DNA of 64,000 bases, taken from Gimesia aquarii. GTDB lineage: Bacteria > Planctomycetota > Planctomycetia > Planctomycetales > Planctomycetaceae. The notes under the pieces were generated by a model. That model saw nothing but the letters and a program-made list of their open reading frames with translations. It did no database searches and had not been told where the DNA came from. The stretch spans positions 5,981,800 through 6,045,799 of the forward strand of contig NZ_CP037920.1 in assembly GCF_007748195.1 (NCBI RefSeq). The letters run 5' to 3'. The position numbers were made by a program, and so were the translations under genes. This document shows, piece after piece, positions 1 through 64,000 of this stretch (positions within the stretch are counted from its first letter, which is position 1; each line of letters starts with the position of its first letter).

Positions 1-2
1 AA

Positions 3-644
3 GTATTGCAGGATTTCTGCCGTGAGCATGATATCATGTTAGTTCTGGATGAAGTTCAAGCGAACTTTGGGCGTACCGGATGCATGTATGCCTTCGAAAA
101 ATACCAGATTGAACCTGACTTCGTAGTACTCGGAAAAGGGCTGGGAAATGGAATTCCTGTCGCTGCGACTGTGGGACGCTCTGATGTTATTTCCTGCCTG
201 AAGTATGGGGAAGCATCCGACACCTGGAGTGCAAACCCCGTCTCCTCTGCTTCCGTGTTAGCGACACTTGATGAATTCGAAAATACGGATGTAATGGAGA
301 ATACTCAGAAACTTTCGAAGATCTATATCGAAGGCCTGCAAAGTCTGAAAGAAACAGGGGTCATCGCCAAAGTTCGCGGAGAAGGAATGGTGTTTGGAAT
401 TGAGTGCGCCGAACTGGGTGGTAAAACCAGCCAGGAAGTCGCTATCGAGTTTGTCAAAGCCTGTTACCTTGGTGAAGAGGGTGGAGACGGCATCCACCTG
501 CTGGGTGCTTTGGCCGGCAACGTATTACGCGTCAGTCCCCCCATGACGATGACAGAAGAACAGGCGCGAGACTCAATTGCACTTCTACAACGCTTGTGTG
601 GAAAACTGGCGATAGAACTTCAGGCTGCAACTGCTTCCGCCTAA
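3..644 (+). CDS. Class III (PLP-dependent) aminotransferase, C-terminal part
   Basis: The reading frame is open to the left edge, so this is the C-terminal part (about 213 residues) of a longer gene. It contains the class III aminotransferase cofactor region: LVLDEVQANFGRTG, whose Asp binds the pyridine nitrogen of PLP, and, about 35 residues on, VLGKGLGNGIPVAA, whose Lys is the expected Schiff-base lysine. Family members are usually 400-450 residues, so roughly half is missing. The C-terminal small domain (GNVLRVSPPMTMTEEQ) is intact. Family members move amino groups from omega-amino acids, ornithine, 4-aminobutyrate or similar donors; the substrate cannot be told from this half. A strong terminator follows directly, so it ends its transcription unit. 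Confidence 0.88.
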   Translation, partial: VLQDFCREHDIMLVLDEVQANFGRTGCMYAFEKYQIEPDFVVLGKGLGNGIPVAATVGRSDVISCLKYGEASDTWSANPVSSASVLATLDEFENTDVMENTQKLSKIYIEGLQSLKETGVIAKVRGEGMVFGIECAELGGKTSQEVAIEFVKACYLGEEGGDGIHLLGALAGNVLRVSPPMTMTEEQARDSIALLQRLCGKLAIELQAATASA

Positions 645-670
645 TTGAAAATCACTGGCCATCAACGCAA

Positions 671-704
671 CAAACCCTGGTAATTACCAGGGTTTGTTTT
701 TTTT
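671..704 (+). terminator. Rho-independent terminator after the aminotransferase
   Basis: A perfect 10-bp stem, CAAACCCTGG and CCAGGGTTTG, encloses the 6-base loop TAATTA and is followed at once by eight T residues. It starts 27 bases after the aminotransferase stop codon. The opposite strand has no T-tract, so it serves only the rightward gene. Confidence 0.93.
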
Positions 705-732
705 GATACAATTATTATTCGATGTCTCTGAA

Positions 733-1710
733 TTAAAACTTTCGTTGATTACGCCACTGTTCCAGTTGTTCAGCAGTCAAATTCGCAGGTGGCGCGGCTG
801 ATTTCGCATTGGATCCCAATTTATGTTTTTGTGGTGATACGCTTGCTCGGCTCATGCCTTGTACAGCACCCGATTTTTGTTGCCTGACTTGAGCTGACCT
901 TTGTTTTTTTGCTTGTGAATTGGAATACGAAACCTGTTTGGCTCCCGCATTGAGGCCTTTCGTTTCACCTGATGTCACTCCTGCTAACATCAGACGATTT
1001 TCTTTCTCTCGACGAATTTCGTCGAGCCAATACTGCGCCTCGTTGAATTCCGGTTTCAATAAGACTGCCTGGAGGAACTGCTGCTCACTCGCCTGTAGCT
1101 GTCCTCGATCTCTTAAAATGTAGCCAATGTTATAATGGGCTTCTGCTTCACCCACAGCACGAATCAAATGGGGCATTGCTCCCTGATAGTCACCAGAAGA
1201 GGCCATTGCGATTCCCAGTTGATAACGAATGTTTTTATCTGCTGGAGCAGACTGCACTGCTTCATTTAATAGAGCGACCGCTTGATCCCACTTTTTCTCA
1301 GCCGCATAAAATTGACCGATGCTGGCACGGACATTGGGATCCTTTGGCGCCATCTCGAGCGCTTTTTGAAATCCTTTTTCTGCAGAAGCTTTATCACCGG
1401 CAACCTGATCTAAGCGGGCGAGTCCCAACACAGCTTCTACTGATTTTGGGTTTTGCCCCAAAGCAACTTCATAGGAAGAACGCGCTGTTTTCACATCGCC
1501 CATTTTTTCCTGAAGCTGACCATGCGTAATGTAAAACTTGTCTGGATCTTTCAGTTTTTGTTTCGCAACAAAAATTTTATCTTTCAAACTGGTCGGTGCT
1601 TCATCTGTACTGGCAACTGATCCCTGACGCATCGAAGAACAACCATTACAGAGTAGTAAGGCACAGGCAATTCCAGTAATCCATGTTTGTTTAGTCATCC
1701 GTACTGACAT
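733..1710 (-). CDS. TPR-repeat lipoprotein
   Basis: The protein of about 325 residues begins with a lipoprotein signal: a positively charged start, a hydrophobic stretch and the lipobox LLCNGC. The ATG at 1710 is chosen because GGAGG lies 7 bases upstream; a longer frame starting at 1758 would put 16 non-signal residues first. After a linker come at least four tetratricopeptide-type helix pairs, e.g. ARSSYEVALGQNPKSVEAVL and AEKGFQKALEMAPKDPNV. The C-terminal 100 residues are basic, Ser/Gln-rich and probably disordered, ending in a short helix. TPR lipoproteins act as scaffolds at the membrane. It is the last gene of a leftward run behind an AAA ATPase and a secreted protein; the 195-base gap to the ATPase may hold its own promoter. 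The partner is unknown. Confidence 0.8.
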   Translation of the reverse strand: MSVRMTKQTWITGIACALLLCNGCSSMRQGSVASTDEAPTSLKDKIFVAKQKLKDPDKFYITHGQLQEKMGDVKTARSSYEVALGQNPKSVEAVLGLARLDQVAGDKASAEKGFQKALEMAPKDPNVRASIGQFYAAEKKWDQAVALLNEAVQSAPADKNIRYQLGIAMASSGDYQGAMPHLIRAVGEAEAHYNIGYILRDRGQLQASEQQFLQAVLLKPEFNEAQYWLDEIRREKENRLMLAGVTSGETKGLNAGAKQVSYSNSQAKKQRSAQVRQQKSGAVQGMSRASVSPQKHKLGSNAKSAAPPANLTAEQLEQWRNQRKF

Positions 1711-1904
1711 TTCATTACCTCCATGAGGTGCACGTGAAAGACGTGAATTGCGAATCAATCATTTTCTGATGGGGCACTACCCATTCGTATTGTGATTTCC
1801 AATTGATGGAAAAACAGCAATTGGCAGGTACGAATAAAATGAAAGAATCCAGTTGCTTTATGACCTTATCTGAAAGGTTCAATCAAGCGATGTAAGAAAG
1901 GAAC

Positions 1905-3467
1905 TTATATTTGACAGAAGAAACGTTGCGCTGCTTCTGAGATTAGTTGGGTGGAAATGATGGGTTTCTGTCCTTTAAATCGGCAGATTGACTGAATAAT
2001 CTCCAGTAAATCTCGCGGGTCGCTTGATCTGGGAGCTTTTCCCTGACGATAGCAATTATCATATAGGTAGTTTACAAAAGATGGATCAAATTCGATGTCG
2101 CGCTGACGACAACACAGCTTGCAAATTTCGGTAAAGATCTGCCGGGAGGGAGCGCTGATCTGAATTTTATGTCGAATCCGCCGTAGAAAGGCTTCGTCTA
2201 CAAGATCCTTCGGATCCAAATTTGTTGAGAAGACAATCAGCTGTTCAAAGGGAACTGAGAATTTTTTACCTGTTGCCAGCGTCAAGTAATCCACTCGGTC
2301 TTCAAGCGGCAAAATCCACCGGTTGAGAAGGTTTTTGGGGCTGACCAGCTGTCTCCCAAAATCGTCTATCAGAAACACTCCACCATTCGCCTTGATGTGA
2401 AGTGGTGCCGTATAATAATTGCTGGATTGATTGTAACGTAAATCGAGCATCTCTAAGGTCAGCTCGCCACCGGTAATCACAACCGGCCGTCTGATTCGTC
2501 GCCAGCGCAGGTCACATTCTGGCTTATCCCAGCCTTTCATTTTTGAAATTCTGTCGGCATTTTGAGTTTCAACCAAACTCCGTTCCTGTAATTCAAGATC
2601 GTCGGTTGTTTGATGAATCGTTGGGTCAAACAGCGTGATAATGCTGTTTTCCATCTGCAATGCATAGGGCACGTAGATATCTCCGCCCTGACGATTCAGA
2701 AATTGCCCCAATCCTTTTGCAATCAATGTTTTACCATTCCCGGGTGGACCATAAATAAATATCGAACGTCCACTGCAAACTGCGGGACCCAATTCGTTCA
2801 AAAGTCCTTCGCGCAGGATGAAATCCTCAAATGCATGCTCTAATTTCTCGGGAGTACAATCAATGCCTGTGACAGTTTGCAAACGACACTGACGCACATA
2901 ATCATGGAGTGGAACCGGAGCAGGTCCGACATAGCGACATTGTTCAAACGCTTCCCGTGCGCGAATACGTCCCAATTCAGTCAGATTAAAACGATACGAA
3001 GATCGACCGATCATCTTACCTGAACTCACCTCAATACATTTATCTTCTTTCAGAAAAATCAATGCTTCATCGATAATCCCAAACGGAAGGTGTGCGCTAC
3101 GAGAGATTTCAATTCCCAGAGCACTGCCTTGCAAATAGAGTTGTTTCAAAACCAGATTGCACAACTGCATTAAGGACAAGCCACTCTCTTCCAGCGTCTG
3201 TGGTGCTGGAATCGACTCGCCCTCATATTGGCCATCATCTAAAGGAATGGCCTCTTCCGGTTGCTCTTTCACAAGGACTTTTTGTGGGTCCTCAGTCGGT
3301 TTTTTTTTCTGAAACAAGTCGTTATACAAATCAGAGAGATCGTGGTTCTTCGCAGTATATCGAGGCTCCTCTTCTGAGCCTGTCTCTTTCGGAGTGCCTT
3401 TCATATACTCTAAAATGGAATCATCGGGTGGATTCTGAGATTCGTCTTCCGTAGGTCGATCAATCAT
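1905..3467 (-). CDS. AAA ATPase with N-terminal winged-helix-like domain
   Basis: The 520-residue protein has an acidic, low-complexity N-terminus (about 1-90), a probable winged-helix fold (about 95-175, ending FNLTELGRIRA) and an AAA-type ATPase module. The Walker A motif is GPPGNGKT (240-247) and the Walker B motif is GGVFLIDDFG (about 362-371). The sensor-type sequence LIVFSTNLDP and an arginine-rich FLRRIRHKIQISAPS follow, then a helical lid ending in a DPRDLLEIIQSICRF motif. The layout resembles MoxR/RavA-like remodelling ATPases rather than replication or secretion ATPases. It has no membrane segment. It lies between a secreted protein (68 bases upstream) and a TPR lipoprotein, suggesting a shared envelope process, but no substrate is visible. 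Confidence 0.8.
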   Translation of the reverse strand: MIDRPTEDESQNPPDDSILEYMKGTPKETGSEEEPRYTAKNHDLSDLYNDLFQKKKPTEDPQKVLVKEQPEEAIPLDDGQYEGESIPAPQTLEESGLSLMQLCNLVLKQLYLQGSALGIEISRSAHLPFGIIDEALIFLKEDKCIEVSSGKMIGRSSYRFNLTELGRIRAREAFEQCRYVGPAPVPLHDYVRQCRLQTVTGIDCTPEKLEHAFEDFILREGLLNELGPAVCSGRSIFIYGPPGNGKTLIAKGLGQFLNRQGGDIYVPYALQMENSIITLFDPTIHQTTDDLELQERSLVETQNADRISKMKGWDKPECDLRWRRIRRPVVITGGELTLEMLDLRYNQSSNYYTAPLHIKANGGVFLIDDFGRQLVSPKNLLNRWILPLEDRVDYLTLATGKKFSVPFEQLIVFSTNLDPKDLVDEAFLRRIRHKIQISAPSRQIFTEICKLCCRQRDIEFDPSFVNYLYDNCYRQGKAPRSSDPRDLLEIIQSICRFKGQKPIISTQLISEAAQRFFCQI

Positions 3468-3534
3468 TTTAGTTAACGTTTACACTAAAGTGAATTAGAA
3501 ATACCAACGAAGTCGCAGCAGAAAAAAACAGGAG

Positions 3535-4218
3535 TTATTCCCCCCCATTAGCGGCTGAACCTCCACCGGCTGTGTACTGAATTCGCGGCGCTAAAATAGA
3601 ACCCACATAGGCTCGGTATTTCAGGTCTTCTTCACGTGCCGGACGACCATATGCAGGAGTGACTCTTAGCATTGCCGAGGGAACACTTTGACCACCTGAC
3701 ATCTCAGAAGCCGCATATTGGACATTTGCCAGTCGTTCCTGACTCGCAATGGAATGATCTGCTGTCTGAACAAAAATCACGCGACGGTTTTCAGGAGCAT
3801 GCTCCAAAATCCAACGTAAATGGATTAAACCTGCTTCTGTCAACTTGTTTCCATCTTTATCAAAGTGATAAGCATAAAGCGTTGTTTGATCGGTCCATCC
3901 ATTGTGTATCTGTCGTGCCATGATGTCACGCACGTAAGCCTGGTCTTCACAATTATAGGGATACGGCCAATAGTGAGCATGATGGTATTTGTTCCAAAAG
4001 TGCCGTTTTGGTCCAGTAGGTCGGGGAACTGGCGGCCAAAGCTCACCAAATTTGTATTTTTGTCGGGAGCCAACAGGGCGAGCAGCTTTCTCTGCCCACT
4101 TCGCTTCTTTTTCTTCTTTAGAATGCCAAGGCCAGCCTGCTTCGGCTTCGGCAGTAGTTGCTAAGCTAACCACTAATAAGATAAGTAGATACGTGTTTAC
4201 TTTGACGGCAGTCGTCAT
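3535..4218 (-). CDS. Secreted or periplasmic protein of unknown function
   Basis: The 227-residue product has a clear signal peptide (VNTYLLILLVVSLATTAEAEA). The mature part is rich in Trp, Tyr, His and Pro (HFWNKYHHAHYWPYPY) and then has a stretch, LTEAGLIHLRWILEHAPENR, that weakly recalls the peptidoglycan-binding OmpA C-terminal fold; this is only a resemblance. The ATG at 4218 is supported by GGGGGAG six bases upstream. It is the first gene of the leftward unit that continues with the AAA ATPase and the TPR lipoprotein. No recognised family could be assigned. Confidence 0.7.
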   Translation of the reverse strand: MTTAVKVNTYLLILLVVSLATTAEAEAGWPWHSKEEKEAKWAEKAARPVGSRQKYKFGELWPPVPRPTGPKRHFWNKYHHAHYWPYPYNCEDQAYVRDIMARQIHNGWTDQTTLYAYHFDKDGNKLTEAGLIHLRWILEHAPENRRVIFVQTADHSIASQERLANVQYAASEMSGGQSVPSAMLRVTPAYGRPAREEDLKYRAYVGSILAPRIQYTAGGGSAANGGE

Positions 4219-4837
4219 GCCATCTCCCCCTTAATTTGATCGTGGTAGAATCACTCGTCAGTACGCGAAGGCCCCTCTTGCGCATGTCAGACCGATAACC
4301 ATTTGAGGTTATCCCTTTGTCTTTGTATCGGCAGACAAAAGGTTCGGTCCTAACGAGAAAAACGATTCTATCGAAAGAATAAGAGAGATAATTACATACA
4401 CTAAAAGCAAAAGGCTTGAGATGGCTTACTCACAACATGTTAAGCGATGTCACCCTAATTCCTGTTACAGACAATCAGCAGAAAAAAGTTGGCTGAAATG
4501 TGATGCGCAAATTTGTTTGTACTGTTAAGTAACCACACATGTTAAAGACATAAGAATTGTGAAGCACAAAAAGCGGATGAGTCACTTACTTTCAAAGTGG
4601 AATCCGGTTTCGCAAGGCATCTTTTGGGCCACTTAAGCCTATCAAACTTGAGCATTCCCCATTACACTCTCCAGAAATGTCGCGCAGTCCTCTCATTGGA
4701 TGATACCGTGTTACCGTTTCTATTTTTTCTTAAAATCGTTATTCTTAATAAATGGTTTGTCAGTAGATCCTGTTATTGAATCAAATTCAAAATCTGAGTT
4801 TAATAAACTTAATTGATCGGAACGAATCGAGATCGGG
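4219..4837. other. Divergent intergenic region with a 7-bp inverted repeat
   Basis: This 619-bp stretch separates the leftward secreted-protein unit from rightward tex and must hold both promoters. At 4294-4313 the arms GATAACC and GGTTATC form a perfect inverted repeat with a 6-base spacer, about 76-95 bases upstream of the leftward start codon. It could be an operator or a 5'-leader hairpin. No convincing -35/-10 pair and no conserved small ORF was seen. Confidence 0.45.
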
Positions 4838-7288
4838 ATGGATACGATTGAGATAAAATCGAATCAGTCAAACAAGCATTTCTCTGAACACGATGCAGAG
4901 CAAATGGCTTTGGAGTTGAATCTCTCCTCACAGCAAATTCTCAATGTGATTGCATTGCTGGATGAAGGGAATACGGTTCCCTTTATTACACGCTACCGAA
5001 AAGAACGAACTGGCAATCTGGATGAAGTTCAGATTCGCGATATTCAAAAGCGGGTACAATCAAAACGACAAATTTGGGAACGTGCTTCCACAATCCTGCG
5101 TTTAATTGAAGCACAACAACAACTCACTCCTGAGTTAAAAGCAGAAATCGAAAAAGCCGATACACTCAAACGTCTTGAAGATCTATATCGCCCCTATCGT
5201 CCCAAAAGAACCTCCCGTGCCGCGACTGCCAGAAAGCGTGGTTTCGAACCATTGGCTGATGCGATCTGGAAAGGTGACGCTCACATTGAGGATCTCTCAA
5301 AAGAAGCGTTAAAATATACGAAAGGTGAAGAAGGAGCCCGCACAACGGATGAGGTATTAAAGGGGGCTGCTGACATCCTGGCGGAAAAGATTGGTGAAGA
5401 TGCCGACGTACGTGAAATCTCGCGCAAGATTGCCTGGAAATCGGGACGTCTTGTTGCGAATGCCACCAAGAACGCTGAAGAGTCTGGTCAGGAATATCGC
5501 GATTACTTTAAGTTCTCAGAGCATGTTGTCAAGGTGCCTCATCATCGCACATTAGCGATGAACAGAGGAGAAAAGTCAGGCGCACTGCGCGTCCGCTTTG
5601 AATGGGACGAAGAGTCTGCCTGCACATCAATCGCCCGCCAATTGAATTTAAGTCATCATCGCTTTGCAAAATTTCTGACACAGGTGATCAACGACGCGCA
5701 ACAACGTTTGATCCTGCCCAGCCTCGAACGCGAAATCCGCCGCGAGCTAACCGAAAAAGCAGAAAAACATGCTGTTTCCGTTTTTGCCAGTAACCTAAAA
5801 AACTTACTGCTCCAGCCTCCCTTGCGAGGCGAACGCATCCTGGCCATCGATCCCGGATTACGAACCGGCTGCAAACTCGCAGTACTTGACGAACTGGGAA
5901 ATTGCCTGGCGAATGACTTGGTATATGTCACGGGTTCTGCAGAGAAAAAAGATTATGCACGCAACAAATTAGCTGAGTTCATGCAGGAACACGAATGCAA
6001 ACTGGTTGCCATTGGTAACGGCACTGCTTGCCGCGAAACGGAAGAAATCATTACAGAGATGATCGAGCAGAACTTACCCGAAGCACGATATTTAATCGTG
6101 AACGAAGCGGGGGCCAGCATCTATTCTGCCAGCCCGGTGGCACGTGAAGAATTCCCCGACCTGGATGCGACAATCAGAGGTACCATTTCTATCGGGCGAC
6201 GATTACAGGATCCTTTGAGTGAACTGGTAAAAATCGATCCTCAACATCTGGGCGTCGGCATGTATCAACACGATGTCAATTCGAAGCGTCTTAAAGAATC
6301 ACTGGATGAGGTGATTGAATCGTGTGTTAATTATGTCGGCGTGAATCTGAATAACGCCAGTGCGTCATTACTGAGACATGTTTCAGGTATGAATCAATTG
6401 ATCGCCAGACGAATCACCGAATGGCGCGACAATCACGGTTCTTTTCTGAATCGAAAACAACTTCTCGATGTCGCTGGAATTGGGGAAGCCACTTTTACAC
6501 AAGCAGCTGGTTTTTTGAAAATTGATGAAGGCGATGAACCTCTCGATTCGACCTGGATTCACCCAGAGAGTTATGAACATGCTCACAAAGTTCTCACACA
6601 ACTCGATCTACCGCAAGACAGCCTGAAAACGTCAGCCAACGATCGCGCTGCGATTATTGAAAAGGTCTCTCAGGTAGACAAAACGCAATTGAGTGAAAGT
6701 CTCAAGATTGGCTTACCAACTCTGGAAGATATTCTGGAGGCGATTGGAAAACCAAGGCGCGATCCCCGTTCCGACTTACCCGGACCAATTTTCAAGAAAG
6801 GAGTTTTAAAACTTGAACAACTGGTCAAAGACATGGAGTTGCAGGGAACCATTCTGAACGTCGTTGATTTTGGTGCGTTTGTCGATGTTGGTTTAAAAGA
6901 CAGCGCACTCATTCATGTGAGCGAAATGGCTACTCACTTCATTGAAAATCCCTATCAGTTTGTATCCGTGGGTGATGTGATTACCGCCTGGGTTTTGGGT
7001 GTAGATCTGGAACGGCGCCGGGTGTCTTTGACACTGATCAAACCAGGCACGGATCGCCAATCGAAAAAAGAATCCTTTTCGAAACCGAAGGCTCCTCAAA
7101 AACAGTTCGACAAAAAAAAGACTACTCCCCCTGGATCGAGTCAAACTGAGCAGAGACCCAAAAAGAAACGAAGTCCGAAAAAGAAGAAGCCTCCTGCGGC
7201 TAAACTTTCGGATGAAATGAAATCGGGCGAGCAGCCATTACAAGGTTTCGATCAATTGAAAGCACTTTGGAACCAGAAAAAGAAATAG
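4838..7288 (+). CDS. tex: Tex-type RNA-binding transcription accessory protein
   Basis: The 816-residue protein shows the full Tex architecture: an N-terminal helical region (VIALLDEGNTVPFITRYRKE, around residue 38), an RNase H/YqgF-like domain beginning ERILAIDPGLRTGCK (about 330), helix-hairpin-helix motifs (LLDVAGIGEATFTQAAGFL, about 545) and an S1 RNA-binding domain (about 665-735, GTILNVVDFGAFVDVGLKDS). The C-terminal tail is very rich in Lys and Pro (KKKRSPKKKKPP), longer than in the Escherichia coli homologue. Tex proteins bind nucleic acid and influence transcription and virulence-gene expression; the exact role is unsettled. thpR follows 44 bases downstream in the same direction and is probably co-transcribed. 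Confidence 0.95.
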   Translation: MDTIEIKSNQSNKHFSEHDAEQMALELNLSSQQILNVIALLDEGNTVPFITRYRKERTGNLDEVQIRDIQKRVQSKRQIWERASTILRLIEAQQQLTPELKAEIEKADTLKRLEDLYRPYRPKRTSRAATARKRGFEPLADAIWKGDAHIEDLSKEALKYTKGEEGARTTDEVLKGAADILAEKIGEDADVREISRKIAWKSGRLVANATKNAEESGQEYRDYFKFSEHVVKVPHHRTLAMNRGEKSGALRVRFEWDEESACTSIARQLNLSHHRFAKFLTQVINDAQQRLILPSLEREIRRELTEKAEKHAVSVFASNLKNLLLQPPLRGERILAIDPGLRTGCKLAVLDELGNCLANDLVYVTGSAEKKDYARNKLAEFMQEHECKLVAIGNGTACRETEEIITEMIEQNLPEARYLIVNEAGASIYSASPVAREEFPDLDATIRGTISIGRRLQDPLSELVKIDPQHLGVGMYQHDVNSKRLKESLDEVIESCVNYVGVNLNNASASLLRHVSGMNQLIARRITEWRDNHGSFLNRKQLLDVAGIGEATFTQAAGFLKIDEGDEPLDSTWIHPESYEHAHKVLTQLDLPQDSLKTSANDRAAIIEKVSQVDKTQLSESLKIGLPTLEDILEAIGKPRRDPRSDLPGPIFKKGVLKLEQLVKDMELQGTILNVVDFGAFVDVGLKDSALIHVSEMATHFIENPYQFVSVGDVITAWVLGVDLERRRVSLTLIKPGTDRQSKKESFSKPKAPQKQFDKKKTTPPGSSQTEQRPKKKRSPKKKKPPAAKLSDEMKSGEQPLQGFDQLKALWNQKKK

Positions 7289-7332
7289 GGAAATCGAATT
7301 TCTGCGATGCTGACAGAAATACAAATTGACTC

Positions 7333-7905
7333 ATGATGCATACGAATCGTACCCGCACTTTTATCGCAATCCCCATTCAACCTCCGCGCGGCCTCAAAAA
7401 ACTAATGCCCAAGTTGGAAAAACTAGGCTCAGGCGTAAGACCCATTCCCGTAAATCAGATGCATATTACATTGAAGTTTCTGGGTCCGACTGATTTAGAT
7501 GACATCATGCCCCTTAGTTCGATTCTGAAAACAATGCGAACTCAATTCTCACGTACAAAACTGGCATTCAAAGGCCTGGGTGCATTCCCCCGCCCTGACC
7601 GCCCGAATGTGATTTGGGCAGGTATCACTGCCAATGCTACGATTTTAACAGACATGGCAGAGTATTTAGAAACAGAAACAGGGAAACTGGGCTATGCTCC
7701 TGAACGCAAAAGTTTTCATCCACATCTCACACTGGCCCGTATCAAAACTCAACCGCCGGATGAACTGTTTCAAATTTTAGAGGATCGGCGAAACGCAGAA
7801 TGGGGTGAAACCACGATTGATACAATCAAATTTTATCAGTCGGAACTCAAATCGCAGGGAGCACGCTACCATGAGATGCAAACAGTGAAGCTCTCTCAAG
7901 GCTGA
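7333..7905 (+). CDS. thpR: RNA 2',3'-cyclic phosphodiesterase (2H family)
   Basis: The 190-residue length and two HxT motifs identify the LigT/ThpR 2H phosphoesterase family: MHITLKFLG and HPHLTLARI, about 85 residues apart, supply the paired catalytic His-x-Thr. The N-terminus TRTFIAIPI is also typical. Family members hydrolyse 2',3'-cyclic phosphates on RNA and ligate or open 2'-5' linked tRNA halves in vitro. It starts 44 bases after tex, so the pair looks like a small RNA-related operon. Its last 10 bases overlap the end of the convergent DMT permease gene. Confidence 0.92.
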   Translation: MMHTNRTRTFIAIPIQPPRGLKKLMPKLEKLGSGVRPIPVNQMHITLKFLGPTDLDDIMPLSSILKTMRTQFSRTKLAFKGLGAFPRPDRPNVIWAGITANATILTDMAEYLETETGKLGYAPERKSFHPHLTLARIKTQPPDELFQILEDRRNAEWGETTIDTIKFYQSELKSQGARYHEMQTVKLSQG

Positions 7906-8804
7906 TTCGGATTCGGTTCCAAAATCAACTTTGGTCTGAAAAACAAAAATCGCACTACTAACCCCAGAACAATCAACGTACAGCCAACAAGCGTTGTGAA
8001 CGAGACAGTCTCACCCCAAAATATCCAGACCCAGATCGGATTCAAAATCGGTTCAGCCAGCACCAATAGTGCCGCTTCCTGTGAATTGACTGTTTTGACC
8101 GCGTGGGAAAAGATCACATACGGGGCTCCCATCTGAACCACACCCATTAAAGCAATCAGACCAAATTGCACACCAGTGAGAGAGATTCCCAGTGTCAGCG
8201 CCCAGGGAGCGACCAGTGCGGAAGAAAACAACAGACATAACGCAACCAGCCAGGCGGGATGTTCATCTCTCAACATTCGAAAGAAAATAACAACCAGCGC
8301 ATAAGTAATCCCACTCAACAACGCAAACAGATTTCCCATAAAATTTTTGCCCGCGCCATCGGCAAACACGATAAAACCAATCCCTAACATTACAATCAAA
8401 ATGGAGAGAATCGATCCTCGTTCAATTCTCTCTTTCAAAAGCAGAAAACCAAACAGCATCGCCCACGCCACACTTGTATTCTGCAGAAAAATCGCGGCCG
8501 CCGCTGATGTCTTGGTCATTGCGACCATAAACAGTAGATTCATCAAACCAAAGGTAACCAAGAGAGGTATCAAAACAGGGCGCCAACGGATTTGGTTTAA
8601 TTTGACAAACGGCAGCAGGAATAACCCTGCAAAGAAGACTCGATAGCAAGCCAGAATCAGCCCGCGGTCTGCCTCAGGTATGGACAAGAAAGGTGGCGAC
8701 TTAATAAACAGACCGCTCAGACTCCACAATACGGAAGCCAAAAGTATTAAGAGTCGGGCTCGGAACAGCTTTCTACGATCAACGTCATTCATGATTGAAG
8801 GCAA
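7896..8804 (-). CDS. EamA/DMT-superfamily permease
   Basis: The protein of about 300 residues is strongly hydrophobic with about ten predicted membrane segments arranged as two EamA repeats. The N-terminal repeat begins LILLASVLWSLSGLFIK. The C-terminal half ends in the family's usual pattern LAEPILNPIWVWIFWGETVS. Such permeases export amino acids, nucleosides or drugs; the substrate is unknown. A TTG at 8804 has AGGA five bases upstream and lies 26 bases after hisA; an in-frame ATG at 8792 lacks a Shine-Dalgarno, so the TTG is preferred but not certain. It follows hisH and hisA on the same strand and may be expressed with them. Confidence 0.85.
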   Translation of the reverse strand: MPSIMNDVDRRKLFRARLLILLASVLWSLSGLFIKSPPFLSIPEADRGLILACYRVFFAGLFLLPFVKLNQIRWRPVLIPLLVTFGLMNLLFMVAMTKTSAAAAIFLQNTSVAWAMLFGFLLLKERIERGSILSILIVMLGIGFIVFADGAGKNFMGNLFALLSGITYALVVIFFRMLRDEHPAWLVALCLLFSSALVAPWALTLGISLTGVQFGLIALMGVVQMGAPYVIFSHAVKTVNSQEAALLVLAEPILNPIWVWIFWGETVSFTTLVGCTLIVLGLVVRFLFFRPKLILEPNPNQP

Positions 8805-8830
8805 TCTGTTCCTGCTACTGCCAAAATCGA

Positions 8831-9571
8831 TTACTGATTTGTGGCGGCAATGGCGGCGGGGACTTCAATGGTTCCTTCGTATAAGGCACGACCAATGATC
8901 GCTCCCACTAATCGAGGATGTTGTTGATTGACTTCCGCCAGACGTGAAACATCTTTGAGAGTAGTGACTCCCCCCGAAGCGATGACGGGTAACCCGAGTT
9001 CTGTCAACTGGATCATGTCCTGAATCGTGGCTTCATCGACACCCTGCATCATGCCATCATTGGCAATGTTTGTATAAATGACGGCAGCCAGCTCGACGCC
9101 AACATACTCTTTCGCCAAATCAAGGGCTGAAGTTTCAGAGACATCCAGCCAGCCCTCGGTAGCAACTTTCGAATCGCGGGCATCCAGACCCAATGCCAGC
9201 CTTTGGGGATAACGCTGTACCATTTCTTTGAACCATTGCGGGTCTTTCAACGCCTGCGTTCCCACAATCACCCGATCAATGCCAACGTCATCCAGCATCA
9301 ATTGAATCGCGGCTTCATCTCGGATTCCACCTCCCATCTGACAGGGCACCGAAACCGCATCCACGATCTTCTTGACAACGTCATGATTGACGGGTTTCCC
9401 AGCCTTGGCGCCATCGAGGTCCACCAGATGCAAACGTTGTGCGCCTCCCTCTGCCCAGCGGAGTGCCATTTCGGTCGGATCATCACCGAAGACGGTTTCC
9501 TGGCCATAATCGCCTTGTCGCAAACGCACACACTTGCCTCCTCGAATATCGATGGCGGGCAAAATTTCCAT
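8831..9571 (-). CDS. hisA: ProFAR isomerase HisA
   Basis: HisA converts ProFAR to PRFAR, the fourth step of histidine synthesis. The 246-residue length is normal. The first half-barrel opens with [20 protein letters not shown], carrying the catalytic Asp. The second half carries [15 protein letters not shown] with the second Asp, and the phosphate loops [13 protein letters not shown] and [13 protein letters not shown] are present. hisH lies 47 bases upstream on the same strand; HisH works with HisF on the HisA product, so the pairing is functional. hisF is not in the window. Confidence 0.96.
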
Positions 9572-9618
9572 AGCTGATCAGTCTTTCTAGATTCCTGTTT
9601 AATTCGAATTGTCTCGAA

Positions 9619-10224
9619 CTAGAATGAAGCAAAATTTTCCAATAGTTTCAATCCTGCACTTTGACTTTTTTCAGGATGAAACTGGGCAGCGACAATGTTA
9701 TCGCGGGCAACCATCGAAGCAAAGCGACAGCCATAATCAGTGTAAGCGGCGACAACCGATTCCTCTTCAGGGGCAACATAATAACTGTGCACAAAATAGA
9801 AATATTCCTGTTCAGGAATGCCCGCCAGAATGGGATGAGGGGCCGTTGGTTCAATCTGATTCCAACCCATGTGTGGAATTTTCAGACCGGGCTGATCCTG
9901 AAAACGGACCACCTTTCCCGGAATCACGCCCAACCCTGCGTATTCTCCGTCTTCATAACTGGTTTCGAAGAGCAGTTGCAAACCCAGACATATTCCCAGA
10001 AAGGGTTTGCCGGATTGAATCTGCTCCAGAATGGGTTCGACTAACGACTGCTCTTTTAAAGCATGGATTGCGTCTCGAAAGGCTCCCACACCAGGGAGCA
10101 CCAATTTAGACGCCTGCGAAATTTCTTCCGGTCGGCAACTGATGACCGCCTGTGAGCCCACCTTTTCAAAGGCTTTCTGGACACTTCGCAGATTTCCCAT
10201 TCCATAATCGACAATCGTAATCAT
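9619..10224 (-). CDS. hisH: Imidazole glycerol phosphate synthase, glutaminase subunit HisH
   Basis: This class I glutamine amidotransferase delivers ammonia from glutamine to HisF to form imidazole glycerol phosphate and AICAR. The 201-residue protein begins [19 protein letters not shown], has the nucleophile elbow [11 protein letters not shown] with the catalytic Cys near residue 80, and the His/Glu of the triad in [13 protein letters not shown] near the C-terminus. It is first in the leftward hisH-hisA-permease group. No attenuator or leader peptide was seen upstream; the upstream DNA is accessory sequence. Confidence 0.96.
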
Positions 10225-10296
10225 AGCTGCTTCTAAGTTAAGGTCTTATATTAAGTTCTGGCAAATTTACTACTACGGATACTTAAAGAGACACAT

Positions 10297-10763
10297 TCAA
10301 AATGAATGAGTTCGATATATGCAGCCGATTCTAGTCTCTGAACCGGTTTTTGTGAATGATGCGTACAAAAATGGTCTTTTAAAAGCACATTTGAGGAAAC
10401 GTTTGAGTATATCGTAAGAGGGCAAGAGTAACGACCAGTACACCGGGCCACCTCGCAATGCGGGTGGCGAATCTCGGTTCAAAGTGTTGAGTCCAATTGA
10501 AACGCATCGTCTGTACAAGCCGTCGATGTCTGAAACACGAACATAGATTTTGCCACCAAATACTCCATCGCCTTCGTGAGACGAAAGATGCAAGAGATAA
10601 CCACCATTTTCCAGTATGGCATGCTTAGAATCGAATGACGTCGGATCAGAATTTGGTGCCACCTTGACCGCAAAGTAGAGAACTGCCGTGTAGAATTCCA
10701 ATGATCGCGAAAGATTGCTGCATTTCGTAAACGATTCAATCAATTCGTTTTCCCAAGCGGCAT
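10297..10763 (-). pseudogene. Broken VOC (glyoxalase/bleomycin-resistance) family gene
   Basis: The central part reads as a VOC half-domain: SRSLEFYTAVL, then GGYLLHLSSHEGDG, then GKIYVRVSDIDGLYRRC. The ends do not fit. Upstream, an ATG at 10763 opens MPLGKTN and stops, while the matching frame (ENELIESFTKC) has no ATG, as expected of a single-base frameshift. Downstream, the usual DPDGN metal-ligand strand is replaced by an unrelated Lys/Phe-rich tail. It looks like a decayed gene, not a working enzyme. It is the first item of the accessory region right of hisH. Confidence 0.5.
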
Positions 10764-10896
10764 GGTAAGCTCTAGTCGAATAACGTCTGTATTCAAGAGA
10801 TCGCGGTAAACAGTATTGATTTCAAAAGCCGCGCGACCCGTGACTCCGATATAACATTTTGTAATTTCACGTTTTGGCGTTTGAATGCCATGGTCA

Positions 10897-11313
10897 TTAG
10901 CGTGGAGTACCATCAGGTTGACGCATGGGATAAAGCGTCACCGCCAATGAACATCCGACGTCTGAGACAGCCGCTACTGCGTTGTGCGGTATAGAATGCA
11001 TGAAAGCCCACGAGTCGCCACAATGAAATCCTATATTGAATTCACGGAGGTAACAAGCATCAAGTTCCGCCTTCGCGGCATCAGAGAGCATATTGAGAGC
11101 GTTAACGATTAGCAGGATGTCGCGCTCCGCCCCAGATTCAGACATTTCGCCATCATCGTCTGATTCGAAGCATGCATAATAATGACCATCGTCGCCTTGC
11201 GTGTAATGCAGGCCGTGGCATCGTGATGAAAGCTCCCTGTTCAATATGTCGAACGATGATTCGGATTTCAGATCGAAATCTGTGTTTACGTACTCGCTGT
11301 CGATCGTTACCAT
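10897..11313 (-). CDS. Small acidic protein, paralogue of the 12211-12603 gene
   Basis: The 138-residue, acidic, Cys-containing protein has no signal peptide or membrane segment. It shares a layout with the gene at 12211-12603: an N-terminal (Y)xNTDxDLKS, a central block of DDG followed by aromatic residues and E, then (R/K)(E/D)FNIG, and a C-terminal beta-strand ending TLYP or TTYP. No function is assigned; size and acidity are like those of contact-toxin immunity proteins, which is speculation. The start at 11313 lies 29 bases from a conserved non-coding module that also precedes the paralogue. Confidence 0.7.
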   Translation of the reverse strand: MVTIDSEYVNTDFDLKSESSFDILNRELSSRCHGLHYTQGDDGHYYACFESDDDGEMSESGAERDILLIVNALNMLSDAAKAELDACYLREFNIGFHCGDSWAFMHSIPHNAVAAVSDVGCSLAVTLYPMRQPDGTPR

Positions 11314-11341
11314 TTGAGAGTTCGGTTAAGTGGAAGAACTA

Positions 11342-11440
11342 TTGATAAACAGAATTTAATTCTGTCTAAAACTATCAGGATTCCTGTCTATTATCAATTG
11401 CAAGTTTAAAAGTCGTCGACCGGGACTCCGATGCAACGGA
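11342..11440. repeat. Integron-site-like module, copy 1
   Basis: The core has terminal arms TTGATAA and TTATCAA enclosing a 7-bp hairpin, ACAGAAT/ATTCTGT, with a 3-base loop. It matches modules at 12607 and 21807. The match to copy 3 on the gene side stops at the triplet GTT (minus strand), the position where integron recombinases cut. On the other side it ends in GACTCCGATGCAACGGAT, resembling the integrase start seen in copy 3, and is cut off by the nitroreductase 3' end. Confidence 0.55.
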
Positions 11441-11458
11441 TTGTTCTATTACTAGATA

Positions 11459-12064
11459 CTAGAAGCTGTTATCCACAACAATCTCTTCGAGAGGTAACTG
11501 CCCCGGTTTCGGCCATGCATCTTTGAGGCCTTTGCCAATGGCAACCATCGGTCCCATGACATGATCGTCCGGTAGATTGATGAGCTCTGCCACTTTTTCG
11601 ATGTCAAAGCCAATCATGGGACAAGACTGATAACCAAGTTCCTGCGCCGCAAGCATCAGCGTTTGCATTGCCATACCGATTGACCGTTGAGCTTCATCCC
11701 TTTGCAGCCATTCTCGTCCTTCATGAAACGGTCCCATCCAGCCCACAAGCAGTTCAGCAACCTCTTTCGGAGCATTGACCCAATATCGTTCCGGTTGCTT
11801 TTGCCATGCTTTCATATCTGCCGTGAAAAGCACAAGCAGGGACGCATCGGTCATCTGCGACTGGTCATTCCCAAATTCCGTGCGAATCCGTGATCGGAGC
11901 TCCGGATCGCGCAGAACGACGAAACGCCAGTGCTGAATATTAAAACTTGTCGGAGCGAGTATGGTTGCCTCGAACAAGCTACGTTCCTCAGCTTCGGAAA
12001 GAGAGTGTTCCGGGTCAAAATGCTTGATCGCACGACGATTGCGAATGGCTTCCAATGTATTCAA
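11459..12064 (-). CDS. Nitroreductase-family FMN oxidoreductase
   Basis: The 201-residue protein begins TLEAIRNRRAIKHFDPEH, the FMN-phosphate binding RRxxxxF pattern of the nitroreductase family, followed by APTSFNIQHWRFVVL and, near the end, GYQSCPMIGFDIEKVAELI, also typical. Family members use NAD(P)H and FMN to reduce nitro-aromatics, quinones or enones. The length is normal and there is no sign of decay. It lies between two integron-site-like modules, so it may have arrived by the same route as its neighbours, but no attC was seen at its 3' end. Confidence 0.9.
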   Translation of the reverse strand: MNTLEAIRNRRAIKHFDPEHSLSEAEERSLFEATILAPTSFNIQHWRFVVLRDPELRSRIRTEFGNDQSQMTDASLLVLFTADMKAWQKQPERYWVNAPKEVAELLVGWMGPFHEGREWLQRDEAQRSIGMAMQTLMLAAQELGYQSCPMIGFDIEKVAELINLPDDHVMGPMVAIGKGLKDAWPKPGQLPLEEIVVDNSF

Positions 12065-12163
12065 GTGAGATCCTCCCTATTTGCAGTAGAATGTCCGACA
12101 GAACGCAAAAGTCGGTACACAGAACGTTACAGATGATAGAAAAAAACTGTTTTCTTTTTCAAC

Positions 12164-12211
12164 AAATCAACATACGCGCCTTTGACGAACAAAGCCACAT
12201 ACGTGTTAGGT
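12164..12211 (-). other. attC-like recombination site at the 3' end of the 12211-12603 gene
   Basis: Read on the minus strand, the stop codon of the gene overlaps ACCTAAC, an exact RYYYAAC core. This is followed by an imperfect hairpin (arms CGTATGTGGCTTTG and CAAAGGCGCGTATG, loop TTCGT, with GT wobbles and one G-G mismatch) and then GTTGATT, one base away from the GTTRRRY core. Position at the stop codon, hairpin and paired cores are the layout of integron attC sites, though 48 bp is short for one. Confidence 0.5.
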
Positions 12212-12603
12212 TATTCGTCGCAGTTTGGATACGTGGTGAAAGAAATAGTGAAATTAAGATCTACGATCCTTTTGAGTGTTGCGTGGTCGATACCAAGATT
12301 AAAACCGTGAATGTTGCCAGTTTCTATACCGATATTAAAATCTTTAACATGACAAGTATCTAAAATCGCTTTGAGATCAGGCTCCAAATTTTGAATCACA
12401 TCAAGAAGATTGTTGATATTGTCAGTTGGAAGTGCGTTACGATTTGAATGGGAATCTTCAACTACCGCCCACCAAACACCATCATCATTTTCACAACGGA
12501 TCAAATCAGCGTGTTTATCAAAATACTTACCGAGCAGCGTAATTTCTTGATAACTTTTTAAATCTAAATCAGTGTTTAAATATTTTGTATTCATTAGTAT
12601 CAA
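12211..12603 (-). CDS. Small acidic cassette-like protein, paralogue of the 10897-11313 gene
   Basis: The 130-residue acidic protein shares motifs with the protein at 10897-11313: KYLNTDLDLKS at the start, a central DDGVWWAVVED, KDFNIGIETG, and a final beta-strand ending TTYP. There is no signal peptide. On the minus strand, GTTAGAT, an exact GTTRRRY integron core, lies at 12613-12607, a few bases upstream of the ATG, and an attC-like hairpin sits on the stop codon. This is the structure of a mobile gene cassette of about 440 bp. Function is unknown; an immunity role is only a guess. Confidence 0.7.
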   Translation of the reverse strand: MILMNTKYLNTDLDLKSYQEITLLGKYFDKHADLIRCENDDGVWWAVVEDSHSNRNALPTDNINNLLDVIQNLEPDLKAILDTCHVKDFNIGIETGNIHGFNLGIDHATLKRIVDLNFTISFTTYPNCDE

Positions 12604-12606
12604 GAT

Positions 12607-12745
12607 ATCTAACTCTAAATAGACAGAATCAAATTCTGTTTAAATCTATCAGGACTTCTGCCTATTATCAATTGATACGATATGGACTTGCGTCCCCAAT
12701 TGGAGTTGATCAGGAAAGACCGACATGACAGCGGATTTAAAATCT
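12607..12745. repeat. Integron-site-like module, copy 2
   Basis: It contains the same elements as copies 1 and 3: ATCTAAC (integron core on the plus strand), a 7-bp hairpin ACAGAAT/ATTCTGT with loop CAA, TCTATCAGGA, then TTATCAATTG. As in copy 3, it then continues with AGGAAAGACCGACATGACAG, the counterpart of that copy's integrase start. Similarity to copy 3 fades soon after this ATG. Confidence 0.55.
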
Positions 12746-12868
12746 TGTAACCATCCAAAGCAGGTCACGCGCGGCCACGACCCTGGGCAAAAATGGAATC
12801 AGTCAAGATGGGTTATGAGGTGAGTTCAATATCATAGTCTAAGTATGAAAACCCAAAAACAACCGCCC

Positions 12869-13339
12869 TTACTTGGGAGCACCCGAGTCAGAATTTTCCG
12901 TATCAGAAGCTGGCTTTTTTTGATCAACTTCTTCTTTTATAATTTTATTTCCACTGAAGGGAGCTTTCAGCCGCCCATCTGGCGATTCAATAATGATAAA
13001 TTCATTCGGATCCTTCTCCTGTTGCACAAGCGTTAGCATGTCGATCCCCCAGGTAACCTTATAACCCAGCGACTGTAGTTTCTTGATTGCATCTAGAGCT
13101 TTTTCTCGAGCCGGGCTGCTCAAACTGGAGGCATGCTCTTCAAGCACTTCCCAACCCTTGGGACCAGTTTTATGCTTCATCGCACAAAATCCATAAATTG
13201 TTGCAACAGTTCGCAATGCTGCTTCTTCAGGATCTTTGGGTGTCGAACTTGTGGGAGCTGATTGAGTAGCAGGTCTGCCACAACCCACAATCAGCGAAAT
13301 GACTAGAAGTAGAATACAAGCAAACTGGACACGAACCAT
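12869..13339 (-). CDS. Small lipoprotein of unknown function
   Basis: The 156-residue product has a lipoprotein signal, ILLLVISLIVGC, with the Cys at about residue 20, a Ser/Thr/Pro-rich linker, a helical core (EEAALRTVATIYGFC, then SPAREKALDAIKKLQSLGYK), and a charged disordered tail. It is probably anchored in the membrane facing the periplasm. No known family was recognised. It stands alone; its neighbours are repeats. Confidence 0.65.
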   Translation of the reverse strand: MVRVQFACILLLVISLIVGCGRPATQSAPTSSTPKDPEEAALRTVATIYGFCAMKHKTGPKGWEVLEEHASSLSSPAREKALDAIKKLQSLGYKVTWGIDMLTLVQQEKDPNEFIIIESPDGRLKAPFSGNKIIKEEVDQKKPASDTENSDSGAPK

Positions 13340-13746
13340 TTGATTTCTCAGCTTTCCTAAAATTATTTCTTTAATCTTATCTAAATCTAACTACAGTAAT
13401 TTGGAAAAAATCATAAACAGAGATTTCCTATATGAATCAGCTTGGAACCGCTTCAGACATAGACTGCCGTGATTATAACCGCTGCGGTTCGCTCTTGTCT
13501 AACGCGTGGTGATTTTTCTCCATTTTTTCAAGATGGACGACGTTGATTTGGAGATCTTGTGCAAAATCATCACCTGAGAGAAAGAATAAGGTGTCAGGTC
13601 CATTAATTGTTGCTGATGCGCATCGTAGCGTACCAGACAAAACTCACAACGTCGAGAGGCTCAAATTCATCCCGACGAGCGTTCTGTTGCTCAGAGATCC
13701 TCATGCCTCTACAATGTTCGGTTTGGAGAGAAAACAGGATGATTAG
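13340..13746. other. Intergenic stretch, no gene seen
   Basis: This 407-bp stretch lies between the divergent lipoprotein and DUF1559 genes. It holds one short dispersed repeat (13586-13613) that is shared in part with 17008-17026. No promoter or ORF could be supported. Confidence 0.5.
13586..13613. repeat. Dispersed GTGTCAG-type repeat
   Basis: The sequence AAGGTGTCAGGTCCATTAAT belongs to the family of short GGTGTCAGAC-type intergenic repeats; the part GGTCCATTAATTGTTGC recurs at 17011-17026 with one change. Confidence 0.5.
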
Positions 13747-14745
13747 ATGATTATGGGTAATCGAATTCGCGGATTTACACTGGTCGAATTTCTGGTCGTG
13801 ATGGCGATCATCGCCATCCTGATCGCGTTGATTCTGCCAGCCGTGCAGAATGCGCGCGAAGCGGCCCGGCGAACGCAGTGTAAGAATAATCTGAAACAAA
13901 TCGGGCTGGCATTGCATAACTATCAGTCCACACATTCACGGTTTCCGCCAGGATTCTGTGCGGACCTTGCGACCGATGGTGGTGAATGGTCGGTTCACGC
14001 GCGGCTGCTGCCTCATCTTGAGCAGGCGAATCTCGCATCTCTAATCGACTTTGCGGACACGCACGGAAGCGGTGACAGTGCCACTGTCGCCGTCAGGAAA
14101 ACTCGTGTGGCACCGTACCTGTGTCCGAGCGAGATTCAGGACCGTGTTCGAACCGACGGCAGCGGAAATCCCACTGACTATCCAGTCAACTACGGCTTCA
14201 ATTTCGGAACGTGGCAGGTTTGGGACAACGCAACGCAGAAAGCCGGCGACGGGGCGTTCACTCCGAACTCGGCATTCGCGCCAGCCGATATCACCGACGG
14301 ACTCAGCAATACTCTCGCCGCATCCGAAGTCAAAGCATTCACACATTATCTGCGGGATGGTAGTGGCGGCGGGCCTACTGCTCCGACACCATCGGGTATC
14401 AGTGCGCTCGGAGGTCAATTCCAGCCCACGGGTCATACAGAGTGGGTAGATGGTCGCGTTCATCAGACCGGATTTACGACGACGTTTACACCAAACACGG
14501 TGGTGACTCACGCCGACAGCGGAACAACTTTTGACATCGACTATACCTCGTGTCGTGAGGATAAACCGACTGCAACCTGCATGGGACCAACGTACGCAGC
14601 AGTCACCTCGCGAAGCTATCACCCGGGCATTGTGAATGTGTTACTGCTTGACGGATCAAGCCGCAGCGTCAGTGATTCCATTGATGCGACCGTCTGGAAA
14701 AACCTCAGTGCCCGGGCCGACGGTGCGACCATCGGCGAGTTTTGA
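13747..14745 (+). CDS. DUF1559 protein with type IV prepilin-like N-terminus
   Basis: The protein of about 330 residues starts with a type III signal: [20 protein letters not shown], with cleavage expected after Gly and the Glu at mature position 5, followed by a single hydrophobic helix and [19 protein letters not shown]. It then has the DUF1559 signature [22 protein letters not shown] and, at the C-terminus, [23 protein letters not shown]1559 is hugely expanded in planctomycetes; the proteins resemble pseudopilins and are processed by a prepilin peptidase, a candidate for which lies at 32581-33858. Function is unknown. The second ATG at 13753 is an equally good start. Confidence 0.93.
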
Positions 14746-14864
14746 CCCGGGTGCTGTGGGCGGGCTATTCGAGTCCATTGCGAGTTTATGCTTTTCCGAA
14801 GCGAGCTTAAAATGATGGTAGGACCAACGAAACCCATGCAACCCGGTTCTCGGACAGACGGTAT

Positions 14865-14885
14865 AGGGGTCTGAACCCTTTTCAT
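14865..14885. repeat. Dispersed GGGTCTGAACCC-type repeat
   Basis: AGGGGTCTGAACCCTTTTCA is a member, in reverse orientation, of the short GGTGTCAGAC-type family found between genes across the window. Confidence 0.45.
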
Positions 14886-14904
14886 CTACCACTTCAGTCT
14901 CCTC

Positions 14905-14949
14905 TTGACAGCAATTGGTTGCTTTGCAATAATATACCGACCGGTCGGT
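14905..14949 (+). promoter_or_regulatory. Promoter with TetR-type operator
   Basis: TTGACA (14905-14910) and AATAAT (14928-14933) form a sigma-70-like promoter with a 17-base spacer. Immediately after the -10 box lies the perfect 14-bp palindrome ACCGACCGGTCGGT (14936-14949), typical of TetR-family operators. It sits over the expected transcription start, 64 bases before the tetR start codon, so bound repressor would block the promoter and autoregulate the regulator. Confidence 0.85.
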
Positions 14950-15012
14950 TATTTATATTTTGAGATTCGTGTCTGGCCGTACTTGCTTAATCGAAATACA
15001 CGCAGGACCATC

Positions 15013-15603
15013 ATGCCAAAACCGGACGTCAGCGATGAACGAAAACCACAGATTCTGTCGGCTGCGGCTGAGCTGTTCAGCAAATATGGAATTCACGCTT
15101 CCAGCATGAACGAAGTTTCCAAGGCAGCGAAGCTGAGTAAGGCGGCGGTCTACCACTATTACGACAGCAAGGATGCGCTGGTGGAAGCACTTGTTCGTCA
15201 GCTTTTTGATAGTGATCAACCCGAGGTGAGAAATTTGATTGCGAGTAAAGGTCCTGCCCTGGAACGTCTCGACACTTATGCAAAAGGGCTTGTGCGCCTT
15301 CTTGAGAAGAATAAGGTCCTGTATCCGATTTTTGCTGAGTTTAAGGCGATGGCGTCGAGGAACAGGAACGTCCTAATGATTTTGAAACCGTACTTTACTG
15401 AATACATCAAAGTATTCACTGCGATTGTCGAGGAGGGCATCGACAAGGGAGAAATTCGAGGAGAAGTAAATGCCGTCGACGCGGCTTGGACTCTTGCATC
15501 GATATTTGAAGGCAGTATTACGATGCGTCATGCAACTGGTCGCCCACTGAAGAAAATCCTTCTACCGAGTGTTAAGCTGTTCTTGGAAGGCATTGAGAAG
15601 TGA
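15013..15603 (+). CDS. TetR/AcrR-family transcriptional regulator
   Basis: The 196-residue regulator has an N-terminal helix-turn-helix: RKPQILSAAAELFSKYGIHA, then MNEVSKAAKLSKAAVYHYY, and an all-helical ligand/dimer domain. The ATG at 15013 follows AGGA by five bases and replaces an in-frame start at 14905 that overlaps the promoter. It is preceded by a palindromic operator on its own promoter and followed after 36 bases by a membrane-protein gene, the likely regulated partner. The ligand is unknown. Confidence 0.92.
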   Translation: MPKPDVSDERKPQILSAAAELFSKYGIHASSMNEVSKAAKLSKAAVYHYYDSKDALVEALVRQLFDSDQPEVRNLIASKGPALERLDTYAKGLVRLLEKNKVLYPIFAEFKAMASRNRNVLMILKPYFTEYIKVFTAIVEEGIDKGEIRGEVNAVDAAWTLASIFEGSITMRHATGRPLKKILLPSVKLFLEGIEK

Positions 15604-15639
15604 ATCGTTGGGACTACATATTAACAAGAGAGGCGTATA

Positions 15640-16242
15640 GTGAAAATTGATTGGGAACTGCCTCAATTCCGCAAGGGTTTTTACGGCCAAATTGACAAAC
15701 TTATTGGCCCGGGAGCAACAAAAGCTGAAAAAAACCTCCAACTATATTTACCGCTACTTGGAATAGCTATCGTTGTACTTCATGGTCTGTACATGAATTT
15801 CAACTGGTCAATAGGGCAATACGTGGTAGCAGCAATACTTATCGGGGATATGGTCGGTGGCGTTGTCACTAACGCAACTTCAACTGCCAAGCGTTGGAAT
15901 TTCAGAGAAGGAAATGATTTTAAGGCACACATGAACTTTGTAGGGCTGCATATCATTCAAGTATTTCTGGTAAGCTATTTCTTTCTGAACTTTGATCTTC
16001 TTTGGATTGGACTTTTTTATGGGTATTTGATGATCACATGCGCCTTCATTCTCGCCATGCCCTTGTATTTACAGCGTCCTGTGGCAATGACTGTTTGCGC
16101 TGTTAGTTTAGTTCTCTCAATATACGTTTTTAAATCACCAGAACATCTAGAGTGGATTATTCCGCTTTTCTTCCTTAAGTTGCAGGTTTGTCATGTCTTG
16201 CGGGAAGAACCATACCGTCCCGAAGTTGAAGATAAGAATTAA
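15640..16242 (+). CDS. Multi-pass membrane protein under TetR control
   Basis: The 200-residue protein starts at a GTG preceded by AGAGAGG. After an amphipathic N-terminal region it has five or six hydrophobic segments, including LPLLGIAIVVLHGLYM, IGQYVVAAILIGDMVGGVV and VFLVSYFFLNFDLLWIGLFY. Conserved-looking polar residues between them (DMVGG, KAHMNFVGLHI) suggest a small integral enzyme or transporter. No family was recognised. It lies 36 bases behind tetR and is probably the induced gene of that unit. Confidence 0.65.
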   Translation: MKIDWELPQFRKGFYGQIDKLIGPGATKAEKNLQLYLPLLGIAIVVLHGLYMNFNWSIGQYVVAAILIGDMVGGVVTNATSTAKRWNFREGNDFKAHMNFVGLHIIQVFLVSYFFLNFDLLWIGLFYGYLMITCAFILAMPLYLQRPVAMTVCAVSLVLSIYVFKSPEHLEWIIPLFFLKLQVCHVLREEPYRPEVEDKN

Positions 16243-16264
16243 GAAGCAATTCTAGTCGTCATTC

Positions 16265-16288
16265 AGGTCTGACACCTTAAATTCATTC
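16265..16288. repeat. Dispersed GTCTGACACC-type repeat
   Basis: AGGTCTGACACCTTAAATTC is nearly identical to 17028-17053 and close to 20685-20707 and 22170-22197. Confidence 0.55.
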
Positions 16289-16409
16289 ATAATTCCGTTT
16301 TACTGATTCGAGTCATTCAACCTGACTTCTTTCTTTATCACATCATCTTGAATTTTATCTTGACAATTCATTTCTAGCTAAACAAAATTTTACGAACTCT
16401 ATTGTTGAT

Positions 16410-16449
16410 GGATAACACCAAAATAATTTAGTCTAAATTCAAGTTATCC
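16410..16449. repeat. 40-bp inverted-repeat element upstream of a small gene
   Basis: The perfect arms GGATAAC and GTTATCC enclose ACCAAAATAATTTAGTCTAA. The interior recurs upstream of two other small genes (52924 and, on the other strand, 29270-29297). It may be a recombination site or part of a promoter. Confidence 0.45.
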
Positions 16450-16498
16450 GCCAAATCGAATTCTCCTATACGTCGGGAGCAGTCTTGGGATCATCGCT

Positions 16499-16969
16499 AT
16501 GGCCATGTCGAAAACTCGACGAGCATTTGTAGCTGGACTTCTTGCTTCATTGGGTATTGCATCGATCGTCTTTGCTCTATGGTGTGCAAAGGACAGGGAA
16601 GCCAAAGATCGGTACACGAGGTTTTACGATCGTGTTTTGCATCAGCAGACGAACGACAGCGGCCTTCCGATAGTAAAAGTGCTTTCTGCTGATCGTGGTG
16701 AGCCCGTCTCAAACGTCATTATTGGTATGACGTTGATCGGTCCCGATGGAGGAGATGGGGGCTTTCAATGTCCCGTCACAGACGAAGCCGGTGTTGCCCA
16801 TAACCACCTGCATTTAGCTCCTGGGCGGTATCAGTATCAACTGATGCCTGATCCAAAATCTAGGTTCGTTCAGACAAACTGGATTCGTGGCCAGCCGTGC
16901 GTCGTAGTTTCAAACGACGGCACGACCTCGATCCCATCATTACGATTGGAAGTCGATAACGGTGGATAA
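16499..16969 (+). CDS. Small membrane-anchored protein with carboxypeptidase-regulatory-like fold
   Basis: The 156-residue protein has an N-terminal membrane anchor (AFVAGLLASLGIASIVFALW) and an extracytoplasmic domain. The domain is a probable beta-sandwich of the carboxypeptidase regulatory type: SNVIIGMTLIGPDGG, then VTDEAGVAHNHLHLAPGRYQ, the usual pattern of such domains. No enzyme residues are visible. Function is unknown; it stands alone behind an inverted-repeat element. Confidence 0.6.
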   Translation: MAMSKTRRAFVAGLLASLGIASIVFALWCAKDREAKDRYTRFYDRVLHQQTNDSGLPIVKVLSADRGEPVSNVIIGMTLIGPDGGDGGFQCPVTDEAGVAHNHLHLAPGRYQYQLMPDPKSRFVQTNWIRGQPCVVVSNDGTTSIPSLRLEVDNGG

Positions 16970-17007
16970 CAAAACAATACTGCGCCGAGAAAAAGCTGGC
17001 AGGTCCA

Positions 17008-17053
17008 TTTATTGTTGCAGTCGGCATAGGGATCTGACACCTTAAATTCATTT
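17008..17053. repeat. Dispersed repeat pair (GGTCCATT and GATCTGACACC)
   Basis: CAGGTCCATTTATTGTTGC (shared with 13593-13613) is followed by AGGGATCTGACACCTTAAAT (shared with 16265-16288). The two halves look like the ends of a small element that has lost its interior. Confidence 0.5.
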
Positions 17054-17083
17054 CACACATCAGCACCAGGATCCTCATTCAGA

Positions 17084-18820
17084 ATGAAGCCACTTACACT
17101 TTTCGTCGTCGTCATGGTTTGGTCGGTCACCGACTGTTTTTCCGAAGAGAGACCGCAGCCAGCTTCGGATCGGCCTCTAATCAAGCGTGATATTGTTGGT
17201 CTCTGGTTAATGGGGCAATCTTTATGTGAAGGTGCCGAGTCACTGCCCATTGTCACGCGATCGAATGGTGACTGGGGAAACTATATGTTCCAGCGTGGTG
17301 TGCGCACCTGGTCTTATGGTAAGTATTGTGACAAGCCACACGAGCGACCTGCAGAACAGTTCTCTTTTGTGCCACTCACTGCAACTGTCAACGGTGGACT
17401 GGGTGAGACAATCGCCAATGGTCTGGCTGATCATTTGAAATCCAGTTTCACCAGTTCTCAGCGGGACCTAAAAGAGAGACAGAAAAAAACGCCTCATTAT
17501 TTAGTAACTTATGCAGGTCAGGGCGGACGGTTGATTGACGAACTTTCCAGCGTTGATCAATCGACTGATCCTCGTACACCTGAATCCAGGCAGCATGGCG
17601 GCGGCTATTATCAAACGAGTCTTGATGATGCCCGCCGTGCCAAAGCGCAAGCGGCAGCCAAGGGTGAAAATTTTGGAATCGCGGCTTTAATCTGGATGCA
17701 GGGGGAAGCCAATGCCGGACCAACAGAAGGTATTAATCCCAGTCGATGGGGGAAAGAAATTCCTCGTCCCGCAGGACTGCACTGGTATCGGGATCGGCTC
17801 ATTGAATACCGAAATCGATGGTCGCATGACTTGCAGCTAATTACCGGGCAAACCACTGAGATTCCACTGTTTACCTATCAGACATTGAGCAGTGCCGGTG
17901 AGGCACAACTGTTGGCTGCGGACAAGGATCCGCACATCACTATGGTCGGCCCGCATTACATGGTAGCGAGTGCTTTGAACAGTCGCTATTCCGGCAGATA
18001 TGGTGACCCGATCCATATGTCAGCCGACGGCGAACGCTGGTTTGGCGAACAGGTAGCCAAGGTGGTACATCGTGTCCTGAAGTTGGGTGAAACATGGCAG
18101 CCTTTGCGTCCGTTGAAAGCCTGGGTTTCGCCGGATCGTGCCAGTGTGCTGGTCGAATTTCATGTGCCACGACCACCGCTGGTATTGGATGAAACATTTC
18201 TTCCGCGAGAACAGTTAGTAAGAGGCCAGGGTTACCACTCCCTCTATGGATTCCAGATACGGAACAGCGCCCGTGCTGTCTCAGCGATCAAGGCAATTGA
18301 AATGGAATCGCCTTCACGCCTGCGAATTCAATTGGTGTCTCCGCTCAAAACAGGCACACATTTTACGCTCAGCTATGGACTACCTTACGCGGGGCAAGTC
18401 GGAAAAATTACTCAAATCAGAACTGGACCTGTCATCGAAGGTCAGTCCACAACTGAACTGATCCTCAATCAAAAATTCGATCCTCAACTCAAACCACTAC
18501 TGGCTGAAGGTGCGTTCTTCGTGGCCAACATGCTGGCCGGCGATGCTTACGCACAGGCACCCATTCGACACGTGACTGAAAGTGAGGGAAAAACCATACT
18601 TCGCTTTGAGAATCGGGAACGTCGCAAGAAGAAAAGTTTCGATACCGGGCAAACACTCACAGCATATCGAGGTTTCTCGTTTGGAAATCTGCGAGATTCT
18701 GATCCTGAAAAAGCCATTTATCAATTTGCTGACCCGGGTTATGGCACGCGTGCAGGGGAACCTTATCCCCTCTGGAACTGGTGCGTCCTGTTTAAGCAGT
18801 TCCCCATTTCAGATCAATGA
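17084..18820 (+). CDS. Sialate O-acetylesterase-type SGNH carbohydrate esterase
   Basis: The 578-residue secreted protein has a signal peptide (LTLFVVVMVWSVTDCFS). Its SASA/CE6-like motifs are: GLWLMGQSLCEGAES with the nucleophile Ser of GQS; IAALIWMQGEANAG, the conserved W-x-QGE block; and GDPIHMSADGERWFG, with the catalytic Asp and His. Family members remove acetyl groups from sugars such as sialic acid or acetylated xylan. The C-terminal 200 residues form an additional, probably beta-sandwich, domain. It stands between repeats and a convergent membrane-protein gene. A polysaccharide-degradation role outside the cytoplasm is inferred. Confidence 0.85.
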   Translation: MKPLTLFVVVMVWSVTDCFSEERPQPASDRPLIKRDIVGLWLMGQSLCEGAESLPIVTRSNGDWGNYMFQRGVRTWSYGKYCDKPHERPAEQFSFVPLTATVNGGLGETIANGLADHLKSSFTSSQRDLKERQKKTPHYLVTYAGQGGRLIDELSSVDQSTDPRTPESRQHGGGYYQTSLDDARRAKAQAAAKGENFGIAALIWMQGEANAGPTEGINPSRWGKEIPRPAGLHWYRDRLIEYRNRWSHDLQLITGQTTEIPLFTYQTLSSAGEAQLLAADKDPHITMVGPHYMVASALNSRYSGRYGDPIHMSADGERWFGEQVAKVVHRVLKLGETWQPLRPLKAWVSPDRASVLVEFHVPRPPLVLDETFLPREQLVRGQGYHSLYGFQIRNSARAVSAIKAIEMESPSRLRIQLVSPLKTGTHFTLSYGLPYAGQVGKITQIRTGPVIEGQSTTELILNQKFDPQLKPLLAEGAFFVANMLAGDAYAQAPIRHVTESEGKTILRFENRERRKKKSFDTGQTLTAYRGFSFGNLRDSDPEKAIYQFADPGYGTRAGEPYPLWNWCVLFKQFPISDQ

Positions 18821-18850
18821 TCAAAACATGAAGAAAGGTTCCAGCCCCCC

Positions 18851-20503
18851 TTAAATCTCACGATTTCCCACCCGGTCCGCCTCCTCAATTAGACGCTCTT
18901 GAATCTCTTTGATGCGCTCCTCGAATGACTGGATTATCGACGGGGTACTTTTGATTTCAGCCTTGATCTGCTCAACTTTCTGAAGGGGATGCAGTGGATT
19001 CATCAGCCATTCCGTTTCCTTCTCGTTTTTTCTGTTCTGGGCAGTGATGACAGTAGGAGCCACTGCCAGATAAACAGAAAGGGACAGCAGGACTGCGACC
19101 AGACAAAGTTTTGCCCCCCAACGGCCGGTCTGCATGAAGAAGCGTCGTGTTCGGGAGAGGGATGGATTCTCATACTTTTTTAGCATCCAGAGCGTCAGCA
19201 CAGCGATCAGGCAGAACGGGAGCAGTATCAGCGTCCCGGTCTGGCTGACAAACGTCAGCATTACTGCGAGGGGTGTTTCAGGAGACGGCTGAGCATCCTG
19301 CTGTGCATGATAACGATCAAGAGCTTCCATAAAAATATTCCGTCTCAGCCAGGCTTGGTGCAGATCCTGTTCGATTTCTACTGTTTCCGCAGGAGTGAAT
19401 GAATCGGGCTGCAGCTGCAGCACCTGAAATAAATGCCCCAGACCCGAAGTGCGGAAGCTGTATTTGAAATACGTCAATTCATACAAGTTATTCTCCCCTG
19501 CCAACTGGTCTGCGATCCGCAGTTCCTGACGTGCGTTGCGAATCACTGCGGAATACTTTTTCTGAGACAGATTTGATTCACAGGCATAGATCAACCAGCG
19601 TTGCAGTTTACTGGCGATGATGAGAGCTGGAAAGGTACCGTTCCTGCTGACTGCAGCTTTAAACTGGTCTTCCAGTGGTAGCGATGTCCGTATTAAAAAT
19701 TCCAGGGTCGTCGACCAGGTGATCGTGCCAACGTTCAGGGTTGGCTTTTTCAGACCTGTTCGGAGCCGTTGTTCGGCCTGTTCGTAGACCAGGGGATTGG
19801 TGATTTTTAGAGTCAGCCGATCTTCCTCATCCCAGACTGGTTCGGCTGACTGCTGGTAGAACTGGATCGCCGCCAGATAGTCGTAGAGCGAGTTTTCCGG
19901 ATCGTGGGCAGCACCTTCCTCAAGTACCTGCAGCCAGTCCTCAGTATGCAGCTCCAGTTCCGAATCATCACGGACCATAAACAGAAGTAATGCCCGTTGT
20001 CTCCAGAAGTCGACATTCTCCGGGTTCAGACTCGTGGTGATGGCCGCTTGTTTCAGACAGGCATCTCGGCAGATTGTCTGGTATTCCTCTTGGGATTGAT
20101 CAATCGTTTCTAAAATTTTCTCCGATCGTTCCACTAGTTCTAGTAGATCCTGACTGGATTTCTTATTCCGTTCGAGGAACCCATACTGCGGCTCGGTCAG
20201 CATCCAAGCCGCTCCCAGCGCTACCTGTGGATTCGTTTGCGTTGCAGGAATTTTGTTGATCTGACTGAGCCAATACTCCGCCTGAACCGGGGGGGGCTCC
20301 TCACCGATCGACGTCGTCTTACCCAGTAATCGCAGCGTTCTGTCTTCCCAGTCATTTTGGAGCGACCGCCAGCCTGAGGGAGAACAACTGACGACAACAA
20401 TCAGACGTAGGCAGAGTACCGACAGAACCAGAATCAGTAACATCCGGAGCCAGTTTGTTTTCAGTTGCCTGATTTTTTGAGATGAAAGTATTGCCATGTA
20501 CAA
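18851..20503 (-). CDS. Large membrane-associated protein of unknown function
   Basis: The 550-residue product has one N-terminal membrane helix (MLLILVLSVLCLRLIVVV), a long hydrophilic helical region (about 45-405) with Trp-, Glu- and Gln-rich helices that could be TPR-like, and two closely spaced membrane helices near the end (LILLPFCLIAVLTLWML, then LCLVAVLLSLSVYLAVAP), followed by a charged coiled tail. No domain family was recognised. It faces the SASA esterase gene with a 30-base gap between stop codons. Confidence 0.6.
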   Translation of the reverse strand: MYMAILSSQKIRQLKTNWLRMLLILVLSVLCLRLIVVVSCSPSGWRSLQNDWEDRTLRLLGKTTSIGEEPPPVQAEYWLSQINKIPATQTNPQVALGAAWMLTEPQYGFLERNKKSSQDLLELVERSEKILETIDQSQEEYQTICRDACLKQAAITTSLNPENVDFWRQRALLLFMVRDDSELELHTEDWLQVLEEGAAHDPENSLYDYLAAIQFYQQSAEPVWDEEDRLTLKITNPLVYEQAEQRLRTGLKKPTLNVGTITWSTTLEFLIRTSLPLEDQFKAAVSRNGTFPALIIASKLQRWLIYACESNLSQKKYSAVIRNARQELRIADQLAGENNLYELTYFKYSFRTSGLGHLFQVLQLQPDSFTPAETVEIEQDLHQAWLRRNIFMEALDRYHAQQDAQPSPETPLAVMLTFVSQTGTLILLPFCLIAVLTLWMLKKYENPSLSRTRRFFMQTGRWGAKLCLVAVLLSLSVYLAVAPTVITAQNRKNEKETEWLMNPLHPLQKVEQIKAEIKSTPSIIQSFEERIKEIQERLIEEADRVGNREI

Positions 20504-20684
20504 TAAGAAACGTCAGATCCAGCAGCCAGGATCAAGAAGTTTTCATTTTTCATCCCGCGTTTCCAGAATTTCTTCGATCAGTTACAGTTTCTGCTGCTGG
20601 TATTTGAGCACGCGCAGTCGTCATAGATACCCAGCAGCGATATCAGAATCGCAATCAGATCACAGACGATGCGTGAATAAAAAA

Positions 20685-20707
20685 TTCCAGACACCTTAAA
20701 TCCGTTT
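20685..20707. repeat. Dispersed CAGACACC-type repeat
   Basis: TTCCAGACACCTTAAATCCG matches the repeats at 16265 and 17028. Confidence 0.45.
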
Positions 20708-20746
20708 GCACCGGGCCCTCTCGTTCACCGATTTGGTATTTGCCGA

Positions 20747-21307
20747 TCATTGCGGTGGATCAATCTTGAATTCCGCGTAGATCATTGCAATGTCACCAAG
20801 TTCTGGAAATGAGCATTTGCCGCCAAACACTGCCCCAACGAATGCATCTTCCAAACCATCAGCATTTGTCAGCGAAGTCGATTTGTCAGTTAGAAACATT
20901 CTAACAGTTCCATCGCTTTCGAGCCGAAACCTGCCTACGAAGGTTCCAGCGGCAGATTTCAATTCTCCTGTTTCAAGTAAATCGTTGAGTACAGATGTGG
21001 CAGAGTCCAAACCTGTTTGGACGGCAGAGTCATTCGGGTTACCGGCTTCGACCTTCTGGGCGACAAGTGATACGCGTCCATGCTTGATAGTTTGTGTTGC
21101 CAAATCTTGGGTCCCATTTTGTGTTTCAGAAGAATCATTCGATTGAGAGCACCCAACGATGCAAGCAACACAAAGAGAAAGGAATACGCGTGCCACCCCC
21201 ACCAGTTCCGCTTCTGCCAACCGAGATAACGTCAATGCATGCAATCGCCCAAACCGACCCAGGCCAATGACACCTATTTTCACCGGTTGAAAACTCTTCA
21301 CAGCCAT
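20747..21307 (-). pseudogene. Chimera: oxidoreductase N-terminus joined to a lipoprotein
   Basis: The first 39 residues are the start of a Gfo/Idh/MocA oxidoreductase: VKIGVIGLGRFGRLHALTLS with the Rossmann GxGxxG, then LAEAELVGVA. In the family the next residues form a DxN/DxD strand, but here the frame passes directly into ARVFLSLCVACIVGC, a lipoprotein signal with lipobox, and a 145-residue Ser/Thr-rich lipoprotein ending in KIDPPQ. The junction is near 21190. The lipoprotein's own start has probably been lost or is an internal GTG. Expression as one protein would give a buried signal, so this is called a broken or hybrid gene. Confidence 0.65.
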
Positions 21308-21419
21308 CGGTTATCCTCAGATTTGATTGATTGATTATCCGCAGACAGTCACAGATTTTCAGATGGCTTTTCAATATAGAAAATTTGGCCGAATTTTATA
21401 GTCTGTGTTCATGCAATAG

Positions 21420-21797
21420 TCAGGAGCGCTCATGAGAAATTCTGAAATCGGATAGTAGCCAGAAATATGAGCTGATATATGCGCTAAGAAAGGATGCCAT
21501 AAATAAACGAAAAAGTAAATTTTCTTGATTGAATTTTTTTTCAAAAAGAATGAATATGACGATAATCAAAACAGCACACACATTCATTATTTTTCTCGTT
21601 AATTCAACGTAGTCAACCAATATATTTCGGATCATATAAGTAGCAAAAAATAATATTGCCACTGATGGTATCGTATAAATAGCAATTCCAAGTCTCATAT
21701 CTTTGCTGAGAGCTGAATACAATACAAATAAAATGATACAGACTTGGGCAATTCCTAGTAGACCTGCATTTTGATGAAATCTTTCAAGCCGATTCAT
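21420..21797 (-). CDS. Small four-helix membrane protein, possible integron cassette
   Basis: The 125-residue protein has four hydrophobic segments: GLLGIAQVCIILFVLYSAL, IAIYTIPSVAILFFATYMI, KIMNVCAVLIIVIFILF and LFRLFMASFLSAYISSYFW. It has no recognised family. Its ATG lies ten bases from the core of integron-site-like module 3, directly opposite the integrase remnant, the place of the first cassette in an integron. No attC was found after its stop codon. Confidence 0.6.
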   Translation of the reverse strand: MNRLERFHQNAGLLGIAQVCIILFVLYSALSKDMRLGIAIYTIPSVAILFFATYMIRNILVDYVELTRKIMNVCAVLIIVIFILFEKKFNQENLLFRLFMASFLSAYISSYFWLLSDFRISHERS

Positions 21798-21806
21798 AAA
21801 ATCTTC

Positions 21807-21920
21807 TAACTATTGATAGACAGAGTTTGATTCTGCCTAAATCTATCAGGATTTCTGTCTCTTATCAATTGACGCTATTTAAACCTGGGTTCACAACGGA
21901 ATGGTTCAGGGAAGACTAAC
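21807..21920. repeat. Integron-site-like module, copy 3 (attI position)
   Basis: It contains TTGATAGACAGAGTTTGATT, TCTATCAGGA and TTATCAATTG as in copies 1 and 2, with the minus-strand GTTAGAA at the gene side. It lies between a leftward small gene and a rightward integrase remnant, the position of attI in an integron. The end toward the integrase (CAGGGAAGACTAACATGGCA) is shared with copy 2. Confidence 0.6.
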
Positions 21921-22172
21921 ATGGCAACGGATGATGATCCTCTCCTCTCTATCAGGATCTCGCAGCATGACCACTGCGGCTCAGCGATCGTCTAGCTCCT
22001 TGCTCAGATGCGAAATAAGTTGCGAGTGAGGCACTATGTATGGAAGACCGAGCAGGCTTACGTGATGTGGATCGAGAGATTCTTGTGTTTTCATCGTGAA
22101 CGCAATCGGCGCCGGTGGAGGAATCCTCGTCAGATGGGAAAGATGGACATCGAGCAATACCTGTCGGCATAG
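21921..22172 (+). pseudogene. Integron-integrase-like tyrosine recombinase, N-terminal remnant
   Basis: From the ATG at 21921 the frame reads about 24 residues to a TAG (21993), then continues in the same frame as KLRVRHYVWKTEQAYVMWIE, RFLCFHRERNRR, then RQMGKMDIEQYLSA before a second TAG at 22170. This matches the N-terminal SAM-like core-binding domain of integron integrases, where the pattern RxxHYSxxTExAYxxWIxRFxxFH is typical. The catalytic domain (R-H-R-Y) is missing; a short dispersed repeat begins at the second stop. The gene is dead. Confidence 0.7.
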
Positions 22173-22197
22173 GTGTCTGACCCTTTAATTTCATTCC
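22170..22197. repeat. Dispersed GTGTCTGACCC-type repeat at the integrase break
   Basis: AGGTGTCTGACCCTTTAATT starts exactly where the integrase remnant stops, so the repeat or its parent element may have caused the truncation. Confidence 0.5.
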
Positions 22198-22250
22198 AGA
22201 AAATGACAGGTCATTCAGGCCAGCCTACTTTTCTTCCGGGTGAAGGACCG

Positions 22251-22256
22251 TATAAT
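22251..22256 (+). promoter_or_regulatory. Possible -10 box giving a leaderless antiporter mRNA
   Basis: A perfect TATAAT ends seven bases before the ATG at 22264, so transcription would begin at or next to the start codon. No good -35 box was seen. The XRE gene at 23960 has the same arrangement. Confidence 0.4.
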
Positions 22257-22263
22257 AACGGCC

Positions 22264-23670
22264 ATGAATTTCTTCGATATCGCTGGCATCCTCGTGGCCC
22301 TCGCAGCGGCCTTCGCATTCATCAACCATAAACTGCTCAAGCTGCCAACAACGGTAGGCCTGATGCTGCTGGCAATGCTGCACGCAATCAGCCTGCTGCT
22401 GATTGATCGGATTGTACCGGGGGCAAGCGTGCTCACCGCGGCCGAGACGCTCATCGGCTCAATCGACTTCGACCAGACGCTGATGCAGGGCATGCTCGGC
22501 TACCTGCTCTTTGCCGGGGCGTTGCATGTTAACCTCAACGACCTTAAGAAACAAACTGCGGTCATCGCCCTGCTCGCGACCATCGGCGTCCTCGCCACGA
22601 CGTTCATCGTCGGCGGGCTCACCTACGTCATCACCGGCTGGCTTGGGATCAAGGTCCGCTTCATCTACTGCCTGATCTTCGGCTCGATCGTCGCCCCAAC
22701 CGACCCGATCGCGGTCCTGGGGATCTTCAAGAGCCTCGGTGCACCCAAGTCGCTGGAGACCAAGATCGCGGGGGAGTCGCTGTTTAACGATGGCGTGGGC
22801 GTGGTGGTATTTATTGCACTCCTGAGTATCGCGGGGTTGGGGGGGCATGGCGAGTCCCATGAAGACTTAACGAATAAGGATGAGTCTAATCGTGTCGTTC
22901 AGCAGAGCGAACAAGAACATCCGCACGAGGTTCAAGCAGGCAGCGAGATGGCAGAGACGAACGCAAGCGATGTCGCGAAGCTCTTCGCCCTGGAAGCTGG
23001 TGGCGGAATTGCGCTGGGCTTTGTGCTGGGGCTGCTCGCGTTCTTCCTGTTGCGATCCATTGATCACTACGCGACGGAGATTTTGCTTTCGCTGGCGGTG
23101 GTGACGAGCGGGTATGCGCTGGCGATGAAGCTGCACCTTTCCGGGCCGTTGGCGATGGTGGTCGCGGGGCTGATCCTGGGGAACCATGGCCGAACGCTGG
23201 CGATGTCCGACAAAACGCGCCAGCACCTGGACACGTTCTGGGAGTTGGTGGACGAACTTCTAAATGCGGTGCTGTTTGTGTTGATCGGGCTGGAGGTCCT
23301 GGTGCTGTCGTTCCAGGAGCAATACCTGCTGGCCGGGGCGCTGGCAATCCCCGCTGCGTTGCTAGCAAGGTTCCTGTCCGTTGGCACGGTGATGACCATC
23401 TTGAAGAAAGCTACCGGCCAGGAATTCACGCCGCACGCGATCAAGGTTATGACCTGGGGCGGCCTTCGCGGCGGGATTAGTGTTGCACTCGCACTCTCGC
23501 TCAAGGAAGAGATCCATGCTCAACAATCGCAGTACGACAACATCGGTGAACTCATCCTGACCATGACCTACGTCGTCGTCGCCTTCTCAATCCTCGTCGG
23601 CGGCCTGACCATCGGCCCGATGCTGAGCAGATTGGGCCTCACGGGGCAGGGCAAAACAGAAGCCCATTAA
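22264..23670 (+). CDS. CPA1-type Na+/H+ antiporter
   Basis: The protein of about 468 residues has roughly 12 membrane segments and the CPA1 signatures: [34 protein letters not shown], and [15 protein letters not shown], where the Asp of the ND motif is the expected ion-binding residue. A charged loop (about 205-240) is inserted between helices. A GTG at 22240 is an alternative start; the ATG at 22264 begins the typical [15 protein letters not shown]. Base composition is clearly richer in GC than its neighbours, and C/G-ending codons dominate, so it was probably acquired from a high-GC relative. It exchanges Na+ (or K+/Li+) for protons at the cytoplasmic membrane. Confidence 0.9.
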
Positions 23671-23746
23671 CGACTGATAGCGACCTGCTAGCGGGGTTCA
23701 CTACGGCTCAGTTCAGTTGTAAAAGGGTAGGACTCTTATTTTAAAG

Positions 23747-23770
23747 AGACGCTGACCCCTTTTCTATCTT
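23747..23770. repeat. Dispersed CTGACCCC-type repeat
   Basis: GACGCTGACCCCTTTTCTAT lies in the 289-bp gap after the antiporter; a weaker member of the same family. The rest of the gap shows nothing. Confidence 0.35.
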
Positions 23771-23959
23771 CAGGTAGGCTTGTCGCAATACTATTAGACA
23801 AGGTTCATTAATTGAGCGAAGTGACTTCCTGCAGTTGGCGATTTCCAAGCTAATGCATCGAGTTTGAATTAATGGTGTGTTGTGCTTAGCGAATTGGCAA
23901 GTACATTTGCAGAAATCAAGAGGACTGGCCAGGTAGTTTAACGTCGTTATAATGGCTTT

Positions 23960-24742
23960 ATGACTAACAATTCGAAGTCTAAATTTGGCTATTTACTTAC
24001 ATTTTGGCGTAAGAAATCATCCCTGAGTCAGCAGCAATTGGCACTTACTGCCGGGACAACTTCCCGACACCTGTCCTTTATTGAAACCGGGCGGTCACGT
24101 CCAGGACGCGGCCTAGTGTTGCGTTTAGGGCAGGCACTCGACCTTTCCATTCGAAACCGAAATGAGCTGTTGGTGGCAGCAGGATTCGCCCCAAGTTACC
24201 CAGAGCGCGACTTGCGAGATGAACGAACTAAGCCATATCTTCGGGCTGTTGAGTCGATACTTGAACAGCACGAGCCCTACCCTGGCGCGGCCTTTAATTC
24301 GCTGGGGTGCATAGTGCTGGCTAATCGACCATTTCGCACTATGTTTCCTGACTGCCTGCGTCTGTCCCCCGAAGAGGCTGTAGACGTATGGTTTGCCCCA
24401 GGGCTACATCGAGACCGCATGGAAAACTGGGCGGAGGTTGCTTGGGCTTGGATAGACCGGCAGCAACATGAGATCGTCCGAACAAATAATATCAAACTTG
24501 CCAAATTAGTTGAGCGTGCATTGGTCCACCTGAGCGACGTGGAGAGGCCCGAGCCACCGCAGAACTACCCGGACGTAATTGGCCCTCGTTTTCGAATTGG
24601 CGACAAGGTGATTCAAACATTCTTCACCGTAATGAAGTTTGAATCCGCCCTTGAGATTACGCTCAACGAATTGAGAATTGAGTTGCTCTTTCCGCTCGAT
24701 GAAACGGCTACTGAATTCTTTCAAACTCTTGATTATTCGTAG
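23960..24742 (+). CDS. XRE-family regulator with MmyB-like ligand-binding domain
   Basis: The 260-residue protein has an N-terminal helix-turn-helix (FGYLLTFWRKKSSLSQQQLA, then AGTTSRHLSFIETGRSRPGR) and a C-terminal MmyB-like PAS-type domain. The latter contains LEQHEPYPGAAFNSLGCIVL, NRPFRTMF and WAEVAWAWIDRQQHEI. Members of this group in actinobacteria and proteobacteria sense small, often fatty-acid-like ligands. A TATAAT box ends six bases before the ATG, suggesting a leaderless mRNA. The DUF2306 membrane protein follows 172 bases later and may be its target. Confidence 0.88.
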   Translation: MTNNSKSKFGYLLTFWRKKSSLSQQQLALTAGTTSRHLSFIETGRSRPGRGLVLRLGQALDLSIRNRNELLVAAGFAPSYPERDLRDERTKPYLRAVESILEQHEPYPGAAFNSLGCIVLANRPFRTMFPDCLRLSPEEAVDVWFAPGLHRDRMENWAEVAWAWIDRQQHEIVRTNNIKLAKLVERALVHLSDVERPEPPQNYPDVIGPRFRIGDKVIQTFFTVMKFESALEITLNELRIELLFPLDETATEFFQTLDYS

Positions 24743-24914
24743 TCCAGCCCATTTGCTTCGTCCAGAATACTTGCGCTTCCCTAATCGGGAATTGTTGCCA
24801 AACACAGAACTGGTCAATAATTACTTGTTGATGAACGGTCCGACTAGCATCACTATAGCTGCGTGCTGAAGATGATTGAGCACGGACGCAACCCAATTAG
24901 GAGTCTAAGAAATA

Positions 24915-25550
24915 ATGGGGTACATTAGCAGGAAAGAATGGGCGCTCTTAATTTGCTTATTTGTGTTTAGCTTCGTTCCGGTCGTTGGCGGTGCACTTCG
25001 AATTGTTGAGATCGCAGGCGGTCCAGCTATCGCACCTAACAACCTACGTATAAATGCCGACCCGCTGCCAGCTTTGTTACATCTGCTTGGAGCGATTCCC
25101 TTTTGTATTCTCGGTGCATTTCAGTTTCTTCCGAGCATTCGTAAGCATGCACCGAAATGGCATCGATGCAACGGATGGATTGTTATCCAGGGAGGAATCG
25201 TATCATCTATAACCGGCTTATGGATGACGCAAGTCTATGATCTTCCGGTTGAGTTGCAGGGCGGTTTTCTTTACTTCGTCCGAATGGTGATGGGGACGGC
25301 AATGACATTTTTTATACTACTCGGCCTAGCGGCCATTAGAAAACGACGAGTTGACGTACATAGTTCGTGGATGATACGCGCATACGCAATCGGACAAGGA
25401 GCATCCACTCAGACATTGATAGGTTTAACTTGGATGGCGGTGATGAAAGAAGAGCCGGCTGGTTTTCCCAGAGATGTGATGATGACGTTAGCTTGGGTGG
25501 TCAATTTGATGGTGGCCGAGTGGATCATCCGGAAACCGAGCAAAAACTGA
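24915..25550 (+). CDS. DUF2306 membrane protein
   Basis: The 211-residue integral membrane protein has six hydrophobic segments and the DUF2306 pattern: LLHLLGAIPFCILGAFQFLP, KWHRCNGWIVI with the conserved HR, GLWMTQVY and VDVHSSWMIRAYAIG. DUF2306 proteins are predicted heme- or quinone-related membrane proteins without an established role. The ATG is preceded by AGGAG at 11 bases. It follows the XRE regulator in the same direction. Confidence 0.85.
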   Translation: MGYISRKEWALLICLFVFSFVPVVGGALRIVEIAGGPAIAPNNLRINADPLPALLHLLGAIPFCILGAFQFLPSIRKHAPKWHRCNGWIVIQGGIVSSITGLWMTQVYDLPVELQGGFLYFVRMVMGTAMTFFILLGLAAIRKRRVDVHSSWMIRAYAIGQGASTQTLIGLTWMAVMKEEPAGFPRDVMMTLAWVVNLMVAEWIIRKPSKN

Positions 25551-25586
25551 ATTCAACTCATAATTCCTAGTATCTTAAGGGGATAA

Positions 25587-26099
25587 TTACTTTTTGACAG
25601 GTGCAACAAAAGTGTCGTCAGGGCCCTGATTTTCCGGTGGTGCGCTGCCAATGAAGCATTGTCCTGAGGGATCGGGAGCGACTTTGGGTTGTTTCACAAA
25701 TGATTTAACGTTTCCGATTTCCAGCACCCAGCTGCCATCGTCTCGACTCGCGTTTAACGAATATTCATGCAGCTTGCCATCCACTGCTGTGCCGTACCAA
25801 CTGATCGAGTTATAACCTGTCGGTACATTTTCGTAGAGCGTTCCTTCCCAGGTCTCACCGACGTCTGTCACCAGGTTTTGACAGGTCGGGTTGTGGCGAC
25901 GTTCCGGAATACAAAATGTCCTGATGTCATCCAGCGACCAGCGGTCTTCCAGTGCAGCGGTGACTTCAGCAGGGGAAGTGAGCTGCTGCTGGGGCTCTGT
26001 AGTGACATCGGAAGCGCTTCCGGAATGTGTTTCGGGAGCCGTCGGTTTGCAACCCCATACCAACATCAAGATGGCCGAGTGGAGAGTGAGTTGACACAT
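25587..26099 (-). CDS. Lipoprotein of unknown function
   Basis: The protein is about 170 residues if started at the ATG at 26099, which places a lipoprotein signal at the N-terminus (LTLHSAILMLVWGC). A frame extension to 26192 would bury this signal and is rejected. The mature part has a Ser/Thr linker, a helical start (SPAEVTAALEDRWSLDDIRT), paired cysteines (FCIPERRHNPTCQ) and beta-rich sequence (ISWYGTAVDGKLHEYSLNAS). No family was recognised. Confidence 0.65.
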   Translation of the reverse strand: MCQLTLHSAILMLVWGCKPTAPETHSGSASDVTTEPQQQLTSPAEVTAALEDRWSLDDIRTFCIPERRHNPTCQNLVTDVGETWEGTLYENVPTGYNSISWYGTAVDGKLHEYSLNASRDDGSWVLEIGNVKSFVKQPKVAPDPSGQCFIGSAPPENQGPDDTFVAPVKK

Positions 26100-26430
26100 A
26101 ATGCAGTGAAAAGAAATCTGATACCCCACAGATTTCACATTGAGCATCGATGTGGTTTTGGGTTCGCGCATTCGCTTAACGATTCCAGCCATGAAAAGGA
26201 CCTCAAACGAGATCTGCCTGGCGCGGTTTCTGCCCCTCGATCGGATTTCGCTTGAAGAATACAGAACTACTTGCCCTGAATTTGCACATCTTTTTTATGA
26301 CCAAATAATCATTAGTCACAAGAATCTAATATTAGACGGACCGCATCGGAAATACAATATGTAGCATACGATTCGCAATCGTACTATAGTGAGCCAACCA
26401 GTCAATGGAGAGCTTTTATCTATAACGAAG

Positions 26431-26572
26431 TGACCGGGTAATATCCGGGCCTATTGCAAAAGTCTTTACAGTAACCGTAAGTCCTTAAGCCAGGTTGTGC
26501 GATCATTGTCCATCTTGCCCACTTCGATGAAACAAGGGGTTTTTCAACAAGCCCGTTCGTTACCCGGTCACT
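26431..26572. mobile_element. 142-bp inverted-repeat (MITE-like) element
   Basis: Perfect 13-bp terminal inverted repeats AGTGACCGGGTAA (26431-26443) and TTACCCGGTCACT (26560-26572) enclose 116 bp without a gene. The interior contains TTTTTCAACAAGCCCGTTCG, which resembles the terminal part of insertion sequences. No clear target-site duplication was seen. The rest of the 26100-26589 gap shows nothing supportable. Confidence 0.55.
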
Positions 26573-26589
26573 ATATCTCGCTCAGTGCT

Positions 26590-27096
26590 TTATTTGGCAT
26601 CATTACCAGAGTGAAGCTGGAGAACAAATTGGTTCCACACATCTGGTGGGTCAATGCACGCGTTACCGTAGATCAATCCATTTTCCACGATCTTGATTTC
26701 AACACCGTCAATTGCAACCGTTCGACGCCACTGTTCAACTCCATTCATTGAGATTGCAATTATATCGGAGTATGTCGAAAGCAGCGCTATATTACCTCGT
26801 GGTGTAATGATGCAGTCAATTCCAAGGTCATCAAAAAATTTCCAATCTTCTGGGTTTCCAGGGCGGATGAAGTAGGATGCACCCTCGGCGATGACGAATA
26901 TCACATTTGCGATATTCCATTCGATGAATTTTGTAGCGTATCCATATCCTGTCTGCAGATTACCAATCCATGATGGCCCAGTTTCTGACTCGAAACGAAC
27001 AACAAATCCCTCTGACCACGGTGTCGGTCTGCCCATATGGATATGGATTGGTATTGGGCCAGTTCCAGACAAACCAGCTTCAATAGTCGCCTTCAT
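26590..27096 (-). CDS. Hypothetical protein
   Basis: The 168-residue soluble protein has no signal peptide. It appears rich in beta-strands with repeated blocks (EGFVVRFESETGPSWIGNLQ, VIFVIAEGASYFIRPGNPED, NIALLSTYSDIIAISMNG) that suggest a small beta-propeller or WD-like fold reading out a local value. It ends at the edge of the 142-bp repeat element. No family was recognised; the size would fit an immunity-type protein, which is a guess. Confidence 0.6.
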   Translation of the reverse strand: MKATIEAGLSGTGPIPIHIHMGRPTPWSEGFVVRFESETGPSWIGNLQTGYGYATKFIEWNIANVIFVIAEGASYFIRPGNPEDWKFFDDLGIDCIITPRGNIALLSTYSDIIAISMNGVEQWRRTVAIDGVEIKIVENGLIYGNACIDPPDVWNQFVLQLHSGNDAK

Positions 27097-27181
27097 TTGC
27101 TTGAACTCCGTATTTGTAATTATACAGAAACATTCCGTTTATGATTCCACAGGGATCTCGTATGCTACGATATCGGGAAAT

Positions 27182-27240
27182 CATACAAAACAGGAGTTAC
27201 TTATCAACAGTATGATTCGTACTTTCAGTGTCTGGGTAAT
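27182..27240. repeat. 59-bp direct repeat, left copy (inside a gene 3' end)
   Basis: It is about 80% identical to 27650-27708. This copy encodes the C-terminus of the neighbouring small gene (HYPDTESTNHTVDK). Confidence 0.6.
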
Positions 27241-27538
27241 GACTTCTTCGTTCGGTTTCACCTTCATCAAGTCCAAGAGTTTTCTCAAGGTTTAAATCAG
27301 AACAATTACTCCAGAGAGTCTCGTACGCTTGTACTATCAGACTCCATAGCGCGGCTCGCTGCTCTGAGTTAAGATCGTCAACAGAGAACCACATAGCCTT
27401 CCCCAGCCAACCAGCCTGATTGTATGAGTGGTCAACGAAGTACCCGAAAGTATCCTCACTCTCAGCCACATCCGCAGGTAAGCCTGCAGTTGCGACAAGC
27501 GATTTACGTTCTTGAAGCCACTTATACCACTCATGCAT
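27197..27538 (-). CDS. Small hypothetical protein
   Basis: The protein is about 113 residues from the ATG codon near 27538; an in-frame TTG at 27592 would add 18 residues. It starts MHEWYKWLQERKSLVATAG and is helical, acidic and Trp-rich, with a charged disordered tail. No domain was recognised. A fragment of a paralogue's 3' end lies upstream at 27650-27708, so a tandem copy was once present. Confidence 0.5.
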   Translation of the reverse strand: MHEWYKWLQERKSLVATAGLPADVAESEDTFGYFVDHSYNQAGWLGKAMWFSVDDLNSEQRAALWSLIVQAYETLWSNCSDLNLEKTLGLDEGETERRSHYPDTESTNHTVDK

Positions 27539-27649
27539 TTTCTTGCCGTTTCGTCGGTAGCTCAAGATGTTTCCCCCTAACTTGTTATTCAACGGAAACA
27601 GTCCACATATGATGCTGTAGAGACTTCATATACTTCAAGATAGATAAAC

Positions 27650-27708
27650 CATACTAAACAGGAGCTTCTTGCCAGCAGAAAGGTTCGTATTTTTAGTGTC
27701 CGGGTAAT
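27650..27708. repeat. 59-bp direct repeat, right copy (tail of a lost paralogue)
   Basis: On the minus strand it reads NYPDTKNTNLSAGKK, aligning with the HYPDTESTNHTVDK end of the gene at 27197-27538. No upstream part of this second gene remains; the rest of the 27593-28053 gap shows nothing. Confidence 0.55.
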
Positions 27709-28053
27709 TAGCGTTACCCACCCAATCTTTTAGATGAGTTTCTCTCTAAAGGGTGGTTTGGTTTTACTGTCTTGCATTTCACAAATTACGCAAGAAAAAT
27801 CGAACGTTTGCGACTGAAGGTCACCACCGCTCCTGTGCAATCGATAGTGAAATGGCGATAGGTTTTGTTCTCTTCCACATAGGCTGGTGCAAAACCATTT
27901 TTCTGGTGTACAATCGCAGATCGGGCCTGTTGGTATATCACTAATATGATTAAGGTTACTTTCGACCGCACTTACACGGTCTATTATAAGTTATCCGGCT
28001 AATGTTGAACCGATCACCAACTTTTTCAATACCTGACTGAACACTGAATTGCC

Positions 28054-28425
28054 ATGAAACAGCCCCCTCCCGGTACAGAAGAACGCATTGCAAAAATGAC
28101 CTTCGCGTTAGTCTACCCTCACTACGTTGCGAAAATTGAAAAGAAAGGCAGAACCAAAGAAGAGCTACACGAAGTCATCAAGTGGCTGACTGGCTACGAT
28201 GCAAAAAAGTTGAAATCCCTGATCGACAACGAAGTGACCTTTGAGACTTTTTTCAAGAAATGTAAGCTGAATCCGAATGCACACCTCATTAAGGGGGTCA
28301 TTTGTGGCTACAGAGTTGAAGAGTTGAAAAATCCATTGATCCAAAAGGCTAGGTATCTAGACAAGCTGGTCGACGAGTTGGCCAAGGGAAGGAAGATGGA
28401 AAAAATACTGCGTGTCGATGAATAA
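28054..28425 (+). CDS. DUF2200 protein
   Basis: The 123-residue protein is a full-length DUF2200 member: [20 protein letters not shown] at the start, [39 protein letters not shown] and [20 protein letters not shown]. The family is widespread in bacteria, always as a single small cytoplasmic domain, and has no established function. It is isolated here, with an imperfect hairpin (28481-28501, CCGGTAA and TTACCGG arms) downstream. Confidence 0.9.
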
Positions 28426-28558
28426 CGCACGATGATATTTAATATGGTTTACCAGTCCCTGAGTTGATTTTTTTGTTGACCCGGTAATTACGGTTTACCG
28501 GAGACCTTCAATTAACTTGGCAAATTTCTCAGCTCGTGAGCAGTCGTTTCCAATCCGA

Positions 28559-29266
28559 TCAGCTTTCATGCAAGCTCTTGTGAAACGTAAACTCGCATTT
28601 AGTCACCATAGTTTCGAACAAGCCGCCTGAATCGTAAGTAACGACGAATTCTAAATTCGTTTTATCTGGTGGATCGACATCTAAGAATTTTGCCCACCAA
28701 CAAAAACCGAGGCAGCCAGAATACATCTCAGACGATTTAATTATTTCACCAGTCCGTGCGTCAAGGATTGCCAGCGTTGGATTTGAAGACAATACCAATT
28801 TCTTCGATTTTTTGTTTATTCTTGGAAAGTCGCGATACTGCATGCGTTGTGTGATGTTGCCGGTATAGCGAATATGTCCAGGCCCGCCAAAAATAGGCCG
28901 AATCAATGGTTTGGGTGCGTCAAGTTTAACATTGATTTTTCGCGGTTCATCAAATAGATCTGGAGACAATTCGATCGAAAAGAGTATTCCTTGGTCACTG
29001 CGAAATTCCACAATCCAGATCCGCTTTCCAAACGTTGTTGAATCGAGTTTTTGAGGAAAATCTCCAACCGTATACTCCTTAACGATCGACGGCCTCCCAT
29101 CGTAGTAGTAGGGCGACCACATTCGAATTGCAGTATCAGGCGTAAGCTTGCGTGCGACGACGCCCGCAAAGTGCAAGCTAAAGTTTGCATCCTGAGCGAT
29201 CGCATCGCTGCAATAAAAAAGCGCCATGATTACGAGTTGTAGTAGAGTTTTCATAAGCGACATCAT
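28559..29266 (-). CDS. Secreted hypothetical protein
   Basis: The 235-residue product has a signal peptide (LLQLVIMALFYCSDAIAQ) and a beta-rich mature part with no recognised family. It has a CLGFCWW segment with paired cysteines near the C-terminus. Several ATG codons at 29266, 29263 and 29254 are possible starts; none has a good Shine-Dalgarno. Directly upstream is the motif shared with 16410 and 52924. Confidence 0.6.
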   Translation of the reverse strand: MMSLMKTLLQLVIMALFYCSDAIAQDANFSLHFAGVVARKLTPDTAIRMWSPYYYDGRPSIVKEYTVGDFPQKLDSTTFGKRIWIVEFRSDQGILFSIELSPDLFDEPRKINVKLDAPKPLIRPIFGGPGHIRYTGNITQRMQYRDFPRINKKSKKLVLSSNPTLAILDARTGEIIKSSEMYSGCLGFCWWAKFLDVDPPDKTNLEFVVTYDSGGLFETMVTKCEFTFHKSLHES

Positions 29267-29269
29267 TTG

Positions 29270-29297
29270 AACTAAACTGAATTATTTCAGTATTACC
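29270..29297 (-). repeat. Short motif shared by three small-gene upstream regions
   Basis: On the minus strand the sequence AATACTGAAATAATTCAGTT matches the interior of the elements at 16412 and 52924 and ends next to the start codon of the secreted protein gene. Confidence 0.4.
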
Positions 29298-29726
29298 TAT
29301 TACCGATAGTATTAGTGAAATTTTGTTTAACCAAAAATGAAGAGTCAAGAGAAAATTGAAGAAGTTGCTATCAACAAAGAAATAAGGTCAAATGAATCAA
29401 ATCGACTTCATGCAACCGAAGCACACTGAAATCGAAATAGGTTTCTATGGCTAGCTTTTTCATAATCTGGCTCCCTTTCTAAAATTAAAAATGATGGGTG
29501 GAAAAGAACAATTTCCCGGACTCATTCTTTCCAATTGATTTCTCGATGCTCTTCTAAGGTTTTCTTCCGAGACTTGTTTTTCCCACGCTCTGGCTACCTC
29601 AAAAAAATGTTGATGAAACTAACTTTTATTGACAGGGTGAAACGATATCTATCTTCGAATTAAACTGGAGTGCTAATCTGGTCTGGTTTTTTGAAAGCCA
29701 AAGAACTCTTCTACTGCTTTTCACGT

Positions 29727-30237
29727 CATCCTCCCATGAAATTTCGCTCACTGCTCTTACATCATCACTGGCCGATTTTCATCTCTATGTTGCCGGGTGA
29801 TATCGAGTAGAATCTTTTTTCACACGAGATTTATCTCGTCTGTCTGCGAGTGTTTGTTCTGTTCGTGCATTGATTTTATTTGATTGTTCGGGAAGGGAAT
29901 TTGGAGATGTGGTGTTTGGTTTTTATGTTGTTAGGTTTGTATTCACATTGGTGGAAGGTTTGTTGGTTGAAATTCGGCAACCGTTGCAAATGGGGCGAAG
30001 TGGGGAGGTTTATGATTTGCGCAGTTTTGTCTGAGAGTTGGTCAATTCGTGACCGATTGCGGCCTCATTTTGTCACAAATAAGGTCAAATTGGGTGCAAA
30101 AAGTAGTGAAGATTGGGAAGCGGTTTTTGCGTTGTCGCTGGAAATCTTGCTGAAATCAGTGGGTTTTATACTGCTCAGATTCGCAGGCGAGGATCAATTC
30201 AGTATCGAGAAAAACGGTGTTCGCGCAAAAAATAAGA
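29727..30237 (+). repeat. 510-bp dispersed repeat, copy A
   Basis: It matches 46801-47306 in inverted orientation from end to end, with exact runs up to 29 bases (30013-30041 against 46992-47020). It carries an open frame (29880-30350), but that frame runs past the repeat edge into unrelated sequence in both copies. The composition (Trp, Cys and Phe-rich) is unlike a protein, so it is treated as non-coding or a remnant. The remaining parts of 29267-30416 show nothing. Confidence 0.75.
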
Positions 30238-30416
30238 GTGATGTATCGCGTTCCAGGTGGAAGGCGCTGAAGATCATCATGAGATGGACACAAACGAAAT
30301 TGGCTCGCCTCTCTCTCGCGCCACCGACCAGGTTCGGTTTTATCTCCTGACGGCAGCTCAACGCACAGCGCATGCCATCCGGGGTTTAGTGTTTCACATC
30401 AAAATGCAAATACAGA

Positions 30417-32264
30417 TTAATTTGGAGAATAGAAAAATCGGACCACCCAAATTCCTCCTTCTAAAGAAGGGCTTTCACTGAGTTCCCAATTGTCTGCTTC
30501 GGGACCGGTTTTGGAGGGAATGATTGTAATCCCACTTTGCCCGGAAAGATTGCATTCAAAACCTAATAATGTTTTCCCGTTATCCGGTGAATAAGTCCAC
30601 TTCGCCTGATAGGGAGTTTTAGACGACTGCGTACTATAACCTCCGGCAGTCGAACCAGCGGGAATCGTTTGTGGAAGATCAAGTTCTGACGAACTGCTAG
30701 AACCAGTTAACTCACTGCTGATGAGGGTTAAGTTTTGAGAAGTATCGTTATTGGTCAACAGAATTGCCATCGCCGCTGTGGTGACAGTTCCCAAGTACAA
30801 ATTAACAAAACCAACCGTCTCATAATTGCCGCCTCCACCTGGAATCACAGGTGGATTCGCAGTGTACCAATAAGTGTCCGGGTTAGAGTAGCCTTGCAAT
30901 CGATCTGTAAAACCACTGCCATACGCTTCGCTATTCAAAGCAATGGCATACAGGTATTGATCGTAATGGTCGGTATTGGAATCGAGGGCGGAACCGATCC
31001 AGTCATTCAATGTTCCCTGGGCACCTGCGAGGGAAAGGAGAAAAAACAACTCGCCTGTCATTAAGCCCCCAACCGTCGGCGAACTGAAGGTCGTCCCGTA
31101 TAAATTGGTGTTGGTCGCATTGGCATGCGCATCAATATTCACAGAACTGGCAGACCAACCGAAAACCATACCCGCCATCAAATCGCCGACAACTCTTCCT
31201 CCTAAGTCGTTCTCAATGCCTGTAGTGGAATAAGCGGTTTCCGTTCCACTTACCGTGTATGCAACACTATAAGGTGGATTGTTACCATAGATTCCTGTTC
31301 CCGCATTTAAATTGGCCTGCGTGATATAAATGCTGAAAGCACCTGACACACTCCCGGTACCACTAATCACAACACCGGGTGTACCATTCGTGATTCCAAC
31401 ACCAGTTAGAACCGGATCATTATTGGGATTCAATTTGGTTGTGAATGTGGCTGTCGTATTGTAGCTCTGAGCCTGATCAAAACCGGGAACCTGAGGAGTA
31501 TAAACGAGACCACCACTATAACCGAACAACGCACCACTGAGAGCATAACTGGGGGGGATTCCTGTGGAAGGGCTAGTATAGCTGCAGACATTGAGCGGAT
31601 TCGTTGCCGTCGTTGATTGCAACGTGGTCATCAAACTGGTCCAGTTATGATAGGCGGAAGGATCAGCCGCCGATGACTTGATCCGCACGGTTTTCGAACC
31701 GTTCGAAACCGTAGCGCCACTTGGAACCAGGTCTTTCACATTGGAAAGAATATCGATTGCCGATGTCACGGGATTCACTGAAGTTGCTAGCAGAGCTGCA
31801 CCACTTGTGGCATTGCTAACCATCGTCGCCGCGGGTGCAGAAACACCATCCACATATGATAGATCCATGTTACTGGCTGTGGGGGTTGGTGCTGGTAAGG
31901 TTTCGCCATCCACCGTTGGTTCAAAAACAATATAGGGGCTTGTCCCCGGGTCCCCCGGATTGGGGGCTTGTGTTAGTGCCGTTGGTCCGTAGTTGATATA
32001 GACGCGACCAGAAAATCCATTGAGAGAAAATGTATATTGTGCTGTATTTCCAAAGTAAGGCAGGTTGGGAACAGGGGCTAATAAATCTGCAAGGTTAAAT
32101 GACCGCCATGTCGAAGTAAAATCCGTAATCACATTTGGCCCAATGGTCTGATCTGTGCCTGTATTGGTAAAAGTACCTGCAAACGAAACCCAGATTTGGC
32201 TTTCAAGATACTCAGTCTGATTGTTGGTAATGACAAAAGGAGTATTAATATATGTACCAGACAT
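30417..32264 (-). CDS. GH64-like beta-1,3-glucanase family protein
   Basis: The protein of about 615 residues starts at the ATG at 32264, six bases after AGAGAGG; a longer frame to 32288 is rejected. No signal peptide is visible. Features of the GH64/thaumatin-like fold are GRVYINYGPTALTQAPNPGD near residue 85, a YIVFEPTVDGETLP strand, NMDLSYVDGVSAP (the counterpart of aNxSxVDfxGxP), and near the C-terminus DHYDQYLYAIALNSEAYGSG, the counterpart of the Nx(Y)xxxxHExxxxGxAY block. GH64 enzymes cut beta-1,3-glucans. It is Ser/Thr/Asn/Gly-rich as in exported proteins. Assignment rests on these motifs only. Confidence 0.65.
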   Translation of the reverse strand: MSGTYINTPFVITNNQTEYLESQIWVSFAGTFTNTGTDQTIGPNVITDFTSTWRSFNLADLLAPVPNLPYFGNTAQYTFSLNGFSGRVYINYGPTALTQAPNPGDPGTSPYIVFEPTVDGETLPAPTPTASNMDLSYVDGVSAPAATMVSNATSGAALLATSVNPVTSAIDILSNVKDLVPSGATVSNGSKTVRIKSSAADPSAYHNWTSLMTTLQSTTATNPLNVCSYTSPSTGIPPSYALSGALFGYSGGLVYTPQVPGFDQAQSYNTTATFTTKLNPNNDPVLTGVGITNGTPGVVISGTGSVSGAFSIYITQANLNAGTGIYGNNPPYSVAYTVSGTETAYSTTGIENDLGGRVVGDLMAGMVFGWSASSVNIDAHANATNTNLYGTTFSSPTVGGLMTGELFFLLSLAGAQGTLNDWIGSALDSNTDHYDQYLYAIALNSEAYGSGFTDRLQGYSNPDTYWYTANPPVIPGGGGNYETVGFVNLYLGTVTTAAMAILLTNNDTSQNLTLISSELTGSSSSSELDLPQTIPAGSTAGGYSTQSSKTPYQAKWTYSPDNGKTLLGFECNLSGQSGITIIPSKTGPEADNWELSESPSLEGGIWVVRFFYSPN

Positions 32265-32483
32265 GTTGAGCCTCTCTAAATAAGACAAAGGGAGATTGCT
32301 AACGGGACTGAATAAAAATGCGACATATCGTGAGTCGCAAATCTTTGCAGCATCAATGTTTTTAGTGCTTTACAAACGAGACTACGAACCAAAGCAATTA
32401 ACATGGTATCAGATAATGTTCATATATAAACTATTACTGAGTAAAAATACATTGATTCAATTTAAAAGAAATTGAGGCGGTTA

Positions 32484-32518
32484 AAAACAGGAAAGAAAGG
32501 CCCCCTCAGAATGAGGGG
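32484..32518 (-). terminator. Probable terminator of the aroDE-aroK-prepilin peptidase unit
   Basis: The perfect 7-bp stem CCCCTCA/TGAGGGG with a 3-base loop lies at 32502-32518, 63 bases beyond the stop of the leftward prepilin peptidase gene. On the minus strand it is followed by CCTTTCTTTCCTGTTTTT, a T-rich but interrupted tract. Confidence 0.5.
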
Positions 32519-32580
32519 ATGGAGTTGATGATGAAGACAATCATCCTGGTCGGGACCAGATGGGATTCTGGAGTGAGAAC

Positions 32581-33858
32581 CTAATGCCCTTTTTTCCACT
32601 GATGGTAGTTTTGCGTCCCCCGACCTGATCGGGTACCAGGCCAACCACTGAGATCCCAACGTCCCTGAGTTTCATCTGCGTTCTCCCCTTCCTGATAGCC
32701 CAACTGATCGGCGGACGTCCATTCTTCAATCCAGATAGTTTCCGAATGCATGGGAATCCCTAATAGCTTCTTCATCAGTTGGGTTGTCAGTAAACAAGCT
32801 GCCAGCAGGACTAACATCACGATGGCTAAGATTGGCAGAAGAGGACCTAAATGGCAAATACGTTCCGTGAAAGGCCAGATTTTGGGCCAGCCCAACAGCA
32901 CGAGTAACGCTCCTAAACTAAGGTAAGGGCCAAACGGGATTTCGCGTGTCTGTCGAAAAAAAATGGAAACCGCCACAACGGCCAACGCACAAAGGGGCGA
33001 GATTACAAAAACGGTCACAGTTGCCTGCCAGCCAAGAAAGCTACCGATAACAGCCATCAGAATCACATCACCAAAACCCATTGCCTCTTGTCGTAGAGTC
33101 CAATAACCTATAATTCGAACTGCCCAGACCACTCCCCCGCCCACAATCATTCCGACCAGACTGACGGCCAGACCATGTAGATGCGGATACTGAGTCACCC
33201 ACTCTGGTACTTTCTCGACGATAAAGTAATCACTATACTGCTTCGGAAAATAAACTGCCATTAAACGAACGACCGATGGTTCCTGAAACCAGACCGGAAC
33301 CAGATAAAACAGACCAAACAAAAAAGATCCAATCAGCCCAATCCATAACGCGGGCATCGTAGCGCCATCGGGAATAATTTTAAGATCAAAGTCGATGAAA
33401 GTCGCAATCATCAACGATTCAATTAAAACGAGATGGAACAGATAGCGCAGGTTGAGCAACATCACCGGCGTCATCCATGAATCTACCACTAATGGATCGG
33501 GTGCATAATTAGAATACAGGCCGCTTGCCTGTAGAGTTGCCTGATCCCCAAATGGAACTTCTGCACAATATAATAATACGAAAATCACACCATTTAGCAG
33601 TTCCACAAACGCTTCACGATGCGAACGCTGATAAGAAAATGTAGATTTGGGAGACCGTGTTAAATAGACACCGATAATTGGAATATGGTAGCGAGACCAA
33701 AGGTGACGCATTCTACGTCCCACGCGTTTCCAGGCTGCCCCTACTCTTTCTTCGCGAGGAATTTCTTCAATGCAAATATTGATCACACGCCCCAAACCTG
33801 CTCCCAGTAGAAACAGCAAAAATAAAATAATGTTGGGGTCGATTCCGAAGGGGGTCAT
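32581..33858 (-). CDS. Type IV prepilin leader peptidase (A24 family)
   Basis: The 425-residue membrane protein carries both A24 aspartate motifs: ATFIDFDLKIIPDGATMP and EAMGFGDVILMAVIGSFLGW. The N-terminal part (GAGLGRVINICIEEIPREE) matches the leader-peptidase N-terminus, but the four zinc-binding cysteines of classical PilD are absent and the cytoplasmic loops are long. The enzyme cleaves prepilin-like leader peptides after Gly at the inner membrane; DUF1559 proteins such as the one at 13747 are candidate substrates. It lies 24 bases after aroK, so it is probably in one operon with shikimate genes, an unexpected mix. Confidence 0.9.
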   Translation of the reverse strand: MTPFGIDPNIILFLLFLLGAGLGRVINICIEEIPREERVGAAWKRVGRRMRHLWSRYHIPIIGVYLTRSPKSTFSYQRSHREAFVELLNGVIFVLLYCAEVPFGDQATLQASGLYSNYAPDPLVVDSWMTPVMLLNLRYLFHLVLIESLMIATFIDFDLKIIPDGATMPALWIGLIGSFLFGLFYLVPVWFQEPSVVRLMAVYFPKQYSDYFIVEKVPEWVTQYPHLHGLAVSLVGMIVGGGVVWAVRIIGYWTLRQEAMGFGDVILMAVIGSFLGWQATVTVFVISPLCALAVVAVSIFFRQTREIPFGPYLSLGALLVLLGWPKIWPFTERICHLGPLLPILAIVMLVLLAACLLTTQLMKKLLGIPMHSETIWIEEWTSADQLGYQEGENADETQGRWDLSGWPGTRSGRGTQNYHQWKKGH

Positions 33859-33882
33859 ATGTGAGAAAACTTTCGTTGTGCT

Positions 33883-34407
33883 TTAAGAGTGAGATTCCAG
33901 AACTGTCATAATCTCATCGACAATTTCTGAAACGGTTTTTGAATCCGTCTCGATAGTAATTGTAGCACACTCCTCATAAACGGGTTCACGCTGACTGAGC
34001 AGATGTTGAATTTCCTTATCCCCCTTGAGAGGAGTTAACGCGGGACGACGACTTGTCGTTGTGTCATCCTGAGAAATGCGTTGTGTCAAAGCTTCCGCGC
34101 TCGCCTTTAGCCAGATCACAGGACCCGCTGACTGGACTTCACCGCGCGTCTCTGTATTCAAGATAGCACCTCCACCGGCGGCAATAATCAGTTTTTTTCG
34201 AATAAGCAAACTCTGCATGACTTCACGCTCAATCTCGCGGAAGTATTCCTCTCCCTCCTCAGCAAAGATCTCTGTGATCGATTTAGCAGTGACCCGCTCA
34301 ATTTCATCGTCGGCATCAATCCAGGCAAAGCCCAACTTTTCCGCTAAAGGAACAGCAACACTACTTTTCCCGCTGCCTCGATAGCCAATTAACGTGATAA
34401 CCGTCAT
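33883..34407 (-). CDS. aroK: Shikimate kinase
   Basis: The 174-residue enzyme phosphorylates shikimate with ATP. It has the P-loop LIGYRGSGKSSVAVPLA, the shikimate-binding DADDEIE segment, FREIEREVM, GGGAILN (the GGG loop) and the lid RPALTPL. Length is normal. It follows the aroDE fusion by 11 bases, giving three consecutive shikimate-pathway activities in two genes. Confidence 0.95.
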   Translation of the reverse strand: MTVITLIGYRGSGKSSVAVPLAEKLGFAWIDADDEIERVTAKSITEIFAEEGEEYFREIEREVMQSLLIRKKLIIAAGGGAILNTETRGEVQSAGPVIWLKASAEALTQRISQDDTTTSRRPALTPLKGDKEIQHLLSQREPVYEECATITIETDSKTVSEIVDEIMTVLESHS

Positions 34408-34418
34408 TCCCGAATTCC

Positions 34419-35915
34419 CTAGAGTTTACCTACTGCCGAAATTCCTTTTCGCAGCGTTGTTCGCATAGCTTCCAAGGGCGCTTCTCTTCCGGTAAACAGC
34501 TTGTACTGGGCAGCTGCCTGACGCACAAACATTTCGATTCCTGAAACGGTTTTACATCCGCGTTCGCGCGCCTGTTTCAATAAAAGTGTGTTTTCCGGAT
34601 TATAAACTGTATCGAATACGAGCATATCATCCATGAGGAGATTTTGTGCAAATGGTGTCTCATTCACATTGGGATGCATCCCGACAGCAGTACCATTGAC
34701 CACAATATCGTAACGTCCTCCTCCTCGATTTTCCCAAGTGGTATAAGAGCAACCTAACTCATCAGCCAGCTTTTCTCCTCTAACGCGACTTCGATTCGAA
34801 ATCGTCAAAGCACCACCTGCATTCATAATTCCAGCCCCGATGGCCCGCGATACTCCACCCGCGCCTAATAAGAGAACTTGCTTACCATTAATCGGATCAC
34901 TTTCCAATTCTCCCTTGGGATCAAGCCCCAGTCGAATGCTGTCGAGCGCTGCCTCGTAGTCTGTATTACGGGCCTGCCATGTATTGTCTTCATCACGAAA
35001 CAACGTATTAGCAACTTTCATTGTCTGGGATGCTTCATCCGCCTCACCAGCCAATTTGAGTGCCCCGGCTTTATGTGGAATCGTGACGCTATAACCTTGT
35101 ACGTTGAGCCAATCAAATTCCTTCAGTGTCTCTGCCAGCCTGTCTTTGGGCACTCGAAACGGAACATAAACGGCATCGATTTTATCATAACGAAACGCGG
35201 CATTGTGAATTAAGGGGCTCAGACTATGGGCAATCGGATCGCCAATCACACCATACAAGGGTGTCTCCGGACCAATTTGATCGTATCGATAAATCTGACT
35301 CATCTCGGAAAATGACAATTGCCCGGGGGCTAATTCTCGTTCACGACTAAATGTAGCATAGGTAAACGGAGAACCATATTTTCCACAAAGGATTCGACTC
35401 ATCACGCCATATTCTCCCATGCAGAAACCGATCGTCGGTACTTTGGCATTCGCTACCAGTTTCAACATGCGAACCGAATCATCAGGAGAATTGGCCATCG
35501 TGACCAATTTCACAATATCGGGATCTTTCTCACAAAGAGAAGTATAAATCTCTTCGAGGTTGTCGGGTGTTTCATCGAAATTGTGATGGCTGATGATGCG
35601 TTTTGTTTTTCCATAGCGCGGAATTTGATCTGCGATGTCGTCTTCCAGATCGACATATTCGACTTCGGAGACGATGGCGGTTCTGAGTACCGCCTGCCTC
35701 TGTTCTTCGGAACGTTTCCAACGCCCTTTATCTTCCGGCCTGCGACAAGTGATAACCACCGGCGTAGGACGATCTTTAATGAGACGGTTTACATCCGGTG
35801 AGCGCGCGACCCAATCCAGGCGTAACTCCACGAGTTCTGCCCCCTTCTCTGCCAGGGAACGATGTTCCATCATCACCATTTTGTGCCGGGTTCGACCGAT
35901 GCTGACACAAATCAT
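34419..35915 (-). CDS. aroDE: Bifunctional 3-dehydroquinate dehydratase / shikimate dehydrogenase
   Basis: The fusion of about 498 residues starts with a type I dehydroquinase (about 1-215): MICVSIGRTRHKMVMMEH, AELVELRLDW, ISHHNFDETP, DIVKLVTMA with the Schiff-base Lys, then FCMGEYGVMSRI. After a short linker the shikimate dehydrogenase part follows: YGVIGDPIAHSLSPLIHNAA, VTIPHK with the catalytic Lys, and GAGGVSRAIGAG for NADP. The start ATG at 35915 removes 55 poorly fitting N-terminal residues of the longest frame. The fusion, known from plants, chlamydiae and planctomycetes, catalyses steps 3 and 4 of the shikimate pathway; aroK (step 5) is next. Confidence 0.94.
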   Translation of the reverse strand: MICVSIGRTRHKMVMMEHRSLAEKGAELVELRLDWVARSPDVNRLIKDRPTPVVITCRRPEDKGRWKRSEEQRQAVLRTAIVSEVEYVDLEDDIADQIPRYGKTKRIISHHNFDETPDNLEEIYTSLCEKDPDIVKLVTMANSPDDSVRMLKLVANAKVPTIGFCMGEYGVMSRILCGKYGSPFTYATFSRERELAPGQLSFSEMSQIYRYDQIGPETPLYGVIGDPIAHSLSPLIHNAAFRYDKIDAVYVPFRVPKDRLAETLKEFDWLNVQGYSVTIPHKAGALKLAGEADEASQTMKVANTLFRDEDNTWQARNTDYEAALDSIRLGLDPKGELESDPINGKQVLLLGAGGVSRAIGAGIMNAGGALTISNRSRVRGEKLADELGCSYTTWENRGGGRYDIVVNGTAVGMHPNVNETPFAQNLLMDDMLVFDTVYNPENTLLLKQARERGCKTVSGIEMFVRQAAAQYKLFTGREAPLEAMRTTLRKGISAVGKL

Positions 35916-36132
35916 TGATTCTCTTCTACTTTCTTCTTTGATCTTTACTATCGGCAAGTGAGGGATCAGTTCTCTTTCCCCCTCTGAATTAACAATTATA
36001 CGATTTAGCGAGGCCACAGTGTAACCAATATCGTACCTTGACTCAAACAAGTGTCTAGCTGTCTCAATTTTTAACTCCAAGCTTGAGAACCATGCACATT
36101 TTCTTGTCGTAATGAATTACGATTGACTAAAC

Positions 36133-36160
36133 ATAACGAACGTTATATAACGATCGTTAT
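36133..36160 (+). promoter_or_regulatory. Tandem palindromic operators for the cupin-TetR operon
   Basis: Two 14-bp sites lie end to end: ATAACGAACGTTAT (36133-36146) and the perfect palindrome ATAACGATCGTTAT (36147-36160), both with ATAACG/CGTTAT arms. They start 60 bases before the cupin ATG, in the region shared with divergent aroDE. The downstream TetR protein is the obvious ligand. Confidence 0.85.
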
Positions 36161-36192
36161 GTTCTAAATGATCATCAAGAAAAGGAATCAAA

Positions 36193-36687
36193 ATGAAGAA
36201 CTCAATACATGAGCAAGTAACTCAAGGTCGGGGATTTGACATTTTTGAAGCAGGTCCTCACAACAGCTGGAATGATTACCGACTCGCCCCACCAGAGACT
36301 CCTTTTCCCGTTCGCGGGAAATATTTTCTTAAAAATTTGTTGAAGTCGGAGGGGCTTGAAATGTCGATTAATGTTCTCCCTCCCGGCAAAGGGATGCCTT
36401 TTGTGCACCGACATGCTCTGAATGATGAAATCTATTTCATTATTCAAGGCACAGGTCAGTTTCAGCTCGGAAACGAAGTTCTGGATGTGTCTGATGGTTT
36501 CTTTCTTCGAGTTTCACCAGAAGTTCCTCGTTGCTGGCGAAACCATTCCGATGAACCATTATACTTTCTAGTGATTCAATACAATAAAGAAAGTCGAATC
36601 GCAGGAGGTACTTCGGATGGCGAAATCGTCGATCAGCAAATCATCTGGAAACAAGGGCCACAGGATGAATCAACCCTCGGACCGTAA
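36193..36687 (+). CDS. Cupin-domain protein
   Basis: The 164-residue single-domain protein has the cupin motifs: PFVHRHALNDEIYFIIQGTG (metal-ligand pattern HxHxxxxE) and, after about 20 residues, FLRVSPEVPRCWRNHSDEPL. Small cupins include isomerases, dioxygenases and small-molecule sensors; the reaction here is unknown. It is first in an operon with tetR, whose frame overlaps its 3' end by 23 bases, and carries two palindromic operators upstream. A detoxification or catabolic enzyme induced by its own substrate is likely. Confidence 0.88.
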   Translation: MKNSIHEQVTQGRGFDIFEAGPHNSWNDYRLAPPETPFPVRGKYFLKNLLKSEGLEMSINVLPPGKGMPFVHRHALNDEIYFIIQGTGQFQLGNEVLDVSDGFFLRVSPEVPRCWRNHSDEPLYFLVIQYNKESRIAGGTSDGEIVDQQIIWKQGPQDESTLGP

Positions 36688-37237
36688 ACAGCGTTCACGT
36701 AAAAAAATATTAGAAGCCGCTTTGCACGTATTCCAACGTGAGGGTTATGTTGGGAGCGGCGTGGATGGCATCATGGAAGAAGCCGGCATGACGTCCGGCG
36801 CCTTCTACGGGCACTTTGATTCAAAATCCGAAGTGTTGGGTAGTAGTCTGGTGCAGTTCTTCATCGAAGATCAGGCCGCTATGGGTGGAGCCTTGAGTAA
36901 AGCTGAGACACCAGAAGAACTCATCAATATCATGCTCCGTTATCTCTCCAGCAAACATTGCGAACAGGTAGAAGCAGGTTGCTCGATTCCTCCTCTCTTA
37001 TCTGACTTGGGTCGAGCAGACGAGCAAACCAAGGCCCAATTTGAAGAAGTCATTCTCTGGATGACTGAGCAATTTGCCGAACGCTCCCAAAACAAATTCA
37101 CGAAACAAGAAATACTTGCATCACTGGCCCTCTGTTTTGGTGGGCTTGCACTGGCACGCGCCGTTGAATCTCCTGCGCTTTCCCGACAGATTCTCTCTGC
37201 CTGTCGTAAAAATTTACCCTTAAAGAAAACAGAATGA
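36665..37237 (+). CDS. TetR/AcrR-family transcriptional regulator
   Basis: The protein of about 190 residues has the usual N-terminal DNA-binding domain (KKILEAALHVFQREGYVGSG, then GIMEEAGMTSGAFYGHFDSK) and a helical C-terminal domain with SSKHCEQVEAGCSIPPLLSD, the pattern of the TetR_C YxiI/LmrA group. The ATG at 36665 is preferred over a GTG-type frame start at 36617. It overlaps the cupin gene by 23 bases, so translation is coupled. It probably represses its own operon through the ATAACG-N2-CGTTAT sites. Confidence 0.9.
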   Translation: MNQPSDRKQRSRKKILEAALHVFQREGYVGSGVDGIMEEAGMTSGAFYGHFDSKSEVLGSSLVQFFIEDQAAMGGALSKAETPEELINIMLRYLSSKHCEQVEAGCSIPPLLSDLGRADEQTKAQFEEVILWMTEQFAERSQNKFTKQEILASLALCFGGLALARAVESPALSRQILSACRKNLPLKKTE

Positions 37238-37347
37238 GCTATAAACTAAGGGTTTAACACGTTATTTTCTCCAAAGCGAACCTCATGCCTCAGAATGGTG
37301 TCCTCTGCTCACCAACGAATCTCTCTTGAAGTTTGGAGTGTCGCTTG

Positions 37348-38397
37348 ATGGATTTTGAAACACCCCACGATCTTGGCTGGAAGCGCTGTTTCGAGCAACA
37401 ATTATCAATTTCGGAAATGCAGGATTGCATTGTCTCTCGCGTCGGTTCGCACCTGGGGAGTCAAGTGCTGGTTCTGGCTTCAAATGCGGAGATGACGCTG
37501 CCGATATCATTGATTGAGTCGTGCGGCGAGGTGACTGTCGGTGACTGGTTACTACTCGATGCAACTACTCATCGGGGTGTGCGACGACTCGAACGAGATT
37601 CACTCATCGCCAGAAAAGCAGCCGGCGAACAAGCAAAGTCACAACCAATTGCGGCGAATATCGATACTCTGTTCATTGTCAGTTCGTGTAACCATGATTT
37701 CAATCTTTCCCGATTAGAGCGTTATCTTGCACTGGCCATTGAGGCGCAGGTAACCCCCATTGTAGTGTTAACAAAGTCTGATTTAGCTGAAGATGCAGAA
37801 CTGCTTCGGCAACAGGCAACACAACTCAAATCCGGTTTAATTGTGGAACTGGTTGATGCTCGCGATTCTCAGCAAACCAGCGTGCTCTCAGACTGGTGTC
37901 GCATCAATCAGACCGTGGCAATTGTCGGTTCGTCGGGAGTCGGTAAATCTACGCTGGCAATGTCACTCGGTGCAGAGACACTGAAAACACAGGGAATTCG
38001 TGAGGATGACTCAAAAGGCCGACACACCACCACTACACGTTCCATTCATCGGCTGAATTCCGGTGGTTTACTGATTGATACCCCCGGAATGCGTGAGTTA
38101 CAACTTGCTGACTGTGAAGAGGGTGTCTCCGAAGTATTTGATGAAATTATTGAATTGGCACAGTTCTGCCGCTTTCGAAATTGTAATCATAACGGCGATC
38201 CCGGATGCGCCGTCCAGGAATCCATCGAACGTGGTGACCTTTCTCCTCGACGCCTCAAAAATTATCTCAAGCTCCAATCAGAACAGGCCCGCAATTCTCA
38301 ATCGCTTCGCGAACGTCGACAGGAATCACGCAAACTCGGCAAATTCTACAAATCAGTCCAGGCTTCCAAACAACGCTATCAGAATCGAGATGAATGA
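37348..38397 (+). CDS. rsgA: Ribosome small-subunit-dependent GTPase A
   Basis: RsgA is a circularly permuted GTPase that helps mature the 30S subunit. The 349-residue protein has an OB-like N-terminus, then the permuted motif order: G4 VVLTKSDLAE, G1 GSSGVGKSTLAMSL (about residue 195) and G3 DTPGMREL. The C-terminal zinc knuckle follows as CRFRNCNHNGDPGCAV (about 273). The ATG at 37348 has GGAG nine bases upstream. Its stop codon directly abuts the stop of the convergent gene at 38398. Confidence 0.95.
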   Translation: MDFETPHDLGWKRCFEQQLSISEMQDCIVSRVGSHLGSQVLVLASNAEMTLPISLIESCGEVTVGDWLLLDATTHRGVRRLERDSLIARKAAGEQAKSQPIAANIDTLFIVSSCNHDFNLSRLERYLALAIEAQVTPIVVLTKSDLAEDAELLRQQATQLKSGLIVELVDARDSQQTSVLSDWCRINQTVAIVGSSGVGKSTLAMSLGAETLKTQGIREDDSKGRHTTTTRSIHRLNSGGLLIDTPGMRELQLADCEEGVSEVFDEIIELAQFCRFRNCNHNGDPGCAVQESIERGDLSPRRLKNYLKLQSEQARNSQSLRERRQESRKLGKFYKSVQASKQRYQNRDE

Positions 38398-38691
38398 TCA
38401 GCTAGGAAATGTGTGGTGATCTCCGATGAATATAAAGTTCCCATCGCGGAAAAAAAATCCTGCTTCGAGTCCAACGTGGCTTCGAAAACGATATGCAATC
38501 ACCGAGTTTCCGATTGGAGGAACGACTGTTAGTTCCCCGTACTGACGTAACCATTTGAGTTTGGTTTCATCGTCTAAACCCGAAAGTAAACGGTTTACTT
38601 CGTTGCGCTGGGATATCAGGTCAATAACTATGAACTCGTTCAAAGGCGGGTTAGACACTTTTTTCACACTCGTTAGTCCACTTTCAATCAC
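38398..38691 (-). CDS. Small hypothetical protein
   Basis: The 97-residue protein starts at a GTG (38691). It has a helix rich in charged residues (ISQRNEVNRLLSGLDDETKL) and a C-terminal beta part (IAYRFRSHVGLEAGFFFRDG). No family was recognised. It lies next to another small, frameshifted gene on the same strand and may be part of a toxin-immunity type cluster, which is a guess. Confidence 0.45.
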   Translation of the reverse strand: MIESGLTSVKKVSNPPLNEFIVIDLISQRNEVNRLLSGLDDETKLKWLRQYGELTVVPPIGNSVIAYRFRSHVGLEAGFFFRDGNFIFIGDHHTFPS

Positions 38692-38711
38692 CGATTATAT
38701 AAAACTGAAGT

Positions 38712-39064
38712 TTAATCGAACAACTTATTATTTCGCCTGAATTTCAATCCTGTCACTCCTGCTTCTCGCAAAGCCTCTTTCAGTTCCAGTCGAACATATG
38801 CCTCCACACCCATTCTTCCCATGCCAAAGATTACAGGTTTGGGAGCACGCCCCGCCAGGATACTTATTTTTTTATATGCGAGCTGATTAAAACACTTGCT
38901 TCCTTCGAGCTCACCTTTAATCGCCTGCTTTTTCTTCAGCTTCAAATCGTCAACCGATGTAACCTCGACCAAATGTTTTGCGATGCGAATCGCTCGCCAA
39001 TAATTCGATCGATCTCACTTTCCATTTGAAAGTCAAGTTCGTTCAGCTCAGAGTGATCTTCCAT
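38712..39064 (-). pseudogene. Frameshifted small gene with conserved C-terminal block
   Basis: An ATG at 39064 opens MEDHSELNELDFQMESEIDR but this frame stops after LHRLTI. The next frame, open through the same place, reads RIAKHLVEVTSVDDLKLKKK and continues to a well-formed C-terminal block, GRAPKPVIFGMGRMGVEAYV, then RLELKEALREAGVTGLKFRR. The junction in a short overlap near 38990 suggests one frameshift. The C-terminal block has the look of an Imm11/DUF1629-type end, but that is not certain. Confidence 0.4.
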
Positions 39065-39436
39065 ATGTGTTCCCTTGTAATTTGAGCACGGAGAGAATCT
39101 TTCAGCTGAGTCATAAACGTTAGACGTCCACTTCACTCGAAATTGTAATCTTGCGTCTCCACTGCGTCTAGCGCTTGTTTTTCACTATTATCTTTCGACC
39201 GTGCTAGATCTCCTTCCGAATAGAAAATTAGTTGCAGTGGTCGGTGGGATGAGTAAATCATCTAAATTCTTTACAAAAATTCTTATGCTGGAATTATCAA
39301 CCAGTTTTCAGCATAGACAAAATTTGAACTTTCAGATAAATAGCATTGCAAGTATGGATCGATGAGTGCTAATTCTGTAGATAATCTCAAGGGCTTTACA
39401 ATCAGAACTGTTTTTTAAGTGGGAGCAAATAAACAG
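39065..39436. other. Intergenic stretch, nothing recognised
   Basis: This 372-bp stretch separates the frameshifted gene from a divergent secreted-protein gene. No promoter, repeat or ORF with support was seen. Confidence 0.5.
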
Positions 39437-40015
39437 ATGAAACAGGTATTTTTTCTGATCCTTGTTTTTTATGCCTCAGGTGCAACAGTGTCAGCCAGTG
39501 AGCAGTATCTGCTCCGTATTGACACGGTGGGATACATCAAATCTATTGAGGAAAGTCCGAAAAGGAAGGTCTTGCACAGCATCGAAGTTGTAACCCGCCC
39601 CAACGAAACCTTCCACTGCAAAGTCCAAACCGGGGGATTTACCCGGACGATGTCCGGTAAACTCGTTTACGAGGATGGTGAATTTACCGCACATATTCAT
39701 TATCACCGAACATTCGATGATGGAACTAAAGTGCTAGGCAAATCTCTATTAGATGAAACTGGAGTTAAAACAAGCACTGGAGTCACTCTTGCCAAATCTG
39801 TATTGATTGGTGGAGCTGAATCAGAAGGCGAAACAGTATTTGCATCGCAGACCAAGACTAAAACCAAGGGCAAGAAACATTTTGTTCCACTCCTCTCCAA
39901 AGTGATTGACGGATTTGAAACAAAGGAGAAGGCCGCGTCACTACAGTTAACTAAGACTAAGACCAAAGAACATTTTATCCTGTTTCTCTCCAAATATGAA
40001 CCTGCAACCGAATGA
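39437..40015 (+). CDS. Secreted protein with C-terminal internal repeat
   Basis: The protein of about 192 residues starts at the ATG at 39437 (GGGAG upstream) and has a signal peptide ending ATVSAS. A beta-rich middle (HYHRTFDDGTKVLGKSLLDE) is followed by two related C-terminal blocks, TKTKTKGKKHFVPLLSK and TKTKTKEHFILFLSK, about 35 residues apart. Function is unknown. Confidence 0.6.
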   Translation: MKQVFFLILVFYASGATVSASEQYLLRIDTVGYIKSIEESPKRKVLHSIEVVTRPNETFHCKVQTGGFTRTMSGKLVYEDGEFTAHIHYHRTFDDGTKVLGKSLLDETGVKTSTGVTLAKSVLIGGAESEGETVFASQTKTKTKGKKHFVPLLSKVIDGFETKEKAASLQLTKTKTKEHFILFLSKYEPATE

Positions 40016-40095
40016 GGAGAATAACAAAGGATCAATCTCTTGAATTGATCCGTAAAGAAATAGAAATCGGTTCCGAAGAAACAAGTCAACGCCGC

Positions 40096-40587
40096 TTAGA
40101 CATCTCCTGTACTCGTGACATTTTCGCCATCAGAATCACGACCTTGTTGGCCAAAGAGTTCGTTGAAAATGGTCAAATTGTACATTCGGCAATCCGTGTC
40201 ATGAAGCCAGACACCAGGACACTTTTTTTGTATTAGACGCCAAACGAAGAGTATTTCATCAACCGTGCAATGATTTTTAAATTTTGAGCCGCCCCAATGT
40301 TCCGAAAGCCCTGGGCGTAATTCATTTTCTGGATCGAACTCACATTCCGTAATGTCGAACTCAATAAAGTGGCCACCTTTTTCCCAGCGCGCCACCCACG
40401 AATCCCAATTTGGTGATGCGTCATGAATGAGTTTGACGCCGGGTACAGACAGAATGGCATCACCAATTTCTTTGGCAGTATAGATTTCGGTCTTCCAGTC
40501 GTCAGCAAAACTATATGCAAGATCTGGCAATTGAAGCGGGCCATCGACAAGGTACAATTCTGGCAGGTTAGGTAGTTGTTCCGACAT
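40096..40587 (-). CDS. Small cytoplasmic hypothetical protein
   Basis: The protein of about 163 residues starts at the ATG at 40587 (AGAGAAAA upstream). It is acidic and Trp-rich, with sequence such as DDWKTEIYTAKEIGDAILSV, HFIEFDITECEFDPENELRP and KNHCTVDEILFVWRLIQKKC. It has no signal peptide. No family was recognised. Size, acidity and isolated position resemble polymorphic-toxin immunity proteins, but no toxin is adjacent. Confidence 0.55.
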   Translation of the reverse strand: MSEQLPNLPELYLVDGPLQLPDLAYSFADDWKTEIYTAKEIGDAILSVPGVKLIHDASPNWDSWVARWEKGGHFIEFDITECEFDPENELRPGLSEHWGGSKFKNHCTVDEILFVWRLIQKKCPGVWLHDTDCRMYNLTIFNELFGQQGRDSDGENVTSTGDV

Positions 40588-40873
40588 GTTTTTCTCTGCT
40601 TGAAAAGTAATCGAGGTAATCTGCAATTCTTTCTATCACACCTTGAATCGTGTAATCTTGCATGCATGATGGCTTTCATGTTTGATTTTCGCAAGATAGA
40701 ATTTTTTCAGTGGAACACCCCAACAAGATTTAAATGCTAGAAACTATACCTGCTATATCGCATTCTACGAGAATCAGAACTATATTACGGGTATTGAAAT
40801 ACAGATTCCTGCGTCGGAAAACAGATTTCTCAGGCACACCAGCCTGACTAAATATTAAAGAGTTGGAACATCT

Positions 40874-43561
<2,688 letters not shown>

Positions 43562-43582
43562 TACTTCCTCCGTTTCTTAAAA

Positions 43583-44017
43583 TCAAGTGGCAAACAATTG
43601 TGTTTCAACATCGCGAAACGCTTTGAATTCCAGAGCGTTCCCGCTGGGATCCAGAAAGAACATCGTAGCCTGTTCTCCCGGCTGGCCCTCAAATCGCAGG
43701 TAAGGTTCGATCACAAATTCGATCTTCTTGGCTTTCAGTTGTTCCGCCAGTGACTTCCAGCGATCCATCGTCAACACGACACCGAAGTGAGGAACGGGAA
43801 CACCGTGACCATCCACGGGGTTGGCATGCGAAGCAATTTTTCCTGTGGGACCCATCTCCGGATTCAAGTGGCACACCACCTGATGCCCAAAGAAATTAAA
43901 GTCAACCCATGTCTCGGCACTGCGACCTTCGCTGCAACCAAGCAGGTCGCCATAAAATGCTCTCGCTTCGGCAATGTCACGCACTTGAAACGCAAGGTGA
44001 AAAGGATCGAGTTGCAT
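43583..44017 (-). CDS. VOC-family (glyoxalase/dioxygenase-like) protein
   Basis: The 144-residue protein is a complete VOC domain: [20 protein letters not shown] with a metal-ligand His, [40 protein letters not shown] with the second His and [18 protein letters not shown] with the Glu ligand. Members include glyoxalases, fosfomycin-resistance enzymes and extradiol dioxygenases; the reaction is unknown. It converges on the GH63 gene with a 21-base gap. Confidence 0.88.
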
Positions 44018-44083
44018 AATCGAACTCCATATCTTAATGAAGACTAAATGAATAAACGCAAAACGGATCAGGCTCCTTGAAGA

Positions 44084-44914
44084 TTATCCCGAAATTTGAT
44101 CTGCATACGCTTTGGCATGCAGATATGCCTGGGAATCGTTGGCTTTCAGATCATTCACTCGAGTGATCACAGAAACGAAATCCTTCCCAGCATAGGGTTC
44201 ATCAGAGGAAATGATTTTGCAGATCTCATGATGTTTCTTGAGCAACTCAACCTGCAAGGTTTCCTCAATCGCACCACCTCCTAACGCATATCCATGAACG
44301 GGGTTTAACGCCTCTTCCGCATCATCAACATCTTGTTCAAATGCGGCTAAATCCTGTTCCGCGTTTTTTCTGATCTCTTCAAACACGTTCAACAGATGGT
44401 TGAAGCCAACATCCAACAGCATCAGTAAAACGAGCCCTACGGCAGCTTCAATAAAAAATGATTGCCGAACACCGGACGAGAAAAATCCAATCACTCCGAA
44501 AATCAAAGCCGCAATAATAATACACGTATAAGTTGGTTTCGTTTTCTTTCTCGCGATAGCAAAGACAACGGGAAACAGAGCAAAGATCGCCATCCCTGCG
44601 GCAACTTCGATACAAATTGATTGTGCGAAAGAATCTGCCGGAAGTTGAAATGCCCATGCCCCCAACCCGATACTGACTAACGCTAATCCCAGGTAAGACA
44701 AGATGGGGAGCAGCTTCGCGTTTCCCACTTTGAGAGTATGTTTATAGCGAGTATAACCTGCAAAATTTAAGAATTGTGCTGCGGCATAAGCTTTAAACGC
44801 AGGATTTTCATAATCAGGATTTCCCGATCCTGGAAAACTCCAACCGTTAGAAATCGTTGGTTCCTCTTCCGAATCTGCTACCACTGATGTGACCTCCCCT
44901 GCCTTTCCCCTCAA
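44084..44914 (-). CDS. Four-helix membrane protein with cytoplasmic helical tail
   Basis: The protein of up to 276 residues has an N-terminal soluble part, then four hydrophobic segments (LLPILSYLGLALVSIGLGAW, CIEVAAGMAIFALFPVVFAI, TYTCIIIAALIFGVIGFF, FFIEAAVGLVLLMLLDVGF) and a C-terminal charged coiled region (EEIRKNAEQDLAAFEQDVDD). The frame starts at a TTG; an internal GTG is possible. No family was recognised. It lies 66 bases upstream of the VOC gene and may be transcribed with it. Confidence 0.6.
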   Translation of the reverse strand: MRGKAGEVTSVVADSEEEPTISNGWSFPGSGNPDYENPAFKAYAAAQFLNFAGYTRYKHTLKVGNAKLLPILSYLGLALVSIGLGAWAFQLPADSFAQSICIEVAAGMAIFALFPVVFAIARKKTKPTYTCIIIAALIFGVIGFFSSGVRQSFFIEAAVGLVLLMLLDVGFNHLLNVFEEIRKNAEQDLAAFEQDVDDAEEALNPVHGYALGGGAIEETLQVELLKKHHEICKIISSDEPYAGKDFVSVITRVNDLKANDSQAYLHAKAYADQISG

Positions 44915-45065
44915 GCCTGACTCTTACAAGCTTCACTGATCAATGTGTCATCCACTATGAAACAATTTGGTGCGGACACAGAACTCATAGTACACCACTC
45001 CCAATCACAAAAAATCGTACCACACTGAATCAACCTGTCAACGGGGAGTCTCCTCACACTCGAAA

Positions 45066-46613
45066 TCATTGCCCGCCGTTACTTCTCCCCTCGCGTACAT
45101 ATTGTTTGAGCAAGGCATGCATTTCCTTTACCTTCTTGAGGTGCTTGCGGGAGACGTCGGTGGTCTCTTCAGCATCGTTGCTCAGATCATGCAGCACAAC
45201 AGAGACCGGGAAGTCGTCATCTATCACCTGCTCGGTGGTTTTCGGACCATTAACAGTCAGCTTAAACGCTCCCTTGCGGATGGCAAAAGTCCCCTTGCTG
45301 TTATTGTGCACGATTGCTTCATGAAACGACGCGGGACGCGCTTTTCCCGTCAGCGCTTTGAAGAAACTTTGGCCGTCTTCCGCAGTGTTCTGATCCAGAT
45401 TGAGCTTCAACATCTCCGCCAAAGTAGGCAGAACATCATTGAATACAATCGTTGTCGAACAACGTCCACCTGCTTTGATTTTTTCCGGCCAGCGAACACA
45501 GAATGGCACCCGGTGTCCGCCTTCCAGTAAGCCCCCCTTCCAGCCTGCGAAAGGCCCGGTGCTGTCGTGCCCGTAAATAGCGGTATCCCCCCTGACCCAG
45601 CGTTGTCGATATCCCTTCGTCCGATTCACCGGCCCGTTATCACTGGTAAAAATGACCAGCGTGTTCTCTGCAATTCCAAGATCGGCAAGCTTGCGCAACA
45701 GCTTGCCAACATGGTGATCAAGTTCAACAACGAAATCTCCGTACGCTCCGGCGCGGCTCTTACCGACAAATTCCTTGTTAGGGACAATCGGATTATGCGG
45801 CGTGGTCATCGCGTAGTACAAAAAGAACGGCTGATCGGGCGAGGTACGGGTCGCCTGCTCGACGAACTCGCACGCCTTATTCGACAGAGTCGGCACAAGA
45901 CGATCCATCGTGTATCCGTCAGCAATAATATTGTCATCCCGGCCATACCATTCGCCATACTTTTTTAATGCTTCCGATGAAGTCAGCGTGGGAATAACCG
46001 TCGTTCGGTTGTTCTCGATGAAGGCGGCGGGATTCATCTCCGCAGATCCAGCGGTGCCGAAGGAGTAATCGAACCCAAAGTCTTTGGGCCCTTTCAGTGC
46101 AGGTGAAGCGAAATCGATGTTTTGAAAATCCTGGTAGTTGGGATTAACGCGAATGTCTTCTCGCGCACTTTCATCGCGCAGCTTCCAATCGATTCCCTGA
46201 TGCCACTTGCCCACCAACCCGGTCTGATACCCCGCCTCTTTGAGCACACTCGCAATCGTCTTGCGTCCCGGTTCAATCAGCGTGCCACCAAAGTTAGCCA
46301 GGTTCCCCCCCGATCCCAACCGGGTACGCCACATATACCGACCCGTTAACAGCCCATAGCGAGAAGGAACACAGTAAGACCCCGCGGCATGCGCATCAGT
46401 AAACACCAGACTCTCTTTCGCCAGCCGATCCAGATTAGGCGTGGGAATTCGACTGTCACGATTGTTGGCAGTCATATCACCATACCCCATGTCATCGGTG
46501 AGGATGATCACGACGTTAGGCCGATCTGTCTTACTCGCCGCCGAAACTTCTTGCGGTGTGGCAAGCGATGCCAAAATTAATAAACAGACCAGGGTGAATA
46601 AAATACTTCTCAT
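45066..46613 (-). CDS. Secreted arylsulfatase-type sulfatase
   Basis: The 515-residue protein has a signal peptide (1-25) and the S1 sulfatase core: NVVIILTDDMGYGDM supplies the paired calcium-binding Asp, and SYCVPSRYGLLTGRY contains the C-x-P-S-R motif whose Cys (about residue 81) is converted to formylglycine. FLYYAMTTPHNPIVPNK and VIFTSDNGPVN provide further metal and sulfate ligands. It desulfates sulfated sugars or aryl sulfates; planctomycetes carry many such genes. It has no sulfatase-maturase neighbour. No partner genes are close; the 1.2-kb upstream region holds repeat copy B. Confidence 0.93.
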   Translation of the reverse strand: MRSILFTLVCLLILASLATPQEVSAASKTDRPNVVIILTDDMGYGDMTANNRDSRIPTPNLDRLAKESLVFTDAHAAGSYCVPSRYGLLTGRYMWRTRLGSGGNLANFGGTLIEPGRKTIASVLKEAGYQTGLVGKWHQGIDWKLRDESAREDIRVNPNYQDFQNIDFASPALKGPKDFGFDYSFGTAGSAEMNPAAFIENNRTTVIPTLTSSEALKKYGEWYGRDDNIIADGYTMDRLVPTLSNKACEFVEQATRTSPDQPFFLYYAMTTPHNPIVPNKEFVGKSRAGAYGDFVVELDHHVGKLLRKLADLGIAENTLVIFTSDNGPVNRTKGYRQRWVRGDTAIYGHDSTGPFAGWKGGLLEGGHRVPFCVRWPEKIKAGGRCSTTIVFNDVLPTLAEMLKLNLDQNTAEDGQSFFKALTGKARPASFHEAIVHNNSKGTFAIRKGAFKLTVNGPKTTEQVIDDDFPVSVVLHDLSNDAEETTDVSRKHLKKVKEMHALLKQYVREGRSNGGQ

Positions 46614-46800
46614 GGTGTATTCCTCAGTTGACAGCAGCCGCTTTAAAAGTAGTGCTCACATTCAACCGCTTCCACAGACATTGATCATCAGATCGCTTAA
46701 ATGATCGACGTCTGAAAGCGGCGTTTGTTCTCTCACTTATACAGGAAGCAGAGACCAGATGAAACACTCGCTCCATCACGCAGCCGCCGACGGGTGGACT

Positions 46801-47306
46801 CATTTCTTGCGCGAAAGCCGTTTTCTCAATACTGAATGTTTTTTCGCTTGCGGATCTGAGTAGTATAAAACCCACTCGTTTCAGCAAGATTTCCACCGGC
46901 AGCCCAAAAACCGCTTCCCGATCTTCACTACTTTTTGCACCGAAATTCACCTTAAAAGCGACAAAATCAGCTCCCAATCGGTCACGAATTAACCAACTCT
47001 CAGACAAAACTGCGCAAATCAGAAACTTGCCCACTCCGCCCCATTTGCAACGGTTGCCAAAACTCAAAGCACAAACCCTCCCCCAACCAGAACAAACACG
47101 CAACAAGATGAAAACCAAACACCACATTCCAGACACCTTCTTCACTGACAATCAAATAAACCAACCGCGCAGCAAGTACAAACACTCGCATACAAAAGAT
47201 ACAAATTCTGCGCGAAAAGATTCTATCTGATATCACCCGGCAACACAGAGATGAAAACTCGACAGTACTGTTTAAAAAGCAGTGAGCGAAATGGTATGGG
47301 AGGATG
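46801..47306 (-). repeat. 510-bp dispersed repeat, copy B
   Basis: It is the inverted counterpart of 29727-30237. The shared part begins with CATCCTCCCAT and TTTCGCTCACTGCT and ends at CGCGCAAG/CGCGCAAA. It fills much of the 1.2-kb gap between the sulfatase and the FAD-oxidase fusion gene; the rest of that gap (46614-46800 and 47307-47822) shows no gene or supported promoter. Confidence 0.75.
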
Positions 47307-47822
47307 AGGTGCGGCAGGTTGCATCCGACATTCTCTTGAGTGAAGTCTCCTTCCTCGACACGCTTGTTAAAAAGAGGCCTGACTCGAATGGTACTGTCGA
47401 GTTTTAACATGTTTCAGGTGGTAAACTCAATTGGGAGGTTGACGTCTTTACTACTCCCTAGCTTAGAAGTTGTAAGCAACTCATTCCAATTTCCTGCAAT
47501 CAATTATCTGGAAAGATGATAGTCCAGATGATTCCCATCATGATTCTTATTAAATTTGTAAAACTTTAGATTATTCGCGTGATATTGTGACCATTCTCCC
47601 GCCTTATTCAGTAACTCTACTCAAACGTATGTTCAAAAATTGAAATCGTTGTCTGATGGATGAAATCAACAAAGAAGAATCGAATGACAATTACTACTGC
47701 TTTATTCGAACTGTAGATGAATTTCTGTGAATATGTTACTGTCGTGAAGCATGTTAAGTGATCTGGCATACAATTCACTTCTTTAAGTTCAATCGAATTC
47801 AGCATAGAAATACGCTCTGAAT

Positions 47823-50444
47823 ATGACTCAAATCAAGAGGTTATCACAAACGCTTCCCGTAAGTTACCTTCTCCTTACATACTGGGGAAGAATCAGTCGT
47901 CTTTCCTACTTGAATGCTCAACTCTTCATCTGGCTCACATTTTACATTCTTTTTAATATTATTGATTATCTGCTGGGTTATTCTTTTACGATTATCATTT
48001 ACCCACTTCTGTACTGGGTGTTGTTTTGCACTGCTGCAAAACGTTTGCATGATACAAACATATCGAGCTGGTTTTTGCTGGCAATGCTGATCCCGATTAT
48101 TGGCCCTTTGTGGTTATTCTATCGATTGGTGTTGAAGAGGAGTTTTCGTCAAGATAATAAATACGGAACGGTTCCCGGTTCTACAGAAGATTATTTAACT
48201 AACGATGATGCGCAAGAAATTCCTCTTCTAAAAACAGATGAACGGATTGTGAATGATGTAACAGGATTAAACCCGATTATTGTTTCTCAAGTTATCAAAC
48301 CTCAAACGATTGAGGAGATACAACATCTGGTCAAATCAACTAACCGAGCAATCTCTGTGGGAGGTGGTCGATTTAGCATGGGGGGGCAAACTGCCAGTCA
48401 CCAAAGTTTGCATATCGACTTGCGTGGTATGAACAATGTTATTGAGTTCTCAAAAGAAAACAAAACAATCAAAGTACAAGCAGGGATTCGCTGGTGTGAT
48501 ATTCAGCAGAATATTGATGAGCACGATTTAAGCATCAAAATTATGCAAACATATGCGAACTTTACGGTGGGAGGTTCGTTGAGCGTGAATGCTCATGGCC
48601 GATATATGGGGCAGGGGCCGTTGATTCTGTCGGTCAATTCGATAGACATTGTTTTAGCAGACGGATCGCTGGTGCATGCAACTCCTGATGAAAACTCGGA
48701 GATATTTTACGGGGCGATTGGTGGCTACAACGGCCTGGGCATTATCGTTCAGGCAGAATTGCAATTATCAGACAATGTGAAAGTAAAAAGAGTATTGAAG
48801 AAAATGCCTCGCAATGAATACCACGACTATTTCACAGCAAATATCAGAGATAATCCCAAAGCGGTTTTTCATAATGCAGATATGTACCCGCCACACTACT
48901 TAAAGCTAAACTCAGGAACGTGGGAAGAGACTTCCGATAAACTGACTGTCGCAACACGTTTGATGCCGTTGAAAGATTCTTATCCGGTTGAACGATATTT
49001 TTTATGGGCATTTTCTGAGACACCATTTGGAAAATGGAGACGTGAACATATTATTGAGCCGATCTTCTTCTTCAAAAAACGAGTGCATTGGAAAAATTAT
49101 GAAGCAGGGTACGACGTTGCAGAGCTAGAACCAAAATCAAGAATAGACCAGACTTATGTTTTGCTCGAATATTTTGTTCCGGTCAATCAGTTTGAGAAAT
49201 TTTCTGGATTGATGGCAGAGATATTTCAACGGCATCGAGTGAATGTTATTAACGTTTCGGTCAGGCATGCTCAAGCAGACCCCGGCAGTTATCTGGCGTG
49301 GGCACGTGAAGAAGTTTTTGCGTTTGTTATTTATTACAAGCAAAGCACAGAAGAGAATGCCAGACATGCTGTTGCTGTTTGGACAAGAGAGTTAATTGAT
49401 GCAGTCATTTCAGTCAATGGGACGTATTATCTGCCTTATCAGGTACATGCAACCCCTCAGCAATTCCACGTTGCCTACCCCAATGCAAAAAAGCTGTTTG
49501 CATTGAAAGACAAATTTGACCCCAACTTCAAATTTAGAAATATTATTTGGGACACCTATTACAAAACGGAGAAGAAGATGATGGTAGAAACAGAATCAGA
49601 ATTTATTAAAGTGTTCTCAGACACAAAGTGGAGTGACAAATTTTATAAGTTTTTACAGGTCATTTTCCATCTTTATCCTGAAGATAAATTTCACCATCTG
49701 ATCAAAAAATGCTGTGAAGAAAAAACAGACGATGAATCGATTTACAAATTAGTTCAAAGCAAACTTCCACAAATCAAACCTTTTTTTTCTCTACTTACAT
49801 TGGCTTTGCCCGCATTAAAAAAACAAAAAAAAGAGATGACAAAACAGACGCTACAAATACTAGACAACAAAGCCCCCCTCAACGGCTACTTGGAAATTGG
49901 CTCCACGGGGCGGTACATCGGTCATTTAAAAAAACACCATTCAGTCAATGGAAACATATATTTAATGAATGATCGTGCTCCTGATAATTCAATTGGTGAA
50001 ATTTTTGAAAGAGGTCAACTCAAGCAAATTGGAACATTTTTTGACCTTGATTATGATCCGATTAAAGAAGAACAAATACCAAGCGAGAGCTTAGATGTTG
50101 TCACTTGCTTTATCGGGTTACATCACTGTCCCGAGGAAAAACTGGAAGCCTTTGTGAAATCGATTGTCCGTATTTTGCGACCAGGTGGAAAATTCATCAT
50201 GCGCGATCATGATGTGACAACTCCAGAGATGGCGACATTTGTTTCTCTTGTACATACCGTTTTTAATTTGGGATTGAATGAAACATGGGAATTCAATAAT
50301 GATGAATACCGTAGTTTTAAATCGATTGATGACTGGTGTCAGTATTTGTCTCAATTTGGGTTTGTAGATTCTGGTAAGCGTATTTTGCAAGAAAACGATC
50401 CTTCGGACAATACTTTAGTTCTACTTACGAAAGAGTCCACATGA
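47823..50444 (+). CDS. DUF805 - FAD-linked oxidase - methyltransferase fusion
   Basis: The 873-residue protein joins three modules. Residues about 18-115 are a DUF805 membrane domain (YWGRISRLSYLNAQLFIWL, AAKRLHDTNISSWFLLAMLI). About 146-575 form a VAO/PCMH-type FAD oxidase with GGGRFSMGGQTASHQSL, GGSLSVNAHGRYMGQGPL, where the His could link FAD, and an ALO-like C-terminus (LKDKFDPNFKFRNIIW). About 680-865 form a class I SAM methyltransferase (GYLEIGSTGRYIGHL, LDVVTCFIGLHHCPEEKLEA, RILRPGGKFIMRDHD). The ATGA overlap with the next gene implies coupled translation. Low GC. It is membrane-bound and probably oxidises then methylates (or the reverse) a hydrophobic substrate; which one is unknown. 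Confidence 0.85.
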   Translation: MTQIKRLSQTLPVSYLLLTYWGRISRLSYLNAQLFIWLTFYILFNIIDYLLGYSFTIIIYPLLYWVLFCTAAKRLHDTNISSWFLLAMLIPIIGPLWLFYRLVLKRSFRQDNKYGTVPGSTEDYLTNDDAQEIPLLKTDERIVNDVTGLNPIIVSQVIKPQTIEEIQHLVKSTNRAISVGGGRFSMGGQTASHQSLHIDLRGMNNVIEFSKENKTIKVQAGIRWCDIQQNIDEHDLSIKIMQTYANFTVGGSLSVNAHGRYMGQGPLILSVNSIDIVLADGSLVHATPDENSEIFYGAIGGYNGLGIIVQAELQLSDNVKVKRVLKKMPRNEYHDYFTANIRDNPKAVFHNADMYPPHYLKLNSGTWEETSDKLTVATRLMPLKDSYPVERYFLWAFSETPFGKWRREHIIEPIFFFKKRVHWKNYEAGYDVAELEPKSRIDQTYVLLEYFVPVNQFEKFSGLMAEIFQRHRVNVINVSVRHAQADPGSYLAWAREEVFAFVIYYKQSTEENARHAVAVWTRELIDAVISVNGTYYLPYQVHATPQQFHVAYPNAKKLFALKDKFDPNFKFRNIIWDTYYKTEKKMMVETESEFIKVFSDTKWSDKFYKFLQVIFHLYPEDKFHHLIKKCCEEKTDDESIYKLVQSKLPQIKPFFSLLTLALPALKKQKKEMTKQTLQILDNKAPLNGYLEIGSTGRYIGHLKKHHSVNGNIYLMNDRAPDNSIGEIFERGQLKQIGTFFDLDYDPIKEEQIPSESLDVVTCFIGLHHCPEEKLEAFVKSIVRILRPGGKFIMRDHDVTTPEMATFVSLVHTVFNLGLNETWEFNNDEYRSFKSIDDWCQYLSQFGFVDSGKRILQENDPSDNTLVLLTKEST

Positions 50445-51541
50445 AAAGACTCACAATATTTAATCTAATCTGTTTAGTATTAGCAGCATTTATCTTCCTC
50501 TTAAAAGGGGATGATCAATCGACAAACCTGGCAGGTGTGGGGCTGGTTGTTAATAAAGCATGGCTTGTTGAAAACAAAAACGTGCAAACTCCTGAGCCAG
50601 ACAAAAGACCTGCTGACCAGACTTTTTTAACCTATCCAGAATGGTTTTTGGTCTTCAGCCCTGTCGAACAAGCGGATTACTATCAATCACACACTTCAAC
50701 AACATTCCCAATTATCAAACATATTCACCAGGTTTGGGATGGTTACGAAGTTGTTAGCGATCAAATTGAAGAAGATTTTGAATATAACGACGACTACCAT
50801 ACCATGATTAAGGTGATCAGCATCAGCACAACAATTGAATATGGATTAAAAGCCTGGTACGAAAAAATTGTGGGCAGGGTGACAGACACTCATCCCCATG
50901 AAGCACTTACCGAGGAAGACCAATTTAACGGTAAGTTCACTCGTGATTACTCAAATTTTTTAGGAGCACAACCCTGGTACGAATTTGACTTCACCTCTCG
51001 ATTAATCAGCTTATGGACGGAAACAAGTTTTTTTGGTCCTCATTTAATGAGAAAGGCAGAAAGAAGATACTTTTTGACAACCGAGTTGTTATGCAAAATT
51101 GCATATGCAAAGTTGATCAAAATGGGAACGCAGTCAATGTACGAAAAACCGGTTCTCACGACTGTTATTGTTCTCGATAAATCGCCTGAAGGAATTAAAG
51201 GTGATTCTGCTATTGAAGAGATTGGTAAAACAGAAGGCGGTGACACGATAGTGAGAGTTCCCCGATATGCTGAATTTACTCCTGCAGCAGTTCAGCTTGC
51301 CAAGGCTGGTTTATCATTTAAAGAAATTGCAGGCAATAATTCAGCAATTTTGCTAACGGTACTTACCCCGCAAGAATACAAGTTTAAAGATGAAACTGTC
51401 CAGGTGATTTTTGAACAACTAATCACAACAAAGGAAAACCAAAAAAGAGTTGCGGTTGTTACCACAGTTCCTCATCTTAGTGCTCTGCTTGTTCAACTTG
51501 TGGACAACAACATTACAATTGAGCATATTTATGATTATTGA
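50441..51541 (+). CDS. Membrane-anchored partner of the FAD-oxidase fusion
   Basis: The 366-residue protein has a single N-terminal hydrophobic segment (LTIFNLICLVLAAFIFLL), either anchor or signal, and a large extracytoplasmic domain with an FLTYPEWFLVFSPVEQADYY motif, several aromatic-acidic patches (EEDFEYNDDYHTMIKVISIS) and no catalytic signature that could be named. Its ATG overlaps the stop of the upstream gene (ATGA), so the two work together. No family name could be given. Confidence 0.65.
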   Translation: MKRLTIFNLICLVLAAFIFLLKGDDQSTNLAGVGLVVNKAWLVENKNVQTPEPDKRPADQTFLTYPEWFLVFSPVEQADYYQSHTSTTFPIIKHIHQVWDGYEVVSDQIEEDFEYNDDYHTMIKVISISTTIEYGLKAWYEKIVGRVTDTHPHEALTEEDQFNGKFTRDYSNFLGAQPWYEFDFTSRLISLWTETSFFGPHLMRKAERRYFLTTELLCKIAYAKLIKMGTQSMYEKPVLTTVIVLDKSPEGIKGDSAIEEIGKTEGGDTIVRVPRYAEFTPAAVQLAKAGLSFKEIAGNNSAILLTVLTPQEYKFKDETVQVIFEQLITTKENQKRVAVVTTVPHLSALLVQLVDNNITIEHIYDY

Positions 51542-51559
51542 ATGAATTCAAGAAACAGT

Positions 51560-51581
51560 AAAGGGGTCAGACCCACTGCTG
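51560..51581. repeat. Dispersed GGGGTCAGACCC repeat
   Basis: AAGGGGTCAGACCCACTGCT, itself a short palindrome (GGGT/ACCC), lies within larger arms AAACAG and CTGTTT. It follows the FAD-oxidase operon and could double as a weak transcription end. Confidence 0.5.
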
Positions 51582-51748
51582 TTTCCTAATACAGTTGAAC
51601 CTTTCGGAAAACCGTGACTTTGTATATTCTTGATTATGTCTGGTTATGTCTTACTGAAGTACGTGGGAATACGACTTGCGAGATCTCGGATGTAGAATTT
51701 GCGGGTGCAACATGAACGATCGCTGTAGCGGCGTGTGGAGGACTCTAG

Positions 51749-52822
51749 ATGGGTGATCATTATCCGACGGTGCGTTTGGCTGCAGCGCAGGCTTCACCGG
51801 TTTTCTTAGACCGTGAGCGGTCTACTGAGAAGGCCGTGGCCCTCATCGCCGAGGCAGCTCAACAGAAGGCTCAACTTATCGCGTTCGGCGAGGCCTGGTT
51901 ACCTGGCTATCCATGGTGGATCTATCTGGGATCACCCATGTATTCAGCCCCATTTACACAACAGCTCTATGCCAACGCAGTGAAGATTCCGAGCGACACG
52001 ATCACGCAATTATGCGACGCTGCCCGCGAGAATCATATTTACGTCGTGATGGGACTGACCGAACTCTCCGGCGGGAGTCTCTATCTGGCTCAGATCACGA
52101 TTGCACCGTCGGGAGAATTGATCGGTCACCGCAGAAAGCTCAAGCCAACGCATGCGGAGCGTACCATCTGGGGAGAGGGTGATGGCAGCGATCTGTTCGT
52201 CTTGCCCACGGACCTTGGCCAGGTCGGCTCGCTGAATTGCTGGGAGCACTTGCAGCCACTCACTCGTTACGCGATGAACTGCTTCAACGAACAAATCCAC
52301 ATTGCCGCCTGGCCCGCCTTCTGTCTTTATACAGGAACCTTGTACTCGTTTAGTGGCGAAGCCAGCGTTGCCATCTCGCGCAGCTACGCACTGGAAACGC
52401 AGACCTTTGTGATTCATGTTGGCGGGTTGTGTGATCAGGCGACACTCGACCTGCTCGCCGACGACGATGAGAAACGCACGCTGCTGCGTGTCGGCGGAGG
52501 GATCTCTCAGGTAATCGATCCCAACGGGGAGACGATTGCAGGTCCGCTGGGCGATAACGAAGAGGGAATCCTCATCGCCGATTGCGAAATGTCGAAGATT
52601 CCTGCCGCCAAGATGGCAAACGACCCGGCCGGCCATTACGCGCGTGCCGATGTCACGCAGCTACTACTGAACCGAAGCCCCCGGCGACCGGTGGTTTTTA
52701 AGGACCCGGAATTTCAATCGCTCGCTGCTGATAGACTTCACGGTAACATTGCGGACGACGATGATTCTGCCGAGGTCCAACAAAACGAGTTCTCTGCGGA
52801 AGAGTCCGAGAAGAACAAGTAA
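51749..52822 (+). CDS. Nitrilase (carbon-nitrogen hydrolase family)
   Basis: The 357-residue enzyme carries the nitrilase triad: Glu48 in IAFGEAWLPGYP, Lys130 in GHRRKLKPTHAER, and Cys164 in GSLNCWEHLQPL. The CWEH signature is typical of true nitrilases (EC 3.5.5.1), which turn nitriles into acids and ammonia, rather than amidases. Length and order are normal, with a short acidic tail. GGAGG lies seven bases before the ATG. It is clearly richer in GC than the AT-rich genes on both sides, suggesting separate acquisition. Confidence 0.92.
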   Translation: MGDHYPTVRLAAAQASPVFLDRERSTEKAVALIAEAAQQKAQLIAFGEAWLPGYPWWIYLGSPMYSAPFTQQLYANAVKIPSDTITQLCDAARENHIYVVMGLTELSGGSLYLAQITIAPSGELIGHRRKLKPTHAERTIWGEGDGSDLFVLPTDLGQVGSLNCWEHLQPLTRYAMNCFNEQIHIAAWPAFCLYTGTLYSFSGEASVAISRSYALETQTFVIHVGGLCDQATLDLLADDDEKRTLLRVGGGISQVIDPNGETIAGPLGDNEEGILIADCEMSKIPAAKMANDPAGHYARADVTQLLLNRSPRRPVVFKDPEFQSLAADRLHGNIADDDDSAEVQQNEFSAEESEKNK

Positions 52823-52923
52823 AGCAAAGGACTTTAAAGCGATCAGCCAGACAACGTTACATGACACATAAATCAAAGAGAGACTTGCCCCCTCAATTAC
52901 TTCTCAAATTCTACCGTGACTGG

Positions 52924-52961
52924 GTGATACCAAAATAATTCAGTTTAATGATAAGTTGGGC
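52924..52961 (+). repeat. Short upstream motif with integron-like GTTGGGC core
   Basis: GATACCAAAATAATTCAGTT is shared with 16412 and 29297 (reverse), and is followed by GTTGGGC (52955-52961), an exact GTTRRRY core, nine bases before the ATG of the next gene. Confidence 0.4.
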
Positions 52962-52969
52962 CTTAAAGA

Positions 52970-53353
52970 ATGAATGCTTTTCACAAAAGATATCTGTTAT
53001 GGGTGCTTGGAACGACGGCACCGATATACACGATGATCACCGTTCTCATGCCGAAGGGCTTTGCTGGTGTGCCCTGGATGCTACTAGTGACGGCTATTTT
53101 TCTCCTCATGTTTCTAGCGCTCCTTGGCTTCGAATCGTCTCCCATCTGGAACGGTTTGATCGCATTTCTCTTCTGGCTCCCAATGATAGTGATACATCTT
53201 CATAATCCAGGAACGGTGGCCATTTCACGCGGGGAAGTACATAAAGGTGTTATTGAGATTTTGACGATCGGCGCTATTCATGCATTGATTCAATTTACGG
53301 CTCGGTACATCATTAATATAAAAAATAATAAACTACACACAGAGAAGCATTAA
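52970..53353 (+). CDS. Small four-helix membrane protein
   Basis: The 127-residue protein has four hydrophobic segments (LLWVLGTTAPIYTMITVL, PWMLLVTAIFLLMFLALLGF, IWNGLIAFLFWLPMIVIHL, EILTIGAIHALIQFTARYII) and a short charged C-terminus. No family was recognised. It begins close behind a GTTGGGC core and a repeated motif, so it may be an isolated gene cassette. Confidence 0.6.
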   Translation: MNAFHKRYLLWVLGTTAPIYTMITVLMPKGFAGVPWMLLVTAIFLLMFLALLGFESSPIWNGLIAFLFWLPMIVIHLHNPGTVAISRGEVHKGVIEILTIGAIHALIQFTARYIINIKNNKLHTEKH

Positions 53354-53408
53354 AGGAATAAAACCTTCAAATCGATCTTGGAGTGAACCATTAAAGCAGA
53401 GGTGAACT

Positions 53409-54239
53409 TTGTACGAACGATTTTCCAACCGAGCAAAAAAAGTGATAAACCTGGCTCACAAGGAAAGCCAACAGTCCAATCACGAACACATTAGTACCGA
53501 AGATATTTTGTTAGGTTTGACTAGTGAAGGATCGGGAGTTGCTGCCGTCACTCTTAAAAATTTTAATCTTACTTTTCGTCGTATCCGAATGGAAATTAAA
53601 AAACATAAACAAGCGGTGCCTCGAGCATCAGACGAGAAGAAAGTCATCGAAAACGCGATGGAAGAAGCCCGTCTTCTTAAGCACAACTACGTGGGAACAG
53701 AGCATTTACTCTTAGGGCTTTTGCGGGAAGAAGATTGTTTAACAGTTAAAGTTTTACGTGACCTGAGACTGAGTATTGAAGAAATTCGGAATGAAGTATT
53801 GAATCTCCTCGATCTGCGAAATGTTTATGAACGATTTACTAACCAAGCAAAAAAAGTGATGAACCTGGCTTACCACGAAAGCCAACTGTTCGGTCACGAA
53901 CACATTGGTACCGACGATATTTTGTTAGGTTTGATTAGTGAGGGATCGGGACTTGCTGCCGTGATTCTTAATAACTGTAATCTTACTTTTCGTCGTATCC
54001 GAATGGAAATTAAAAAACACAAACAAGTGGTGCCTCAAGCATCAGAGGTGAAGAAAGTCGTCGAAAACGCGATGGAAGAGGTTCGAACCCTTAAGTATAA
54101 CTATTTAGGAACTGAGCATTTACTCCTAGGGCTTTTGCGGGAAGAAGATTGTTTAGCAGTTACAGTTTTACAGGACCTGGGACTGAGTATTGAAGAAATT
54201 CGGAATGAAGTATTGAATTTCCTCGGTCATGGTTTGTAA
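53409..54239 (+). CDS. Protein of two tandem Clp-N (ClpC/ClpA N-terminal) domains
   Basis: The 276-residue protein consists of two near-identical copies (about 138 residues each) of the Clp N-terminal repeat domain. Each has YERFxNxAKKVxNLAxxES, HEHIxTxDILLGLxSEGSG, then YVGTEHLLLGLLREEDCL or its match, and IEEIRNEVLN. There is no AAA module, so it is not ClpC itself. Clp-N domains bind adaptors and substrates for ClpC/ClpA. The start is a TTG with GAGGTG closely upstream. A terminator follows. A stand-alone double domain might act as an adaptor or decoy for ClpC; this is inferred. Confidence 0.9.
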   Translation: MYERFSNRAKKVINLAHKESQQSNHEHISTEDILLGLTSEGSGVAAVTLKNFNLTFRRIRMEIKKHKQAVPRASDEKKVIENAMEEARLLKHNYVGTEHLLLGLLREEDCLTVKVLRDLRLSIEEIRNEVLNLLDLRNVYERFTNQAKKVMNLAYHESQLFGHEHIGTDDILLGLISEGSGLAAVILNNCNLTFRRIRMEIKKHKQVVPQASEVKKVVENAMEEVRTLKYNYLGTEHLLLGLLREEDCLAVTVLQDLGLSIEEIRNEVLNFLGHGL

Positions 54240-54260
54240 ATGTTTAAGCGATCAGACCGC

Positions 54261-54288
54261 ATACTTGCTCAGCAAGTATTTTAATTTG
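54261..54288 (+). terminator. Rho-independent terminator after the Clp-N gene
   Basis: The perfect 8-bp stem ATACTTGC/GCAAGTAT with a 3-base loop is followed by TTTTAATTT, 21 bases after the stop codon. Confidence 0.75.
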
Positions 54289-54336
54289 AATATAACGCGA
54301 TTCACGTTGCCAAGGTTCTGAAGGCTATGGGATACA

Positions 54337-55176
54337 CTACGTGACATCATCAGCGACGGACTCCGATTTCGTTTTCGTCTCGGCACTCGTGCTGGCCATG
54401 CCATGCATCACATGGCCCATGATCTTTACTTTTGCCCACCGCGGCAAACCGATCATCACATAGACAAGGAGTTTAGAAAGAAAACCAGGCAATACGGTGT
54501 GCCGTCGACCAAGTTTCCTAAGCGTGTTGATGGCCACTGATTCCGCAGTCATTGCCATTCCCATTTTCAGTTTCGCGCGATCGGCAAACCCGCTTGAGGT
54601 AGGGCCGGGAGCGGTGGTCAAGACGTCGATTCCGTGCGGGCTTAGTTCAACGCTTAACGCTTCCCCCAAATTTTGAATGTATGCCTTCGTTGCCGAATAG
54701 TGTGCCGCGTTTGGTGCCCCTTGAAATCCAACAATCGAGCTGAACAGGATGATGCCGCTCTTGGTACGTTCTTGAAATCGGATCGCGAAATGATGGACCT
54801 GTTTCAAGACTGCCAGACAGTTGACGTCAGCCATGTTCAATTCTTCGTCTAGCTGAGACTCGATAAACTTCCCCGAAGTCCCAAAACCCGCGGCGGCAAC
54901 TAACAGCCCCACTTCCAAGTCTTGTGTTTGCGCTATGAGACGCTGGAACGATTCTGGATCGGATAGATCGGTGGCGACAAGACGGGTCTCGATCTTAAAT
55001 TCATTCTCCAGGTCACGACACATCTTCGACAGGATCGACTCTTGCCGGGCAACAAGCACAAGATTCAAACCTTCTTCAGCCAGGCAGACTGCCATGGCTT
55101 GTCCAATTCCCGACGACGCACCTGTGACAACAGCCCATGGCCCGTAAACGTGTAGCGAATTGTTTCTTGAAGACAT
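54337..55176 (-). CDS. Short-chain dehydrogenase/reductase
   Basis: The protein of about 279 residues has the SDR cofactor motif AVVTGASSGIGQAMA, NAAG-like VAAAGFGTSG, and the catalytic Ser and YSATK (FSSIVGFQGAPNAAHYSATK). The ATG at 55176 has GGGGAG six bases upstream; the frame to 55245 would overlap the operator. A hydrophobic C-terminal segment (LLVYVMIGLPRWAKVKIMGH) suggests loose membrane contact. It is divergent from an HxlR regulator with two palindromic operators between them and is the likely regulated target. Confidence 0.9.
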   Translation of the reverse strand: MSSRNNSLHVYGPWAVVTGASSGIGQAMAVCLAEEGLNLVLVARQESILSKMCRDLENEFKIETRLVATDLSDPESFQRLIAQTQDLEVGLLVAAAGFGTSGKFIESQLDEELNMADVNCLAVLKQVHHFAIRFQERTKSGIILFSSIVGFQGAPNAAHYSATKAYIQNLGEALSVELSPHGIDVLTTAPGPTSSGFADRAKLKMGMAMTAESVAINTLRKLGRRHTVLPGFLSKLLVYVMIGLPRWAKVKIMGHVMHGMASTSAETKTKSESVADDVT

Positions 55177-55205
55177 GGCAACTCCCCCCAATGTGGCTCG
55201 ATCTG

Positions 55206-55245
55206 GTACTTGCAAATTGCAAGTACTAATAGTTGCATTATGCAA
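55206..55245. promoter_or_regulatory. Two palindromic operators between the SDR and hxlR genes
   Basis: The first site has 10-bp arms GTACTTGCAA and TTGCAAGTAC around a single A (55206-55226). The second (55233-55245) is TTGCAT-T-ATGCAA. Both share the half-site TTGCA, and they lie 30-69 bases from either start codon. They are the probable binding sites of the HxlR protein, for both divergent genes. Confidence 0.85.
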
Positions 55246-55301
55246 GTATACAGATTATAGTCAATAGACGTTCTGAGAAATTTCGAGACAAAGGGGAAAT
55301 C

Positions 55302-55640
55302 ATGAAAGAGAAAAGGTCTTGCTGTCCCGTTGCCTGTTCGCTTGACCTGATTGGCGACAAGTGGACGCTGCTGATTGTTCGAGACCTCTTGTTAGGACGA
55401 TCGCATTTCAAGGAATTCGTGAGTTCTCCGGAAAAAATTGCCACCAATATTTTGACGGATCGGCTCACCAAGCTTGTCAAACATGGCCTCGCCGAAAAGT
55501 TTCCTTCGCCATCGGTCTCAGGAAAGGACGCTTATCGGCTCACAAAAAAGGGCAAGACACTGCGGCCAGTCATAGAAGCGATCGCGAATTGGGGTTTGAA
55601 AAATCTAGAAGGCACGGAAATGCGATTAGCGGAGAAATGA
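55302..55640 (+). CDS. HxlR-family transcriptional regulator
   Basis: The 112-residue protein has the HxlR winged helix with its conserved Cys: CCPVACSLDLIGDKWTLLIV, then RDLLLGRSHFKEFVSSPEKI, ATNILTDRLTKLVKHGLAEK and AYRLTKKGKTLRPVIEAIAN. The N-terminal cysteines are where HxlR proteins sense thiol-reactive electrophiles or quinones. The start at 55302 is preceded by AAGGGG. It is divergent from an SDR, which fits an SDR that detoxifies a carbonyl or quinone. Confidence 0.92.
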   Translation: MKEKRSCCPVACSLDLIGDKWTLLIVRDLLLGRSHFKEFVSSPEKIATNILTDRLTKLVKHGLAEKFPSPSVSGKDAYRLTKKGKTLRPVIEAIANWGLKNLEGTEMRLAEK

Positions 55641-55653
55641 GCTTCTATGCGCA

Positions 55654-55680
55654 AATAAAGGTGTCAGACATCTTTATTAT
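55654..55680. repeat. Dispersed GGTGTCAGAC repeat
   Basis: ATAAAGGTGTCAGACATCTT is the fullest form of the family, with partly self-complementary ends AATAAAG and CTTTATT. Confidence 0.5.
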
Positions 55681-55834
55681 CCTCCAGTCGATGGTATCTT
55701 AGGAATCCCATTAGGATTGAAAGCCTCACACGATTGTCTGCCGACACAATTTCTGCAGACCATAATTGACGAACTCAAACTGCTTGGGCATAATTATTTT
55801 GTCAACAATTACTCTGGCCAACTCAAGTAATCCT

Positions 55835-56320
55835 ATGAATGATTCTGATGACAAAACGAAGTTTGACGATACCCGATGGGACGACAATTTTGAGAGCTTC
55901 GTCGCAAAGCGCACTCACGATGGTCGCAAAATCGATTTCACCTTCGATACGCAACAAACACGTTCCGACGAATTACTGGCAAAACTAACACCAGCGGCTC
56001 ACCATATATGGATGGCACGCCAATCCTGGTTCAAGAAGTTTCGAGATTTTGTGGCGAGTGATCGTCTTTCACAGTTCAATACTTTGTTGAACCAGGAAGA
56101 CCCGCCACTGTCGATAACGGCTAAGCAGATACGTGATTCTTTGGTTTGTCCATATATGATTACAATTCGCCCTCTTGACGACTTTGATCATCTTCGGATC
56201 GACTTCCACGGTGGCGGAAATGACTGGGGCGGCAAGGACGAACGACTCTCGGACTACCATGTTGAAGCCTCTGCGACACTGGAAGAAGGTTTCGATGATG
56301 CGACAATTTACACATATTGA
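55835..56320 (+). CDS. DUF2262-like protein
   Basis: The protein of about 161 residues starts at the ATG at 55835. It resembles DUF2262 proteins in its order: a helical part (LLAKLTPAAHHIWMARQSWF), LSITAKQIRDSLVCPYMITI, then a beta part LRIDFHGGGNDWGGKD and a final strand HVEASATLEEGFDDATI, all in the family's usual positions. Members are small cytoplasmic proteins often linked with polymorphic toxins. Assignment is by layout and a few residues, so moderate. Confidence 0.5.
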   Translation: MNDSDDKTKFDDTRWDDNFESFVAKRTHDGRKIDFTFDTQQTRSDELLAKLTPAAHHIWMARQSWFKKFRDFVASDRLSQFNTLLNQEDPPLSITAKQIRDSLVCPYMITIRPLDDFDHLRIDFHGGGNDWGGKDERLSDYHVEASATLEEGFDDATIYTY

Positions 56321-56427
56321 ATCATGTCGGGTAACCATCGTTTTTTTATTCAAATCAAAGAACAACTCCACTACCGCTTTCCCAACTCTATAGCTACTAG
56401 TATCACCTGTTTGTCGTATTACTGATT

Positions 56428-56667
56428 TCAGCTATCGCTCTTTTTCTTGTTGCGTCGCTCCAGGTATTGTCCAGCCCACATGACCCCAAATATTCCGATA
56501 CAGACAACAACTCCAACAATCAATGCTCGAATAAAATCATGTGAACGATACAAGATAAATCCAAAGGCAATGAGTCCCAGCAACGCACCGCCTGTAATCG
56601 GTGACATTTGCTTATTCAAAGCCGAATCTTTCGGATCATGACGACTACTTTCTTTCTCTTCCGTCAT
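56428..56667 (-). CDS. Small membrane protein
   Basis: The protein of about 79 residues from the ATG at 56667 has a charged N-terminus and two membrane segments: ITGGALLGLIAFGFILYRS and FIRALIVGVVVCIGIFGVMW. A basic C-terminus (LERRNKKKSD) follows. No family was recognised. Confidence 0.55.
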   Translation of the reverse strand: MTEEKESSRHDPKDSALNKQMSPITGGALLGLIAFGFILYRSHDFIRALIVGVVVCIGIFGVMWAGQYLERRNKKKSDS

Positions 56668-56813
56668 TGCGTTAAATCCAATCAATTATTTTTTACCGTA
56701 TTACTACATTACTACTTTGGTCCAAAGGAAAGCTCAAAAAGTTAGCCCTTCATACTAACTACCGGGCATTATCCAGGCAAAAACAACATGAATCAAGCCA
56801 ATACAAACGATTG

Positions 56814-57629
56814 TTATCTGCCCGAACGTTGTTTCGAATCGATACTTTGCGTCGAGATGTCGCTCAACAGTGTAAAGCTGGGGCGTCGTGGAGCCCACGA
56901 TTTGTTGCTGCCTCCATAAAATGTCTCAAAGCGCAGACTGTCAACAAGAATCTCGCTCGTTGCCCGCCATTCCATGTCAGAGCGATTGACGACATGTCGG
57001 AATTTGCGGGTTGAGGCATTACCAATCCAGACGTCCAATGTGCCATTGGCGTGACCGGGCGTATTCATGCCGACTCTGAGCCGCACCAGCACAGGTTTTC
57101 CTCGCTGAAAACGAACGTCAGCTGGAAAAGGAAAACTCTCTCCATATTTTCCCGTTTGATTCATGTGGTAAATATACGCTTCGCCGCGACCATTCGCCCG
57201 CCACATGAGCCTGGCGGAAAACCCATTCGTCCCATTTGCCCGATTACCACCGGTCACAGACTTGGGGCCTCCACATAATCCGGGTAACTTGCCACCTTTG
57301 ACCCAGTCGAAATCCTTGCTGAATTGAACCTTGTAATTCAGTTCCACGACTTCCGACGGCTGAATCGGCGAACGCCATCCGACGCCTCCCTTCTCAGGGC
57401 CAATTTCGCCTACCACATAATCCACCCGATACGCGGCTGCCCCGTTGAACTTCACAATCGAAAGATGTCCCTCACGGACACCATCTTCGTACTGACAACC
57501 GGGCCAATCTCGCTTCCATTTGCTCACCGTGTAAACGCCGAAATCGGGACGGATCACGACCTTCTGAATCTCTTGTGCCAGCGCAGGTTGGGCAAGCAAC
57601 AGCATCAGTAAGACAACGGCAACACGCAT
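56814..57629 (-). CDS. PL14-like secreted polysaccharide lyase
   Basis: The 271-residue protein has a signal peptide (VAVVLLMLLLAQPALAQ) and the pattern of the polysaccharide lyase family 14 / alginate-lyase-like beta-jellyroll: GGKLPGLCGGPKSVTGGNRA, TNGFSARLMWRANGRGEAYI, RVGMNTPGHANGTLDVWIGN and RFETFYGGSNKSWAPRRPSF. Members cut uronate-containing polysaccharides such as alginate or glucuronan. The final 25 residues are less typical, so the very C-terminus may be altered. Function on a particular glycan is not known. Confidence 0.75.
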   Translation of the reverse strand: MRVAVVLLMLLLAQPALAQEIQKVVIRPDFGVYTVSKWKRDWPGCQYEDGVREGHLSIVKFNGAAAYRVDYVVGEIGPEKGGVGWRSPIQPSEVVELNYKVQFSKDFDWVKGGKLPGLCGGPKSVTGGNRANGTNGFSARLMWRANGRGEAYIYHMNQTGKYGESFPFPADVRFQRGKPVLVRLRVGMNTPGHANGTLDVWIGNASTRKFRHVVNRSDMEWRATSEILVDSLRFETFYGGSNKSWAPRRPSFTLLSDISTQSIDSKQRSGR

Positions 57630-57659
57630 ACTCGGCCTCAGTAGATCATTTGGGCAACG

Positions 57660-57683
57660 AAAAGGAGTCAGAACCCCATAATC
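57660..57683. repeat. Dispersed GTCAGAACCCC repeat with extended stem
   Basis: AAAAGGAGTCAGAACCCCAT belongs to the dispersed family. Its AACCCCAT pairs with ATGGGGTT at 57702-57709, forming a larger stem with a 22-base loop. Confidence 0.45.
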
Positions 57684-57727
57684 TCTGACCGATACTCTTA
57701 AATGGGGTTTTGATATTTATAACGAGA

Positions 57728-57767
57728 TATTAACCTGTAGATATAATTAACGGTCAGCAGGTTAATA
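57728..57767. promoter_or_regulatory. Inverted repeat upstream of the LRR-like gene
   Basis: Perfect 10-bp arms TATTAACCTG and CAGGTTAATA enclose a 20-base loop, ending 33 bases before the ATG at 57800. It may be an operator or recombination site. Confidence 0.45.
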
Positions 57768-57799
57768 ACAAGTTATGTTGACGAGGAACTCTTGAAATA

Positions 57800-58201
57800 A
57801 TGTCGCCAAAAACTTTTTCAGTGCGTATTATTGGCTTCACCGCGGTCATTGGCGGCTTTTTCGGGATTTATTACTTGCTAGCGACACCACTTGCGATTGC
57901 ACACATCGAACACCTGGGTGGTTCGGTTCTTCACGACACCGCTTGGTGCGCAACGGTCTACGAAAAGGTCTATCTCAACGACACTACAGCTACAGATGAC
58001 GATCTAAGATATGTTCGTCAGCTTCAGCCATACCGAGGTATATACCTAAGGAACACGAGCATCACGGATGATGGGCTCAAACATTTACACGGTCTCGAGG
58101 TTTACGAAATCGACCTGACTGGAACAAATATTTCTGATTCCGCAGTCGATGAATTTCTTTCCACAATTCCAGCTGACTTTAATTGTCAAATCAAACGTTA
58201 A
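57800..58201 (+). CDS. Small membrane-anchored leucine-rich-repeat-like protein
   Basis: The 133-residue protein has an N-terminal membrane helix (VRIIGFTAVIGGFFGIYYLL) and three or four short LRR-type units with alternating strand pattern: VYLNDTTATDDDLRYVRQLQ, IYLRNTSITDDGLKHLHGLE, IDLTGTNISDSAVDEFL. Such short membrane-anchored LRR proteins are frequent in planctomycetes and lack an assigned role. Confidence 0.75.
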   Translation: MSPKTFSVRIIGFTAVIGGFFGIYYLLATPLAIAHIEHLGGSVLHDTAWCATVYEKVYLNDTTATDDDLRYVRQLQPYRGIYLRNTSITDDGLKHLHGLEVYEIDLTGTNISDSAVDEFLSTIPADFNCQIKR

Positions 58202-58313
58202 CCGTAGTATGACAAAAATATTCACCGCCGATTGGCCTGCTTCCTCTCCACTCCAAGAGGTAAATCACAATTCCAGCCTTACATCAGTGAATCATTAGCG
58301 ACTGAGAATGGTA

Positions 58314-58335
58314 ATGGGGTCAGATCAATTCAAAG
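58314..58335. repeat. Dispersed GGGGTCAGATC repeat
   Basis: TAATGGGGTCAGATCAATTC belongs to the dispersed family and lies directly before a strong hairpin. Confidence 0.4.
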
Positions 58336-58356
58336 CCGCCCCAATTTGGGCGGCTT
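58333..58356. terminator. Strong intergenic hairpin, possible bidirectional terminator
   Basis: A 9-bp GC-rich perfect stem, AAGCCGCCC/GGGCGGCTT, with a 6-base loop lies 28 bases beyond the stop of the leftward gene at 58385. T-richness after the stem is poor on both strands, so termination is uncertain. Confidence 0.4.
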
Positions 58357-58384
58357 ATCTATTGATGGAGAAGTACGCCGTGAG

Positions 58385-58843
58385 TCAGAGTTCCGATTGC
58401 TGTGGCGTGCGGGTCCAATAGAAGTAGGTCTGTAGCTCACCGGGTTGATCCCAGTCCATTTTCCAGATCACACGGCAGCGCCAGATCTTCTGCTGGAGTG
58501 CTATTCCCAGCGTTTCGTAGATTGCCGAACCATAGTGCCCGGCCTCCTGGACGTTTCCCAGAATCAGGTGCGTTCCTGCTGGCACATTGAATTCTCGAAT
58601 ATGGACTCCACGTCCAATCGGTCCCCAATCTTCAATACCTGTCGTCGCATCGGTCACATCGTTGTCGAGAATCTTATGAGAGGTAACGGAGAGTTCGTTT
58701 CCACAATGATAGGGCAAGCGTGACTCTCTTGCAGCAGCTTCATTTCTAACGGAACTGCTCCGAAGTTCGCCTCGGAATTCCTGTCCCAGTAAGAAAACAC
58801 CCGTGCCTAATAGACCTGTCCGAATGGCGTCTCGTCGTTCCAT
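58385..58843 (-). CDS. Secreted (possibly Tat) protein of unknown function
   Basis: The protein of about 152 residues starts at the ATG at 58843 (GGGAGAGAAAC upstream). Its N-terminus MERRDAIRTGLLGTGVFLLG has twin arginines and a hydrophobic stretch, resembling a short Tat signal. The mature domain includes ILDNDVTDATTGIEDWGPIG and VPAGTHLILGNVQEAGHYGS, probably beta-rich. The much longer upstream frame (to 59053) is rejected. No family was recognised. Confidence 0.6.
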   Translation of the reverse strand: MERRDAIRTGLLGTGVFLLGQEFRGELRSSSVRNEAAARESRLPYHCGNELSVTSHKILDNDVTDATTGIEDWGPIGRGVHIREFNVPAGTHLILGNVQEAGHYGSAIYETLGIALQQKIWRCRVIWKMDWDQPGELQTYFYWTRTPQQSEL

Positions 58844-59183
58844 GTTTCTCTCCCAATTTTTTGAAGTACGGAAATTGATCCTGGTATTTATAAGACGATC
58901 AGGTTTCGTGATTGTTCCCAAAAAATTGAAGTCTTTATGAACTGGTTCACTGATAATGCCCCCTGATGTGAACGACTTATCCAGACAAGCAAAGGAGGCC
59001 AGCCCCCTTCTCAGCTTGCAATCCTTCGTTTGATCCCGTTCGAACTGGTTCACGAATCATAACAGGCAACTGGAAAGGACTTTATCCTTGATCCGGGGTA
59101 GGCACCTCAAATAGAATCATGTGGTAGAATTAACAAGAGTTCGATGCTGATACAAATCTCAAAACAGAAAACGAGTCACAGAA
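58844..59183. other. Intergenic stretch, no feature recognised
   Basis: This 340-bp divergent region must hold the promoter of the esterase gene at 59184 and that of the leftward secreted protein. No convincing promoter boxes, repeats or ORFs were seen. Confidence 0.45.
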
Positions 59184-60254
59184 ATGATGCACATTCCCAC
59201 TGTTCCGTTTGGCTTACGAATCCTCGTTTTATGTAGTGCAGTATTGCTGTTTCAATCTGTGTGGGCTGCAGATGAAAAACCGCAGGCCGACGAACGTCTG
59301 CAAAAATTATTGAAGCGATTTCCGGCGGCCGACAAAAACAAAGATGGCACCCTCACGCGCGCCGAAGCAATAGAATACCGCAACAACATCAGAGGTGTGA
59401 ATGGCAATGGCGTCAAGCCGACCTTGGGAGATATGAAATACGGCGATCACGCGCGGAACGTGCTCGACTTCTATCAAGCGAAGTCTGACCAGCCGACTCC
59501 GCTGGTGATTTACATTCATGGCGGCGGTTTTGTAGGCGGTAGTAAGCGAATGAATCCCCGACAGCTTCAGAAGTTCCTCGATGCCGGCATCAGTGTTGCC
59601 GCGATTCACTACCGCTTTATTAATGGTAAAGACATCCTGCTTCCCGAACCGCAGCGCGACGGTGCGCGGGCCGTTCAGTTTCTGCGCAGCAAAGCGAAGG
59701 AATGGAACATCGATCCGAAACGGGTTGCCTGTTACGGCGGTTCTGCCGGGGCCGGAATTTCGATGTGGATTGGTTTTCACGATGATCTCGCCGATCCAAA
59801 AAGCGACGATCCCGTCGAACGCGAATCAACCCGCATTCAGGCCATCGGCACCTTTGGCGGACAAAGCACCTATGATCCGATCAAGATCAAAGCGCTGATC
59901 GGCGGACGGGCCTGGGAACATCCCTCAATCTTCAAAGCCTACGGCGTCGAGACCGCAGAAGAGGCACTGCACCCAACACCGGAACAACAGAAACGGTACA
60001 ATGAGTCCTCAGCAATCACCCACCTGACAAAAGAGGACCCGCCGTTGTACATGGTCTATAGTGAAGCCGACGGCCCCCTGCCCGAGAACGCACGGCCCGG
60101 CCAGGGCATTCATCACCCCAACTTCGGCCGCGATCTGGTCAAAAAAATGAATGAACTGCAGATCGAAAACGTGTTCGTCTACAAACCCAAAGACCGCGAC
60201 CCCCACCGCGAAATGCTGGAGTTCTTCCAAAAACAGTTCGCAAAGGTGGAATAA
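59184..60254 (+). CDS. Secreted alpha/beta-hydrolase esterase with EF-hand-like loop
   Basis: The 356-residue protein has a signal peptide (ILVLCSAVLLFQSVWAAD), an EF-hand-type calcium loop (AADKNKDGTLTRAEA, about 50-64), and a hydrolase domain of the esterase/lipase (HSL-like) group: PLVIYIHGGGFVGGSKRMN (oxyanion hole HGGG), VACYGGSAGAGISMW with the nucleophile in GGSAG, and RDPHREMLEFFQK with the final His. Such enzymes cleave acyl or acetyl esters on carbohydrates outside the cytoplasm. It stands alone. Confidence 0.88.
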   Translation: MMHIPTVPFGLRILVLCSAVLLFQSVWAADEKPQADERLQKLLKRFPAADKNKDGTLTRAEAIEYRNNIRGVNGNGVKPTLGDMKYGDHARNVLDFYQAKSDQPTPLVIYIHGGGFVGGSKRMNPRQLQKFLDAGISVAAIHYRFINGKDILLPEPQRDGARAVQFLRSKAKEWNIDPKRVACYGGSAGAGISMWIGFHDDLADPKSDDPVERESTRIQAIGTFGGQSTYDPIKIKALIGGRAWEHPSIFKAYGVETAEEALHPTPEQQKRYNESSAITHLTKEDPPLYMVYSEADGPLPENARPGQGIHHPNFGRDLVKKMNELQIENVFVYKPKDRDPHREMLEFFQKQFAKVE

Positions 60255-60392
60255 AAGAGTGGGATATTTAGTCGGAACTGGAAATAAAAAGGGCAGACAC
60301 TATACTGCCTGCCAAATAATCTTTTTTAGGCGTTTTTTAAATAAGAGAACGATCATCATTTGTCATACTTGGAGATGTACTTGACCAGCTAC

Positions 60393-61070
60393 TTATTTCA
60401 TCGGAGGAATTAATAAAATCGTTCCTGTCCAGCCCAATTGATCTACCTTAAAAACATCTCCGGCCTTAAACCTTCTTTTCACGATAACCATACGTTCTTT
60501 CTTTTTACTTGTATAAGAAAAGAAAGCATCTTGATCCAAAATCCAGCCGGTCATTTTTTTCGCAGCCTCTTTGAGTGATTCAGCTTGAATGGCTGCATAG
60601 ATAAAGCCATCACTAGTTACATTCACTTTCATGTCAGCATAATCACCACCATTTTTTTGTGTGAAACGCCAACCTGCAAATTTTCGAGGGATGTCGTCTA
60701 ATTTATAATTTCGATTTGAAAATGCTTTCAGCCCATTTGAAAATTCTTCTACCTGGTAACCGGTGCCCGAGACGACAAACGTAGCATCGAGTGATTTCAC
60801 GAGCGATACAACGGAACCTGATGGAGGAATAATTCCTTTGGAAAGAAATTCTTTCCTCTCGCCACGAAGTTGATTTGCTCTACTGATCTCACCTCGGCTA
60901 GTGTATTTGCGGATGGCTTTGTCATATGCGGCAAGAAGCTGTTTTCGTGCTTCACTAACCTTTTTTTCATACATAATTTTTGCACGATTCAGAGATGCGT
61001 CCGAAGTATCACCATATAGAAACGAGTGACTCGTTAAAGCTACCAATATCATTACCAGTCGAAGAACCAT
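60393..61070 (-). CDS. Secreted hypothetical protein with coiled-coil part
   Basis: The protein of about 225 residues starts at the ATG at 61070, immediately after GGGAGGTAAG, an excellent Shine-Dalgarno; a longer frame (to 61205) is rejected. It has a signal peptide (VLRLVMILVALTSHSFLYG), a charged helical stretch (AKIMYEKKVSEARKQLLAAY, then KAIRKYTSRGEISRANQLRG) and a beta-rich domain (KMTGWILDQDAFFSYTSKKK). The second part recurs in planctomycete secreted proteins of unknown role. Confidence 0.65.
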   Translation of the reverse strand: MVLRLVMILVALTSHSFLYGDTSDASLNRAKIMYEKKVSEARKQLLAAYDKAIRKYTSRGEISRANQLRGERKEFLSKGIIPPSGSVVSLVKSLDATFVVSGTGYQVEEFSNGLKAFSNRNYKLDDIPRKFAGWRFTQKNGGDYADMKVNVTSDGFIYAAIQAESLKEAAKKMTGWILDQDAFFSYTSKKKERMVIVKRRFKAGDVFKVDQLGWTGTILLIPPMK

Positions 61071-61216
61071 CTTACCTCCCTCTGCTATATTGGAACCCTC
61101 AAGAAAAACTGTACAAATGTAATCGTATAAGGTAATCATCAGTAAGGCAAGCAGAACGGAGGAGGAGAAAACCAAAAGAAAAAAGGGTTGAAATCTTAAA
61201 CACAAGTTGGTGCCTG

Positions 61217-61636
61217 TTATGTTGGTGCTTGTGAGCTAGAAATGGATTTGCTTCCACTGGGTGAAAGGCTGTCAGCACGATCAACGATCTGTCGTAACGT
61301 TTCTTCTGCGCTCGGATCGTTTTTCCAGATCTCGTAAGCGACATTCAGGGCAATCTGCATTGGAGGATGTGTTTCATATTGACTCACCAACCTGGTTAAT
61401 ACCTCTTGATCATAATTCGCAAGCCGCAACTCCTCTTGTGCATTGGCAAATTCCACACTATTTTTCGTTTCATCAATAAATTCGTTGATGACCTTCTCTA
61501 CGATGGGCATCATTCCAGGAATTGCCTGTAGCATATAGTGGTTCCGGCACCCCTGAATATCACCAAGCGTTTTTTTCAATCTGACTTTAATCTGTCCTGC
61601 TTCACCTTCGACAAAGTCGTTTTCACTATGAATCAT
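61217..61636 (-). CDS. Small helical protein, partner of the 61643-63337 gene
   Basis: The 139-residue protein is mostly helical (IVEKVINEFIDETKNSVEFA, IALNVAYEIWKNDPSAEETL) with a Ser-rich tail. No signal peptide and no known family. Its start lies six bases after the stop of the large gene upstream, so the two are one transcription unit. A chaperone or specificity-factor role is possible but unsupported. Confidence 0.55.
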   Translation of the reverse strand: MIHSENDFVEGEAGQIKVRLKKTLGDIQGCRNHYMLQAIPGMMPIVEKVINEFIDETKNSVEFANAQEELRLANYDQEVLTRLVSQYETHPPMQIALNVAYEIWKNDPSAEETLRQIVDRADSLSPSGSKSISSSQAPT

Positions 61637-61642
61637 GATCGT

Positions 61643-63337
61643 TCATGCTCCCGGATGTGTGTGTGATAATTTTCTGAATATCCGTTTCAAAATTTCTTGA
61701 AGTCGGTCCGACTGTACTTCTGCTGAATATAATTTATCAAAAGCTCGTTTTGATGAAAGACGAATTGCTTCTTTTTGATTGCGCAGGATCTCAGTTGCGG
61801 CAGAAATTTGGACAGATTGACCACTACAAACACGAGATAACTTCTGCATGACATTCTCAGAACAGAGAGTGACTGCGTTGACATGAGAGATTAATTCGAC
61901 GCCAACTCGAAATTCCGGTTGATACAGTTCGATGACGGGGTGTAATAATTGTTGATCCTGTCCCAGCGAAGATTTATTAAACAGAAATCCATGAAATCTT
62001 GCGATGAGTTCCGCCAGGAGATCTTGAAAAGAGCGTTTCAACATCTCCTGGCGTAGCGTTTGAGTTCCGGCAGAAACGTTAAATGAAAGCAGACCTATAA
62101 ATTCTTTTCCGCAATCCAGCAATAAAACATAAGCCAAGAACGCTTGGATACGGTACAAAGTAGACACAGGGCACCTCATTCCCAACAATGGTTCAAGATA
62201 AAGGTTATCGACAATTGTTGATTGCTCCCCTCTCATTTGCAAGGCGATTTTTTCTTTCTGTTCTTTAGGAATGTTCCATTCATCACTAAGGATAAAATCA
62301 AGAATCTTTGAATTGACAATTGCAATCAGGGCTTCGCCGAGATGGCATTCGCTTGAGGTACTGAGCGTTTGAATTTGACGGAGAAATGTGGTTAAGGATT
62401 TCAGTTGCCTGAGTTGGTTCACACGTTTGATCTTTGTTTCAGAGCGAAAATCAGCGCTGAAAATTCCCTGTCGTCTATCTTGACTCTCTTTCTCAATCTG
62501 AGAAATTATTGCTGTATTTTGATATGTGCCAAAAACTTTGGCGTGAGGATCGATTAATGCCCAGCGAGCAGGACTGATTTGAAACAGTAATCCCATATGA
62601 AACATAGGAGGCCGTACACGATCAATTTCAGGACGTGAAACAATAAATTGTAAGAAAGAAATCAGTTCTGGTTTCAGTTTGACGTTGTGTCTCTCGGCGT
62701 GCCTGAGAATAGATCTTGCTACGCGACCATCGTGCTTGATTGCAATTTCTGAACTGGGAACCAACGGAGTTGCTCCCAAAACAGTTGCATTAGCGAGTTT
62801 AGCAAAAGCAAGCATCATCAACGCACGTCCCAAACAATTGGGATTTCCATGTTTAGTGAATTGCCGCGCGAAAATTCGGTTACAGGATTGATTCGAAAGG
62901 TCGTCCCAAATGTGTTCCAGTAATTCTTTTTGAGAACGAACAGGCTGTGACTGAGTTAATAAAGATTGATAAAGTTGGTCACAGATTTCATGTCGTCTGT
63001 CATGGGAACGACTTGCATACTCAGATGCCAGTTTTTTGAGGTGGGGATCAAGCAATTCTGCCGTGTTTTGTATTGCGCGTTGTCCAAGTCTGCTTAACTC
63101 GAAAATCACTTTTCGTGATTCTTCATCATGACATAGGTAGCGAGTTCTGAGTTGATGCCATTCGTTTTGGGAAGCGATTTGAAATTCGAGAAGTTCAGAA
63201 TTGTTAAGAGTCGTTCGTTTCAGACAAAATGAGAGGATACGATCAAAATCGGATTTGTGATTGCATTCATTGTATGCAGTTATCAAAGGGACCATCCCGG
63301 CCCACTGTTTATCTTGATAAATTTTCTGTTTTTTCAT
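61643..63337 (-). CDS. Large protein with transglutaminase-like Cys-His-Asp motif
   Basis: The 564-residue cytoplasmic protein is mostly helical, without signal peptide. In the middle, GNPNCLGRALMMLAFAKLAN resembles the nucleophile helix of transglutaminase-like cysteine proteins (C-x-G-R/K-A), and about 90 residues later FHMGLLFQISPARWALIDPH supplies a His followed by Asp-Pro at the spacing seen in that fold. The flanks (1-160 and 330-564) are helical without recognised domains. Whether it is active cannot be told. It is first of a two-gene leftward unit; nothing toxin- or phage-like adjoins it. Confidence 0.55.
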   Translation of the reverse strand: MKKQKIYQDKQWAGMVPLITAYNECNHKSDFDRILSFCLKRTTLNNSELLEFQIASQNEWHQLRTRYLCHDEESRKVIFELSRLGQRAIQNTAELLDPHLKKLASEYASRSHDRRHEICDQLYQSLLTQSQPVRSQKELLEHIWDDLSNQSCNRIFARQFTKHGNPNCLGRALMMLAFAKLANATVLGATPLVPSSEIAIKHDGRVARSILRHAERHNVKLKPELISFLQFIVSRPEIDRVRPPMFHMGLLFQISPARWALIDPHAKVFGTYQNTAIISQIEKESQDRRQGIFSADFRSETKIKRVNQLRQLKSLTTFLRQIQTLSTSSECHLGEALIAIVNSKILDFILSDEWNIPKEQKEKIALQMRGEQSTIVDNLYLEPLLGMRCPVSTLYRIQAFLAYVLLLDCGKEFIGLLSFNVSAGTQTLRQEMLKRSFQDLLAELIARFHGFLFNKSSLGQDQQLLHPVIELYQPEFRVGVELISHVNAVTLCSENVMQKLSRVCSGQSVQISAATEILRNQKEAIRLSSKRAFDKLYSAEVQSDRLQEILKRIFRKLSHTHPGA

Positions 63338-63542
63338 ATCTGCAGATGACTTGCTATAACGATTCTATCCCAATGCAATTTTTATTTTTTTAATGTGATT
63401 TCCACCAAATATCATACAAAATTTGCTGATATCAAATCTAAATGGTATCTGATCAGTTTGTATGTTGTGCCCCATAGCAACATCATATACAAACAAAGAT
63501 GAGCAGGCGAATAATAAGTTTTTTTTACAGAGAAGAAACGTA

Positions 63543-64000
63543 ATGAGCGATCTGTTAGCATACCGCGAATTCAAGTTGGGAGTACCTATCTGGGACATTT
63601 CTGATGATGATTGTGATTCTCCCTTGATAAGAACACTCTTCACCATTCTTTCGGTGACTCCGCTCAAAACTTCACTGCTGAATAATTACGACTCGTTCTA
63701 TGACTATTCAGCCGCTCGGTACAATGGTGATCCTAACGCTCGATGCGGTCGTGGGGACATCCTCATTTTCGTCAGTGATTCAGACGACAATTCGTTCATT
63801 GCTATCGATATGTTCGAGGAAGCCACAGACTCAATGAATCTAATCGGAATAGAAATTTGTGCCCCACAGACTTGCGCGGACGAGATCGCAGGCATAATGC
63901 AATCAATCAGGTCGTCTGCAGAAGTTTCTACAGCCTTGTTGGATGGCAACCTTGGACTGCGAGAAGATCTTGCGATTGATAATTTCCCAAGACTTGTCCC
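63543..64000 (+). CDS. Partial hypothetical protein at the right edge
   Basis: From the ATG at 63543 the frame is open to the window end (152 codons), so this is a 5' gene fragment. It reads MSDLLAYREFKLGVPIWDIS, with acidic stretches (FVSDSDDNSFIAIDMFEEAT) and the segment LIGIEICAPQTCADEIAGIM, and has no signal peptide. Frames on the opposite strand here are shadows. No family was recognised. The 205-base gap to the divergent large gene shows nothing. Confidence 0.55.
   Translation, partial: MSDLLAYREFKLGVPIWDISDDDCDSPLIRTLFTILSVTPLKTSLLNNYDSFYDYSAARYNGDPNARCGRGDILIFVSDSDDNSFIAIDMFEEATDSMNLIGIEICAPQTCADEIAGIMQSIRSSAEVSTALLDGNLGLREDLAIDNFPRLV

Follow-up and report, generated by a model that had tools for sequence, protein, structure and literature searches.

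A flavoenzyme of the VAO type and a partner protein very likely form an undescribed enzyme system, since both travel together in dozens of bacteria. What is new here is the partner family and its linkage, the VAO flavoenzyme itself being of an already known kind. In the stretch of DNA analysed (64,000 nucleotides of Gimesia aquarii, the window in what follows), the pair is encoded by two genes on the plus strand. The first (47823..50444) is one open reading frame of 873 aa joining a DUF805 membrane domain with about three hydrophobic segments (aa 19-115, 47877..48167, from Pfam and hydropathy), an FAD domain with an ALO-like C-terminal part (about aa 135-585, 48225..49577) and a methyltransferase (MT) module of the class I SAM type (about aa 586-873, 49578..50441), in which a helical N-terminal part is followed by a Rossmann fold. 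The original prediction had proposed such a union of membrane domain, VAO-type FAD domain and SAM methyltransferase in one protein, and both the reading frame and Pfam confirm it, with DUF805 scoring 49.1 bits (9e-13, cut-off 25.7) and FAD_binding_4 77.6 bits over aa 156-286 (1e-21, cut-off 26.4). FAD_binding_4 was above the Pfam cut-off in all 26 relatives, placing the family in the VAO/PCMH flavoprotein superfamily. The second gene, the partner (50441..51541), overlaps the first as predicted, its start sharing the ATGA at 50441..50444 with the stop codon of the fusion gene.

The partner family and its linkage to the flavoenzyme

A scan of GTDB genomes returned 157 partner relatives, from which 80 loci were kept and annotated by script. 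With the count restricted to the 60 loci having at least 3 kb of flank on each side, and a member of the FAD family taken as a match at E<=1e-20, the same FAD subfamily was present at 59, the sole exception (L011) being adjoined by more distant FAD proteins. The linkage was seen in Alphaproteobacteria, Gammaproteobacteria, Bacteroidota, Planctomycetota and Acidobacteriota. A rough chance figure for it would be a few per cent, reckoned from the 7.4 Mb window genome and its dozen first-look candidates. A survey of the partner in other genomes had been suggested as a check, and the linkage proved strongly conserved, much more so than could have been known when the prediction was made.

In a Kangiellaceae genome (L014) FAD protein and partner are fused into one 813-aa protein, the only such fusion found. 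DUF805 is fused to the FAD domain in four genomes (the window, L009, L012 and L103), with DUF4383-like genes replacing it in position in alphaproteobacterial, Acidobacteria and Chloroflexi loci; most roseobacter loci have the order FAD, DUF4383-like membrane protein, partner and small ORF. Given the linkage at 59 of 60 loci, the Kangiellaceae fusion and the occurrence of the MT, fused or separate, in 11 genomes, FAD protein and partner are a conserved core, with a variable membrane piece (DUF805 or DUF4383) and the MT as a clade-specific addition. The DUF805 domain of the window resembles the known small DUF805/DUF4383 membrane proteins in exceeding the Pfam cut-off but differs in being joined to the FAD domain in the window clade; nothing usable on DUF805 or DUF4383 with FAD enzymes was found in the open-access literature. 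Dozens of genomes, culturable roseobacters and Mucilaginibacter among them, have the partner alongside one flavoenzyme subfamily, and as the fusions tell which proteins work together, function is directly testable. A fourth small ORF of about 100 aa follows the partner in L005 (6890-7183) and most roseobacter loci, overlapping it in many and giving no significant Pfam match.

That the partner, of 366 aa, is membrane-anchored and of an unnamed family had also been anticipated, and this is borne out by a single N-terminal hydrophobic helix (aa 4-22, 50450..50506, plus strand, by hydropathy; residues 2-22 in the model) and by the lack of any Pfam or NCBIfam match. Profile searches and a PDB sequence search with the partner likewise gave nothing significant. 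The structure predicted from a 44-row alignment (pLDDT 92.1, pTM 0.88) comprises the N-terminal helix, a helical core (aa 60-233, 50618..51139, plus strand) carrying conserved PEW, YE..GR, PWY and ER motifs in the alignment, and a C-terminal alpha/beta part (aa 240-366, 51158..51538, plus strand). The extreme C-terminus reads EHIYDY (51521..51538, plus strand), with EH[IVL][YHF]DY present in 86 of 89 relatives. Foldseek comparison of the model with the PDB gave zero matches at E<=0.001. No partner relatives were found in viral contigs, PADLOC gave no defence match and BFVD no viral fold match. The partner family thus has neither a name nor a known fold.

The methyltransferase module and its distribution

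The MT module is predicted to be a class I SAM-methyltransferase. A Pfam methyltransferase domain scores 33.8 bits in it (cut-off 21.2), the Methyltransf_11 match in the fusion protein (1e-7) ends at aa 793, and EIGSTGRY (aa 691-698, 49893..49916, plus strand) occupies the SAM-motif-I position and is conserved in MT relatives. The structural model (pLDDT 89.5) is that of a class I methyltransferase with a Rossmann fold. It has 1071 PDB matches at E<=0.001, and most of those listed are SAM-methyltransferases. The model resembles, among other enzymes, the C-methyltransferases CurJ, PsoF, TleD and Coq5; the first matches listed are C-methyltransferases by title or by known function, with O- and N-methyltransferases close behind. 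CurJ, PsoF and Coq5, of the PKS and Coq5 types, are among the best structural matches and share the helical N-terminal part and the Rossmann fold, but at only 12-18% sequence identity and a TM-score of only about 0.5, and the window MT is not in a PKS.

An FAD oxidoreductase followed by a SAM-methyltransferase recalls TmsA/TmsB (BfaA/BfaB) of 10-methyl stearate synthesis, to which the original prediction had likened the window protein. In such a pathway an unsaturated acyl chain would receive a methylene from the MT, to be reduced by the FAD domain, and a membrane location would fit. The difference in module order that had been claimed is no real difference, as BfaA also precedes BfaB (PMC5660069). 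BfaB, however, came from a search that used cfa of E. coli as query (PMC5660069), whereas the window MT is of another family: at E<=0.01 none of eight MT relatives matches PF02353 (CMAS), nor does the window protein at E<=0.1. With DprE1 and GALDH as the closest matches of the FAD domain, kin FAD genes adjoining sugar-type DegT aminotransferases and the MT missing from most members of the FAD-partner core, kinship with TmsA/TmsB is unsupported and fatty-acid methylation of this type scarcely credible. No counterpart of the partner or the membrane domain is known in TmsA/TmsB.

Sought in about 1,000 genomes, the MT was found in 11, in every one beside or fused to this FAD gene and in none away from it. 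The two are fused in six genomes spanning three lineages (the window, G491 (L101) and four Legionella-like genomes, L102, L126, L127 and L128) and separate in five, as the next gene in L009, L012 and L103 and as a divergent neighbour in L014 and L129. These six fusions and five neighbouring pairs support the functional tie between FAD oxidoreductase and methyltransferase proposed at the outset. The partner is present at all MT loci except that of G065 (L129), where FAD is cut off by the contig end; in that genome it follows the leftover FAD piece on another contig (L015). No MT was found in plasmids, and a Legionella lytica plasmid that carries a close FAD gene lacks the MT and shows no obvious partner among its annotated neighbours. 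Since most FAD-partner family members are without the MT, methylation is not essential to the core. Were the FAD and MT modules doing independent jobs and fused or adjacent merely by operon drift, the separate MT genes in five genomes and the many loci lacking an MT would be in keeping, but fusion in three lineages and an MT that never strays from this FAD gene make such drift very unlikely.

At the FAD/MT junction of the window the DNA reads cGGAGaagaagATGATG, a ribosome-binding-site-like sequence with an in-frame start codon (GGAG-N6-ATG, 49568..49580, plus strand, aa 586 being Met), and the separate MT genes of L009 and L012, two Bacteroidota, and of L103, a distant planctomycete, begin at this very point. 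The internal GGAG-N6-ATG is likely to be the remnant or working start of a once-separate MT gene. Together these features make the fusion of the window look young, and free MT may still be translated from the internal start besides the fused form.

In the FAD tree one fully supported clade unites the Legionella lytica FAD gene with the members that bear an MT, all but the long-branched L102, whose placement is weak. Transfer of the genes into the window genome is likely because the partner is absent from 58 relatives and the closest FAD relatives (72%) are in Bacteroidota. Low GC3 by itself proves little on transfer, as other window genes are equally low.

The FAD domain, its kin and the proposed chemistry

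The best matches of the FAD profile in the PDB were DprE1 (8e-33) and then GALDH, L-galactono-1,4-lactone dehydrogenase (1e-31). The ALO-like C-terminus that had been described holds by homology, the ALO C-terminal domain (PF04030) being found in 9 of 26 relatives and also detected in a native planctomycete relative at 2.8e-8, though not by direct detection, as Pfam does not find the domain in the window protein. The GALDH A113G variant in the same profile output fixes the place of the oxygen gatekeeper, at which the window protein has Gln242 (48546..48548, plus strand), aligned with Ala113 of GALDH and invariant in 26 of 26 aligned members. Phe184 (48372..48374, plus strand) occupies the position of the flavin-linking His; across the MT clade this residue is Phe, Tyr or Arg, whereas the remaining members examined all have His. 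A Gly gatekeeper together with the flavin-linking His goes with oxidase activity, dehydrogenases being without both (PMC11099136). With Gln as gatekeeper and Phe in place of His, the window flavoenzyme is thus probably a dehydrogenase with non-covalent FAD rather than the FAD oxidase originally predicted; these rules come from aldonolactone enzymes and may fail when transferred to this FAD family.

GALDH shares with the window clade a non-His flavin site and a non-Gly gatekeeper, yet its gatekeeper is Ala instead of Gln, its gene context is different and the window protein scores 56.8 bits against a cut-off of 458. A sugar-lactone (aldonolactone) oxidase of the vitamin-C type with an unrelated MT tail would account for the ALO domain in a third of the members and for GALDH among the best matches. 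It is nonetheless highly improbable, as NCBIfam TIGR01678 scores 70.9 bits, far under its cut-off of 396.8, the Gly/His pair of the oxidases is absent and the reaction has no place for the conserved partner, MT or DegT. DprE1 (decaprenylphosphoryl-ribose 2'-oxidase), the best match, likewise has the VAO fold but lacks a DUF805 domain, MT or partner of the window type, and the window protein reaches 82.2 bits against the NCBIfam cut-off of 500 for NF053785.

Kin FAD genes that lack both partner and MT are present in the genus and family of the window organism. Two of five examined, L118 and L121 of native planctomycetes, adjoin a DegT aminotransferase, and in L009 and L012 (Bacteroidota) DegT, FAD, MT and partner lie together. 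The window genome itself has an intact DegT gene (G000:C1:64762-65967) beside an FAD remnant of the same family (66059-66631) that keeps residues 319-505 of 513 only (L104 4763-5968 and about 6060-6632, minus strand). DegT enzymes use keto sugars as substrates, and their presence beside kin FAD genes points to a sugar- or cyclitol-like substrate. DprE1 works on a lipid-linked sugar at the membrane, and a similar step leading to an amino sugar or aminocyclitol, perhaps lipid-linked, in which the FAD enzyme makes the keto form, DegT transaminates it and the MT methylates N or O, is possible though rather doubtful. The five FAD-DegT neighbourhoods and the rank of DprE1 speak for it; no DegT adjoins the window genes, however, none was detected in the other partner loci searched besides L009 and L012, and DegT enzymes are cytosolic whereas many of the FAD proteins look exported. 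A C45-type acyltransferase or hydrolase is found near three of the native FAD genes of the genus, those of L117 (by Pfam) and of L120 and L121 (by eye), with a fatty-acid desaturase and a metallo-beta-lactamase-fold protein also near in L117 and L121; with acyltransferase or hydrolase and desaturase near kin FAD genes, a lipid link or lipid substrate is possible.

The explanation that we prefer is a membrane-tethered redox complex encoded by both genes. Its core would be an FAD dehydrogenase, from a VAO subfamily without a name, together with the new-fold partner, and DUF805 and the partner's own helix would serve as membrane anchors. The substrate would be sugar- or polyol-like and possibly lipid-linked; one of its hydroxyls would give a hydride to the flavin, the electrons would leave for an acceptor other than oxygen and the MT module would methylate the oxidised product. 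As a whole we regard this explanation as about evenly balanced between right and wrong. Against it weigh the many members without an MT, the inconsistent topology, the doubtful transfer of the gatekeeper rules and the N- and O-methyltransferases among the nearest folds of the MT. Its modules, fusions and linkage are read directly from the sequence; dehydrogenase rather than oxidase chemistry is inferred, as is methylation by the MT of what the FAD enzyme makes; the sugar- or polyol-like class of the substrate is speculative, as is C-methylation beside the new carbonyl, for which the guess is that a ketone from the FAD enzyme would activate the neighbouring carbon.

Export signals and neighbouring DNA

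Signals were read by eye or regular expression. A strict twin-arginine motif (Tat-like) was present in 59 of 91 FAD proteins and the FAD-partner fusion of L014 has a lipoprotein-type signal, while in L101 and L126 the FAD-MT fusion lacks any signal and the partners of L102 and L128 are without the N-terminal helix. Tat-like signals were also seen on two gammaproteobacterial MTs (L014:108-1058, minus strand; L129:749-1723, plus strand). With signals that differ in this way, topology appears inconsistent between lineages and export of the whole system is no more than a possibility. SAM is generally regarded as restricted to the cytoplasm, and nothing usable on a Tat-exported SAM-methyltransferase was found in the open-access literature. 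A bolder proposal, in which a new-fold partner serves as catalytic or electron-transfer subunit and makes up, with flavoenzyme and MT, a new kind of membrane multi-enzyme for oxidising and methylating a substrate, with methylation outside the cytoplasm in L014 and L129, is unlikely. Such methylation would call for an unknown SAM supply, and exported methyltransferases, if active, would leave it to be explained how SAM gets to the outer side of the membrane.

Just downstream of the partner lies a palindrome-like sequence, GGGGTCAGACCC (window 51563-51574); its 16-base version occurs once in the genome, and as a DNA repeat it was dropped. Further on, window 51749-52822 encodes a nitrilase related to the Nit6803 family (247 bits, under the cut-off of 502.6), and the product of window 53409-54239 has two similar halves resembling, by eye, the Clp N-terminal domain.
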